From Cladorhizidae sp. MBARI D1340-BT2 (Eukaryota; Porifera; Demospongiae; Poecilosclerida; Cladorhizidae): 64,000 nucleotides of DNA. The notes beneath the pieces were generated by a model, which saw only the letters and a program-made list of their open reading frames with translations, made no database searches and had not been told where the DNA came from. The position numbers were made by a program, and so were the translations under genes. This document shows positions 1 to 64,000 of the stretch, piece after piece; the stretch's first letter is position 1; every line of letters begins with the position of its first letter. The DNA is taken from assembly GCA_028752905.1 (NCBI GenBank), contig JAQNBH010000009.1:30733442-30797441 (forward strand). Direction: 5' to 3'.

Positions 1-643
1 TTAGATAACTAAGAGTCTCGTAAGTCTAGACTTTAATTTGTGTCTGAGACTTTATTGTGATTGCCTTTGTGCAGAGTTATCTCTTTTATGTAATATAACA
101 ATTCATTGTTATTAGGGGATCCAGTAATCTAGCTGAGTTTGGCTTACTCTGAGACTGTCCAGTGCGTTAGACTGGGAAGTAAAGTGTAGGCATCGCATAA
201 GAGTCAGGTATCTGTTTTGGAAGGTTAGAGTGTCCGCTCTGAAAGAAGGCTGATTCTATGACCATGTTGAATTGGACCAATCAGAAACCTAGAAAATATC
301 ATGTGTTGAACTTTATACTTTTTTCTAGTAGGCTAAAAGCAGTGAGGACCTAACCCTCTTAAGGCAGGTCTCAGCTAGAGGCAATAAAGGCATTAGAGAC
401 AAAGAAAATGCCTGGAAGGAAGTGGCTATTACCAGCTATAAAAACATTTCAGCTGTTAATTCCTCTTTGTGCTCTTCTCCCATTAGCCAAGAGCATGAAC
501 TGCGACATCACAATAATGACATAATATTGGTATATATGTGATTCACGCTAAGTGACTTATGCAGACAATGTCTAATTGTTACTAGTATGATTGTGTTATT
601 GAATTCTTTTATAGCAACATATCTTTGTGTCAGTTTTACTACA
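1..643 (+). repeat. Probable 5' LTR of a decayed gypsy element (partial)
   Basis: This stretch has no reading frame and ends in ACA directly before a tRNA-like primer site and gag remnant, as an LTR would. It holds an AATAAA at 383-388 and a TATAAAA-like box at 437. The left end is outside the window and no second copy is visible, so LTR identity is inferred from position and from the gag downstream. Confidence 0.4.
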
Positions 644-660
644 TGGTGGCAGTGAGATGT
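644..660 (+). other. tRNA-Leu-like primer binding site
   Basis: The sequence TGGTGGCAGTGAGATGT resembles the complement of the 3' end of a leucine tRNA (TGGTGGCAGCGGTGGGATT), with a few changes. It follows an ACA end as expected for minus-strand priming of a gypsy-type retrotransposon. It is decayed, so the tRNA assignment is tentative. Confidence 0.4.
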
Positions 661-1404
661 GGTTTGTTCTTTTTAGGGATTTTAAATGGCAGCTTATCAA
701 GTGAGGTGCCAGAACCATTTGTTTTAGCCAACCGAAAGAAATGGTTTCTTAATGGCCAAGCCGAGAAGGCACAATCAGAAACCAAGCACATGATGTTCTT
801 TGTAGCTTTAGATTATCAGACAATGACCTCAAGCAGTAACCAACAGGCTAAAAAAAGTTCAGTAGTTTGTCAAGAGGTAAAACATATTTCCAGAGGGCTA
901 AATTAAATAATTAGAAACAAGGAAATGGTGAATTCCTTTATTACCTCTATCTACATCTATCTACATATTAGCTGAACACAATAGATATGGAATACCCCAT
1001 TATGAAATGATTAGAGACAGAATTGTTTGTTAGAATTGTTGACTCAAAGCTGTTTGGACAAATTACAAATATATCCAGATGTAACTTTAGATACAGAATA
1101 GTCACTCAAACATGCCAGTCAGTGAGAGTCAAAAATTAAACATCTGATAATGTGATGATTGGGCGAAAACTGCTGGGAGACTAGCCAAAATTCACAGTCC
1201 CAGGCAAAAACAGGAGAACAGATTCTGAATTCAGTGTTGCAGATCACCACATGTGATCAAATCATATCCAGCAAGGAATTGGGTATGCCACTGCTGCTTC
1301 AGGTATGCATATTTCAAAACAATTTAGAGGTTATTTTTGAGGACAGAGAAAGTATACAAGACAAAAACTCATGCTGTTATGACTCATGGCTTTCTAATCT
1401 ATGA
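658..1404 (+). pseudogene. Ty3/gypsy gag remnant
   Basis: Gag would package element RNA into virus-like particles. Pieces of a gypsy gag can be read across several frames. Near 700 is a PEPFVL...W segment like the start of many animal gypsy gags. At 1010-1110 is a capsid segment starting RDRIV and continuing with VDSKLFGQIT and a QSVRV-type stretch. At 1235-1325 is a decayed zinc-knuckle pair in which only some cysteines and histidines remain (CCRSPHV, then VCHCC). Frameshifts and stops separate the pieces, so it is non-functional. No pol follows. Assignment rests on the order primer site, capsid-like segment, zinc knuckle. Confidence 0.55.
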
Positions 1405-2348
1405 CACACAGGGTTAATTTTGTACTGTTACATATCTTACTGAGTCGCTACAATAACATATCTTTCAGTCAATATTATCATTAATCTAATGCATCCATGT
1501 ATTGATACCATCTTTTTCGGTTTCAATCATAACTGATTAGATTTGTTTAGAAGTCATGTGTTCAATGGCTTATAATAATTGTTGATAATAGTCATAGTAT
1601 ATATGCAACATAAAACATGCAAGTATATACCATGCAGAGTAATAAACATTATAATGGCTTTAAAAACTTTAGTTAATATTATTTTTGAAACTAGGAAAAT
1701 TAGTTAATGTTCTAATTACACGAATTTCTTTTATTAATGGGCTGTTCATTTTGCGTAAAACAAATTACTCTCTAATTTTGCTAAACTTTGCTAATTATAA
1801 TTACCAACCTTAACATACTATGACATTTTTGTGCTAATGATGTGAGATTGCTGAAACAATTCTGTAGTAGTCACACATAGTTGCCCAACCATCCAGGTAT
1901 TCCCTGGACATTCCGGAGATTCACAATTTTGTCCAGGAGTCCAGGTAAACCCACCAGAGAACTTATATTTGTATTTGTCGTAATAATATTTTAAACTAAG
2001 GATATAGCTATACCAATTAAAATGTGGAGATTGAGTCCAGGCAATGAATCATTGTTCATGGAAATTTGGATGCGTGTGCAAGGATAACCTAGGGTTGGGT
2101 TCTGATTCACAAGACCCAAGGTTCTCAAGTGACCCGGACTGTTTCCCACTAGTACACACAAACGATAATTAACAAAAATTAAAATAAGAATAGACACTAT
2201 GAAATTCCTCCACCTCTCACCCAGGCTGGAATTCACAAAATCCGACTGTCCCAACCTCTCACCTCAGGTTGGTCAGTGTTTTCCCACAACTAGCTCTCTC
2301 TATCTGTAGCTAATTTGTTCGACAATACTCACTATCCTCTCTTGACAT
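1405..2348. other. No gene recognised; AT-rich spacer
   Basis: Mostly AT-rich with short open frames only. A frame at 1991-2254 (-) has hydrophobic stretches but resembles nothing I recognise. At 1890-1950 is a short run of CC(A/T)GGAC-type words (ATTCCCTGGACATTCC, then GTCCAGGAGTCC) related to the CCGGGAC cluster at 23.2 kb. Confidence 0.5.
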
Positions 2349-2369
2349 GAATCCCACCGCTGCTGCCAA
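2349..2369 (-). other. tRNA-Leu-like primer binding site, second copy, opposite strand
   Basis: On the minus strand this reads TTGGCAGCAGCGGTGGGATTC, very close to the complement of a leucine tRNA 3' end. It would prime an LTR element running leftwards. The sequence just upstream on that strand shares the 20-mer AAGAAGGCTGATTCTATGAC with 243-262 of the LTR-like region on the plus strand. No gag is legible downstream, so this is probably only an LTR/leader stub. Confidence 0.35.
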
Positions 2370-2754
2370 TGTCATAGAATCAGCCTTCTTCCAGCCGTCT
2401 TCCAGCTTCCAGTCTAGGTTGGCATGTCTGGTACCGAGCATGAGGGTGAACGATAACATTAAAATAATAGTAGGCACCAAAAAAATACTTGTGGTAGTTA
2501 CCACTTTCTAGCTCAATAGATTCTGCGCACTTCATGGCAAGGACCTGATATTAGCTCAAAAGATAGGTCTCTATGTGTGTCTCTTTTGGTTCAAAACTAT
2601 TTTCCATAGGTATAACAATACCCAATTTACTGGAGTAGAAAGTGAGCGTACCTGAAAACCCAGAGTGCCTGATTTGGCAACAAGTCCCTCCAGTTTGTCA
2701 AGTGCTAGAGAGCTGAAATTAGCACCAGTGGCTAGAGGAAGCCGTATTACAATT

Positions 2755-2790
2755 CAGGGGTGGATCTAGGAATTATTAGGGGTCGGCCTC
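2755..2790. repeat. hAT-type terminus-like motif
   Basis: CAGGGGTGGATCTAGGAATT matches the general look of many animal hAT element ends (CAGGGG-GGAT-C-AGG). A related string lies at 42,601 (AGGGGTGAATCCAGGATTTC). I could not find a matching inverted end, so this may be a solo end or chance. Confidence 0.25.
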
Positions 2791-3513
2791 TTTTATATAA
2801 ATTTAAATATAGATATATAGATATCTTATATCAAATATAGCATATAAAAACTGTAGAGAGAAAAATGTTATGACTAAATTACATTGAATAAACGAACCAA
2901 AAATCCAAGTTATTATGATTGGTTATACAATGATATATATTAAAAAATTGTGAATCTGAATCATGAAGTCCAAGGGTCAATAATTGAAGGGAAAAAAGGG
3001 GGAAAAAGAATTGGAAGAGAAATGCTATTGGGCACTTCCGGTGTGACGAACGTTCAATTCAGACAACAAATTGAGCAGTAGCAGAAATGGTAAATCTGTA
3101 TACAATACATATCACAGCAAGGCTTGACCCAGGCTAGACATTAGTCAAATTATTTTCACTTTCATAGTACAGGGGAGGAGTTAGGCCTTGTTAAAGGGCT
3201 GTGACGGACGAATGCAGAAAAATGGGAAATCATAGGGTAGGAATGTTTAAAGCCCAAACTCTGTAACGTTAACAGGGATATTGTTCTTGTTTTTATAAAT
3301 GTTCATACTAAGGCATAGAAGTAATGTTTAATACCCAAAGCCTAACTGTTGAATATTGTATAATCAAATTAATCCTCATTAAACTTTGTGATGGACGTAC
3401 ACAAAACATGTGACGGACATACATGTGTGATTAAGGATAGTATTAATGAATTCTGATCATTGCTAGGCACTATTAGACAAAGCAAGTACTTGTAAGCATA
3501 ACATAAACAGATG
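2791..3513. other. No gene recognised; AT-rich spacer
   Basis: Very AT-rich. It carries several copies of a GTGA(C/T)GGAC word (about 3200, 3388 and 3408) that recurs near 5977-6008, on the other side of the SHGK-type gene and the minisatellite. Confidence 0.4.
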
Positions 3514-4816
3514 CTAAATGTCTTCAAATGCAAACTGTCCTCGATTGCCTGCAACACTCGGTGGGTTAATGATACGTACAATTTTGTTTCTTGAGTAGAA
3601 GATTTTGTCTTCAGGTCTAGGCCACTTCCAAGGATTTTCACTTCTATGCATGACGTTTACTTCAATATCAGAATCCTCTATACAGGTCACCTTCCCTGGA
3701 AACACTTCACCATCATACTCCATTACAACACACAATCCAATTGTCAAGTTCAGTGCTGGTAGCTGAAGCCGGGCATTGTCTTCGTATAGACAATCCTGTT
3801 GAATTGTTGAATTGGTCGGAGGAGTGACATCATTGGTTTTGCGGATTCAACAAACTCGGAAACATTTCTCTATCTCATTGCAAGTATCGGCTACTTTGAC
3901 CTCATCTGCACCAGAAGCTTGAATACAATGAACTTTGTGTGTTTGGGGGATTGCCATCACTCCTTCCCATTTGGCATCCAGAAATGCAGATTGTTGATCA
4001 ATCTCACTCTTGGCAACAAATTCAACTTGAATATTTGGGCAAAGCTGTTTGGCGAGTAACTCAATACTCTAGCGGAGTGTTGATATGACTTCTCTCTGAC
4101 CGAATGTGTCTCCAAACTGCCCTCTTTATTGTCCCTCCAATCCCATCTACGACACCTTTTCCATGAGATGTAGCCAAAAAATTCAATCTGATAGAGATGT
4201 CATGGTCTTGCTCCCAGTAGTGGAGATTTGAAAAGAGGAACCTCTGCTTAAATTGAGAAGTTGGACCATCGCTGAAAATATTGACAGTTTCTATGCTTGG
4301 GAATTTCGCTCGGAGACTTCGAAAAATATACTCTGACATGAAAACGAAAATGATGTATTTTGTGTGGTCGAGGTGATCTGAAATTACAACCATACTGAAA
4401 TTTGTGGCATTGTTGATCCAAGTGTGAGTGGTGAAGATGGTTGCCTGAGCGTGGGGCCAGTGTGCTGCTTGTACTTCTTTCTGTCACATTTTCAGAGAAA
4501 TCGACTTGCAAAACAATGGCTTTACCATCACAGGAGTTCTTCAAGGAGTCTGCTTGCTCTCTCTTCACAAAGGTATGGAGTAGGAAGGACTCAGCTGTTT
4601 CTTCAGCTCATTAAAAACTGCATCTACTGTATCAGTCATGTCTACCTTCTCAATTCGGCTATCCGTAGACTTCCACTGGTACTGGAAGGACCCTGAGCTG
4701 CTTTGTGGTGCAAACTCATCAATCAGATCCACACAGGTTGAGCATTCTCGTGTCATGCACTTCTTGGAAGTGGCGTCACAGGTCACTTCATCAATGAAGG
4801 AGAAACAGGAACACAT
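3514..4816 (-). pseudogene. Decayed gene of an uncharacterised repetitive metazoan family (SHGK motif, Tudor-like C-terminus)
   Basis: Not a named family to me, though I recall similar hypothetical proteins in sponges and cnidarians. Reading leftwards: a Cys-rich start (CDATSKKCMTRECSTC) at 4816-4730, a W-K-rich stretch, then VLQVDFSENVT at about 4510, QAAHWPHAQ, SDHLDHTKY, FSDGPTSQFKQRF, ATSHGKGVVDGIGG and TIKRAVW. A C-terminal block at 3514-3747 reads MEYDGEVFPGKV, then WKWPRPEDKIFY, like a small Tudor/chromo-type barrel. Conserved D (FSDG) and SHGK residues could be catalytic, as in DDE enzymes, but that is guesswork. Breaks: frameshifts near 4490 and 4075 and a stop near 3846. The repeated nature of the family suggests a transposon or transposon-derived gene. 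Identity as one decayed gene is fairly secure; function is unknown. Confidence 0.6.
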
Positions 4817-5181
4817 TTCCCAAGGTCTTGCACTCCCCAGCTGTTCTAGTAAAGTCTAGCAAAACATTGCTGCATCTTACTTCCCCACTCCCCAGCTTCC
4901 CTACTAGTCTTTACAGAAGGGATGTAGATTCATATTCACCAGTCCTTCCCAAAAAGTGATGCCTGTAGCACACAGAAAGGATCCTAGTGAACTATGTACT
5001 TCTTAACAGATCTTGTAACTTCCTCAATGCCAGCTGCTAAAATAGTTTTACTTGCAGGCTAGATAGTGTATGTATTTGGGGAATGACTATCAGTTTGTAA
5101 CTATAACTCAAGCAGCAGCTTTGTTTGTTTACCAGCCTACCTTCCTGGCTACAGGCTCATGCAGCTTTGTTTCTTTACACA
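4817..5181. other. No gene recognised
   Basis: Spacer between the start of the SHGK-type gene and the minisatellite. Nothing coding or structured was seen. Confidence 0.4.
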
Positions 5182-5745
5182 CTAACCTCTAACCATAGTC
5201 ATTGTCCAAGCCATAACCCAAGCGTAATCCTAGTCATGGTCCAAGCCTTAACCTGTACAAGTCATTGGCCAAGCACTTACTCGAGTCATTGTCAAAGCCC
5301 TAACCCTAGTCAATGTCCAACCCCTAAACCTACCCTTTATACCCTTTGTCAAAGACCTAACCCTGGTCAATGTCCACCCCCTAACCCCTAGCCTTTGTCA
5401 TAGCCCTAACCCTGGTCAATGTCCAGCCCATAACCCTAGCTTTTGTCCAAGCCCTAACCCTGGTCAAGGTCCAACCCCTAACCCTAGCCTTTGGCGTAGA
5501 CCTAACCCTGGTCAATGTACAACACCTAACCTTAGCCTTTGTCCAAGCACTAACCCTAGTCAATGTCCAACCTCTAACCCTAGCCTTTGTCCAAGCGCTA
5601 ACCCTGGTCAATGTCCAACCCCTAACCCTAGACTTTGTTCAAGCCCAACCCTGGTCAATGTCCAACCCCTAAACCTAGTCTTGGTCCACCCGTTACCGTA
5701 GTCAGGGTCCAAGTACTAAACCTATCCTTTGTCCAAGCCCTAATC
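5182..5745. repeat. Telomere-like minisatellite, 24-bp monomer in 48-bp dimers
   Basis: About a dozen 48-bp dimers or partial dimers. Each dimer holds two 24-bp halves: TAACCCTGGTCAATGTCCAA plus CCCC, and TAACCCTAGCCTTTGTCCAA plus GCCC. Each half starts with TAACCC, so CCCTAA(CCC), the animal telomere repeat, recurs at every unit boundary. Edges are more diverged than the middle. Because 48 is divisible by three, both strands give long repetitive open frames; these are artefacts, not genes. Confidence 0.9.
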
Positions 5746-6525
5746 TTGTCAGCTGTATAATGGTGACAATCAGTCTAGTCAGTTTAGAATGTTCTAGAAA
5801 ATGTAAGGTAGAAAACTATAAATAGAAGATTGAATTAGTGCTGTAGCCATTCTAACTTTTCTGAAGATCGAATTGTCAATGGCCGAAAGACAAACAAAGA
5901 AAAGGGTAAAGATTAAGGCTGTAAAATAACAAATTCTAAATCTTTTAACAATGTCTAGATGGGAATTTGTTAAGCTGTGACGTACGTAAGTACGTGATGG
6001 ATGTACAAGAATGTCACAGGTTTTTCTGTAAGTCATGGGTGTGTGGCCTTTCCATTAAGGGTGGAAGTTATGCCTAAAAGAAAACTAAAAGAATGAAAAT
6101 AGTTAATACTTTAATATCACTGAAATACTTAATAAAGATGCACATATTTGTGATCTATGTACGGCATCAATTATATTCTGAAACTACAAACCGTAAAATA
6201 TTATTTAGTGGGTGTAACCCCAAAAAATCCATTGAATCTACTTAAAAATTATAAATGATCCAAATACACTTAATTTGGAGCAAAACTCAATTCCCAAATG
6301 TAGGAAGTGTCTGATCTAAAACAGAATCTGTTACTATGGCAATTACATAAAGACGATGAGCATATCTCGTTACCCGTTTGTCATATTGGGTTAAAAATTT
6401 GCAGAATATGAAACTTTATTTATTTAGCTTCAAAATGGTGTATAAGAGCATACTCAAATCCCATTTTGAAATTTTGACCCCTTGGTTGACATTTTCCGGA
6501 ATTGGCCTGTTAATACATTATGTAC
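5746..6525. other. No gene recognised
   Basis: AT-rich. It includes two GTGA(C/T)G-TACGT words at 5977-6008. A frame at 5794-6036 (-) is not recognisable. The right part may include the 3' flank of the hAT pseudogene, but no terminal repeat was found. Confidence 0.4.
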
Positions 6526-8848
6526 TTATAAAGCTATTCTATTACATTTAAGTTTAAATCTATCAACAACATCATCAAGATCAACAGGAAAACTATAATG
6601 AATATGCACCAATGCTAATGCGGATAATCTGTCCTGCCCCACGCTACTATGTAAGAAAGTTTTAAGGTTTTTTAAGGTACTATTGGCCTTCTCATTCTCA
6701 CATGATATGACTGGAATAGTACATGCAATGTGCAGCAGTATGTAAAGGTTAGGAAAGTAATCCTTGTCACACTCTTTCAGAGCTTGAAGGATGGATGGCC
6801 GCTTGTCAGCATCATGACTCTGCCACTTTGCCCTCCACCTTCACACCTCAGTAAACAGAAGTGCAAGTACTTGGCAAGTCATCATTATATAAAGAAATCA
6901 AGTCCTCAAAAGATATATCATCCCAAGTAGTGATTATAGAAGGTTGGGTCTTACCAAACCTATCATTCATTTGTTGAACTAAGTGGTCCAATAAAGGAAG
7001 CACAGCATTTCTTCGATAGTATTCTTCCACAGAACTGTAACTCCACATTAATTCTGTAAATTTGTCGATCAGATACATGTGGGACTTTAGGAACCACACC
7101 AACATCATAAGCTATAGTTTCAGCTTGCACATACCATGAATGTAACATTTCCTCACTTTGACGAACTACACAAAGTTCATTCAGTACGTCTTTAACATCC
7201 ATATAAGCTTTAACTATATTACTACTTTTCTTTTGTAATTTTAGACATATAGGTTTTATAATAGACATAGAATTCATTGTTGCTATGAAATATATTAAAG
7301 AAGGAAAGGAAAGGTACATCTTGAGCAAGCCATTGGCTGCCACAATTATTTTCATATCCCAGCTCATACCCATGTAGTTTCACGTTCTGTAATTGCTTCC
7401 ATTGCAGTTACAAGGAATTGATACAAAACATAAAAAATTTCATAGGCGTTGTGCCGATAAATAAATCCTATTTGCTCTACAAAGATGCTTAACTTTAACA
7501 ACGCTAGTTACCTTATCAATTACTTTCTCAAGAAATAGTTGCAGCACTATAATGGAAGAAATATGCTGTCTCACTAACAGTAGAAATCATATTACGAATA
7601 GGAGGTAAACTATACACAAGCTTCAACAAACAAATTAAACACGTGACTATTACAGTGGATATATGTGGCTTTAGCATTTTCTGCCAAGAGATGACCCTGC
7701 ACACCCCTTGCACTAGACATATTGCTAGCACCATCATAGCCTTGTCCCCTACAATATTCAAGGTCTAAGTCAAACTTATTCAGTGCTTCTTTTATTGCAA
7801 GAGCCAAAACCTCTCCAGTGATCCTTACTATACTTATGAAATCTAAGAATTCTTCTCTTATATTACAATTACTATCTACAAATCTTAATACTACTGACAC
7901 CTACTCCTTACTGGATATATCGACCACTTCATCACTAAGAATAGAATAATATTTAGCTTGATTAATTTCCTGTATTATACTATCTCTAATATAGTCACCT
8001 ATGCATTCAATGAGTTAATTTTGGGTAGTTTTGCTACTATAAGTTGCATTTTTTTAAAGATGCTGCAACTTTTCCGGACCTCACAGAGTATTCAAGCAGT
8101 GCTAAAAAATTCCCTCTGTTGACCTCAGAATCAGCCGTGCTATCATCTCTGTGACCTCGAATAGCTTGCCACAAAGAAGTATTGCATCAGCCATACATCT
8201 TATTATGTACCTATTTTTTGCTATGTTACTCTCATCTATATGCAGCAAACGATTCTTAATAGAAGACTCTGGACACACATGAGAAGACTCTAAAGCATCT
8301 GCCCGAGCTAAAGCCAGATGATGGCACTGTGTACAGTTGTGACTGGCAAACTTTTTAGTTTTTCTAGACCATGCATTAAATTCATTACATACAAAATGAC
8401 CCAAACCCTTTGTAGCAAAGAGAACACATGGCAAACAAAATATTCCATCTTCTACTTTACTATAAACAAACCAAGGGTTTTCAGCCTAGTATTTATGTTG
8501 ACAAGACCTATTACAGCCATCTAAATAACTACTTGGAAATGTAAATGAACTATAAGGCTTAAAATGATTAACTAAAAGTGAATACTTGCACTCTGGAGCC
8601 AAATTCAAGAAAACTGTTTGGGACATTGATAGCATAATCAAGCCAATATCGTTACACTTCTCAAAATCAATTGAAGCACTTGACGAAGAAGCAGCAGAAA
8701 AAGTGGACAAGGAAGTGCAGGGCAGATGAGACACGGAATGAGAGGGCAGGACAGAAGCGGAACATGAAGGCGGTAATAGTGCAGGCTCAGTAGGCTCAGG
8801 GGGAGAGACAGATACACAGAGCCTGAGGGCTGGGTGGGAGACACACAC
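6526..8848 (-). pseudogene. hAT-superfamily transposase (zf-TTF/DUF4371, ZMYM1-like), decayed
   Basis: A DNA transposase that would cut and paste its own element. Domains in order leftwards: a Ser/Pro-rich low-complexity start (8848-8670) from a GGCTGGGTGAGAGACACAGA-type tandem repeat; a TTF-type zinc finger with DGIFCLPCVLF and KFASHNC (8434-8250); DUF4371 RNase-H-like core (SDEVVDIS, then CRGQGYDGASNMS near 7740, the usual G-DGA-NM motif); a helical region (LHSWYVQAE, VGVVPKVP); and the C-terminal hAT dimerisation domain at 6700-6530 (VISCENEKANSTLKNLKTF, then GQDRLSALALVHIH). Many frameshifts and stops separate these pieces, so it is dead. No flanking 8-bp duplication or terminal repeats were located. 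Confidence 0.85.
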
Positions 8849-9392
8849 AGAGGGGGCTGGGTGAGAGACACAGATAGAGAGTTCTCTGTGACAGACACAG
8901 GGGGCTGGGTGAGAATCACAGACACAGAGAGCTCAGAGGAGACCCAATGGACTGAAGCAGGAGACCCAGGAAGAGTGACAAGTACCACAGCTAGAGATGG
9001 AAAAGTGGTGTTCTTGTTGGTTTCCTATGCATTAAATGTGGACATTTCTATGTAAATTAACTCTACTAGCTAGCAGTAGTGGGTGGCTGCAAGGGCTATA
9101 GCTAGCTAGTACTAGTACTAAGTTGGCAATCTATTCAATAGCATAATATTCTCGATCACTGCTCAGTTTAGATCAATTTACTTAGCTGTATGGGGGGGGG
9201 GCCTGGGGTGGCTTTGAAGAAAGCCTTTAACTTTGACTGAGCCATGAGTAAGATATTTGGTGAGTGACAGGAGTCGACAGTATAAATTTCTCTGGGAGGT
9301 AATCAACCAGGTGCTGACATTTGGAACGTAAGGTTTAGTCTGGTGCAGCTACACCCCTACGTTTCCCCCACTTGGGTGTGTGGCTTTGCTGT
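8849..9392. repeat. GGCTGGGTGAGAGACACAGA-type simple tandem repeat, then spacer
   Basis: Up to about 8945 a degenerate GA/CA-rich tandem repeat feeds into the Ser/Pro-rich start of the hAT frame. From there to 9392 nothing is recognised; a G-run lies at 9192-9201. Confidence 0.5.
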
Positions 9393-10020
9393 TCAAAATA
9401 TATATTACAAAAATACCCACAAAGGTATTTTTTAGTTCGACAGATTGCCTTTTGGGCTATTCTCACAGCGGAGACAATGGAACAATGCATTTTTTGGGAA
9501 TATCTAGGAGTTTCTAACTATATTTTGTTCACTGGCTTCACTTACTATAAACTCCTTTGAGAAACTTGATTGAATTCAAGGAAGTCTTCAACTGGCTAAC
9601 TCTTCTTAGTGTAGAATACTGAGGGCATATTAATTGACCAGTATAGATAGATTGCGGTTTACTGAGGAGAATATCAAGGTAATACAATGAGCTAATTATT
9701 ACAGAGCTATGGCAAAGTAAATGTATAAGTAAAATTGCTACTGAACTTTTCTACTGGTTCACTTTATTGAATAAGCAGATCTATCAATCCTGGTAGATTA
9801 CTAGACTCAAATCTTCCCAAGCTGCAAAGAAAGGCTACCGGCCAACAAGTTGAGACACTCTTCTATGAGAGTACAAAAGAGCTGGTGCTGCCTTACAATG
9901 CTTCTCCTTGATTACTTGATAGCTTGTCAATTCATCATGGAATAACCTTTTTACGGCCAAATGAATTAACCATTCAGAAGAAGCAGCCATCACATCAAGT
10001 CATGTTATAGTTCTTACATT
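9393..10020 (+). pseudogene. gypsy RT/RNase-H remnant in block A1
   Basis: Same fragment as 30,391-31,000. The legible parts are the RT segment after the first catalytic region and, near 9870, an ELVLPYNASP-like stretch matching the usual start of the gypsy RNase H (LILACDASPYG). Stops and frameshifts throughout. The upstream part of pol present in copy 2 is missing here. Confidence 0.5.
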
Positions 10021-13017
10021 GATCTCTTAAACTGTACTGACCTTCCTGATGAGCAACTTTCAGAACATTGATAGTCTTGTGCACCCTGGATTACATACAA
10101 CACCCAGTTGGATATGTAAAGTGGAGACTTGTCCATTGGTTAAATACCACCCAGGATGTCCACTGCCATGTGACCTAATCTTCCTAATCATGTAGCAATG
10201 GGAAATTGAACCAGAGACATATCAAAGTGCATTAGACATCGTTCTAGTGGTGCTGTAGACCATTCTTCCAACCCAATCTTTGGGCGATGGACTGAACCTA
10301 TTATTGTGGGACATGCCAATTCCAACCAGGAAGTCCTGAACTCTAATGGAGATAGAAATACCTAAAGGTATTTCAGTATATTCTCTGAGAACATGCTACA
10401 GAAATTATCCCGTCAGCTTTCCAGTTCCTCGATGTCCTTCTTTGACAGTGCAGTCTCCTGGCACCAACAAATATTTTCCTCAATGGTGCTGCTTTCTCAA
10501 ATTCCTTGAGCAGCAGAGCCAACCTAACCAGAAGAATGCCAATGAAAAAGTCAGCTTAAAGTTAAGCACCTAGAGGCAGAAATATTTTACCACAGACTTG
10601 TTATTTTCACACCATAGCCTGTCATGTATTCAAGCCTTGCAAACATCAAATTGAGAATGAATTATAGTGAAGGAAGGACGATACAATGTTTTTAATGAAT
10701 CTCAGGATGTACAGAGCAGCACTATGATGTTAAAATCCTTCTATCAAGTGAAATGCAGCTGGCAGATGTTCAATCTAGAGTTATAGGTCATTTACTCAAC
10801 TGCTTGTGTTGAAACCCCTAGCATCATTGGAACCAGGTATAAGATGGTGGTTAGTATTGATCTCAGCCTAGTTCATGTCTCCTTACCAATGTCATAAATG
10901 AGAGCATGCTCATGGCTCTGGAACTCGAGTGATCATCAATGACTGCGATGAGTTGAAAGAGAATTGATGCGATGTGCACATACTGCTTTAGCTCCTCTAC
11001 CATCATATTGTTCACCACCACCTCCATGATATCCTAATAGAACCACAACCAATTTATGTAGATAGACCGGGAGATCATAGTAAAGAGAGTACTTGTACAT
11101 TTGGTGGGTTCTATATTTTGAATAGTCGTCTTTTGTGCAAGCTTCTGCATCTCAGAGAAAGAGTACTATCTATGGGCTCAGATTTGTCATTTGATCAATT
11201 CCACCAGTTTTTGACTTTGTAGCTTGGCATGATTATTTCAATTTGAATCTTGGAAATGTCTCCCATTGTTGTGCTAATGGATGCTGTGCTGTGTTAATTA
11301 TAAAAAATGCCAAGCATGAGAGTGTCATGGAGTTCCCTATTGTTAAGAATGTGCTTGATAAACTGGCTGTAAACAGCTTTAGAAAATACCTAGAGGACTT
11401 CTAACTACTCAATGCATCTTCACCCACTTGTTTGTAATCTTCTACTGTCATTCTGTCCTGTTACCTTATAACACCATCACATAAGGTGAGGTTGTTGTAC
11501 CTTGCATCACTTGTATTTATATTTGACCAAACGTCTTTCTATTGCTGTGTCATGCCCTACATTCACATAAGGTATTTGATGAGGCCATCTGTATTTTTTT
11601 AACTTCTGTCATGTGCTGTGCAAGATCTGGATAAAAGCTCTGAGATGGATGGTTTATGGTATTACTTTTTACGTGACATGATACATATTGAGTAAAAATA
11701 TTAGTGTACATAAAATAATTAAGCAATGGTGGTTAGTTTATGAACATGCCTTGGTTCTTCTATGCAATAGATCTATTACAAGATTGTTTGAGTTGAATCC
11801 TATAATATAACAGAAAAATGGTTTGTCAATAATTATTTTAAAAATTACCAGTTCCACGCAGAAAGTCCTAGATTCTCAGAGCAGTTTCTTGATATTGTCT
11901 TCAGCCATATCGCAGTTGAACTGGTGAATGTGTTGGACTTTGTACTATATTTTGTTTTGTCCTCTTAGCAATCTTGAGGTTGGTGGCCACATACATGTAC
12001 TATCTACATTGCCAGCCAGTTCATGTGAACTGGAGAGCATATTAGCAGAGAATCTATCGAGTGCCATAGACTATATTATTCATGTTGGCCATTGCTTTCA
12101 TGGCACATTGCTGCATACATAAAATGCTCACATGATCTGAATGAGGTGCTGATATGGTGGTAGAAGGTTAGTGGAGGTGATAGTGCACAATTTGTCTGTA
12201 AAAAGTTACCATTTCATAACCTTTACCATGTAATCCATCTTCATATAATCTGTGCCAGGGTATACTGCTTAAAAATATGGGAGTATTGATTATGGAACTA
12301 CCAGCCTAACTCAATCTTACTCAGTTTCAGTTGGTTGATATGTTAACCAGGTGGTAGGCTATAATTCAGTAATTTACTTTTCACCAAAGTTTATTTTAAA
12401 TTTTTTGACAAATACAATTTATACAAGCTGATTTTATTCTTAGTATTAGTTCTCTATAAGAGAGTATTTAAACACAACATTTGAACTTAAAATATTGGTG
12501 ATCCAAGTCAGGAAGATCTGTGAAAACATTTTCTGAGTTGAGTAGAATGGAATTAGTGTCATAGCCTACCCACACTAGGAGGAGTTTGGTAATCAGAATG
12601 AATTTGAAGATGGTGAAGTGTTAAAAATATAGATAAACACGATATAGAATCCCTATAGATTTTTCCAACTTTTTTAATCATGCTTGGACTGATATTGGAC
12701 AACATGTGCTTAGTAGCCACTTTTATTCCACTTCTAATTGATCCATAAAAAGAGCACACAGGATGTTTGCTCCTGGAAAAGCCCCTAGTGTTGCAGCAGA
12801 AAAGTTGAGCCTTCTTACGTTCATAAAGAGATAATAGCAAGTTTATAGTTTCTACATGTTTTTCCAGCATAATTCCAGATTTTCAAAAACACACATTTTT
12901 CTAAATTATGCTAGCATAATCTTCCTAGGCTCAATTGCATTACATTGTGTCCCTATTCAACAGGCTTGTATAATAATTGTGCTTTATCTATCCGAGTAGG
13001 AAATGTTAACCTGCAAC
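10020..13017. other. Unclassified part of block A1
   Basis: No protein recognised. The central 1.3 kb (10,668-11,930) is repeated at 16,139-17,480 and 31,748-33,065. All three copies keep traces of a minus-strand frame with VVVLFGYHGGCGEQQDG-type residues, which may mark an old coding region that I cannot assign. It could be the 3' part of a retroelement or an unrelated non-autonomous element. Confidence 0.4.
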
Positions 13018-14708
13018 TTAACTCTTTGAACGCGGTGGACATAGCTACATGTATATAATTATTTCCGACAAAAATTGCACTCGTACGTGGTGGACATAAT
13101 TATATGTCTTTATTGACTCGCAGGACGATTCTGCTTATTAGTACAGCCAATCACGAAGCATCTGCTTATAGGTACAGCTGCTCACTGTGTTTAATTCACT
13201 TGAACTAACCTGGAATTATCAACTATCTTTGGACATATGGTAGTTATGTATGGCAGTTATGTAACTTCAATTTAGATCCTTAGATGATAGTGTATTGTTC
13301 TGAATACAAGATATGGATAGAATCTAATAGAGCTGAAGTGCTGTGTATGTTAGAAGGAGAGATGATATTGATGATGATTTTGGTGGATATATTGATGAGA
13401 ATTATTGTGAAGGTGTGAAGGATGGTAAAGAGGGTGTGGAATGGTGAAGAGGTTGTGGATAGTGTGAATGATGAAGTAGCAGTAGCTCCAGTGAAAGTTC
13501 AAGCAGCTCCAGTGCCAGCAGCTACAGTGCCAGCAGCTCCAGTGCCAGCAGCTCCAGTGGTGAAATCTCATTCAGTCAGACATCTGGTTGCACGGTTGAT
13601 ATGGTAGGAAAAGAGCCCGTTGACTTTGCTCAGCTTTTTCTCGATGGTACTATCCTAAGGGGTAAACACATTTCTACGCAGACCAATTTATAGCTTCAAA
13701 ATCAAGACCTCCCTCCTCGATCTAGAGTGAGAGATTGGAATGCTTGCACAATTAGCGAGATAAAGAGGTTCATTGCCCTCATTATTGCCATAGCGTGGAC
13801 AAATATACCAGCTTGGAAGAGAAATTGGCATTGATGAATCAATGATTGGATTTAAGGAGAGGGTCTGGTTCATCCAGTACTTGTCCATGAAGCCTACAAA
13901 GTGTAGTATGAAAGCTTATGTCCTGGCAGACAGCTCTAGTGGATATACCTACAGTTGGAAGCTGTATGTAGGTGTATGCACACAATAATGACTTGAACTA
14001 ACTCTAAAAAAAGTAGTGGCTTTGGTGCATGTGGTACAGTTCGGGTGAACAGGAGGTGGGTACCTGGGCCAAAGACAAAATGAAAAAGGGTGAGAACAAG
14101 TCTGTAAGTACAAATGATGTCCTTGCCTTGAAATGGATGGACAAGAGAGCTGTGACCATTCTGAGTACTATCCACGATCATAGCCTATAACAAAGATGAG
14201 AACAAAGCTGTCAGCAAATGGCATGGAGAAGGTCATAAAGGCAACAGCCATTGTCAAGTACAATAGTCACATGGGTGGAGGTGACACAGCTGATGAGTTA
14301 CTATACCTTCTAACATAGGACATAGAAATGGTGGAAACGGGCACTCCTCAAACTGGCATTGGTAAATGCATATATAATATATAAAGGGACACCTTCGACT
14401 GACCGAAATATAACACATCAGTCCTTCTTAGTGAAGGTTGCTGTTGGATTTCTTCAGGCATGCATGACAGAAGCTCAGCTAGATGAAGTGTCCAGCCTTC
14501 ACAATCACAGCCAGACTTAGTGGAAGGCACTTCATAGAGCACCTTCCCCCAAATAGCAATGGCAAAAGAGCCCTGTGTACTTGCAACCTGTGCAGCAACA
14601 AAAAAGGAAGATGTAAAGTCAGAACTTCATTTAGATGTAAGATTTGTGTAGTAGCTTTATGTATTACACCTTGCTTTGAACTATATCACACAAAAGTTAG
14701 TCCTATGC
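13018..14708 (+). mobile_element. piggyBac element remnant P1 (TTAA-flanked left end, right end lost)
   Basis: TTAA at 13,018-13,021 is followed by the terminal sequence CTCTTTGAACGCGGTGGACA, with GTGGACATA repeated nearby, a piggyBac-style end. The same end and the same flank occur at 34,148 in block A2, so the element was in place before the block duplicated. No right TIR/TTAA is seen: sequence switches to an inverted gypsy RT fragment at 14,709. Confidence 0.7.
13313..14708 (+). pseudogene. piggyBac transposase, internally deleted (P1)
   Basis: Acidic start (DDIDDDFGGYIDENYCEG), then a Ser-rich linker encoded by a 15-bp repeat AGCAGCTCCAGTGCC (13,500-13,560), then RDWNACTISEIKRFIALIIAIA. 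The catalytic core jumps at about 13,800 directly to LADSSSGYTYSWKLYV (about 13,925), so roughly 60-100 residues usual in the family are missing. Later pieces are FGACGTVRVNRR and a Cys-rich tail (CNLCSNKKGRCKV) at about 14,590. Frameshifts make it inactive. The same deletion is in P2. Confidence 0.75.
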
Positions 14709-14899
14709 TGCAATGTGTTGGGCCTGTGATTGGGATGTCGTCCAAATATACAAACACACCAGGGAGATTACGTAATAATATCTCCATGGAACGCTGGAAT
14801 ATTGCTGGAGCTCATGCAATACCAAAAGGTAACCTATTGAACTGATATGGTGCCATCTCTCTTACAACTGGTACTATGGGAGTTGCCCATTTTGAGGTT
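14709..14899 (-). pseudogene. gypsy RT fragment carrying the YLDD box
   Basis: On the minus strand it reads TPIVPV, then QFNRLPFGIA, FQRSMEILLRNLPGV and VYLDDI, the palm of a gypsy reverse transcriptase. A stretch between VPV and QFNRLPF is deleted compared with the copy at 55,928-56,330. At its upstream end it meets TTAA and a piggyBac end, exactly as that other copy does. Confidence 0.75.
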
Positions 14900-16139
14900 T
14901 TAACTCTTTCACGGGCACCACTGCATTCATGCGTCTGTGCAGAACCACCGTTATTGCGCTGCAATGCATTAATCTGATGCGGCAGCTTTTGTAAAAAGCA
15001 AGGTTTTTTTCAGTTGTCTAGCCTCACTTAAAACGGTAATATGGCAGAGAAACGAGTACAGTATATTTCCTCTGACCCACAGTTTCTGTTGGTACACTTC
15101 AGAGCATTGACTCTGACAGCGAGTTCGATGGCTATGTTGATTAAGATGAAAGTCTTTTTCCAGACGAAAACATTTTTTAAGTCGACCAGACGGAGCCTCA
15201 GTTCATTGACTCCAACTGCATACCTCGCAGTAGACCTGTGGTGAGACTGGACACTGCTGAGACCTCGTATCAAGCTATAGCAAACCTACTCCCCCATCCA
15301 TTCCTCCCACTCAGACTGCCTCAGCCACTCCCCCATCCTCCCCTACTCCTACACATTCCGCTGGTTCTATTCAGGATTTCACAGGTTATTCAAATAATAT
15401 AAAATATATTTATAATTTTTATAATACAGCAACTCCTGGACTGAACATTGACAAGACTGGAAAACAGTTGGTAGATTTTCTTCACACCAACTGTGTTGGA
15501 CATAATCTTTGAAGTATCTACAAGGTAACATCAAATGTTTCAATCACATGCTATTTATAGACCATACATAAACAGGTATGCTCAACAACAACTCGGCACT
15601 CAGAGAGACTATCTGGAGGAGCATGTGTTGGCCAGTGGAAATGATTGGCTACGCAATCCCATGACAAGAGATGAGCTTGAGCCACTGCTCGCTGCAGTAA
15701 TCGGAATGGGAATTGTTGGATTTCCTACAATGAGGTAATGAATTACACTTTCAAATTGTATGTACAAATATTGTGCATGTACAGGTTTCACTGGAGTACA
15801 AAATGGCCATTTTCTTCTGGAAACTTTAGTTCTATCATGTCGGGGCGAAGGTTTGAGCTTCTCATGAAATATTTTCATTTGATAACAACCAAAACCAACC
15901 AGATCGGTCCAGCGATAACTATGACAAGCTTTACAAATTTCGGCCATTTCTTACCCTAGTCATAGATGCATTTCAAAATGTTTATACACCCTAACATACA
16001 CCCTAACAACAAATTTCTATCGATTATACCATAATTGGATTCAAAGGGAGTCTGTCCTGGATTCAATACATGCCGAAAAAGCCTCAAGACATGGGTCATG
16101 GCGGATTCGAGCAACGGATACGTATGCAACTTCCAGCTC
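14900..16139 (+). mobile_element. piggyBac element remnant P3 inserted in gypsy pol
   Basis: TTAA at 14,900-14,903 then CTCTTTCACGGGCACCACTG, a piggyBac-type end. It lies inside the gypsy RT frame. The right end is missing: the transposase is cut at 16,139 where the block-A core repeat begins. An inverted copy with the same TTAA site is at 54,745-55,927. Confidence 0.8.
15120..16139 (+). pseudogene. piggyBac transposase, truncated, two introns (P3)
   Basis: Acidic start DSEFDGYVD (its ATG reads ATTGAC here; the P4 copy has an intact MTDSEFDG), then a Pro/Ser-rich stretch. Two short introns fit the alignment: 15,385-15,429 (GTTATT..ATACAG) joining DFT to ATPGLN, and 15,735-15,784 (GTAATG..GTACAG) joining PTMR to FHWSTKWPFS. 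The core continues SGNFSSIMSGRRFELLMKYFH, then a segment with IIGFKGSLSWIQYMPKKP, and breaks off after an NGYVCNFQL-like segment. It lacks the rest of the catalytic core and the Cys-rich tail. Stops (one in YVD*DES) confirm decay. Confidence 0.8.
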
Positions 16140-17480
16140 TAAGTGAAGGAAGGAGGATTCAATGTTTTTAATGAATTTCAGGATGTACATAGCAGCACTA
16201 TTATGTTAAAATCCTTCTAACAAGTTAAATGCAGCTGGCAGATGTTCAATCTGTCATTTACTCAACTGCTTGTGTTAAAACCTCTAGCAGCATTGGAACC
16301 AGGAATATGATGGTGGTTAGTATTGATCTCAGCCTAGTTCTGGTCTGCATACACATGTCCTAAATGAGAGCATGCTCATGGCTCTGGAACTCGAGTGATC
16401 ATCACTGGCTGCGATGAGTTGAAAGAGAATTGATGCAATGAGCACATACTGATTTAGCTCTTCTACCATCTTGTTGTTCACCACAACCTCCATGATATCC
16501 AAATAGAACCACAACCAATTTATGTAGACCGACCAGGAGATGGTGGAAAAGAGTACTTGTACATTTGGTGGGTTCTATATTTTGAATAGTCGTCTTTTGT
16601 GCAAGTTTCTGCATCTCAGAGAAAGAGTACTATCTATGGGCTCAGATTAATCTCAGTATGGCTTTGATCAATTCCACCAGTTTTTGGCCTTGTAGTATTA
16701 TAACTGCTTGGCCTGATTATTTCAATCTGAATCTTGGAAATGTCTCCCATTGTTGTGCTAATGGCTGCTGTGCTGTGTTAATTATAAAAATGCCAAGCAT
16801 GATAGTGTCATGGAGTACCTTATTGTGAAGTATCCATTGTGCTCAATAGAAAATACCATACCTAGAGGACTACTAACTACTCAATGGATCTTCACCTACT
16901 TAGTTTGTAATCTTCTCTTCTCATTCTCTCCTGTTATCTTGTAACAACATCACATAAGTTGAGTTTGTTGTACCTTGCAATCACTTGTATTTATATTTAA
17001 CCGAACGTCTTTCTATTGCTGTGTCATGACCTACATTCACATAAGGTATTTGAAATACTTAGATGAGGTCAACTTCTGTCATGTGCTGTGCAAGACAGGA
17101 TAAAAGCTCTGAGCTGGATGGTTTACGGTATTATTATTTACGTGTATTGATCATTTATACATGTAATAAATCAAAAATATGTTAATAATATGATATACGA
17201 GTAAAAATTATTATTAGTGTACATAAAATAATTAAGTTTTTCAGGAATGGTGGTTAGTTTATGCATTTTGGTCAACATGCATTGGTTCTTCTATAATTAT
17301 ACAGTAGATCTATTACAAGATTGTTTTAGTTGAATCCTATAATATAGCAGAAAAACCGTTTGTCAATAATTATAATTATCGGTTCCACGCAGAAAGTCCT
17401 AGATTCAGAGAAGTTTCTTGATATTGTCTTCAGCCATATCGCAGTTGCACTGGTGAATGGAGCTCAATAAAGCCTTTTTG
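16139..17480 (+). repeat. Block-A core repeat, third copy
   Basis: Aligns with 10,668-11,930 and 31,748-33,065, from GTGAAGGAAGGAGGATTCAA to GTTGCACTGGTGAATG. Being present alone between piggyBac and hAT remnants suggests the core can be mobile or was copied separately. No terminal repeats are evident and no family is recognised. Confidence 0.75.
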
Positions 17481-17491
17481 AGCATTTTAGG

Positions 17492-19400
17492 TGTGTTGAA
17501 GCATTGAGAATAATGCCAGCATTATAGGCAGAAGTACTGATTCCAAGCATTATAGGCAGGATTTTGAATACATGATGCCAAAAAATCAGACTGGACACAA
17601 GTTTAATTTTATACAGCAAATATCTATGCACACAAAATGTAGTGTATGCATATTATCTATCACTTAGCATAGGCTATATTTTTTATACTTGCTAAGTAAT
17701 AGATCATAGGCAAAGCAGTACATTTTGCATTGGTAAGGCAAATATATTATAGTGCAGGGGATCTGGCCATGCCCAATTTTGTATAACCATACCCTGTACC
17801 TTTCCCACACTTATATAGACAATTTAATACAATAATATGAATGACTTAACTTGAAATTTTGACATTCAGCATCTTGATGATACTGTATTTAGAAAAATGA
17901 AGCTCCTACAATGGTAAGATAGAAATGGTAAGAGATATAAAAATTAAATTTTGCTAGCTATTTTAACGCAGCACGAGCATCCTTCCAGTTAGTGTAGCCT
18001 TTGGTAATAAAACCTAGATCTCTTCTGTTATAGCTAGTCCAATAGGCAGCAAGTTCCTCTGATTTACTTTTGAGCAATAACATAATCACTGGCTTCTTTG
18101 TAGTTTAAAACAGCGTTTTTCTCCCTTGTTACCAAAAGAAAGACTAGGAAAGTGAAAAATCATTGGCTGATGAGTAGTTTGTTTGGTAGTTTCACTTTGT
18201 CTTCAACGTTACACAGTCACAGTAGCCGACAACTATGAGCAGGCTGACCACGAGACTAATTATAATGGTGCGATCACGTGATATGGGCGTGGTCACTAAG
18301 TGTGTGTTGTTTAGGGAAAGTATTGGCCAGGCAATTGCCTGAGCTGCCTGACCCAGCGTTATGCCTATGTAGATGCATATAGATGAATGACTAGACTCAT
18401 GTGACTAACTAGACTAGTCTGACATGTGACTAACGAGACTAGTCTGACATGTGACTCATCTAGCTCACTCCTAAGGACTGAAAAATGGCTGAATGTGCAA
18501 GTGATAGTTTTTCTGAGACTGAAGAAACTCAGCCTGACCCTGAAGCTCCTGTTATTCCGAACACCAGCAGTTGTGTTACCATTGATGTTCCCAGTCTTTT
18601 GAGTAAGCTGAGAAGTCCTGACCAACAGACCTGTCAGGAAAGAGGTTATACACTAATACTCCCACTGGCTTGAAGCGGGGTAAGGGTGGTGTGGCTACTG
18701 AGCCCACTGTTCTCCCTTCAACAAGGATCAAAGAATTTTCCAACGAATATCTCTCTGTGGTATCAAGAAAATTATTTTGTGAGTGCTGTAGAGATCTGAT
18801 AAAAACAGTGTATTGCTTCAACATAATTATTAAATCAGCTAAGCATACTAGTGGCAAAAAGCTAAACGCTTCGAAGAAAGTGCAAGATCAAAATGTAGCT
18901 GATATGTGAAAGAAATATGGTGCAGACAAACACCTAGTTGGAGAAAATCCTTCAGATGAAGTCGGAGTCTTTCGAGTTAAGATGTGAAATCGTTTTTGAA
19001 AGCTGGAGTTCCTCTTGCAAGATTGAGTGTTTTAGAGAAGTATTTGAAGAAATTGCCTTCAGACTCTCTCACAGTAATAATTTATGCCATTTATGCAAGA
19101 AGTAGTTGTAGTTTGCCAGCATCAAAAATAACATGAATGGAAAAGTAGAAGCTGTAATCTTTGATGGAACAACCCATGTGTGTGAAGCAAATGGTTATAG
19201 TAGTTGGTTTTGTGGATGAGAAGTGGCAACTACAACAACGTGTTGTCGGGCTAATGTTGCTAGCTAAGAGCCTTAAAGGCGATGAATTGGCCAGACAGTT
19301 GATTATGGCCAACTTGGTATTGTCTCAAATCAGCTTATAGCTTATAGGAAACTTCACAAATTGTTACTGGAACAATGTAGATGAGCAATGTGTAAACAAT
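17492..19400 (+). mobile_element. CGGBP1-like hAT element remnant H1 (5' half)
   Basis: Starts TGTGTTGAAGCATTGAGAAT, shared with H4 in inverted orientation (54,743 leftwards). Two direct copies of AGCATTATAGGCAG lie at about 17,516-17,568; the same word is in the 3' region of H3 and H4, so it looks like a subterminal transposase-binding repeat. The leader also has a palindrome AGGCAATTGCCT near 18,330, an E-box-like ATCACGTGAT near 18,274, and 25-bp repeats around ACTAGACTAGTCTGACATGT (18,390-18,465) just before the ATG. The 3' half is missing. Confidence 0.7.
18485..19380 (+). pseudogene. hAT transposase N-terminal half (BED-type finger), H1
   Basis: Starts MAECASDSFSETEETQ. A C2H2/BED-type finger follows, with LFCECC, then HIKSAKH-SGK (C-x2-C...H-x5-H) near 18,775-18,860. 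Next is a segment LKAGVPLARLSV near 19,000 and the core motif VIFDGTTHVCEA near 19,160. Frameshifts occur after KLRSP and after the finger. This architecture matches CGGBP1-like proteins, which are derived from hAT transposases. Ends around 19,380; no C-terminal dimerisation domain here. Confidence 0.75.
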
Positions 19401-19424
19401 AATCATCCATTAAGACCTCTACTC

Positions 19425-19810
19425 TATTCCTGCTTCCTTTATGTGATATAATAGTGCTATTATTTCATAGGTGTTGTTTAGTCCATGGTCATGATGCAAT
19501 ATCTCTTTGTGCAAAGCTAATATAATTAAAGGACCTATCACATGCTATCACAAACCTTCCAATCTTGAAAAGTAGTTGCTAGAAATCAAGTGCCTCTTTT
19601 TGCACTGATAGACAGCTGCATTACACTTCCACTGGTATACTTCATTAGGACCAAAAAATGAAAGACTTTGTGTGCACCATATTATCACTGAAAATCGGCC
19701 TAGCATTGTAATTAATGATTCCATTTGCAGTACTTTCTTTTCACTAGACATCTGTATGGTAGTGCCCTCAGCATCAGAAATGCTGGTTGTTTGAAACGAC
19801 ATGCACCTGT
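19425..19810. repeat. Repeat S, copy 1 (downstream of H1)
   Basis: About 390 bp related to 42,150-42,600. It begins ATGTGATATAATAGTGCTAT and ends near AATGCTGGTTGTTTGAAAC. Both copies follow a broken hAT N-terminal half, so H plus S was probably one unit before it was copied. Function unknown. Confidence 0.55.
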
Positions 19811-20473
19811 CAGTTAGCTATACTGAAAGCATCATCAATTACTATAACATAGCAGCAACTATGGACTAGTTTACCAAAACCCCAAAAACTACATGAGGAG
19901 AGACATCCCCACCAACATGTGCATAAATTCATTGATAAAGGACTACGAATAAGTATTAATTATTGCCAGGTATAGTTGTAGCTCTTTAAAAAAATAATAA
20001 TAATAAAAAATCTCAGAATTAAATATAATAATAATATAAGTCAAAGAAATTAGATAAAATCATCTAATAACAGCAGCAGTAGTAGCAGCAGCAGTAGTAT
20101 CAACAATAATAGCAATAAGGTTCCTTCATTAATTAATCGCAAAGTTTGCTTATCATCAGCATTTGTGGTGGTCTCCCATGAGCGATACTCTATATTGGTC
20201 ATAAAAATTTTGCACTATTTTACAAGCGGATTTGTGACAACACCACTAAAAACTGCCGTTTGAATATAATGGTGATGTTAGAAGGGCACCAAGACTAGAA
20301 TGTACTCAGTAAAAAATGCTCTACTTTCAATGTGCCAGTAAATTATCCTCCAAAGACCGCATGCAAAAAAAAAAGGTAAAGGTTTGGGTACATTCATGGT
20401 ATCATTATTAACTGTTTGTAGTACCAACCGTTTGACACAGATTTTTTGGTTGCCTACTTAGACATGCTACCAA
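19811..20473. other. No gene recognised; trinucleotide run
   Basis: AT-rich spacer with an impure AGC/AGT trinucleotide run at 20,071-20,100. Confidence 0.4.
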
Positions 20474-20830
20474 TTGATATCTCGGGCAATGACTTCCAGA
20501 GCTATGTTAGAGGACATTTTTGTAGAGCAACAGATATTAAGCAGACACTTCACTGAATATGCATCTACCAGTAGCAATCCATTGATCTTTCAAAGAACAA
20601 ACTACCTCTCCTTAGCATCGCCTTTGTTCAGCCTCTCCCCCACACTCACTTTCAACTCCTCTTACTCCAATTCGATTTGTTCCTAATTTCACAGGATATT
20701 CTTGTATATCAAGACATGAAAACATTAATTAATGATGATCTGGCTTTTACAGAGTTTCCTTGTCCAGAGTCTATCTACCTGTATTTCGAGACAAAATGAA
20801 AAATAAACAGTTCATCACGTAATCTATTCT
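20474..20830 (+). pseudogene. Possible piggyBac N-terminal fragment (P8)
   Basis: A proline/leucine-rich frame followed by NFTGYSCIS resembles the linker and DFTGYS of the P3/P4 transposases. Nothing else of the enzyme is legible. Low confidence; could be chance. Confidence 0.3.
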
Positions 20831-22114
20831 CTCAACTAACTTTCATTTGACATATATACCCTTCGCACTAATTCTAAATTTTGCTGATAGAAGAATGGGT
20901 GTGACCTTAATATGTACCAAGTTGCCTATACACACGAGCATTTTACTCTAGCACAGAGAACATTTTCTTGTTTTCTGACAATATCTTCAATGTACTTCAA
21001 TGGGCCACTAAAGCCTACAAGCTCTGTTATCTGTTAATTTTCTTAGCTAGTGATTTCTAACATTTATATAGCAAACTTATTTAGTGTTTAAAACTTAGAC
21101 ATTTAGGGTGTAGAAATGCTTAGGTTATCAGATATCCTCTGCAATATGATGTAGCTGAATCATCCAAACTTCTATGATTTAGCTTAATCCATTAACCTAT
21201 TCACATACTTGCCAACTTTCCATAAGTTAATTCCAGGACATTTCCGACGCGAATTTCCGACCACGCCCCCTCAATAGCATCTGGTCCCCGGGATGTTATT
21301 AATTTACCCTATATTTTACAATTTCATTATAATATGTTTTATTTAAATTGTTTTATTTATACCTTTGTCTTTCTCCTGAAATTCTTTCCCTTTCACCGCC
21401 AACTTTAGCCCAACAACTTTTTTTTAATTTTAATTATTTTAATTTCATAACTTTTTTGGTTGTAACCATTAAATTTTGAAACAAAGCATATCATTCGATT
21501 GCAAATTGAAAGAGCTATAACTTGGTATATGAATCAGCTCTATTGAAGTAGGCAAACAATAGTTACACATCTCTATGTCTACAACAGTAAAAAAAAGTCT
21601 CTATTAAACAACAGAGATCCATCCAGGAGCGACTTTTTTCCTCTACTCGGTAGGATTTTGATTGATAGCGAGTCTGCAGTATATGGCTCTGCAGCTTTCC
21701 ACCTAAGAAGAGCATCCAGAAGCTATAGGAACGGTCACAGTGAAGTAAAGTCATCATTGTCCAAAAATATATATAATTATATTTTTGTTGCCGTGACCAG
21801 TTCGGAATCACGTGCTACCTGGAATTTTTCTTTGGTTGTAATTTTAACTATCTCTCGCGCACCCCCTGTTAAAAATTTACATCTGTAGCTCCGTTTGCAA
21901 GCGATATCGAGTTCGCGCCTTATGGCGGTGAGAGTGTTTTAATTGGTCAAAATGGCATTCTCTCTTTCTGCTTCTTTGCTACACTGGCCATTTTGCTGGT
22001 TGGGAAGTTTCACGTGCGTGCCACACCTCCAATTGAAACAAGGTCAAAGGTTGTTTGGCAAACCTGCTGGAAGCGTTTTTCTCTCCTAAAAAGTGTCCTT
22101 TTTTTTAACGAGTG
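20831..22114. other. No gene recognised
   Basis: AT-rich, with a CCGAC/CCACGCCCCC patch near 21,245-21,290 that includes AATTCCAGGACATTTCC, a string also found on the far side of the small piggyBac-like element (23,190). Confidence 0.4.
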
Positions 22115-23117
22115 TTAGCCCTTTCACTGCTGCAGGTAAATACCCCCCCCCCCCTGTGCTGGGGGTTTTTTGAGGAAAAAAGGTGATTTTGAAATCAATG
22201 CCAAAAAAAGACTAAGAGGTTATTTTGAAATTATCTTTGTGTGTTTGGGTGGGCAAGAGGTTGGCCTATGGGGTAAGATTGAAATTTGGTAATTTGAATA
22301 ATTAGGTGGTCATGTGACCTAATGGGGCCATATTGGATTTCACTTTTATCATCAAATCGGTGATAAAAACTACTTTTTCTCCAAGAAATTCTTATGGGAT
22401 GCCGTTTTTTTCACTGGATAATGATGAAGAATCATGAAATGAATAAAAACATCAATATTGAATTATTTTCATAATTAATTTTTATAATGTTTGTCGGCAG
22501 AATCATGAAAAAACATGAAATTTCCAAACAAATCACTGTAACGAGTGTTTTCCCCAATAATTAGTCATTTATACTCCACACAACCTTCTGGGATCATGGA
22601 ATGCAGGTATTTCATGTTCACATGCATATTTTCTAATGTGTTTTGAACATTTATCTGGCATTGTAACCCTTAGCAACCATATATTTTGGTCACATTGATG
22701 TCGTTTCAATCTACAGACATGGCATTGTCACCTTGGCCCTGTGCAGGGCCGCCCAAGTCGAGCAAATCATCGGACTCGGCCATGGAATACTCCCAATAAC
22801 TGTCGGCATTATCGTAGTCAACTGTTGGAAACGAATTACCTGTATCGTACAAATCAAAGTTGTCCATGCTGTCTGGTCCACAACTTTGTTGCCTGCTGAG
22901 GCCGCGCTCGTGTCATTACGCAGACTACCGCTGGGAAACATGACTTTCTAAGTGGATATCATCTCTAGTTCCTAGAAAGAAACAATAGCTGGCACGTGCA
23001 GTGCACGCGGAATTTAAAAAATTATTATTTTCAAATACCCGGTAGTACCGGTTACGCGCAAATCAACGATATTTTTTTCTACCCGGTACTACCGGGTATG
23101 CGCAGTGAAAGGGTTAA
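22115..23117 (-). mobile_element. Small piggyBac-like element with 12-bp TIRs (P6)
   Basis: A perfect 12-bp inverted repeat, CCCTTTCACTGC (22,119-22,130) and GCAGTGAAAGGG (23,102-23,113), is flanked by TTAG on the left and TTAA on the right; one target copy has mutated. Subterminal inverted motifs ACCCGGTAGTACCGG and ACCCGGTACTACCGGGT lie at 23,037-23,099. The 995-bp element contains only an acidic N-terminal exon, so it is non-autonomous. Confidence 0.75.
22730..22890 (-). pseudogene. Acidic N-terminal exon of a piggyBac-like gene (in P6)
   Basis: One minus-strand frame reads DNFDLYDTGNSFPTVDYDN, then WEYSMAESDDLLDLGG, an acidic, aromatic-spaced stretch of the sort seen at the start of piggyBac transposases. 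No catalytic core follows inside the element. The longer frame at 22,711-22,941 on the same strand is out of phase and probably a shadow. Confidence 0.4.
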
Positions 23118-23796
23118 AGGACTAAACTAAATGTGCTTGGGACTGCAGTGGCCATCTAAGCAAGTGGAAGCGGAAGGTGCGCATATCTGTAAATTCCAGG
23201 ACATTACCGGGACAAGGACACCACCGGGACAATGCCCAAAATTCTGGGACTGTCCCGGCCATTCCGGGACGGTTGGCATCTGTGCATTCACCGTCGGATT
23301 TAGGCAGCATTTTTTTTTATTGGATTCGGGAAAAATAAAAATCAATATTAAATCAGGAGTAACCATGGTTGATGGGATAGCATTGGTGCGACGAACATTG
23401 TGGTCAACTTTAGGTTGCTAAGCAACCTACCACAAATGATGAATATCATTTTGTAATTACAGCCGAATGAAAGCTCTTACTTCTGACTATGCTAGACATT
23501 GATTATATATAATTATATATATATGCACACACTTATTGTATTCCCAAAATTATTCCCAAAACTTGCATAACATATATTTTTGATTTTTTAATATTTAATT
23601 TCTGATGAAGATATTGTTATCATGTTGGTGTTATATGAACAATTATTTATTACATCTTCCCATAACAGGACAACAATAGCAACCCAAAAAATGCATATAC
23701 AAAACAACAGCCATCTAGCACACACAAACCACACAAAGAACAGAGAGTGAAATGGAAATACCATAGAAAGTAAAATTAAAAAAAGTGAAGCAAAAA
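23118..23796. other. CCGGGAC cluster and AT-rich spacer
   Basis: At 23,190-23,275 the word (A/T)CCGGGAC or its complement recurs about every 12-20 bp. The remainder is AT-rich with a TATATA tract near 23,510. This may include the lost 3' end of P5. Confidence 0.4.
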
Positions 23797-26150
23797 CTAG
23801 GAAACTACTTGGTGAAGTCTACCGTGGTGTTTGAAAAAATAGTCCCTCTTTGTGACACACAGTGGTACTTTGCAGTGACGGTAAATATACTTGGTCTCAT
23901 GGCGATTTGAGATTCCAGACATTTTTCCAACTGCTACACAGACAACACACCTCTGCTGTTTGTCAATTAGTGCTGACCAACGCAAAAGCGTGGTGTTCAG
24001 CCACTCTAGATGCTCGTTATGAACTGAGCGAGGGCGGCCAGCACGCTGACGTGAGCAGAAACATCCCACTAGTTCTTTAGCTATCTCCAACCTGAAGGTC
24101 CAAAAATTTCTCTTCCTGTAACCCCTGGCAAGGTGATCTGCTCTGCGGACATGAGATTCTAGAACATAGCTGTTCAGAATGCATGCCTCAACCATATATG
24201 CAAACACCCTCTTCCACCACTTCTTACTCCTCCTCCCTATATTATAATAACCAGTCATCTGGTTCCCAATATCCACAGCTCTCATATACTTCTGGTAGTC
24301 CACAAGTAGGGATGGGCAAGACACATCCACCTGAGCTCCAAGAAGGCGACGCCTCTTCACTGTGGTGGCAGGCTCAGCAGCATGGAAAGTGGACAAAATA
24401 TTATTGTCCACACAAACTACACAAGTAGTGGGCCATTAGACCTGAAGTCATAATGCCAATGGTTACCTTTGGTTGCCTTCAAAATCAAATCCTTTGGATA
24501 GGATCTGCGATTGCTTCACACAGTACCACAGGCATTGATTCCTCTGTTGTACAGAGTAAGGTAGAGGATGGGGCTGGTATAGAAGTTGTCTGTGTAGAGC
24601 TCATGTCCACTACCTTCCAAACCGCACAGCCCGACATCTGTATTAATACCTAGTGCCTTACCAGTGTAAACCTGAAGCTTGTGGATATAGCCATTAGTGG
24701 AATCGGCCAGTACAAATACCTTGATGCCGCATTTGGTAGGCTAGTCTTTCATGTACTGTTTGAACCCCAAGCGTCCCTTACATTTGATCATGGCTTCATC
24801 AATTGAAATTTGCTGGTGAAGGTTATACTCCTCAGCAAACTTCGGAACAATCAAGTCCAAAATAGTCGCAGCTTACCAAGGCGATCGTGCCCAGGCTGGC
24901 TAGGTAATGTGGTCACAAGCAAACTAGTTGGATTAAAAAAACGGAAAAATCTGCTTAAACCTAACTATTGGCATAACCCCTGAAATTCCAGGAGTTGAAA
25001 TAAGGTATTCTAGTGTGGACCAATACAAATTCAATCGAGGCAACTTCAAAATCCCCATGTAAATAAGGAGCTCAAGAAAAGCTTTCTGGAACAGTAAGAG
25101 GTACCCAGTCGCGGGGACGTGGTGTTTGACTATATGTCTTCTTTGCATAGCGATTAGTCTCTGTTACAAGCAGGGTCCACACTTATTCAGTAAAAAATAA
25201 AAAATTAAATATCACACACTGAAGAGGAGGAGGTTACATCTGGAGAAGTAGGTCCAGGCACTACTGAATAAGAGAAGTGGGTAGATGATGACTCCTCCTT
25301 CCTCCAACTTCCAACTACCACAGCCAAGTTGTCGGTTACATAGCTACCAGATGGAGGTGCTCGAGCAGGTTGGGCTGCTGGAGAATTAGAGGAGGGACTA
25401 TCAAAGGTACTAGCTGAGAAAACAGTAGAAGAAGCAAGAGACAGAGCTAAAGAAATGCTGGTAGGTGAAGTCCCAGAAAGAAAGAGAGGACTAGCTTAAG
25501 GCAGAGCAGAACTTGAAGCACTAGAAGCTATTTCACTACTACTACTCTGACAAACTCGAGCATGACGAATACTCATAGTGCTACGACTAAGCTGAACAAC
25601 TGGTCGTGAATGAGAGTGCGAGGGTAAAAATAAAGGAGGGCATGACGATGGAACAGACAATGATGATGATGGAAATAGTATAGAAGTGACTACAGACATC
25701 ACATAAGTCATAGAATCTAATGCAGAGGTTACACTACCTACATTTGTAGATACTGTTAGGAACAATGGAGAAGGTGATGAGGTAGCCATCACAGCAATAG
25801 GAGGGCTAGCAACAATAGATTGGGCCATAGTGTTGATGAAGCTCTGTTAGCTGCCCAATCCATCGCTTCATGCATCAAACCTGAAGGGGTTAAAAGAAAT
25901 TGGCATCAAATAATTTTACTGCGGATTACAAGTAACAAGGAAACTAAAAGAGCATTGCAGTTCCATGCTCTGCGTTGCTAACAGCTATAGCTAAACTGAA
26001 GCTAAACTGACTGTAAATACCTTCTTCATCGCTGGTATTCTCATCTCCATCTAGATCGGCACCTCGAGTTAAAGCGCTACGCTTCCTTGAAGGTAGCGAC
26101 TATTCTGCCAAGCGATAGCAGAGCTTCAGGGTCAACATGGCTCTGGCCAA
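23797..26150 (-). pseudogene. piggyBac transposase P5 (best preserved in the window)
   Basis: Cuts and pastes at TTAA. In order leftwards: acidic start with SDEEGDG and DENTSDEEG pieces (26,150-26,020), probably split by introns; a Ser-rich linker (25,828-25,260); PRLNLYWSTLEY (about 25,040); SIDEAMIKCKGRLGFKQYM (first catalytic Asp, about 24,800); VFVLADSTNGYIHKLQVYTG; LYTDNFYTSP (second Asp, about 24,590); GINACGTV; and an intact 204-codon frame at 23,797-24,411 with MRAVDIGNQMTGYYN, KKWWKRVF and a C-terminal Cys/His-rich ring-like tail (CVVCVAVG, CKVPLCVTKRDYFFKHH). A stop follows YMKD and frameshifts occur further upstream, so it is probably inactive, though the C-terminal exon is clean. 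Confidence 0.85.
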
Positions 26151-26442
26151 GGTAGGATGAGATGCCATCGCCTTCTTCATCACTGCTTTGTTTCAAACTC
26201 AAAAAATCCACAATCATCGCCCAAAACATGAGAAATAACTTCATCCACGGACAGTCGAATGACTATCTTCAAAACGATTTGAAATTCTGAAGGGTCAGAC
26301 TTTTTCAATATTTCTACCCTAGTTACCGAACGTCTATTGCCTGGTACGATCGTAGGGGATACCTCTAGAAGGTGTCTCTGAACGGTACGATCGATTTTAA
26401 ATTTTTTTATTTATTTGATAAACAACTTATTGCATATATATA

Positions 26443-26466
26443 CGCTTGTGACAGTGAGTGGGTTAA
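26443..26466 (-). repeat. piggyBac left-end TIR of P5 with TTAA
   Basis: TTAA at 26,463-26,466, read on the minus strand as TTAA then CCCACTCACTGTCACAAGCG. It lies about 300 bp upstream of the first acidic coding pieces of P5, as expected. The matching 3' end was not found. Confidence 0.5.
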
Positions 26467-27656
26467 TTACCTTAGATACATCAGTTCTACAACTGGAGTT
26501 GTTTTAGAGCTAGTTAGCTAGCTTATGACGATATTTGTAAGAGAAAGGCAAAGTAACTTGGAATTCCCACCTGAACTTCGTAGTTTGGGCATTTGTTATC
26601 TTACTATATTGTCAGCTATCTAAACACCAAACAACAACCGTCTTTGATGGCTCTGCTTACATAGAGAGACAAGAGGCAAGACGGAACAGGAACTTGGTCA
26701 CCTATCAGTGGCCACATCAGGGGCGCATCTTCTATTTTGATGCAAAACCCATACTAAGCACATTGAATCCTACTATACAGTTTACGCCAGAAGACAGAAG
26801 TTGTCAACTGGAAGCTGTTCTCTGGCTATCTAATTGATAAGCCAGCAAGGTACGTAGCTAAAGCTTAGAAGCGCCGTTTGATCGCAAACGAGCAATTTCT
26901 GTACATAGCTCTATGGCAAACAACCGAAGGATTTAAAAGTGCTTCTGGACCTTAGAAAGTATTAGACTGACAAATGTCCTCTAGTTTGCCTTGGGGTATC
27001 GAGCTACATTTTACCCACCACCGATGTGACCCAATAAATATTCACCCGCAGACCGACAAGCCGCTAACGATTGTCCTACCACTCCAAACCAGTGACCACA
27101 GTTTCCCAATGTATACCTATGCCCTAATTGTTTAAACATAGGAACAAAGGGAAAAATCTGAAATACACTGAACATTTTCTGTGTTTATTATGTACGTAAT
27201 TAAGATTTTGATCGAGTGTCCACTCTGCACCTGATGGGACGGTGAGACTCTGCGCTTGCCATGTAGGTAGCGTACGCGTCACTTTTTCTAAAGTTCTGAA
27301 AAAGTAAAACCCGACTGTTCATTGATCTGATAAATGTCTATTACAACACTAACCTTGCTTTTTACAGCATTTCTACTAATGAGTAGCCTATTTCAAAGGG
27401 ATATACCTTGGATGGACACTTCCAAAAGACTTGAACTTGGCTATGCTGGCGATCCTGAGTAAGGGCATCCCAATTCTAACTGGCAACCAACCATCCTTGA
27501 TTTATCTGGTGTCAGCTACAACTTAAGTTTTTCTGGATCCACCTTCCAGTATCTAGCTATGGATAACAATGTGGATGTGAAAAACATAGGAACAAAGTTG
27601 GCCCCGACATGAGGGAAGAACGTCCAACAAATTGATATACCATCAAGAGCACAACT
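26467..27656. other. No gene recognised; possible exon fragments
   Basis: Two short open stretches on the plus strand are translatable (26,640-26,840, ending at a donor-like AAGGTACGT, and 27,480-27,610) but match nothing I know. Treat as non-coding unless transcripts say otherwise. Confidence 0.3.
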
Positions 27657-28565
27657 TTGACCATTTATACACCCAAGCCGATGTTGATAATGGATACTGA
27701 AGTTTTGGTATTTTATTCGGAGTTGTCATTCTTTATTCATGTGGTCCATCATGAATTTCTCCCAAGGGAACAGGAGAATACTGTATGTGGGCTTGAGAAT
27801 GTGATTGCTGCATTGCAGGAAAGAATTGCTAAGCTTGACAAATTCGGAAAAGATGCAGTGTCCAAGTTGAAATGTGCTGAAGCAAACATAACTATACTCA
27901 AGATTTTACTGGATGTGGAGAGTGTAACTAACAGCTTTCTCTCTGAAAGGTTGACTGCAGCTAATAGTGAAACTACCTTGTGGAGGACCAAACTCGAAAG
28001 AGAATCCTTCTTGAAGATTGAAGAACTGGAAGTTACCAAGCAGAAACTGCAGAACAAATTGAAGAATGTTGATGAATCATACACACAGCTGCAGGTGAAG
28101 TATTCCTACATGAACAAGATCAATAACTGCATCACAGCTGAGCTGACATATCTCAAACTTCACTTGGAAAAGGAACAAAGAATATATCAATCTCTGGTGA
28201 TGAAGCAGGAGAAGGCTGATGGGGATATCAATGAGAAAATCAATGAAAATATGGCGTTGGACAAAATAGAATGCATCCTTGCCTTGGAGGAAGAAAAGGC
28301 TCAACTAAAGAATGAAGCAGATTAACTACCATGCAAACATTTGGAGTTGTCACTACTAATGAACGTACATGTGAAAGAAATTAACGCAGAGGCAGAGAGT
28401 GCCACAGAAAATAAACAGAACAAGATTGTGGCTGTGCAAGGGGCACTAGCATTAGAGTTAATAATGAATAATCAACAATTGAAATGGAGGATGGAGATGC
28501 AGAGACATGCAGAAGAAGCTGAAAATGCTCTGAAGACAACCAAGAAAAGTGTGATTCAAGTAAGT
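27657..28565 (+). pseudogene. Myosin-II-rod/paramyosin-like coiled coil, partial
   Basis: A 222-codon frame (27,657-28,325) whose last 180 residues are a continuous heptad coiled coil rich in E, K and L. The segment SETTLWRTKLE..FLKIEELEVTKQKLQNKL has the order (S-E-x-x-x-W-R-x-K-x-E ... I-E-E-L-E-x-x-K-x-K-L) typical of the myosin heavy-chain tail. A second coiled-coil frame (28,341-28,580) continues after a stop, ending at a donor-like CAAGTAAGTGAGG near 28,560. No motor domain is present. It could be an exon pair of a larger gene, a processed fragment, or a divergent coiled-coil protein. The first 35 residues are not coiled coil and the true start is uncertain. Confidence 0.45.
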
Positions 28566-29149
28566 GAGGCTAACTGCTAACTTTGTGTACAAGGAGGAGT
28601 GGAAGTTATGTGTGGTCCCGCATGAGATGTGCAGTAAAGATAAGAAGAAGATCGTTCATATCATGTGTGTGGAAGACATGAAGACACAAATGGAGTATTT
28701 AAAAACAGTTATGCCTTATGATAAACACAAATACTTTGTCACTAACATGATCTTATGAGCACTCTCATTGCTGATGGGGAGTGCAGCTGCACAAAAGCCG
28801 AATTGGATGACATGAACAACTCGTCAGTTTTGTATTTGGGTATTATAATAATGAAGCTTTCCAAGAGTTTTTGACATAATTATAATTTTTATCAGCTGAC
28901 AGCAGTCTCCTGTTGATAATCATGTGACTGCAAGGGATCTACTGAATGTTTAATGCATCCTTCCTGTCAGGCAACAGTTACCAGTAGTATATGTTGGATT
29001 CTTCCTCTCTATTCAGTGATGGTGGATTCTGCTTAGGCAGAGTGTCTTAACTATCGTTGTCTCTCCTGCTAGTTTAAAACTTTCACTCCACCACTAAACA
29101 GTGAAAATGGATAGAATACCCCAGTCACAAATAAGCAAGCAATCCTGCT
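28566..29149. other. No gene recognised
   Basis: A short frame (28,564-28,758) may belong to the coiled-coil locus but shows no motif. The rest is spacer before the gypsy remnant. Confidence 0.35.
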
Positions 29150-29650
29150 TTACAGTATTATTCACAAATTACAGAAGAGCTTGGTGTCATTGGGATTTGA
29201 CACCAAAATTTTTCCAGTTCAAATGTTGAATTTGATATCCAATGTGTAGCCGCACTGCAGCATTTGGCAGCAATGTGCACATATGGAACATAACTTTCAG
29301 ACATTCTGTGAAATTGTTTGTGTTGATTTAGCCACAATGAATCTTTTGTAGTAGAACAATATCACACATGACACTTCCTTGGAACCAGCCAAGACCTCTA
29401 AAGCTGCTGAGATAAACATAGACCAGAAACCAGGCTAATCCACAAACCGAGGAACTCCTACTTGATGCACTACATGGAAGGAATACTCCTCCCAAGAAAC
29501 TTACATGCTACAGACATGGCAGAGATCATAAAGCAAGTATTTATAAATTGAAGGATTCATATTACCACTATTACAAGAAGAAAATTTAATGATTATTGCA
29601 CAAGTCTACTGAACCAAAGAAAGAGGAACCAACTCTAAAATGACTCCAAA
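29150..29650 (+). pseudogene. gypsy gag remnant G2
   Basis: A capsid piece AALQHLAAMCTYGT (29,250-29,290), then pieces like SKAAEINIDQ, and a zinc-knuckle ghost near 29,505-29,590 (CYRHGRDHKAS...SYYHYYKKK) in which several cysteines have become tyrosine or histidine. This C-to-Y pattern fits G-to-A decay. It continues into the RT remnant at 29,985. Confidence 0.6.
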
Positions 29651-29984
29651 GAAGAAGTTCAGACCCACTGTGTTGAACAAGATGTGGAAAATAAGATACA
29701 TAATCAACTTTATAACTTGCAGAGCAAATCTCGCTCATCGATTCAAGTGCTCGTAATGGTCGATAATGTTCTAAGTGACATAGAATACGATTGGGATCTA
29801 CATTTTTGCCACTCAACCATCCAACTCAGCTTTTTTATTTCACCTATATTGGAGATAAGATAAGCTTGCCAGGATCCAATGTAAGAGTAATGTGAACAGT
29901 GATGTGATGTTAATGCATGTAGTAATGGCCAAACCTTATGGGCTGAGACAGTTTGGTAAAGTTAAAAGTTAACTTTGATGATCT

Positions 29985-30980
29985 GATCACCACTTTCTGT
30001 GTAGTGAGGCTGAATGTGGGCTACAGAAAGTGATGAATTGTCTTGCACCTGTATTCACGAATGTATTTGGGAAAATCATACATTTTGACCAAGCTCTGAC
30101 CAAAACTCTACAATTTGCCACCAGTTTCTTATTCTCTCAAGGTTCAAGTGGAAGAAATGCTCAAGAAGATAACGAGTGACATAAATTGAGAAAATTGGAT
30201 GTACCGCATAGTGCTAGTCAATGAAGGTTGAGAACTCGTGGAGAATTCAAAGTCATTATCAACAAGCACAATGGATTGATCCCTATCCCTTGCTCAGGGT
30301 AGATGGGTTGTTTTCAGTTTTGTAAGTAGAGAAGTACTTCTCAAAATTGGATATGTCACAAGGATATCTACAGCTGGAATTAGAAGAAGACTCAAAATAT
30401 ATATTACAAAAATACCCACAAAGGTATTTTTCAGTTCGACAGATTGCCTTTTGCGGTATTCTCACAGCGGAGATAATGGGGGAACAATGCATTTTTGGGG
30501 CATTTCAAGGAGTTTCTAACTATATTTTGTTCACCGGCTTCACTTACAATAAACTCCTTGAGAAACTTGAATGAATTCAAGGAAGTCTTCAACTGGCTAA
30601 CTCTTCTTAGTGTAGAACACTGAGGGCATATTATTTACCTGTTTGATAGATTGCAGCTTACTGAGGAAAACAATAAGGTAGTGCAATGGGCTAATTGTAA
30701 CAGAGCTATGGCAAAGTAAATGCTACTGAACCTTTGTACTTGTACACTTTATTGAATAAGCAGATCAAGCAATCATCTTCCCAAGCTGCAAAGAAAGGCT
30801 ACTGGCCAACAAGTTGGGACACTTTTCTATGAGAGTACAAAAGAGCTGATACTGACTTACAATGCATCTCCTAATGGATTTGATTACTTGATAGCTTGTC
30901 AATTCATCATGTAATATCCTTTTTTCGGCCGAATGGATTAACCATTCAGAAGAAGCAGACATCACATCAAGTCATGTTAT
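29985..30980 (+). pseudogene. gypsy RT and RNase-H remnant G2
   Basis: A pre-RT segment (LAPVFTNVFGKI), then GEFKVIINKHNGL (equivalent of GDFKVTVN), YFSKLDMSQGYLQLELEED (30,330-30,390; the D of KLDMS is the first catalytic Asp), then the VSNYI..TGFTYNKLLEKL region where the YxDD box is destroyed, and an RNase-H start LILTYNASPNG at about 30,860. Frames shift several times. From 30,391 on it is shared with block A1. Confidence 0.65.
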
Positions 30981-33900
30981 AGTACTTACATTGATCCCTT
31001 AAACTGTACTGACCTTCCTGATGAGCAACTTTCAGAACATTGAACGTCTTGTGCACCCTGGATTACATACAACACCCAGTTGGATAGGTATATGATAAAG
31101 TGGAGACTTGTCCATTGGTTAAATACCACCAGGATGTCCACTGCCATGTGACCTAATCTTCCTAATCATGAATGAATGAGAAATTGTACCAGAGACATAT
31201 CAAAGTGCATTAGACATTGTTCGGTTTCACACAGCAGGTGCTCTATGCTATGGCCTGGTCTGACACAACAGGTGATCTATGCTGTAGCCTGGTTTCACAC
31301 AGCCGGTTCTAATGGTGCTGTAGACCATTCTTCCAACCTACTCTTTGGGCGATAGACTGAACCTATTATTGTGTGACATGCCAATTCCATCCAGGAAGTC
31401 CTGAACTTTAATGAAGATTGAAAAACCTAAAGGTAATTCAGTATATTCTCTGAGAACATGCTACAGAAATTCTTCAGTCAGCTTTCCAGTTCCTCGATGT
31501 CCTTCTCTTTGACAGTGCAGTCTCCTGGCACCAACAACTATTTTCAGCAAAGGTGCTGCTTTCTTGGGATGACAAGGCTTCTCCTTTCTCAAAATCCTTG
31601 AGCAGCAGAGCCAACCTAACCAGAAGAATGCCAATGAAAAAGTCGGCTTAAAGTTAAGCACCTAGAGGCAGAAGTATTTTACCATAGACTCACACCATTG
31701 CCTGTCATGTATTCAAGCCTTGCAAACGTCAAATTGAGAATGAATTATAGTGAAGGAAGGAGGATACAATGTTTTTAATGAATCTCAGGATGTACAGAGC
31801 AGCACTATGATGTTAAAATCCTTCTATCAAGTGAAATGCAGCTGGCAGATCTTCAATCCGGAGTTATAGGTCATTTACTCTCAACTGCTTGTGTTTAAAC
31901 CACTAGCAGCATTAGAACCAGGTATATGATAGTAGTTAGTATTGATCTCAGCCTACTTCATGTCTCCATACCAATGTCCTAAATGAGAGCATGCTCATGG
32001 CTCTGGAACTCGAGTGATCATCACTGGCTGCTATGAGATGAAAGAGAATCGATGCGATGAGCACATACTGCTTTAGCTCCTCTACCATCTTGTTGTTCAC
32101 CACAACCTCCATGATATCCAAATAGTACCACAACCAATTTATGTAGACAGACCAGGAGATGGTGGAAAAGAGTTCTTGTAAATTTGGTGGGTCCTATATT
32201 TTGAATAGTCCTCTTTTGTGCAAGCTTCTGCATCTCAGAGAAAGAGTATTATTATGGGCTCAAATTTGTCTCGCAATGGCTTTGATCAATTCCAACAGTT
32301 TTTGGCCTTGTAGTATTATAACTGCTTGGCATGATTATTTCAATTTGAATATTGGAAATGTCTCCCATTGTTGTGCTAATGGCTGCTGTGCTGTGAAAAT
32401 GCCAAGCATGAGAGTGTCATGGAGTTCCTTATTGTGAAGTATGCATTGTGCTCGATAAACTAGCCGAAACTGTTTTCGAAAATACCATACCTAGAGGACT
32501 ACTAACTACTCAATGCATCTTCACCCACTTAGTTTGTAATCTTCTCCTCTCACTCTGTCCTGTTATATTGTAACACCATCACATAAGGTGAGTTTATTGT
32601 ACCTAGCAATCACTTGTATATATATTTATTTCTATTGTTGTGTCATACCCTACATTCACATAAGGTATTTGACATACTTAGATGAGGTCATCTGTATTTT
32701 TTTTAACTTCTATCATGTGCTGTGCAAGATCTGGATAAAAGCTCTGAGCTGGATGGTTTATGGTATAAATTTTTTTATGTGACATGATCATTTATACGTG
32801 TAATAAACAAAAAATATGAATATAAGAATAAAAACATTAGTGTACATAAAATAATTAGGTTGTTTAGGAATGGTAGCTAGTTTATACATTTTGGTCAACA
32901 TGCCTCGGTTCTTCTATATGCAGAAGATCTATTAAAAGATTGTTTGAGTTGAATGCAGAAAAACGGTTTGTCAATAAATTACCAGTTCCATGCAGAAAGT
33001 CCTAGATTCAGAGTAGTTTCTTAATATTGTCTTCTGCCATATCGCAGTTGCACTGGTGAATGTGTTGGACTTTATGTTTTGTCCTCTTAGCAATCTTGAG
33101 GTTGGTGGCCACTATCTACCTTTGCCGGCGAGTTCATGTGAGCTGGAGAGCATATTAGCAGAGAATCTGTCGAGTGCCATAGACTCTATTATTCATGTTG
33201 GCCACTGCTTTCATGGCACATTGCTGCATAAATAAATATGCTCACATGATCTGAATTAGACGCTGATATGGTGGTACAGGGTTGGTGGAGGTGATAGTGT
33301 GCAATTTGTCTGTAAAAAGTTACCATTGCAATATCTATGCTAAACTTAATCATGTAATCCATCTTCATATAATCTGTGCCAGGGTATACTGGTTAAAAAG
33401 ATGGGAGTATTGATTATGGAACCACCAGCCTAACACAATCTTACTCAGTTTCAGTTCGTTAATATGTTAACCAGGTGGTAGGCTATAATTCAGTAATTTA
33501 CTTTTCACCATAGTTTAAAAAAATTGTGACAAATACAAGCTGTTTATAAAATGTTTCTATTTTTCGTATTAGTTCTCTATAACATATTAAACACAACATC
33601 TGAACTTAAAATATTGGTGATACAGGTCAGGAAGGGCTGTGATGACATTTTCTGAGTTGAGTAGAATGGAATTAGTGTCATAGCCTACCCACACTAGGAG
33701 AAGGATGATAATCAGAATGAATTTGAAGATGGCGAAGTGTTCAAAATATTGATAATCATGATATAGAATCCCTATAGATTTTTCCAACTTTTTCAATCAT
33801 GCTTGGACTGATATTGGACAACATGTGTTTATAACCACTTTTATTGCACTTCTAATGGATCCATAAAAAGAGCACACAGGATGTTTGCTCCTGGAAATGC

Positions 33901-34147
33901 CCCTAGTGTTGCACCAGAAAAGTTGAGCCTTCTTAAGTTCATAAAGAGATGGTAATATTTGAATAGCAAGTTTATAGCTTCTAGATGTTTTTCCAGCATA
34001 ATTCCAGATTTCCAAAAACAAGCTTTTTTCAAAATTATGCTAGCATAATCCTCCTAGGCTTAATTGCATTACATTGTGTCACTAACCAACAGGCTTGCAT
34101 AATAATTGTGGTTTCTCTATGTAAGAAAGAAATGTTTAACCTGCAAC
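30981..34147. other. Unclassified part of block A2
   Basis: No recognised protein. It contains the core (31,748-33,065) shared with 10.7 kb and 16.1 kb. Short frames exist on both strands; the minus one at 32,021-32,233 is the counterpart of 16,402-16,614. Confidence 0.4.
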
Positions 34148-35834
34148 TTAACTCTTTAAATGCGGTGGACATAATTATATTATGTCCGACAAAAATTGCA
34201 CTCGTAAAGGACTAATGCTTTATTGACTCGCAGGACGATGCTGCTTATTAGTACAGCCACTCACGAAGCATCTGCTTATTGGTACAGCTGCTCACGGTGT
34301 TTAATTCACTTGTACTAACCTGCTATCTTTGGACAAACCATGGTGGTTATGTAAGGTGGTCACTTTAGATCCCACTTTAGATCCTTAGATGATAGTGTAT
34401 TGTGCTGAATACAAGTGATGGATAGAAAAATATAATAGAGCTGAAGTGGTGTGTATGTTAGAAGGAGATGACAGTGATGATGATTTTGGTGGATATATTG
34501 ATGAGAATTATTGTGAAGGTTTGGAGGATGGTAAAGAGGGTGAGGAGATGGTGAAGAGGTTGTGGATAGTGAATTAGGAGTAGTCCCAGTGAAAGTTCAA
34601 GCAGCTCCAGTACCATCAGCTCCAGTGCCATCAGCTCCAGTGCCAGCAGCTCCAGTGGTGATATCTCATTCAGTCAGACATCTGGTTGCACGGTTGATAT
34701 GGAAGGAAAGGCGCCCGCTGACTTTGCTCAGCTTTTTCTCGGTGACACTATCCTAAGGAGAATTGTAGGAAACAAATTTGTACGCAGACCAATTTATAGC
34801 TTCAAATCAAGACCTACCTCCTAGAGTGAGAGATTGGAAAGCTTGCACAGTTAGCGAGATAAAGACATTCATTGCCCTCATTATTGCCATAGCGTGTGGA
34901 CAATATTACCAGCTTGGAATAGAAATTGCCATCGATGAATCAGTGATTGGATTTAAGGAGAGGGTCCGGGACTTGTCCATGAAGCCCATAAAGTGGGGTA
35001 CGAAAGATTATGTCCTGGCAGACAGCTCTAGTGGATATACCTACAGTTGGAAGCTGTATGTATGTGAGGAGACTAGTATACACACAATAATATGATATAT
35101 AGACTTGTACTCCCTCTAAAAAAAGTAGTGGCTTTGGTGCATGTGGTACAGTTCGGGTGAACAGGAGGGGAGTACCTGCATGTATCAAGGCCAAAGACAA
35201 AATGAAAAAGGGCGAGATCAAGTCTGTAAGTACAAATGATGTCCTTGCCTTGAAATGGATGGACAAGAGAGCTGTGACCATTCTGAGTATTATCCACTAT
35301 GATAGAACTATAACAAAGAGTAGGAAAACAAGGCTGTCAGCAAATGGAATGGAGGAGGTCATACAGCCAACAGCCATTGTCAAGTACAATAGTCACATGG
35401 GTGGGGGTGAAAATCCAATCAGCTGATGAGTTACTATACTTTCCAACATAGGACACAGCAGTGGTGGAAACGGGCAGCTTTTCATCTCCTCAACCTGGCA
35501 TTGGTATATGCATACATAATATATATTCGACTGGCCGAAAAGTAACACACCAGTCCTTCTTAGTGAAGGTTGCTGTTGGATTTCTTCAGGCAGGCCTGAC
35601 AGAAGCTCAGTTTTGACGAAGTGTCCATCCTTCACAATCACCCATGGCTGAACCAGTCAGACATAGAGGAAGGCACTTCATAGAGCACCTTCCCCCCCAA
35701 AAAGATCCCTGGTTCTTGCTACCTGTGCAGCAACAAAAACGGAGTCAGAACTTCATTTAGATGTAAGATTTGTGAAGTAGCTTTATGTATTACACCTTGC
35801 TTTGAACTATACCACACAAAAGTTAGTCTTATGC
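34148..35834 (+). mobile_element. piggyBac element remnant P2
   Basis: TTAA at 34,148-34,151 followed by CTCTTTAAATGCGGTGGACA, the counterpart of P1's end. No right end is seen; homology to P1 stops at 35,834. Confidence 0.7.
34418..35834 (+). pseudogene. piggyBac transposase, internally deleted (P2)
   Basis: MLEGDDSDDDFGGYIDENY acidic start, Ser-rich 15-bp repeat linker (34,590-34,665), RDWKACTVSEIKTFIALI, then the same deletion as P1, then IAIDESVIGFKERV (first catalytic Asp, 34,930), YVLADSSSGYTYSWKLYV, GFGACGTVRVNRRG, NDVLALKWMDKRAVTIL and a Cys-rich tail (CYLCSNKN, CKICEVALC). Less damaged than P1 but still frameshifted and deleted. Confidence 0.75.
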
Positions 35835-36084
35835 ATCACTTACCATCCATATCATACTCTTTTTTTAATTTATTGTCATCATTTTCTTTTTCTTGATTGT
35901 TTTTTCTTCAATAGCACAACTTTTACCAGTCCTATGTATGCAAACTATGACAATGAAAAATATTTATAGTGGATATGCTAGCTGAGCTGAAATATATACT
36001 AGCACTGGCTATAGAATACCTTGGCTTGCTTGGCAGTCCTAGCTACCTCCAGTGCTAGCTATTGCTGGCTATATATCAGCTACA

Positions 36085-36332
36085 ACTGCCTTCTTCAAGC
36101 ACTAGCTAATTTGCTAGCTATAATGATCATCTAAATCTGCCAACTTCAAGCGCTAGAGAATTTTCTATCTATAAAGATCAAGTAAAACTGCCTATATACT
36201 TCAAGCGCTAGCTAATTTGCTAGCTATAATGATCATCTAAAACTGCCAACTTCAAGCGCTAGCTAATTTGCTAGCTATAAAGATCATCTATACAATTCAA
36301 GCGCCATCTAATTTGCTAGCTATAATGATCAA
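36085..36332. repeat. 51-bp tandem repeat
   Basis: Five imperfect copies of a unit starting CTTCAAGCGCTAGCTAATTT and containing GCTAGCTATAATGATCATCT. It is rich in GCTAGC palindromes. It directly precedes the gypsy element's outer LTR. No coding potential. Confidence 0.8.
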
Positions 36333-36386
36333 CAGGATCTGCTATCAACATCTACAACTCTCACTGCCACTTCTATACTGTTAAAC

Positions 36387-36611
36387 TGTTAGTTACTGTT
36401 TATCTGGTTGTCTTTATATCATCCGTCTAGGCCAACTGATGGGACTAGATTTGTTGAGACCGTCGAACCATACTTAGTCGTGTTACCCAGTATAAAATTC
36501 TCATTCTCTATCATGTAATAATGTGTCACAATCAACACATAATGATGATGTAATGTCTATGCATAATAATCATAGTGTGTGTGATTAGTAATATAATACT
36601 TGAACATTACA
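36387..36611 (-). repeat. 3' LTR of G1
   Basis: 225 bp, on the coding strand TGTAATGTTC...TAACTAACA, with the usual TG..CA ends. Direct repeat of 40,734-40,976. Confidence 0.92.
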
Positions 36612-36628
36612 TCTCTCCTTTTTTTCTT
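36612..36628 (-). other. Polypurine tract of G1
   Basis: On the coding strand AAGAAAAAAAGGAGAGA immediately before the 3' LTR, as required for plus-strand priming. Confidence 0.85.
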
Positions 36629-36665
36629 AATTTAATATCTTAAAAGAATGAAATGTTCTAATGAC

Positions 36666-37775
36666 TTACTGTTCATAAATATTATGACCAAATCGATGAA
36701 AAGGTTGTTTCATCCTGGTAGGGTATCTTTTGTTCCATGTCGGAGGAACTTGATTCACTGGAAGCATATTTTGTGGGGAATTTCCTTGTGGTGGAGTCTC
36801 GTTGTCATCTTCCAGCGTATCTGACTCATACTCATCTTCTGAGAGATCTGAACACTCGATATTCGAACTAATCTTTTTGAACTGAGATATGTTTTGTGTA
36901 ACATACTTACCGTTCCTGATCGCTGTGATCATTGTTCCTATTTGTCTCACTATTTGGAAAGGTGATGGATTAAACTTTGTGCTGAACTTGTTCTTCTTTC
37001 GCTGACGTAGGAGAACTGTATCACCAATGTTGAGACTTGAGACTTGAGCTCGGGCTCTTCTGTCTGCATGCCCTTTCATTCTCTCTTTGGCTCGTTTATC
37101 TTTTTGTTTAACTTCCACATCATTTCCTAGAGTGTCAACATCCATTACCACTTGGGCAAGCTTGGTTTTGATCTTTCTGTTGAACAGTAATTCAGATGGG
37201 GAAACTCCAGTTGTGCAGTGTTGTGTAGCTCTGTAATTCAACATGAATCGGTACTGATCTTTCTTCCAATCTCTTCCTTCAGCATTCGATGAACGAATTG
37301 CTTTTGTGAGGGGTTTCATAAAGTTATCTGCTTCTGAATTAGCTTGTGGCCACAATGGAGTAATCTTCTGGTGAGATATTCTATTCTCTTCCATATAAGC
37401 TTTAAACTCATTTCCGAAAAATCGTGGTCCATTATCAGTCTTGAGAACTCTTGGAATTCCGTGTGTGGCAAAGATTCTGTCAAGCTTGGAAATTGTTCCT
37501 TTTGCTGCTGTTGATTGTACTATTTCTACTTCAGGAAAACAAGAATAGGCATCTATCGTAACAAGTAGATATTCTCCAGTTGGGAAAGGTCCACAGAAAT
37601 CAACATGTACATTGTGCCATGGCTCTGGAGGCAATGTTGACATCTGGAGAGGTTCAGGACGATTTTCTGGACCATTGGCCTGACAAGCAATGCAATTATC
37701 AATCTGTTGCTTTACTCTTGCTTCTATTCCTGGGAACCATACTTTTCTCTGAGCAACTTCATTGTCTTAACAATT
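36666..37775 (-). pseudogene. G1 integrase domain
   Basis: The C-terminal part of pol inserts the cDNA. A zinc-binding HHCC start (AHEGHQ, then CIACQANG) is split by a stop (GGA to TGA) and a frameshift near 37,700-37,790. From 37,643 the frame is open for 325 codons: HVDFCGPF (first catalytic D), LKTDNGPRFF (second D), PQANSEADNF (catalytic E; G to S beside it), YRATQHCTTGVSP, then a basic C-terminal part with NIGDTVLLRQRKKNKF (GPF/Y-like module). There is no chromodomain. Confidence 0.9.
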
Positions 37776-39250
37776 CATTGGTGACCTTCATGAGCCAACA
37801 TAATTGCTCTCTTTCGTAGTGAAGTTGGTATTACGATGCGATTTCCACGGAGTATCACACTTTCATCACTACTAACAGTGAGTTCATTTTTGACTGTTTG
37901 AAAAAGCTTGATATCTGCGATGTCTGCCTCGGATGTGGTCTGCTCTTTCCACTTATCAGTTCTGATCATTTTGGATATCTGCTGCAAGGTTGGGTCAGCT
38001 GTGGTTGCTTCTCGAATCACTGACAACTTCATAGCCTTTGGTACTGCGTGAGCAGATAAGAAATTGACATAGTCCTCTGCCATGGTTTGTTGTTTCATTG
38101 GTTCCTCTGAGTTTGTATGTCTTGAGAGGTTATTGGAAGGATTCTGGTTTCCTTTTATATGTACTATTGAGAAGTCATATCCTTGTAGTCTCAGATTCCA
38201 AAGTTCGATGCGTGCTGGAGGCTTGGACTTTAGGTTTACCATAAATCAATTCGACTGGTTTGCAGTCGGTGTAAAGGGTAAAATGTCCACCATAGAGATA
38301 TAGATGAAACTTTTCAATAGCCCACACTATGGCTAATGCTTCTTTCTCTTTCTGAGAATACCTGCTTTCAACATCAGAGAGTGCTCTGCTTGCAAAAGCT
38401 ATTACTCTTCTGTGATTCTCTCCCTGCGACTTTTGAAACAGTATTGCTGAGAGACCGACCGGTGATGCATCTGTGATCAGCTCAGTTTCCTTTTGTTGAT
38501 CGAAATATGCCATGATTGTATCACTTGCTAATAGCTGTTTGATTTTTTGAAAAGCTTTGTCATGTTCTTTTGTCCATAAGAAATGAACAGCCTTTCTGGT
38601 CAACTCACGTAACGGCTGTGATATGTCACTTAAGCATGGTATAAATTTTGCACAATATGTTGCCATTCCTAGAAAACTTCGGATACCACTAGTTGATGTA
38701 GGAGGATTGGCGTCATGAATTGCTTGTACTTTCTTAGGATCAGGTGAGATTCCTTTGTCCGAAAATACAAAACCAAAGAATGTCAACGAGTTCTTGCTGA
38801 ATTCACACTTTGTCTTGTTGAAAGACAAACCGACTGATGAGAATCTCTCAAAAACTGCATGTAGAGCCTTGTCATGATCAGCTTGAGTTTTCCCAAATAT
38901 TATAACATCATCACTGATGTTGATTGATCCTGCTATGTCCCGAATCTGTTCATGGATGATGTTTTGAAAAATCTCACTTGCTGAGTTTGTTCCAAAGTTC
39001 AGTCGAGCATAACGTCTTAAACCTTTGTGAGTCATGAACGTTGTGATATATCTGCTCTCAGGTGATAAGGGTATTTGATGATATCCTTGTCTTAAATCAA
39101 GTTTTGTAAAAACTGTTGCTCCATTCAGGTTGTGAATAAGATCATCAATTGTTGGACTAGCATATCTCTCTCGGTTGATTGCCTTATTAGCTCTCCTCAT
39201 GTCAACACATAAACGGACCTCGCCATTCTTTTGGGGGATAATGACTAAAG
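37775..39250 (-). pseudogene. G1 reverse transcriptase and RNase H
   Basis: The RT palm reads FTKLDLRQGYHQIPL (first Asp), then INISDDVIIFG, where the YxDD box is I-S-D-D; both catalytic aspartates remain and this NISDD form is, from memory, common in K02A2.6-type gypsy elements. RNase H follows with ELITDASPVGLSAILF, SQKEKEALAIVWAIEKF and LYTDCKPVE. The frame is open for 341 codons (38,175-39,200) then shifts and continues at 38,242. Another shift near 39,240 separates it from the protease. Confidence 0.92.
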
Positions 39251-39857
39251 GTGAAACCCATGGAGTTGAACAACTTTCTCAATGATTCCTTGTTGTTCAA
39301 GGTTGATGAGCTCTTTTTCAACTTGTTTCCTCATGTGAAAAGGAATTCTGCGTGTTGCTTGAGCCACATGAGGTACATTTGTGTCAATGTGAAGTTTGAC
39401 TTCTGTATTCTTGAGCTTGCCTATACATTCAAATAAATTGGGATATTTTAGTACCAGCCTGTCACAAACTCTTGAACTATCCCAAACATGCTTAATCTTA
39501 ACATGAACCAGACCAAGTTCACATGCTGTCTTGTAACTGAGTAGAGACCCGTGACTTCCTCGTAGTACATGAATTGTTGATAGTACTGTCTTTGTATCAA
39601 CTTCAATGTTGGTGTCAAACTATCCCACTACTGTAATCTGGGAGTCTTCACCATATGCAAATATACGCTTTGTTGAAGGCTGTAACTCAAGATTCTTCGT
39701 TTGGTTTACTTAGGCAAATGTTTCCTCATCCATGATGTCTGTGGATGCTCCTGTGTCTACAATCATGCAAACCGTGGTGCTATTGATTTTCACATTTACT
39801 TTTGGTGCTGCCAAACGTGCAGTGTCACCCAATGTGTACAGATATTCATCACTAATG
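39251..39857 (-). pseudogene. G1 protease and RT linker
   Basis: The retropepsin motif is in CMIVDTGASTDIMD (39,730-39,770), with the catalytic Asp present. The linker continues through VHVKIKHVWDSSR and YPNLFECIGKLKNTEVKLHI toward the RT; in-frame stops lie near 39,710 and 39,630. Confidence 0.85.
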
Positions 39858-40706
39858 CTACCACACTTTTGGTTGGACTGATGAAACGTAACAAATTTGC
39901 TTGTGCTTGTGTTTCGGTTGGTACTCATGTGTTTTGTATCGACCTTGTATTTCTTTTGGTTTTGAGAGACATACTTTGGCAAAATGATTACTTTTACCAC
40001 ACTTATTACAAGTTTGACCTTTTGCTGGACATGAGCCATTCTTATGGGGCCACAAAAATCCACACTTATGACATATACTCTGACCTTCTGGTTTTGTCCA
40101 TGTTCGTGGTTACTGCCATTTTCTGGGTGGTCGCTTCTGCTGAATAACATTCACTGCTTCTGCTGCTGAGTGTGCCAGTTCAATTCCTTTTGCTTGCTCT
40201 TCACTCACTTCTTGCGCTCTTGCTTTAGCTAGTAGAGCCTCTAAGGATAGATCATCACGAAGTGCCATTCTTCTTAGATGTTTTGACTGACAATTCTGGA
40301 TGATAGTGGACTTTAACTCTTTTCCCAGGTCAGTAAATTCACATGTGGAAGCTAATCTGGTAACAAATTGATCCACAGTCTCTCCTGATTGTTGAACAGC
40401 TTTACGAAATTGGAAAATCTCGTACGACACATTTTTCTTGGGTGTGAAATAGTTGTCTAACTTTTCCATAGCTGTGGCAAAGTCATCTCCTGTATCTGGA
40501 ATTGTGTCAAAAATTTCTTGGGTAGCCTGTCCTGCCTGATACAACAGGATTGCTTTCTTTTGCTTGTCGTCACTTACGTTGAGCGCTGCTATATATATCT
40601 CGAAACGCCGCTTCCAACTTTTCCATCACTGGCTTAGCGATGATGGATCTCTCATAGGGTCAAAGGTTGCTGATGGTGACAAGTCAATTCTTCCGGCTAC
40701 TGCCAT
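39858..40706 (-). pseudogene. G1 gag (capsid and zinc knuckles)
   Basis: The ATG at 40,706 follows the primer site. It reads MAVAGRIDLSPSATFDPM; an in-frame TGA (40,626-40,628, codon 27, in place of an expected Arg CGA) interrupts the frame. The capsid has ALNVSDDKQKKAILLYQ and then QFRKAVQQSGETVDQFVTRL. After a frameshift near 40,110 come two zinc knuckles, CHKCGFLWPHKNGSC and CNKCGKSNHFAKVC. The gag-to-protease boundary is not separated by a stop in this frame, suggesting one gag-pol polyprotein. Confidence 0.9.
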
Positions 40707-40733
40707 GGTTCGTAATCCTCGTCGCCAGTTAAC
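40707..40733 (-). other. G1 primer binding site and leader
   Basis: Coding strand just after the 5' LTR reads GTTAACTGGCGACGAGGATT, then the gag ATG. TGGCGACGAGGA resembles primer sites of other animal gypsy elements; the tRNA cannot be named from here. Confidence 0.65.
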
Positions 40734-40976
40734 TGTTAGTTACTGTTTATCTGGTTGTCTTTATATCCATCTAGGCCAATTGATGGGACTAGATTTGTTG
40801 AGACCGTTGAACCATACTTAGTCGTGTTACCCGAGTATAAAACATCTTATTCTCTATCACGTGATGTAATATAATGTGTCACAATCAATACGTAATGATG
40901 ATGTAATGTCTATGCATAATAATCAACATGACTGATATAGTGTGTGTGATTAGTAATATAACACGTGAACATTACA
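40734..40976 (-). repeat. 5' LTR of G1
   Basis: 243 bp, TG..CA ends, with an 18-bp-scale insertion relative to the other LTR (near 40,925). It carries a CACGTGAT word and TATAAAAC-like sequence on the opposite strand. Confidence 0.92.
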
Positions 40977-41047
40977 ACTTCTTCTCCCTATCTTCACATG
41001 GTTATTCAACCTCTGCATGAAGCAGATGACCATTCACAACTGCTGGA

Positions 41048-41750
41048 GGGAGAGTTTTCTGATGAGTAGTTTGTTTTGGTAGTTTCACTTTGTTCTTCAA
41101 TGTTACACATTCACAGTAGCCGACAACTATGAGCAGGCTGACCACGATACTAATTATAATGGTGTGACCACGTGATACGGGTGTTGTCGTCGTGGGTGGG
41201 TGTGGTTAAGTGAAAGTATTGGCAGGCAATTGCCTGAGCTGCCTGACCAAGTGTTACGCCTATGTAGATGCATGACTTGACCACTAACCCATGTGACTAA
41301 CTAGACTAGTCTGACATGTGACTAACTAGACTGGTCTGACATGTGACTCATCTAGCTCACTCCCAAGGAATGAAAAATGGCTGAATGTGCAAGTGATAGT
41401 TTTTCTGAGACTGAAGAAACTCTGCCTGAGCCTGAAGCTCCTGTTACACCGAACACCAGCAGTAGTGTTACCATTGATGTTGCCAGTCTTTTGAGTAAGC
41501 TGAGAAGTCCTGCACCAACAGACCTGTCAAGAAAAGGAAATTATAAAATAACCCTCCCACTGGCTTGAAGCGGGGTAAGGGTGGTGTGACTACTGAGCCC
41601 TCTGTTCTCCCTTCAACAAGGATCAAAGAATTTTCCAACGAATATCTCTCTGTGGTATCAAGAAAATTAATTTGTGATTGCTGTAGAGAGCTTATGTCTG
41701 TTAAAAAGAGTGTATTGCTTCAACATAATTATTAAATCAGATAAGCATAC
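41048..41750 (+). pseudogene. CGGBP1-like hAT N-terminal fragment H2
   Basis: Copy of the H1 leader and first part of the transposase: 25-bp CTAGACTAGTCTGACATGTG-type repeats (41,295-41,345), ATG at 41,377, MAECASDSFSETEETLPEPE, then the finger segment LICDCCRELMSVKKSVLLQH with C-x2-C and one His before homology ends near 41,740. No catalytic core. Confidence 0.75.
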
Positions 41751-42149
41751 TAGTGATCAACTTCAGGTATGCTGTGCTCTGCACAGAGTCCTTTATGACA
41801 ATGTGCATTTCATACAAAATTACTAATCTTACATCTTACATAACCTCACTTTGCTCTTCAAGAGTTATTTCAGCCAACAGCACAATTAAGTCTTGTTCAA
41901 CTGGTATTACAATTCTGTATTTTTATGTGACATACTCTGCTTTACATACGTGGAATTAGATTTCTTAGTGACCTGACCAACACTCACACCAGCATTAGCA
42001 AATTGCTGGTATTTACAATTTGCTTTGTGAGTGATGAAAATATCTGATGGACTAACTTAAGGACATAACTTAAGGACATATTTCAGAATCCCTTACTAGA
42101 ACAGTGATAAATGTTACCAATAATCAACAATACAATATTTCCTCAATTG

Positions 42150-42600
42150 CTTCATCCCTCTATGTGATATAATAGTGCTATTATTAATAGGTGTGATTTA
42201 GTCCAAGATCTTTGTTGTAATATCCCATTGTGCAATGCAACATGCTATCAGAAATGTTCCTATCTTGAAATGTAGTTGCTAGAAATCGAGAGCCTCTGTC
42301 AGACCTGCAGAGTTTCCAACTTGGCTCCTCCCTTGACTTTCAACAAAATGGTAACTTGCTGCAACTAACTTGATTACCAGTTTTGTGCTAACTGAAAGCA
42401 GAACTCCACTATGACTGGTATGCTATGTCAGGTCATATAAATAGGTAGAAGTTTGTGTGCATCATACAATCGTTGACATTGCACTTCAGGTGTACTCAAT
42501 CCACTTTATCACAGCAGTTTCTGTAATACACTAGACATTGTGCAATATCACACCGAGTAACATAAATGCTGGTTATTTGAAACTACATACACCAGTATAG
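42150..42600. repeat. Repeat S, copy 2 (downstream of H2)
   Basis: Related to 19,425-19,810, longer by small insertions. It ends at AACATAAATGCTGGTTATTT. Just after it, at 42,601, is an AGGGGTGAATCCAGGATTTC string like a hAT terminus. Confidence 0.5.
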
Positions 42601-42896
42601 GGGTGAATCCAGGATTTCACTTCTGGTTTAAATTGAAAATTGAGTATTTGCATGCTATATATATTGCATGCAGGAAGAGTTTGCATGACCACCCACACTT
42701 TCTCATGATCGCTCTTTCAGTTGAATGATATATATACTGTATATTTACTCCACAGGTTTGGCTAACCTCAGTCCTGTACCCTCAAAATCCCTCTAAAACC
42801 TACCAACTGTCAGTGGCCCACCACATCATATTCAGTATATTGACCATTATGTCATTATGTATAGCATTATAGCTATAGGGTAAATGTACACACATA

Positions 42897-42931
42897 TGTG
42901 ACCGAATTTGCGAAAACCCACCTAAACGGGG
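42897..42931. repeat. Element X left TIR
   Basis: Identical over 35 bp to the complement of 45,473-45,507. It begins TGTGACCGAA and ends CCTAAACGGGG. Confidence 0.95.
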
Positions 42932-43675
42932 TTTTTAAAAAAAGTGAAATTATTTAATAATCGGCACCTATGATACCTAATGATCATATCCTAAAAGTTT
43001 GAAACTATTTGATAATGTTTCTTTCGAGCTATAGCATGAATAGTTGCGCTCCTTCAAGTACAACAATAGGATTATTGCGTTTATAAAGCGTTGTCAGGGG
43101 CGGATGAAACGAAGCCGTATACTTCCGTAAACGTGTAATTAGAGCTATTACCACGCCCTTGGCGTTCTATTGCCACGCCCAGGGTCTAAAAAATTGAAGG
43201 ATAATATGGACGACTGGAGTAGGACTAAGCAGTGGTCAGGTACAAATTAGTTAGTTAGGAATTGTAGAAAGAGTTGATCAGCTATGTTTGGCTAATCTTG
43301 CGTAGTTTTGTTCCAGCTATTGCCACGCCCTCGGCCTAAAAAGATGGAAGAATAGTATGGACGAATGGAGTAAGGACTCGTTCTAAGCAGCGGTAAGTAG
43401 CAGATTAGTTAGTTAGGAGTTGTATATGTTGTAGAATGAGTTGATCAACTATGTTTGACATCTAATCTTATGTAGTTTGCTTCTGTAACAAAGTTGAACT
43501 TTATTGATTCTTTAGAAACAAGTTGAGAATAAATTATGGTAAGTTCACCTCTTATTATTGCTAGCTTGCTTCTAGTTAAACATGTTTGCTACATTTTCAT
43601 GTGACTTATCTGCTAGAAAATAATGTTTGCTAGCTAACTAGTTATGATGTACAAACTTTATGATATAATAAGAAG

Positions 43676-45217
43676 CTATGATGAATAAAGTTGACATCTT
43701 CTTTTAGGTGATGGGGTTATGTTCTGAGGAGGCAAGGTGCAGTTGATTGGGAGAGGCATTCTGGTTGCAGGACTTGGATCAGGACAAACAATATCCTGAC
43801 AATGAGGGGGACAGAATTCTCGTATTTTTTCGAAAAGGTATTTCTTCCTTTCTGGAGTAAGACCTTCTGGTATAATTGTGGGGGGAGTTCATTTTTATGT
43901 GGCTTCCAGTCTTTATACTGTTCCACTAGAAGAGGCAGCCTTTTCTCTATCGCATCCGTCCCTGTCCTGACCATAGCAACTCCTGGTTCTTTTGATGAGA
44001 ACTTCAAGTGGTGAAATGTCTTGATTCCAACAAATGCCTGTCTCCTGTAGCACTTTGTGAAGTAGTTTGCCCAGTTGTACTGTGGAACTAAAATAGTTCC
44101 GTCTTCCCTCCCCACCAACTGGGCATTGTTCGCTTTTGCGGAACTGTTGACAACATCAGCAATGTCTTGTAGGCACCCGACCTTTGTCCTTCTGTATTTT
44201 TGCTTCAGCAAGCCAAACCTGACTACATTCCTGGTGACAGCCAAGGGCAGTCTGTTGTGAGGTAGCCTTTTGTGGTTGCCATGTTCTCTTGTAGTCAGAC
44301 CCACAGCAGTGTAGTGGGTTTTGAGGGATTTAAATCTGTCTATTCCTGGAGTGTTATGGTACATTGTTGTACTGTAATAATATTTCCCACAGTATAGTAT
44401 GACATTGTACCTACCAATACTATGCAGCATAAGGAAGGTGACCTTGCAAATCCTCAAACCATGGTGATAGAAGACTATCCTGGACCTCTGCCGTGGTAAT
44501 GTGGTATGGTGTGATCCTTCCCCTACTGTGTCTTCATTATTAATATTAGCCATAATTTGTCCCAGGATTACCATATCGACCTGTTCCCTGCTCAGTGATG
44601 CACATTGGTCTCTCACGTCTTGGTAGTGCTCTGCAGTAAACTGTGAGGAGCATGGTTTTCCTTTAAACATCACACAGCCACACACCCCTTCAGCAAGAAT
44701 GCTGTAAGTTTGGGATCCTAATGCCATGTTTATTATGCAGATGCCATGTGTTACACCTACAATAAAGGGAAGTGCTGCTGGCTCAAGTGCTATTGATGAA
44801 GAAGGCTGTGGTAGTGATGATGGAGTCTGGGATGGGTGTCCGCTCAATGGTGAGAAGAGGTCCTCCTCAAGAGTGGAGAAGAGAGGTGGATCTTCATCAC
44901 CACAGTCATCATCTTCTGAAGATTCTAAATTTCATTTTAATGTATTTTTTATAGTATTAAGTATTATTTCGTATTATATCATGCTTTGAAAGTTACCATC
45001 AGATTCCATTACTTCATTGAACTCGTTGTCTTCAGTGCCTGTACAGTAAAATTCAATGATCTATTGAGGGTGTAAATATTACCATACTTGGCCCATCCAA
45101 GGTGAAGTAATCTGCTAATAGTTCATTGAGGGCGTGTTCGTCAGAGCTTCCTACCAGGTCTCGTCCTTCCCTGGCCCACCTGTTGAGAGTGCTGGCTACG
45201 TTCCGTGAACTGGACAT
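43676..45217 (-). CDS. Element X gene: three-exon protein of unknown family (candidate transposase)
   Basis: Exon 1 is 45,217-45,088 (ATG; MSSSRNVASTLNRWAREGRD), exon 2 is 45,038-44,997, exon 3 starts at 44,924. Introns are 50 and 72 bp with GTATGG..TGTACAG and GTAACT..ATTTAG borders; both junctions are phase 1 and the frame carries through exactly. The N-terminal ~100 residues are acidic/Ser-rich (SSEDDDCGDEDPP). Then come CGCVMFKGKPCSS, LSREQVDMVILGQIM, ICKVTFLMLHSIGRY, TTREHGNHKRLPHN and VGREDGTILVPQYNW. A G6 run (43,880-43,885) is one base short of keeping frame; beyond it the frame reads EGLTPERKKYLFEKI, a CPPHC-x4-C cluster and stops at 43,676, about 474 residues in all. I recall similar hypothetical proteins (HGN...R.P, ERKxYL motifs) as multi-copy in sponges and corals, but cannot name a domain. 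Being the only gene between perfect TIRs, it is the likely transposase. No DDE triad is assigned. Confidence 0.75.
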
Positions 45218-45472
45218 CGCTACTACAGGATTGCAACCAAACTTAGCGCGCCTAATGCGCGCGAAAAGAGCATAGCAACGCCTCCGTTCACGAACGGTAA
45301 GTATCGACCTATCTTACAGTGAAGGCTTATTTCTCCTTCTAGAAATAGCGCCTGGGCTTATGACTGCCACTGGTTTATATATAAAGGATAGTTATAGCCA
45401 TTGGCACAAACACCAAAAAATCGTCTTTTAAAAAAAAATTAATAAAACTGCAATATCTCAATTAATGCTTTC

Positions 45473-45507
45473 CCCCGTTTAGGTGGGTTTTCGCAAATTC
45501 GGTCACA
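45473..45507. repeat. Element X right TIR
   Basis: Complement matches 42,897-42,931 at all 35 positions. Identity suggests recent activity or a recent insertion. Confidence 0.95.
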
Positions 45508-45702
45508 TATTTACCATTAAAACATTATGTATTGTAGATGGTAAATTTGAACATTATTATTACCACCATGTAGAGTGTGGATATAATCAGACTATCATTG
45601 ATGATTCAAAAAATGTTTCGTTGAATAGAGAGTAATGTAACAATAAGTGCAGAGAAACAGAAGTTTGATGCTATAAAGCAATAACCAGTGAAGTGTAAGG
45701 GT

Positions 45703-45900
45703 TTATAGTACCAATATTTTGCGAGTTTGACTCGAGACAAATTCTTCAACCACTCTTTCTTGTGTAATACTAATCTTTTTGTGGTGTTGTAGCATTGCAA
45801 GTGCATTTAGTTGCTCCTGTGACATCGTACTTCTAAGACAAGTCTTGAGAAAACGTAACACACCGATAGACCTTTTGACCTCACATTTTGTAGTTCAATT
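45703..45900 (-). pseudogene. hAT transposase C-terminal fragment in R1
   Basis: Reads KCEVKRSIGVLRFLKTC, then MSQEQLNALAMLQHHKK and a short tail ending ILVL-stop: the hAT C-terminal dimerisation segment (usually CE-x-ERSFS-LRRLKTYLR). Same family group as the ZMYM1-like hAT at 6.5 kb, but a different element. The upstream part is absent, so R is a 3'-end fragment or a non-autonomous derivative. Confidence 0.7.
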
Positions 45901-46276
45901 ATTTACCATGACTGTGTCTTGGTGATTTCTAATGCACTCACAAACCAAAAAATTAAAAATCAAACCAAAAAATTTGCAGTTTGTTTTAGAGTTTAACAAA
46001 AAGGAGAGTTTAACAAAAAGGTCATAATTTGTCTCCTGGTTTACACCCAGACTGGTGGCATGTAGCAAAAATATTTGTGTTAGCATGTTTTTAAAAACCA
46101 AAACAACAACAAACAAAACCTAGCACAATTATACATCATTTACAGATGCCCTCCTCCAGGATGGCCGAAATTAATATAATTATGCATCTCTGGAATGGTC
46201 TATTAATTGATGCACTCCTACGGGATGGCCTGTGTCATGCAAATACTTCTACTATCTCTAAGGTGTCTAGTATCCT

Positions 46277-46659
46277 GTGACGCCTAAACAACAAAACTCT
46301 GTCTAATCAGCTCTCCTGCTGTCTCCCACTCACGAAGAGTATAATTAAAAACTGTAGTAGGTTTAAATACTTTATCAATTAAATACAATATAAACATAAA
46401 TAAATAGTACTAAATAATCATATATACACTAGTCTCAAACCAAATTATGTATGTCTCAAAACTAAACTAGCTTAGTTTACGCTATACATTTAAAACTCGC
46501 TATCTCGGTCACTCACTCAAAACTACGCTGTTCTGTTTCTCATAATTACTCTTTACCCCTGCATGGGCACGGACTTGGTCAACCAATCAGTACTCCCGTA
46601 TTCGACTCTGAAGGCTTATGTCTTCTCTGGTAAGTCTTTGATATCTTTGTCATATATAT
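46277..46659. other. No gene recognised
   Basis: AT-rich spacer between R1 and the 32-bp minisatellite. Confidence 0.4.
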
Positions 46660-46840
46660 AGAGTCAATGTCTGACAGCCTGCATTGGTAGATGAACTCCC
46701 CCAGGATGGCCTGCATTGGTAGATGCACTCTTCCGGGATGGCCTGCATTGGTAGTTGCACTATTCCAGGATGGCATGCATTGATAAACATGCTCATCTAG
46801 GATGGTATGTATTAATAGATTCACTCATCTCAACTGGTGC
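46660..46840. repeat. 32-bp minisatellite
   Basis: Five to six copies of GGATGGCCTGCATTGGTAGA plus TGCACTCTTCCG, decaying to the right. The same unit in degraded form makes up the end of R1 (46,140-46,230) and, shortened, of R2. Confidence 0.8.
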
Positions 46841-47166
46841 AGTATAGCTGTGAACAATCATCACAGGATCATCCCACATACTCCTAACCATATATCCCTA
46901 GCTCCAGCCAGTAAGCTGTCTGAATGGCCCATGGGCCATGGCATCACAGGAGGCTACTATAATACTTGTGTCTGAAAACATAGAATCTACACAAGTACCT
47001 AATATATAAAGAATTAATAGTTAACAAGGTAAACATTGTATACATGATGAAGATATATATTGATTGATTTAAAGTGTATACACATCATCTTCTGTTTACA
47101 CCTGCTGAATGCCTAATTCAGAACTTGTTTGTATTCCATACATTCCAGACAAGTAGCTATAATGTA
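46841..47166. other. No gene recognised
   Basis: Spacer up to the shared end of hAT remnant H3 (TTGACATTTGGAACTGG). Confidence 0.4.
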
Positions 47167-47519
47167 TTGACATTTGGAACTGGTTTAACTGTTGTAACAA
47201 TTCTTACACATCCACACTTCCATGACCAAAGACTTGTGCTTTCTTAATTGACAGCACTCTTAACCTATTTTCATTTCGTTTTTAGTTTGTGTGTTGTACG
47301 AATTTAGAGGCTCAATAAATTATGCTCGAAATTCTCCTATTCTCGAATTCTCATGCAACTGCCTATAATGCTTTTGAATTTGATATCTACTTATAATGCC
47401 TTAAATTCTTAATGCCTGAAATTCAGCACAAAATTCTTTTTTCAGCTGAAAATTCTTTAATTAGTACACACAATAAATTGGTATATACAATAAAAGTTTA
47501 TGAATCACTTTCTGTAATT

Positions 47520-49655
47520 ATAATTATTGGAGAATAACAGATGCTTCAATAGTCTCTTCCAATGTAGTGGTTTGTCATTTGGAAAAACTATTAGACAAAA
47601 TGGAGAAAACCCGCTCTGCTGCTGCAGAGAATGGCTGCACTAGCAACGCTAATTTGCAAGCAGCAGACCAGTAAGAGAGTTCATTTGTGTACTTCTTTCA
47701 CCACTCCAACCTATCCACCTCAGGATTAACACCATCCACTTTTGCCAGGTAACTAGGAAGCTCTTTTTTTCCCTTCAATTCGATTACTGAGGAAAGGAAA
47801 GGCGTTCAAGTGGTCAACATCAGTTGAGCATGGTTTAAGTTCAGAGATCTTGACTGGATCGAAAAATCTAGCATATTTGAAAGCTGTAACAATTGGTTTA
47901 AGATCACCTTCGAATTTCTGCTTGAAAGAAGTGATAGCAGGCTTGATACATTCAGTTGCATAACTAATTAGCTGCTGCATATTAGTTGGCCTGTTTGAAG
48001 ATAACTTTGTGGCAACAGCATTAGTATTAGGGAAATTTTGAGTAGAATAGTAGCATGAACTGCAGCGATTTCTTCATATGCATTAAGAGCAAGTGGCCCA
48101 TCCCCTTCCAGTCGATATGTTGCTTTCAGTAACGATTGGCTCACCAAAGTCAATTGTGATTGCAACTTCCATTTGCAATTTTCGATTCTTAGGAGGTCAT
48201 TGAGAATATCCCAAAGCTTTTGTTTGGTAGGTGGGAGACCATTATTTTCAAGGAAGGGATGAACTTCCCCCAAAGCATCAAGCATGTGCTTCATTACCTC
48301 CCATTTCGACCAACATCGAGTGCTTGAATAAGTAGGGACTGGCAGACCTGTGGTTTCTCTCAAGCCAGTTTTGTCTTTGGACTTCATGTAAAAAGTCCAA
48401 CCCAACCTTTAACAAATTCAGCAAATATGTTTGTACATATATTCTCTCCAACATGAACAAGAGTATGTGAGAAGCACCCCACATCTAGAATACAAGGGTA
48501 AACAATTTATAGAGTTTGAATTGGTATATACAATATTAACCGAAGCATGATCATGCATAGCTGATTTGAGACAATACCAAGATGTCATTATGTATAGCAT
48601 TATAGCTATAGGGTAAATGTACACACATATTTACCATTAAAACATTATGTATTGTAGATGGTAAATTTGAACATTATTATTACCACCATGTAGAGTGTGG
48701 ATATAATCAGACTATCATTGATGATTCAAAAAATGTTTCGTTGAATAGAGGGTAATGTAACAATAAGTGCAGAGAAACAGAAGTTTGATGCTATAAAGCA
48801 ATAATCAGTGAAGTGTAAGGGTTTATAGTACCAATATTTTGCGAGTTTGACTCGAGACAAATTCTTCAACCACTCTTTCTTGTGTAATACTAATCTTTTT
48901 GTGGTGTTGTAGCATTGCAAGTGCATTTAGTTGCTCCTGTGACATCGTACTTCTAAGACAAGTCTTGAGAAAACGTAACACACCGATAGACCTTTTGACC
49001 TCACATTTTGTAGTTCAATTATTTACCATGACTGTGTCTTGGTGATTTCTAATGCACTCACAAACCAAAAAATCAAAAATCAAACCAAAAAATTTGCAGT
49101 TTGTTTTAGAGTTTAACGAAAAGGAGAGTTTAACAAAAAGGTCATAATTTTCTCCTGGTTTACACCCAGACAGGTGGCATGTAGCAAAAATATTTGTGTT
49201 AGCATGTTTTTAAAAACCAAAACAACAACAAACATAACCTAGCACAATTATACATCATTTACAGATGCCCTCCTCCAGGATGGCCTGTGTCAGGCAAATA
49301 CTTCTACTATCTCTAAGGTGTCTAGTATTCTAGCACATAATCAACTGTCTGGCCACTTCTTCGCCTTTAAGGCTTTTATATAGCTAGCAACATTAGCCTG
49401 ACAACACATTGCTGTAGTTGCCACTTCTCATCCACAAAACGAACCACTAAAACCATTGCTTCACAAACATGGGTTGTTCCATCAAAGATTACAGCTACTT
49501 CTTTTCCATTAATGTTATTTTCGATACTGGTAAACACAATTAATTGGCGTAAATTATTACTGTGAGAGAGTCTGAGGGCAATATCTTCAAATACTTCTCT
49601 AAAACACTCAATCTTGCTTAGAGGCTCCATCTTTCAAAAACGATTTCACATCTTT
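47520..49655 (-). pseudogene. hAT transposase core and C-terminus H3
   Basis: Leftwards: CFREVFEDIALRLSHSNNL, VAVIFDGTTHVCEAMVLVV, RFVDEKWQLQQ (49,630-49,380); interruption by R2; MHDHASVN near 48,555; TGLPVPTYSSTRCWSKWEVM (48,350-48,290); ATYRLEGDGPLALNAYEEI (48,125); FEGDLKPIVTAFKYARFFDP; and a dimerisation region with EWWKKYTNE, LLVQPFSAAAERVFSIL (47,660-47,600) ending near 47,520. Frameshifts near 48,450, 48,000 and 47,770. The sequence matches the hAT group that gave rise to CGGBP1-like proteins. Inactive. Confidence 0.85.
48582..49332 (-). repeat. Repeat R, copy 2 (empty site for element X), inserted in H3
   Basis: 751 bp, collinear with R1 but without element X; the TA at 48,628-48,629 is the intact target. 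It splits the H3 transposase between ARQLIM and VLSQISYA. It contains the same hAT C-terminal fragment (48,823-49,020). The termini on the two sides look weakly like an inverted pair (ATTATGT-GCTAGAATA versus ATTATGTATAGCATTATA). Confidence 0.85.
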
Positions 49656-50057
49656 AAGGGGGGAAGAGGGCTGAAAAAACATATTTTTCCTAATTTTTTG
49701 GGGGGCCCAAAAGGGTTCATAGTATGTCTGGAGTTTGAATTTCAAGTTTCAGAGCAAGTAAATACTTGCATCCGAGGATATAGCGATTTTTATACAGTGC
49801 ATTATTATTCCATTTCATTTCATTTCACTTCACATTGGAAGAGGTTCTCTCCCAGTCTTATCTGGCTACAATTGGGGGGTCGGCGATGATCGCCTACCCA
49901 AAATACAGTTTTTATATATCAAAATGTTGCCAATTTCATGGAGACCCTTACCAGTCGTTTGCGCAATGAATTGGCCAGGTAGTGCGCAACCTCATAGCCG
50001 AGCACGTTTTTTTTAGGTCACGAGTCAGTTCGCTTGAAACTTTCACACTGTTAAGTT
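49656..50057. other. G-rich patch and leader of the Mutator-like gene
   Basis: No gene. G runs at 49,659 and 49,701; CATTTCATTTCATTTCACTT repeats near 49,811. The last 150 bp may be the 5' leader of the gene at 50,058. Confidence 0.35.
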
Positions 50058-52140
50058 ATGGGGAAGAGAACAGAGAAGCATTTTAAACAGAAAGGCCAAG
50101 GATTCAAGAAGAGTGACGACAAGAAGAAGAAAGCCCTACAGGCGGCTGTTGTTGAGCCTGTCACAGTAGCCGCGCCAGGCAAGTTTTAATGTTTATCTCC
50201 ATACTAAAAAGTTACTAGCTGTTTCCTTCCTTTGTTAGTGAGTCTCTTGGATCCTGTAGGTGGGGTAGCGCCTTCTGTGAACCTTCACTTACCTTGCAAT
50301 CAATTGCAAATGTCTGAAGAGAGGCAAGTTCCATTTGTGACTATGACCAGTGACTATGACCAGGAAGAAGTTGGCTCTCATGGATCGTTCAGCTGCTTCT
50401 GTGGCTGTTGCTACTGGATCTACTGGCTCTACCTCTTTGGACTCGGGTGGTGTTGGAGAACTAGGTAAGGGTAATTGTATAATAAACTTAGATAAGCTTA
50501 ATTAGAGAGGTCATAGAAAGGTGTAATAAGTGTATTCAATGTAGTAACTGAGCTCCCTTGCAACTGAAGCCCGTAGGGCAGGCATGGTGTCTCATTTTTA
50601 CTTTTTGTTCAAATTGTAGTAACACTCAAGACATCTCAAACCCTGTATCTGTAGAAGCATTCTTTGAACATCCAGTCAGTATACTGGGTGCTCGCATTGC
50701 TGGAATTAGTCATTCTGGTCTGGAAGATATCACTGCAGTTATGGATATGTTGCCTCCTCTTGGTTCCACCTGTTGTTTTTTAAATATACTAGGTCGATAG
50801 GGAGTGACGCAAATGCAGTAACAGAGTATTATGTTGGATGCCGCTCATAGGTTACATGGAGTGACGCAAATGCAGTAACAGAGTATTATGTTGGATGCCG
50901 CTCATAGGTCACATGATTTTTATAGTGTTAGGCAGGAAGACATCATTGATGTTAGTATTACTGTTGACGGCACATGGCTTAGACAGGGCCACAAATCAAA
51001 TTATGGCTTGGTTGCAGTGATGTCTTGGGACACTGGAGAAGTTTTAGATTATTATCTTATGTCTATGTTCTGTCAAGCTTGTGTGCGAAGACCTGAAGAT
51101 GAAACAGAAGCAAGTTACATAGAATGGTTTGAGGGTCACAAGGTAAAAATTCTGAAGCCAATTTTGAAGGCTCTTCGGGTTCTATGGAAGTTGTAGGAAC
51201 ACAAACTTTTTTAGCGTTCAGTGGAGAGACTGAAGCTTAGGTACACACACATAAATTAGTGATGGGTATACAAATGCACATAAACGGTTATTGGAAGTCG
51301 AGCCTTACGGTCCTAGTGTCTTTGGGTGGTGCTAGGGGGGTTAATCGTGTGACTATAGTTAAAATGCAAACCTACTATAGGGGATCAATTAGAAAGGACA
51401 ACCTAGAGGGGATGATTTGCGATGTGAAAGCAATTTTTTATCACTCTTAGTCATCTATGGAACATCCCAACACGAGTATTGTCCTACAGGAGTTTTCAAT
51501 TGGTGTAAGTTTAATCCAGCTTGTGCTAAAGGTGAGGTACCACCAGTTACCGATAGGCCTATGATTCCTCTGGACGAGGCTAGGAGGTTTTTGATAAATT
51601 AATGTCCGAGGATCTTTTGTGCAAATGTTTAGGTGGTTATACACAACCAAAATGAGTTTAATTCTGTTGTATGGAGTAGAGCGGGTAAGACAGGACATAT
51701 GAGTGCAACAAGTGTCTGGCTTGCTGTCGAGAGGCAGCAGAGTTCAATGTGGAGGGCGGAGCATTGTATGGTCCTGACCTGTAACATTTTATTTTGTTAT
51801 GTGTCTTTTGCTTTCTATTGTCAAACAGAGATTACTGGAAGATACTTTTGTTTATGTGTCTTTTTATCAAGCTTAGGAGGATGACTTTTATTTGTGTTCT
51901 ATTGTTTTTCAGGGATTACTGGAGGGTGTCGGAAGACATGTGTGGAGGGTGACGATGGATGGATCTTGGCATGGGAGCCCTGCAAATGATGACGTTTTTA
52001 TGTTTGCTAATTCAATATTAGCAAAGCAACATACATGTAACAAGTCTGATGCGTCTTTAATTTATGTGTATGTATATATATATATATATATATATATTGT
52101 TGGTTTTCAGGTTGTAGTTAGGATGTAGGATACTGCTGTT
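50058..52140 (+). pseudogene. Mutator-like transposase with introns, decayed
   Basis: Exon 1 (50,058-50,178) starts MGKRTEKHFKQKGQGFKKSD, a basic N-terminus. The intron 50,179-50,238 has a GC-AG border (CAG|GCAAGT) and the frame continues as SLLDPVGGVAPSVNLHLP. Exon 2 is shifted by a 13-bp tandem duplication (TGACTATGACCAG, 50,338-50,363), after which the old frame reads KKLALMDRSAASVAVATG up to a donor CTAG|GTAAGG (50,464). Then come a FCSNC motif and IAGISHSGLEDITAVMDMLP (50,700-50,755), a 57-bp tandem duplication (50,801-50,914), the catalytic-type block VSITVDGTWLRQGHKSNYG with MSWDTGEVLDYYLMS and FCQACVR (50,955-51,090), VKMQTYYRGSIRKDNLEGMI and EYCPTGVFNWCKFNP (51,360-51,510), and a tail with WSRAGKTGHMSATSVWLAV. 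This is the metazoan Mutator-like transposase domain pattern (VDGTW..RG, CPTG..WC). Part between 51,200 and 51,350 is deleted or shifted. Confidence 0.75.
52070..52097. repeat. (TA)n microsatellite
   Basis: About 13 TA units inside the 3' part of the Mutator-like remnant. Confidence 0.9.
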
Positions 52141-52789
52141 GTTGAAAAAATAAAGGACTGTGAAAAGTCAAACATTTTGTTTGTACACACAATTCTAGTA
52201 ATGAGGGATGTATTCTGGTGAACAGGGGGTGTTTCTGGCAGCTGGGATGTGATTACAAACTGCTTGGACTTCAAGGCTCAATATCTCTGAAGTGATTTTT
52301 GAAAAACCGTTCAAATGATAACTTGAATATTTTTTATCCTTTCAATAAAAAAAATATATCATTTGAAAGCAATTTTTATATTCTACAACTTGCGCGAGAG
52401 TTTTTGTTTGATAGCATTACTAAAAAGACCTATAGATGAAAATGTAACGTGATGTCATAAAACTATGTTCAGAAAATGAGACCAAAAAAAAATATTCAAA
52501 ATTTCAAGACGCGCAGTTTGTAGTGCTCATGATTGACTAATAGACCGAATAAGAGCCTCGCAAAGGTCGTTACTGCAACGTGGTTTACTTAACGGCTTAC
52601 GGTCGGCACTGGAAGAGCCTATAATGAGCTAGGAAAAAATTATGGCAAAACAAAATAACAAAAGAGGCTTACCATTAGAAAGTACAGACTGCAAGCTATA
52701 ATTTGATATATAAATCGGGAAACTAGAGTGAATGCGAGCAAAGATATGGTACTTTATGAGACTACGCGATACGCAGCCTTCTTTCCCCC
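52141..52789. other. No gene recognised
   Basis: AT-rich with a few CGCGCAG/GCGCGAG words. It may contain the 3' end of the Mutator-like element, but no inverted match to the leader was seen. Confidence 0.35.
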
Positions 52790-54743
52790 TTGACATTTGG
52801 AACTGGTTTAACTGTTGTAACAATTCTTACACATCCACACTTCCATGACCAAAGACTTGTGCTTTCTTAATTGACAGCACTTTTAACCTATTTTCAGTTC
52901 GTTTTTAGTTTGTGTGTTGTAGGAATTTAGAGGCTCAATAAATTATGCTCGAAATTCTCCTATTCTCGAATTCTCATGCAACTGCCTATAACTCTTTTGA
53001 ATTTGATATCTACTTATAATGCCTTAAATTCATAATGCCTGAAATTCAGCCCAAAATTCTTTTTTCAGCTGAAAATTATTTTAGTACACACAATAAATTG
53101 GTATATATATACAATGAAAGTTTATGAATCACTTTCTGTAATTCTAATTATTGGAGAATAACAGATGCTTCAATAGTCTCTTCCAATGCAGTGGTTTGTC
53201 ATTTGGAAAAACTATTAGACAAAATGGAGAAAACCCGCTCTGCTGCTGCAGAGAATGGCTGCACTAGCAACGCTAATTTGCAAGCAGCAGACCAGTGAGA
53301 GAGTTCATTTGTGTACTTCTTTCACCACTCCAACCTATCCACCTCAGGAGAAACACCATCCACTTTTGCCAGGTAACTAGGAAGCTCTTTTTTTTAAATC
53401 TTCAATTCGATAACTGAGGAAAGGAAAGGCGTTCAAGTGGTCAACATCAGTTGAGCATCTACAGCACTCACAAAATAATTTTCTTGATACCACAGAGAGA
53501 TATTCGTTGGAAAATGCTTTGATCCTTGTTGAAGGGAGAACAGTGGGCTCAGTAGCCACACCACCCTTACCCCGCGAGGATTAGTGTATAATTTTCTCTT
53601 TCCTGACAGGTCTGTTGGTGCAGGACTTCTCAGCTTACTCAAAAGACTGGGAACATCAATGGTAACACTACTGCTGGTGTTCGGTATAACAGGAGCTTCA
53701 GGCTCAGGCTGAGTTTCTTCAGTCTCAGAAAAACTATCACTTGCACATTCAGCCATTTTTCAGTCCTTGGGAGTCAGCTAGATGAATCATATGTCAGACC
53801 AGTCTAGTTAGTCTCATGTCAGACTAGTCTAGTTAGTCACATTAGTCTAGTCATTCAACTACATGCATCTACATAGGCGTAACGCTGGGTCAGGCAGCTC
53901 AGGCAATTGCCTGGCCAATACTTTCCCTAAACCAAACACACTTATGGTGACCACGCCCATATCACGTGGTCGCAACATTATAATTAGTCTCATGGTCAGC
54001 CTGCTCATAGTTGTCGGCTACTGTGACTGTGTAACGTTGAAGACAAAGTGAAACTACCAAACAAACTACTCATCAGCCAATGATTTTTCACTTTCCTAGT
54101 CATTGTTTTGGTAACAAGGGAGAAAAACGCTGTTTTAAACTACAAAGAAGCCAGTGATTATGTTATTGCTCAAAGGTAAATGAGAGGAACTTGCTGCCTA
54201 TTGGAGTATAGCTATAACAGAAGAGATCTAGCTTTTATTACCAAAGGCTACACTAACTGGAGGGATGCTCATGCTGCGTTAAAATAGCTAGCAAAATTTA
54301 ATTTTTATATCTCTTACCATTTCTATCTTACCATTGTAGGAGCTTCATTTTTCTAAGTACAGTATCATCAAGATGCTGAATGTCAAAATTTCAAGTTCAG
54401 TCATTCATATTATGTATTAAATTCCCTATATAAGTGTGGGAAAGGTACAGGGTATGGTTACACAAAATTGGGCATGGCCAGATCCCCTGCACTATAATAT
54501 ATTTGCCTTACCAATGCAAAATGTACTGCTATGCCTATGATCTATTACTTAGGAAGTATAAAAAATATAGCCTATTCTAATAAATAATATGCATACACTA
54601 CATTTTGTGTGCATAGATATCTGCTGTATAAAATTAAACTTGTGATCCAGTCTTATTTTTTGGCATCATGTATTCAAAATCCTGCCTGGAATCAGTAAAA
54701 ATTCTGCCTATAATGCTGGCATTACTCTCAATGCTTGAACACA
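52790..54743 (-). mobile_element. Internally deleted CGGBP1-like hAT element H4
   Basis: Both ends are present: 5' end at 54,743 (TGTGTTCAAGCATTGAG, as H1) and 3' end at 52,790 (TTGACATTTGGAACTGG, as H3). About 1.95 kb. AGCATTATAGGCAG lies in both subterminal regions. The middle of the transposase gene is deleted. The 5' end abuts the piggyBac P4 at 54,745. It looks like a non-autonomous derivative that could have been mobilised in trans. Confidence 0.8.
53170..53756 (-). pseudogene. In-frame BED finger to dimerisation-domain fusion (H4)
   Basis: Starts MAECASDSFSETEETQPEPE at 53,756. After a frameshift near 53,580 the finger half (KLFCECCR) runs directly into CSTDVDHLNAFPFLS at about 53,460, skipping the whole catalytic core, with no loss of frame at that junction. 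A later frameshift (A-run near 53,390) precedes the C-terminal region with EWWKKYTNE and SAAAERVFSIL. If expressed it could give a DNA-binding/dimerisation-only protein; the shifts make this doubtful. Confidence 0.7.
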
Positions 54744-54744
54744 G

Positions 54745-55723
54745 TCCCTTTGAATCCATTTATGGTATTATGGTATCATCGATAGAAATTTGTTGTTGGG
54801 GTGTATGTTAGGGTGTATAAACATTTTGAAAAGCATCTATGACTAGGGTAAGAAATGGCCTAATTTTGTAAAGCTTGTCATAGTTATCGCTGGACCGATC
54901 TGGTTGGTTTTGGTTGTCATTCAAATGAAAATATTTCACGAGAAGTTCAAACCTTCGCCCCGACATGATAGAACTAAAGTTTCCAGAACAAAACGGCCAT
55001 TTTGTACATGCACAATATTTGTACATACAATTTGAAAGTGTAATTCATTACCTCATTGTAGGAAATCCAACAATTCCCATTCCGATTACTGCAGCGAGCA
55101 GTGGCTCAAGCTCATCTCTTGTCATGGGATTGCATAGCCAATCATTTCCTCCGGCCAACACATGCCCCTCCAGATAGTCTCTCTGAGTGCCGAGTTGTTG
55201 TTGAGCATACCTTTTTATGTATGGTCTATAAATAGCATGTGATTGAAACATTTGGTGTTACCTTGTAGATACTTCAAAGATTATGTCCAACACAGCTGGT
55301 GTGAAGAACATGTGAAAAAAATCTACCGACTGTTTTCCAGCATGTCAATGTTCAGTCCTGGAGTTGCTGTACAACGGACAATCTTTTATAAAAATAATAA
55401 ATATATTTTATATTATTTGAATAACCTGTGAAATCCTGAATAGAACAAGAGGAATGTGTAGGAGTAGGGCAGGGTGGGGGAGTGGCTGAGGCAGTCTGAG
55501 TGGTAGGAATGGATGGGGGAGTAGCTAAAAACGAAGGTGAAATAGAGTTTGCTATAGTTTGATACGAGGTCTCAGCAGTGTCCAGTCTCACCACAGGTCT
55601 ACTGTGAGTTATGCAGTTGGAGTCAATGAACTGAGACTCCGTCTGGTTGTCTATACAAATGTTTTCGTCTGGAAAACGATTTTAATCTTCATCAACATAG
55701 CCGTCGAACTCGCTGTCAGTCAT
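54745..55723 (-). pseudogene. piggyBac transposase, truncated, two introns (P4)
   Basis: ATG at 55,723: MTDSEFDGYVDED. Then RPVVRLDTAETSYQTIANSI, a Pro/Ser linker, and an intron (GTTATT..TGTACAG near 55,425-55,370). Then TPGLNID, YAQQQLGTQRDYLEGHVL, NDWLCNPMTRDELEPLLAAV and a second intron near 55,053-55,003. Then WPFCSGNFSSIMSGRRFELL, LNDNQNQPDRSSDNYDKLYK and IRPFLTLVIDAF. It stops before the first catalytic Asp region is complete. P4 keeps the start codon and the NDNQNQPDR segment that are damaged in P3. Confidence 0.8.
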
Positions 55724-55927
55724 TGCTCTGAAGTGTACCAACAGAAACTGTGGGTCAGAGGAAATATACTGCCCTCGTTTCTGTCATATTACCGTTTTAA
55801 GTGAGGCTAGGCAACTGAAAAAACCGTTGCTTTTTACAAAACCTGCTGCATCGCATGAATGCATTGCCGCGCAATAACAGGGTTTTTGTGCAGACGCATG
55901 AATGCATCGGTGCCCGTGAAGAGTTAA
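54745..55927 (-). mobile_element. piggyBac element remnant P4 inserted in gypsy pol
   Basis: Inverted counterpart of P3. TTAA at 55,924-55,927 and terminal CTCTTCACGGGCACCGATGC on the minus strand. The distal end is lost where H4 begins (54,743). Confidence 0.8.
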
Positions 55928-57657
55928 AACCTCAAAATGGGCAACTCCCATAGTACCAGTTGGAAAAGTGATGGCACAGAACTTATCTGTGGGGATTTCA
56001 AAATAACTGTCAACCAGGCAACACATTTTGAGTCATACCCCTTACCTCGTGTGGAAGAAATGTTTTCTAATTTACTGGGAGGAAAATATTTTTCAAAGTT
56101 AGACATGTCAAGTGCATAATTATTTACAACTGAAGATGGCAAATATACCTCTATATTTAACCATTACCACTGACAAGGGCCAATATCAGTTCAATAGGTT
56201 ACCTTTTGGTATTGCATCGGCTCAAGCAATATTGCAGCGTTCCATGGAGACATTATTACGTAATCTCCCTGGTGTGTGTTGTATACTTGGATGACATCCT
56301 AATGACAGGCCCAACACTAACCAGGCATCTAACTAATCTGGAGGGAGTCCTCTCCCAACTGAGTTGCGTCTCAACAGAGAGAAATGTGCTTTCTTGCTTG
56401 AACCTTAAAGGTTGGTATGTATGCTTTTAGCATTAATCAAGTGACCCTGGTACTCAATCTCCTCAACCTTAATCAAGTTTAGCAACAAAGTTGGCACCCT
56501 TATAGAGTTTGCTCGGTAAGAAGACCAAATGGAATTGGAGTCCACAACAGCAGGAGGCATTTTCTGTTGCCAAGAATGCACTGTAAAGTGACAGTTTATT
56601 GGTGCACTTTGACCCTGTTAAACCACTCATAGTGGCTTGTGCTGCATCATAGTATGGCCTTGGGGCTGATGATTGTCTCATAAAATGGAGAATGGTGAGG
56701 AGCGACCAGTAGCTTTTGCATCACACGCTTTAAACCCTGTGCCGGGGGAAAATACTCCCAGTTGGAAAAAGAAGGGCTAGCTATTATTTGTGCGCTAAAG
56801 AAGTTTCATAACTACATTTATGGGCATCACTTTACGATTGAGTCTGATCACCAACTTCTGTCCTTCTGGTTCAGTGAATAGAAGGGCATTCCGGCACTAG
56901 CATCATGATGCATTCAGAGATGGGCTTTAAAACTATCTGCATACCATTACAGTATCAGATACAAATCTGGTAGAACTCTCTCCAACGCTGATGCTCTAAA
57001 TAGACTTCCTCAACACATCACCAATCCACACGAGGGGCTACCTGGCTATGTTGTGCATCTCATGTATCATCTGGCCACAACCACCATTAGTAGTGCGAAC
57101 ATACAGAAATGGACCAACAAGGACCCAATTCTCTCAAAGGTGAAGAGGTTTGTTTTACAAGGTTTTCCATCAGACATGAAGGATGTTCAATACACACCTT
57201 ACCAGTCCAGAGCTCAGGAATTGAGTACGGTTGACGGATGCATAATTGGAGGAGCTAGAGTGGTGTTCCACCACAAGGCAGAGAAGCAGTGTTGAAGGAA
57301 CTGCATGACACTCACCCAGGTTGCAGTAAGATGAATGCTCTTGCGAGGTGTTACATGTGGTGGCCAAAGATGGACTCAACCATTGAAGAGTTGGTTAAAC
57401 AATGTCAAGTTTGCCAAGAATCGCGATCTTCACCTCCTGTGTCTCCGCTCCACCCCTGGCAATGGCGCAAACCTTGGTCCAGAGTGCACCTGGATTTCGC
57501 AGGACGACCTTTTCTTGGACACAATTAGCTAGTTCTGGTGGATGCATACTCCAAGTGGATAGAGGTTGAACTGATATCATCAACCACCTCAGCTAAGACA
57601 ATCGAAAAACTTCGCATGATCTTCGCCAACCATGGATTACCTCAGAAAATAGTTAAT
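55928..57657 (+). pseudogene. gypsy pol remnant G3 (RT, RNase H, integrase start)
   Basis: RT: KWATPIVPVGKSDG, ELICGDFKITVNQA, YFSKLDMSSAY-like, then QYQFNRLPFGIASA and VVYLDDILMTGPT (catalytic YLDD, 56,280). RNase H: KYSQLEKEGLAIICALKKF and FTIESDHQLL (56,750-56,860). Linker SNTLSNADAL-like near 56,985. Integrase zinc domain HDTHPGCSKMNALARCYMWW with CQVCQESRSSPP (57,300-57,430), core RVHLDFAGRPFLGH and VLVDAYSKWIEVE (first catalytic Asp, 57,495), then IFANHGLPQKIVNN. It is cut at 57,657 by the satellite before the second catalytic Asp. At its left it is split by P4 at TTAA. Confidence 0.85.
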
Positions 57658-60600
57658 AACAGAAAGAAGCTCCAATTTTCTCCAATTGGGACGTTTTAGA
57701 GCATATTGAGCAAAATCTTTCCAAAATCACCCATTAATTTCAAAATGGCACATTAGCTTCCTTTTCAACATTATTGAACTGGTTTTTACTCTTTAAATGA
57801 CAGAAAACAGCTTCTGATTAGAAATTTCCCCTTTTTAACCGAAATAAACTCTATATTGCTCCAATTGGGAGCGTTTTGAGGACAAACCGTCCCATTCTTT
57901 TCAAAGGGGTCCATTAGCTTCCTTTTCAACATTATGGAATAATACTACTGTTTAATTGAAAGAAAACAGCTTTTTGTTAGAAATCTCTTCTTTTAACCTC
58001 TATTTTGCTCCAATTGGAGCGTTTAAAAAAAAAATTTTTTACAAAATCTCTTTTTGGTCTTTAAAGGAAAGAAAAAACTTGGAAATCTTCCCATTTTGGG
58101 ACGTTTTTGAGAAAAAACAGTCCGAAATCTCTCGTTGTTATCAAAGTGGGCACATTAGCTTCCTTTTCAACATTATAAATCAATTTCTACTCTTTAAACA
58201 AAGAAAACAGCTTTTTGATAGAATTCTACCCTTTTTAACCGAAAGCTCTATTTTGATCCAATTGGGATGTTTTAGAGCGTTTTGAGGAAAAACTCTCCTA
58301 AATTGCTTATTCTTTTAAAATTGGGCACATTAGCTTTCTTTTCAACATCATGGAACTATTTCAACGCTCTAAATGACAGAAAAAAGCTTTTGGTGATAAA
58401 TCTCCCCGAAAGAAGCTTTGGAGCATTTTGATGAAAAACTGTCCATAATCGCTCATTCTTTGCACTAATTTTTTTTACAGTTTCTACTCTTTAAATGACA
58501 GAAAACATCAATTTTACCCTTTTTAACCGAAATTGCTCCAATTGGGACGTTTTGGAGCGTTTTGAGGAAAAACTGTCTGAAATATCTCTCAAAACTGTTA
58601 ATTAGGTGTTTATCATCAATATGGAACTATTACTACTGTTTAAATGACAGACAGCAGCAGAAATCTCCACTATGCTCTATTTTGCTCCAATTGTGACGTT
58701 TATGAGCGCTTTGAAGAAAACTACGAAATCTCTAATTATTGTCAAAATGGACACAGTTTCCTTTTCAACACTATCGAACTGTTTCTACTCTTTAAATGAC
58801 CAAAAAAACGGCTTTTGGTGAGAAATCTCCCCTTTTAATCTGAATGAAGCTACAATTGGGACTTTTTGAGTGTTTTGAGAAAAAACTGTCTCATTCATGT
58901 CAAATGGGCACATTAGCTTCCTTTTTAACATTATGGAACTGTTGCTACTCTTTAAATGACAGAAAAACTTTTGGTTAAAAATATCCCTTTTATACCCGCG
59001 TGCGAGCATTTTCTGGAAAAACTGTCCAAAATCGCTCATTCTTATAAAAATGGGTAAAATTGTTTCCTTTTTAACATAATTGAACTGTTTCTACTCTTTA
59101 AATGACAGAAAACAGCTTTTAGATAGAAATCTCCCCTTTTTAACCGGAAGCACTATTTTGCTCCATATGGGACGTTTTTTAGCGTTTTGGGAAAAAATTC
59201 CAAAATCTTTCATTATTTTCAAAGTTAGCACATTAGCTTCCTTTTAATCAATATTGAACTGTTTCTACTTTTTAAATGACTGATAACGGCTTTTAGTGAG
59301 AAATCTCCCCTTTTAAACCGATTGGGAGGTTTTTTAGCGTCTTGAGGAATAACTACTTTTACTTTTGTGAGAAATCTCCCCTTTTTAATAAAAGCTGTAT
59401 TTTGACTTTATTGGAGCGTTTTGATGAAAACCTGTCTAAAAACGCTGATTCTTGTTTAAATGGGCACATTAGCAACATTATGTAACTTTTTCTACATTTT
59501 AAATGACAAAATGAAAAAACTCCCCTTTTAAACCGAAAGAAGCTCATTTTGCTCCTATTGGGAGGTTTATGAGTATTTTGAGAAAAAACTGTACGAAATC
59601 TCTAATTTAGGCAAAATGGGTACATTAGCTTCCTTTTAAACTTATGGAAGATAGAAAACAAGAAATCTCCGCATTTTAACCGAAAGCTCTATTTCGCTCC
59701 ATTTGGAAAAAACGTTTCAAAATGTACATATTAGCTTCAGTTTCAACATTATTGAACTGTTACTATTCTTTAAATTGCAGAAAACAGCTTTTGGTTCGAA
59801 ATCTTATAATTTAACATATAAAAAAAAGAAAATTGGGATGCTGAGTGTTTTGAGACAAAAATCATTCTTTTTAGTGTGCACATTAGCTTCCTTTTCAACA
59901 TCATGGATCAATTTCTTCTCTAAATTATAGAAAAAAGGTTTTGGTTAGAAATCTCCCCTTTTTTACTGTAAGCTCTATTTTAGGACGATTTTGAGCGTTT
60001 TGAGGAAAAACTGTCCTAAATCCCGTTTTGGTGAGAAATCTCCCCTTTTTAACTCACAATTTGCTCCAATTGGGACGTTTTTGAGCATTTTGAGAAAAAT
60101 CCACCCAATCTTTACAAAAGGGGCACATTAGCTTCCTTTTCAACAATATATTGAACTGCTTCTATTCTTTAAATGACAGAAAACAGCTTCTGTTTAGAAA
60201 TCTCTTTTTAACCGAAGCTCTATTTTTCTCCAATTGGGAAATTTTTGAGAAAAAACTGTACCCCTTCTTTTCAAAGTGGGCAATTAGCTTCTTTTTCAAT
60301 ATTATAGAACTATTACTACTGTTTAAATGACTTTTGGTGAGAGATCTCCACTTTTGAACCTCATAATTGGGATGTTGGAGCATTTTGAGGAAAAGCTGTC
60401 TCATCCTTAAAAAATGGGCTTACTTTTTAACATTATGGAGGAACTGTTTCTACTCTTTAAATTACGTAAAACAGCTTAGGTTTAGAAATCTCTTATTAAC
60501 CGAAATAAGCTCAAATTTGCTCCAATAGGGACGTTTTTCAGGAAAATCTGTCGATTCTTTTTTTAAATGGGCACATTATTGTTTCTACTATTTAAATGAC

Positions 60601-62005
60601 AGAAAACAGCTTCTGGTTAGAAATCTCCCATTTTAATCTGAAAGGATCTCTATTTTGCTACAATTGGGAAGTTTTCTAGCATTTGAGGAAAAAATGTTTC
60701 ATTCTCGTCAAATGGGCACACTATGTTCCGTTTCAACATTATCTAACTGTTTCTACTCTTTAAATGACCAAAAAAACAGCTTTTGGTGAGAAATCTCCCC
60801 TTTTAATCCGAATGCAGCTACAATTGAGACTGCTTTGAGGAAAAACTGTCTGAAATCGCTCATTCTTGTCAAATGGGCACATTAGCTTCCTTTTCAACAT
60901 TATGGAACTGTTTCTACTCTTTAAATGACAGAAAACAGCTTTTTGGTAGAAATCTCCCCTTTCAACCGAAAGCTCTATTTTGTTCCAATTGGGATGTTTT
61001 ATAGCGTTTTGAGGAAAAACTCTCGTAAATTGCTTATTCTTTTAAAATTGGGTACATTAGCTTTCTTTTCAACGTCATGGAACTGTTTATTTCTACGCTC
61101 TAAACGACAGAAAAAAGCTTTTGGTGAGAAATCTTCCCGAAAGAAGCTTTGGAGCATTTTGATGAAAAACTGTCCATTCTTTTTTAAATGGGCACATTAT
61201 AGCTAAATTTTTTTACATTTTGGAAGTTACAACATATTTCCCCTTTTTAAATGAAATTGCTCCAATTAGGACGTTTTTGAACGTTTTGAGAAAAAAGTCT
61301 GAAATATCTCATTCATGTCAAAACGGGTAAATTAGATTGTTTATCATCAAATGGAACTATTACTACTGTTTAAATGACAGAAAGCAGCAGCTCTATTTTG
61401 CTCCAATTGGGACGTTTATGAGCGTTTTGAAGAAAAACTACGAAATCTCTAATTTTTGTCAAAATGGACACATTAGCTTCCTTTTCAACATTATCTAACT
61501 GTTTCTACTCTTTAAATCAAGCTTTTGGTGAGTAATCTCCCCGAATGAAGGGACTTTTTTGAGCGTTTTGGGGAAAAACTGTCTGAAATCGCTAATTCAT
61601 GTCAAATATGCACATTAGCTTTCTTTTCAACATTACAGAACTGTTTCTACTCTTTAAATGATGGAAAACAGCTTTTTTTAATCGAAAAAGCTCAATTTTG
61701 CTCCAATTGGCTCATTCTTGTCAAATGGGCACATTAGCTTCCTTTTTAACATTATAAATGACAGAAAAAGCTTTAGGTTAAAAATATCCCTTTTATAACC
61801 GCGTGCTCCAATTGGGAGCATTTTCTGGAAAAACTGTCCAAAATCGCTCATTCCGATAAAAATGGGTACAATAGCTTCCTTTTTACATAATCGAACTGTT
61901 TCTACTCTTTAAATGACAGAAAACAGCTTTTAGTTAGAAATCTCCCCTTTTTAACCGAAAGCACTATTTTGCTCCAGGGACGTTTTTGAGCGTTTTGGGG
62001 GAAAA
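57658..62005 (+). repeat. AT-rich ~180-bp satellite array, forward part
   Basis: About 25 imperfect monomers. Consensus order: GCTCCAATTGGGACGTTTTT, GAGCGTTTTGAGGAAAAACT, GTC-AAAT-GCTCATTCTT, GTCAAAATGGGCACATTAGC, TTCCTTTTCAACATTATGGA, ACTGTTTCTACTCTTTAAAT, GACAGAAAACAGCTTTTGGT, GAGAAATCTCCCCTTTTTAACC. Monomers vary by deletions of whole sub-blocks, giving real spacings from roughly 100 to 180 bp. Open frames inside are chance products. Confidence 0.92.
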
Positions 62006-63040
62006 TTCCAATTGGAGCAAAATAGAGCTTTCGGTTAAAAAGGAGATTTATCACTAAAATATGTTTTCTGTCATTTTCATGTAAAAACTGTTCCATAATG
62101 TAGAAAAGGAAGCTATCGTGACTTCTTTACAAGAATAAGCGATTTCAGACAGTTTTTCCTAAAAATGCTCAAAAATGTGGAGTTTTTTCACCAAATGCCA
62201 TTTTTTGTCCTTTAATGTGTACAAACAGATCCATATTGTTGAAAGGAAGCTAATGTGCCAATTTTGACAAGAATTAGCACAAATCCCAATTTGATTTAAA
62301 TAGATCGGTTAAAAGGGGGAGATTTCGCACCAAAAATGTGCCCATTTTGGCAAGCTTGAGCGATTTCAGACAGGTTTTCATCAAAACGCTAAAAAACGTC
62401 CCAATTGGATGTTTTCTGTCGTAATCTGTGTAGAACCAGTTCCATAATGTTGAAAAGGAAACTAATGTGCCAATTTTGACAAGCATGAGCGATTTCAGAC
62501 AGTTTTTCTTAAAAATGCTAAAAATATTGAGCTTCATTCAATTAAAAAGGGGTTTCTCACCAAAATATATTTTATCATTTAAAGTGTAGAAACAGTTCAT
62601 AATGTAGAAAATGAAGCTAACGTGACAAGAATGAGAATTTTTTTTTAACAATTGGAGCAAAATCGAGGTTAAAAAGGGGAGATTTCGCCGTTTTCTCTCG
62701 TTAAAAGAGTAAAAACTGTAAAATGTGGAAAAGAAATCCAATGTGACCATTTTGACAAGAATTAGCGATTTAATTTTTTTTTTATCAAAACACTCAAAAA
62801 TGTCCCAATTTGAGTAAAATAGAACTAAATAGGGGTGATTTATAACCAAAAGCTGTTTTCTGTCATTAAAGAGTAGAAACTCTTCCATATAATGTTGAAA
62901 AGGAAGCTAATGTGCCGATTTTGACAAGAATATGCGATTTCTGAATTTTTTCCCCTCAATATGCTCAAAAATATTCCAATTGGAGCAAAATAGAGCTTTT
63001 TTGGTTAAAAAGTGGAGATTTCTCACCAAAACCGACTGTG
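62006..63040 (-). repeat. Same satellite, inverted part
   Basis: From about 62,006 the monomers read on the minus strand (AATTGGAGCAAAATAGAGCT, then GGTTAAAAAGGGGAGATTTC). About six copies, more diverged than the forward part. The switch happens within one monomer (GAGCGTTTTGGGGGAAAATT joined to CCAATTGGAGC), forming a short palindromic junction around CCAATTGG. Confidence 0.9.
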
Positions 63041-63400
63041 TAGATTATTATATAATTAACTGGGATTACATGTGCACCAAGTTATTGTGGTTATGAGTGT
63101 ATGCTGCTTTGGTTATTTCACACAATATTTATATGATTATAATGCAGCCAACCTACATACATTTACTACAGATACTGGTGTCTACAAAATAACAAGCAAC
63201 TGCATTGGTGTTTGCTAAATAGTGGACAGTGAATTTCCAGAGCAGCTGGAGAGAGATCAGCTAGAGTAGATGAGAGTAAATAACTCTTTTTGTATTTTTA
63301 TCGTACGAGAAGATAGAGTAACACTTCTACAGCAATCCACCTGAATTGTAATGGCATGTAAATCACAGAATTTTCGAGGATTTGAAGCACGTTATGAGTT
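63041..63400. other. No gene recognised
   Basis: AT-rich single-copy-looking sequence between the satellite and the next tandem repeat. Confidence 0.4.
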
Positions 63401-63651
63401 TATTATATTCTGGAAAAAATCATTTGAAGCAAGTTTGTAGTTAAATATTGGCACTTTTAATAATGTTTGTGTCTAATATTTCCGCTTAAAAATGATTTGA
63501 AGCATCTTTGAAGTCCAATGTAGGCTTAAAAAATGATTTGCAGCATGTTTGGAGTCAAATATTGGCAGTTTTGTGTCTAATACTTTCGCTGAAAAAAGGA
63601 TTCGAAGCAAGTTTGGAGTCAAATATTGGCAGTTTTGTGTCTAATACTTTT
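63401..63651. repeat. ~70-bp tandem repeat upstream of the LINE tail
   Basis: Four imperfect units built on TTTGGAGTCAAATATTGGCA, then GTTTTGTGTCTAATACTTTC and GCTGAAAAAAGGATTCGAAG. The last unit runs straight into the LINE coding sequence at 63,652. Confidence 0.8.
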
Positions 63652-64000
63652 GGCTGGGGAGCTGCGACCAAGATCCTGAGGATCTCCACACAGGCCCTGG
63701 TGTTCTCTACCGCGGAGTACTGCGCCCCTGTCTGGTGCCGAAGCCCTCATGTCAAGAAGCTAGACGTCGCACTCAACAGTGCCCTGTGGACCATATCCGG
63801 CTGCCTAAGAGCCACTCCGGTCAGCCAGCTGCCTATCCTACCTGGTATCGCGCCAGCAGCCATCAAACGCGAAACTGACACACTGGCCCTCTCCCGAAAG
63901 GCACAGATGAGTGAACTCCACCTCTTCCACCAGGTAGTCAATGAGCGGCCTCGACGCACCCGACTGAAGTCCCGACACCCGTTTGCTGTGCACGCTCACG
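63652..64000 (+). CDS. Non-LTR retrotransposon reverse transcriptase, C-terminal part (runs off window)
   Basis: One frame is open from 63,652 to the window end (116 codons): TKILRISTQALVFSTAEYCA, PVWCRSPHVKKLDVALNSAL, ISGCLRATPVSQLPILPGIA, ALSRKAQMSELHLFHQ, RRTRLKSRHPF. This A-E-Y-C-A-P-x-W-x-R-S...L-G-I-A-P-A-x-x-R-R/K-E pattern is the thumb/post-RT part of common animal LINE RT proteins. GC content here is near 60 percent against about 35 percent around it. No start or catalytic palm is inside the window. Its left boundary is abrupt, so it is probably a 5'-truncated insertion. Confidence 0.8.

What the first reader, a model, noticed from the sequence alone, without database searches (positions are those of the whole stretch)
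42897..45507. Unassigned TA-targeting DNA transposon proven by an empty site in the same window
Perfect 35-bp TIRs enclose 2,611 bp with a single spliced gene. R1 holds the element; R2 (48,582-49,332) is the same repeat without it and with one TA where R1 has two. This fixes boundaries and a TA duplication from sequence alone. The protein has no Tc1/mariner look and belongs, as far as I can tell, to an uncharacterised multi-copy family of sponges and corals. Perfect TIRs and few R1/R2 differences argue for recent movement.
Basis: partly seen in the sequence, partly recalled or inferred. Interest (0 to 1): 0.9.

Follow-up and report, generated by a model that had tools for sequence, protein, structure and literature searches.

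The report
Animal jumping gene with bacterial kin
A 2.6-kb stretch of a probable sponge genome is a crippled copy of a jumping gene that likely inserts at TA; its uncharacterised enzyme family, predicted to be a DDD transposase, also sits inside bacterial mobile elements, several of which have end sequences that resemble this one's.

Summary
The observation largely holds. Identical 35-bp inverted repeats bound 2,611 bp (42,897-45,507), and an empty copy of the surrounding repeat lies at 48,582-49,332. The pair does not by itself fix a TA duplication: three symmetric readings fit (none, TA, ATAT). The interpretation needs changing. The encoded protein is not a complete unknown transposase but the N- and C-terminal parts of one, joined in frame with about 288 residues missing, plus a change of frame. 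The missing part is the catalytic core of a family that Pfam calls DUF7869. Full-length relatives (sponge, corals, many unnamed) are predicted to have an RNase H fold with conserved D330, D409 and D451 (DD41D). A core model is closest to mariner Mos1 (Foldseek) and retroviral integrases (VIA). A scan of bacterial genomes found relatives at 13 loci. Six lie between paired inverted repeats (2.1-2.7 kb; Desulfocicer, Thiomargarita and others). Five of the ten loci with such ends carry AAAACCTACCT, against AAAACCCACCT at the same distance from the end here. I read this as an unnamed transposon superfamily, ITm-like in mechanism, shared by bacteria and animals. The window copy is a dead, non-autonomous derivative. 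Other copies in the host genome were not tested, because the genome search did not complete.

The parts
42897..42931 (+). left terminal inverted repeat, 35 bp (34 or 36 under the other symmetric readings)
   Evidence: 35/35 complementary to 45,473-45,507; readings
45473..45507 (-). right terminal inverted repeat, 35 bp
   Evidence: only two matches of its outer 26 bases in the window
42895..42896 (.). left TA (likely target-site duplication)
   Evidence: filled versus empty site
45508..45509 (.). right TA (likely target-site duplication)
   Evidence: filled versus empty site
48628..48629 (.). single TA of the empty site in repeat copy R2
43717..44931 (-). 404-codon open frame: N-terminal part and C-terminal part of a DUF7869-family transposase fused in frame
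44215..44217 (-). deletion junction: at codon 239 relative P0010 residue 165 meets residue 454, so about 288 residues (catalytic core) are missing
   Evidence: blastp coordinates: both matches meet at codon 239 in 11 of the 12 best relatives, and overlap at 218-239 in the twelfth, P0025; tblastn of P0001-P0005 finds no core elsewhere in the window
44346..44414 (-). likely 69-bp in-frame intron (GT...AG), seen as an insert absent from relatives
   Evidence: alignment A1 and the sequence; splicing inferred
43880..43885 (-). homopolymer run at which the C-terminal homology changes frame (frameshift or sequencing error)
   Evidence: two overlapping frames both match P0001, P0002, P0005
43676..43888 (-). 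C-terminal end of the transposase in the other frame
45053..45313 (-). possible first exon (MSSSRN...); best short blastp match P0019 at E 0.039, so not established
43167..43478 (.). two direct repeats inside the element (43,167-43,308 and 43,317-43,478, 76% alike)
42843..46276 (.). repeat copy R1, which holds the element
48582..49332 (.). repeat copy R2, the empty site

Best explanation
The segment is an internally deleted copy of a terminal-inverted-repeat DNA transposon that likely inserts at TA, and its full-length relatives encode a DUF7869 protein that is predicted to be a DDD (DD41D) cut-and-paste transposase also carried by bacterial insertion-sequence-like elements. Mechanism: the N-terminal Cys-rich and helical part would bind the inverted repeats (inferred). 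The RNase H core, with D330, D409 and D451 in P0010 numbering, would cut both ends and join them to a TA target, whose repair would leave TA on both sides (inferred by analogy with ITm transposases). The window copy lost the core at codon 239 of its open frame (shown), so it is not expected to catalyse its own movement. It either moved as a non-autonomous element with transposase supplied in trans, or lost the core after insertion (undecided). The animal and bacterial proteins are homologous (shown). The resemblance of several bacterial inverted repeats to this one suggests that the same end-recognition code was kept, so the whole element, not just the gene, would be shared by descent or transfer (inferred).
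Against: Only one copy was seen, since the host genome search did not complete. TA targeting rests on one filled/empty pair that also fits no duplication or ATAT. Bacterial copies show no clean TA duplication: 5 of 6 paired elements have a TA within 0-4 nt outside both TGG ends, at equal offsets only in L003 and L004, and L002 has none. No empty site fixes the bacterial ends; in L002-L005 the inverted repeats reach 3-5 bases beyond TGG, so the '16 nt' register depends on where I put the end. That register was noticed before it was tested, and the ends are related to each other. AAAACCTACCT is exact in 5 of 10 loci with ends (L002, L004, L006, L007, L011); L001, L003, L010 and L013 differ by one or two bases and L005 lacks it. 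No TIRs of full-length animal relatives could be read, so the link between this TIR and an intact animal DUF7869 gene rests on this deleted copy. The window protein has no Pfam hit, since the DUF7869 domain lies in the deleted part. No sequence-level link to any named transposase was significant. No activity has been tested.
Confidence: 0.76

Rival explanations
1. It is simply a divergent Tc1/mariner (IS630-Tc1-mariner) transposon, so nothing new at superfamily level. The DD41D spacing, TA junction and Mos1-like core would all be explained.
For: Five Foldseek hits at E<=1e-3 for the core model, all Mos1; DD41D is among the Tc1/mariner families named in PMC7386202 (passages); weak HTH_28 matches in 6 of 73 members.
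Against: No PDB sequence matches the A3 profile at E<=10. hhalign of A3 and A4 against the Mos1 catalytic domain gives 0.3% probability, although the short aligned stretch is the one before the third acid. Pfam gives DUF7869 for 73 of 73 members and no Tc1/mariner DDE family among the 25 families shown of 33. Retroviral integrases score as high by VIA.
Confidence: 0.3
2. The transposase is a relative of the ISAzo13/Zator lineage.
For: PF07592 (DDE_Tnp_ISAZ013) matches 2 of 73 members, best E 8.3e-4 for P0084 over the core, below the curated cut-off.
Against: 71 of 73 members show no such match. ISAzo13 and Zator make 3-bp duplications (PMC10045372 passages); 3-bp readings of this junction exist but make the inverted repeats unequal by a base.
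Confidence: 0.08
3. The element is still useful to its carrier: the in-frame fusion keeps the predicted DNA-binding part and could act as a repressor of full-length copies, like deleted P elements (recalled analogy).
For: The junction keeps the reading frame across residues 165 and 454 of P0010; no stop in 404 codons.
Against: A one-in-three chance of an in-frame junction; frame change near the C-terminus; first exon not established; no expression data.
Confidence: 0.1
4. R1 and R2 differ by a precise loss in R2 rather than a gain in R1.
For: Only these two repeat copies with this junction were found in the window.
Against: The extra piece has transposon anatomy, and an exact loss restoring the empty site is rarer than an insertion for cut-and-paste elements (established knowledge).
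Confidence: 0.04

Closest known systems
IS630-Tc1-mariner (ITm) group, e.g. Mos1
   Same: TIRs; TA at the junction; predicted RNase H core with three acids; DD41D is a spacing named in the group (PMC7386202 passages); Mos1 gives the only Foldseek matches of the core model at E<=1e-3
   Different: Protein about 640 residues, own Pfam family, no significant sequence or HH match to Mos1; own motifs ADNCxGQNKN and GHTKFxPD
Sailor (DD82E), an ITm superfamily in prokaryotes and eukaryotes (PMC8533490, passages read)
   Same: Found in both prokaryotes and eukaryotes, protein up to 676 residues, mostly short TIRs
   Different: Spacing 82 and E against 41 and D here; TATA duplication, which no reading of this junction gives
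IS481EU, IS3EU, ISL2EU and the other IS-eukaryote pairs reviewed in PMC10045372 (passages read)
   Same: A eukaryotic transposon family with a bacterial insertion-sequence counterpart
   Different: The pairs listed in the passages I read do not include DUF7869; duplications and proteins differ (ISL2EU: AT duplication and in most a second ORF with YqaJ, PMC4482050 passages)
ISAzo13 / Zator
   Same: Sub-threshold Pfam match in 2 of 73 members, seen over the core in P0084
   Different: 3-bp duplications
Pfam PF25273 DUF7869
   Same: 73 of 73 A3 members and bacterial L001, L002, L005 carry it
   Different: A domain of unknown function; no paper of the library holds its name or accession

Membership tests
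DUF7869 transposase family (PF25273) | PF25273 domain in the protein | tested here: met
   Met by 73 of 73 A3 members and by L001, L002, L005; the window copy itself has no hit because that part is deleted, and is assigned by its N- and C-terminal homology
Cut-and-paste TIR DNA transposon | Paired terminal inverted repeats and an empty site | tested here: met
IS630-Tc1-mariner group | TA target-site duplication | tested here: inconclusive
   One filled/empty pair fits TA, but also no duplication or ATAT; bacterial relatives unclear
IS630-Tc1-mariner group | RNase H core with D, D, D/E | tested here: met
   Predicted for relatives P0010 and L002; deleted in the window copy
IS630-Tc1-mariner group | Sequence relationship of the transposase to known ITm members | tested here: inconclusive
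   hhalign against Mos1 alone gives 0.3% probability; no ITm alignment was at hand
IS630-Tc1-mariner group | Paired N-terminal helix-turn-helix domain | tested here: inconclusive
   HTH_28 in 6 of 73 members, best E 0.033
Sailor (DD82E) | 82 residues between second D and E | tested here: not met
   41 residues between D409 and D451 in P0010 and between the matching residues 434 and 476 of the L002 protein
Sailor (DD82E) | TATA duplication | tested here: not met
   No reading of the junction gives TATA
ISL2EU / PHIS | AT duplication and second ORF with YqaJ domain | tested here: inconclusive
   An AT reading makes the TIRs unequal; three window frames scanned had no Pfam hit, but this copy is deleted, so a lost ORF is not excluded
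Zator / ISAzo13 | 3-bp duplication | tested here: inconclusive
   ATA and TAT readings exist but leave the TIRs unequal by one base
Zator / ISAzo13 | Transposase DDE domain PF07592 | tested here: inconclusive
   2 of 73 members, best E 8.3e-4, below cut-off

The most novel reading that the evidence does not exclude
DUF7869 is the transposase of an unnamed transposon superfamily that spans bacteria and animals, with a DD41D mariner-like core, TA targeting and a TIR code (TG, 16 nt, AAAACCYACCT) kept on both sides of the bacteria-animal divide. The sponge-like window and the Desulfobacterota elements are two ends of one lineage that crossed between domains of life.
Probability: 0.57. Interest if true: 0.78.

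Novelty: new variant of a known kind. Interest (0 to 1): 0.66.

Why it matters
A Pfam domain of unknown function would get a function (DNA transposase) and a testable active site; 1,598 predicted proteins matched the family profile in one search. It would add a bacterial insertion-sequence family whose few NCBI names in my list are 'hypothetical protein' or, once, 'chaperonin', and an IS-animal pair to a short list (IS630, IS1380, IS1016, ISAzo13, IS256, IS5/ISL2, IS3, IS481). Kojima and Bao (PMC10045372, passages) expect more such pairs. Because both the protein and the inverted repeats can be compared, it makes a direct test of cross-domain transfer possible: does the bacterial enzyme act on the animal ends?

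Tried and rejected
Whole-genome search for further TIR copies: the genome search was sent 21 times with the same request and never answered, so copy number, MITEs and TA targeting in the host are untested.

TA duplication as a proven fact: rejected after listing every reading of the junction.

Viral contigs: no relative by profile (8 stretches matched a pattern, none confirmed) and no match to two TIR patterns. Plasmids and phages: no tblastn match to the Desulfocicer protein.

Bacterial duplications: direct repeats at the ends of six paired elements disagree in length and offset (best TTATGA in L005), so no claim is made.

A first exon is possible but its best match to relatives is E 0.039.

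Foldseek with the full-length model gave no hit at E<=1e-3; best was TnsB at 3.1e-3. Viral structure library: nothing at E<=1e-3. NCBIfam: no family at its cut-off; one unrelated match at E 0.19.

L009, from a Cycloclasticus MAG of a sponge, has a broken frame and groups with the animal-type proteins on a long branch. I treat it as sponge DNA, not as a bacterial element.

Full report
What is in the sequence. The element lies at 42,897-45,507, with 35-bp terminal inverted repeats that agree at 35 of 35 positions. The outer 26 bases occur nowhere else in the window with up to 3 mismatches. The surrounding repeat R1 and the empty copy R2 share 49 exact bases on the left and 663 columns at 98.9% on the right. 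Joining the flanks gives R2's sequence with one TA. The net gain is 2,613 bp. Listing every reading gives three in which the two ends are symmetric: 2,613 bp without duplication, 2,611 bp with TA, 2,609 bp with ATAT. I take TA, by convention and because it puts this end (TGT) where the bacterial ends have TGG; the pair alone does not decide it.

What it encodes. The minus strand holds a 404-codon open frame, 43,717-44,931. Alone it has no Pfam or PDB match. A protein search found five relatives, three with PF25273 DUF7869. The window protein matches relatives up to P0010 residue 165, then continues at residue 454; both matches meet at codon 239. In between, about 288 residues are absent. Of the 12 best of 123 proteins printed, 11 show this junction; in the twelfth (P0025) the two matches overlap at codons 218-239. 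The missing part holds the motifs SFDYAQQ, ADNCxGQNKN and GHTKFxPD. A second fault is a change of frame at a six-base run, 43,880-43,885, after which the C-terminal homology continues in another frame; a sequencing error there is possible. A 69-bp stretch absent from relatives (44,346-44,414) has intron borders. With the core gone, the copy is not expected to make a working transposase.

Bacterial counterparts. One scan of the collection of bacterial and archaeal genomes (84,980 species by its description) with A3 gave 13 loci. Six of 13 have a DUF7869 gene between paired inverted repeats: L001-L005 and L010, element lengths 2,058-2,717 bp from TGG to TGG, TIR identity 30-35 of 35. Four have the repeat on one side (L006, whose contig starts inside the gene, L007, L011, L013). 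Three have none by my patterns (L008, L009, L012), and L009 looks like sponge DNA. The gene is a single open frame in 8 of 13 loci. L002 is from an isolate, Desulfocicer vacuolatum DSM 3385, on a 147-kb contig; its left end lies at the end of an integrase-core ORF (PF00665). A search with its protein gave 551 proteins at E<=1e-3 among the 7,996 candidates scored; of the 120 listed most have no name, the legible names being hypothetical protein, and once chaperonin. In a careful tree of 33 rows the rows I labelled animal (15, of which 4 are named animals) and bacterial (18, of which 8 are named bacteria) fall on two sides of one branch, support 100/100. The labels of unnamed rows follow the search that brought them in and the quick tree, so the split is an independent result only for the named ones. 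The careful tree left out the window fragment, L001 (same protein as P0226), L006, L007 and L009-L013, and most of the 243 proteins. The quick tree of 58 rows puts the window fragment with the sponge rows on a long branch (SH-aLRT 90). D409 and D451 are in 33 of 33 rows and D330 in 32.

The ends. Aligned from the outer end, the window TIR (TGTGACCGAATTTGCG-AAAACCCACCTAAACGGGG) and the bacterial ends (e.g. L006, TGGGGTGTTATCTGAG-AAAACCTACCTTCGGGTGA) have 16 bases before AAAA. Over 35 positions, nine bacterial ends share 20, 19, 19, 20, 15, 20, 18, 17 and 16 bases with it. Of 20,000 shuffles of the window TIR, 1, 5, 4, 0, 322, 0, 14, 56 and 111 reach these values; of the 127,932 35-mers of the window on both strands, which include the TIR twice, 7, 34, 15, 3, 1,813, 3, 98, 257 and 628 do; of 2,000 shuffles scored by gapped local alignment, 7, 27, 0, 3, 711, 0, 7, 4 and 209 do (order L002, L003, L004 left, L004 right, L005, L006, L007, L011, L013). 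L001 and L010 were not in this test. AAAACCTACCT is exact in 5 of the 10 loci with ends (L002, L004, L006, L007, L011); L005 lacks it. The register was noticed before it was tested, it depends on taking TGG as the bacterial end although the inverted repeats of L002-L005 reach 3-5 bases further, and the bacterial ends are related to each other, so these are not nine independent results. Bacterial target duplications remain unclear.

Mechanism. Shown: TIRs, empty site, TA at the junction, lost core, homologous genes in bacterial elements with paired inverted repeats. Predicted: RNase H fold and DDD triad. Inferred: cut-and-paste transposition with TA duplication, binding of TIRs by the N-terminal part, and supply of transposase in trans for this copy if it moved after its deletion.

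Known or new. PMC10045372 (passages) lists known insertion-sequence/eukaryote pairs; DUF7869 is not among those I read. No paper in the library contains DUF7869 or PF25273. Broader searches (listings only) showed no title that I recognised as describing it. Repbase was not available. It works like an ITm transposon; membership is undecided. I call it a new variant of a known kind: probably a superfamily-level lineage of DDE/D transposons.

Host. The window's organism was not identified by any search. 'Sponge' rests on the tree position of this fragment and on its best full-length relative being from Halichondria panicea.

Noticed in passing
42,843-46,276; 48,582-49,332; 19,147-19,335 (minus): R1 and R2 are copies of a ~750-bp repeat which itself seems to interrupt another host repeat: the flanks of R2 match 19,147-19,335 without the 750 bp. 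So the element is nested in a likely mobile repeat. R1 also has about 64 extra bases near 46,160-46,222 that R2 lacks.
   Followed up: partly
36,666-40,625 (minus): Gypsy-like retroelement remnants: integrase core (PF00665, 6.9e-10), reverse transcriptase and RNase H (PF00078, PF17919), in separate frames.
   Followed up: no
23,797-24,435 (minus): C-terminal part of a piggyBac-type transposase (PF13843, E 2.4e-12; the piggyBac label is recalled).
   Followed up: no
43,167-43,478: Two ~150-bp direct repeats, 76% alike, inside the element; could be transposase-binding or a captured repeat.
   Followed up: no
L009 (LWTN01000138.1): A contig in a Cycloclasticus MAG from a poecilosclerid sponge carries a frame-broken animal-type DUF7869 gene: probable host DNA in a bacterial bin.
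   Followed up: partly
L002 4,256-6,889: The left end of the Desulfocicer element lies at the end of an ORF with an integrase core that appears cut off by it; the sequence on the other side does not obviously continue that ORF.
   Followed up: no
P0141: A DUF7869 protein of Candidatus Magnetoglobus multicellularis is named 'chaperonin' in public records, likely a misannotation.
   Followed up: no
L008, L010, L012: Divergent bacterial DUF7869 proteins (Nitrospirales, Desulfobacterales, Thiomargarita) on long branches suggest deeper diversity of the family.
   Followed up: no
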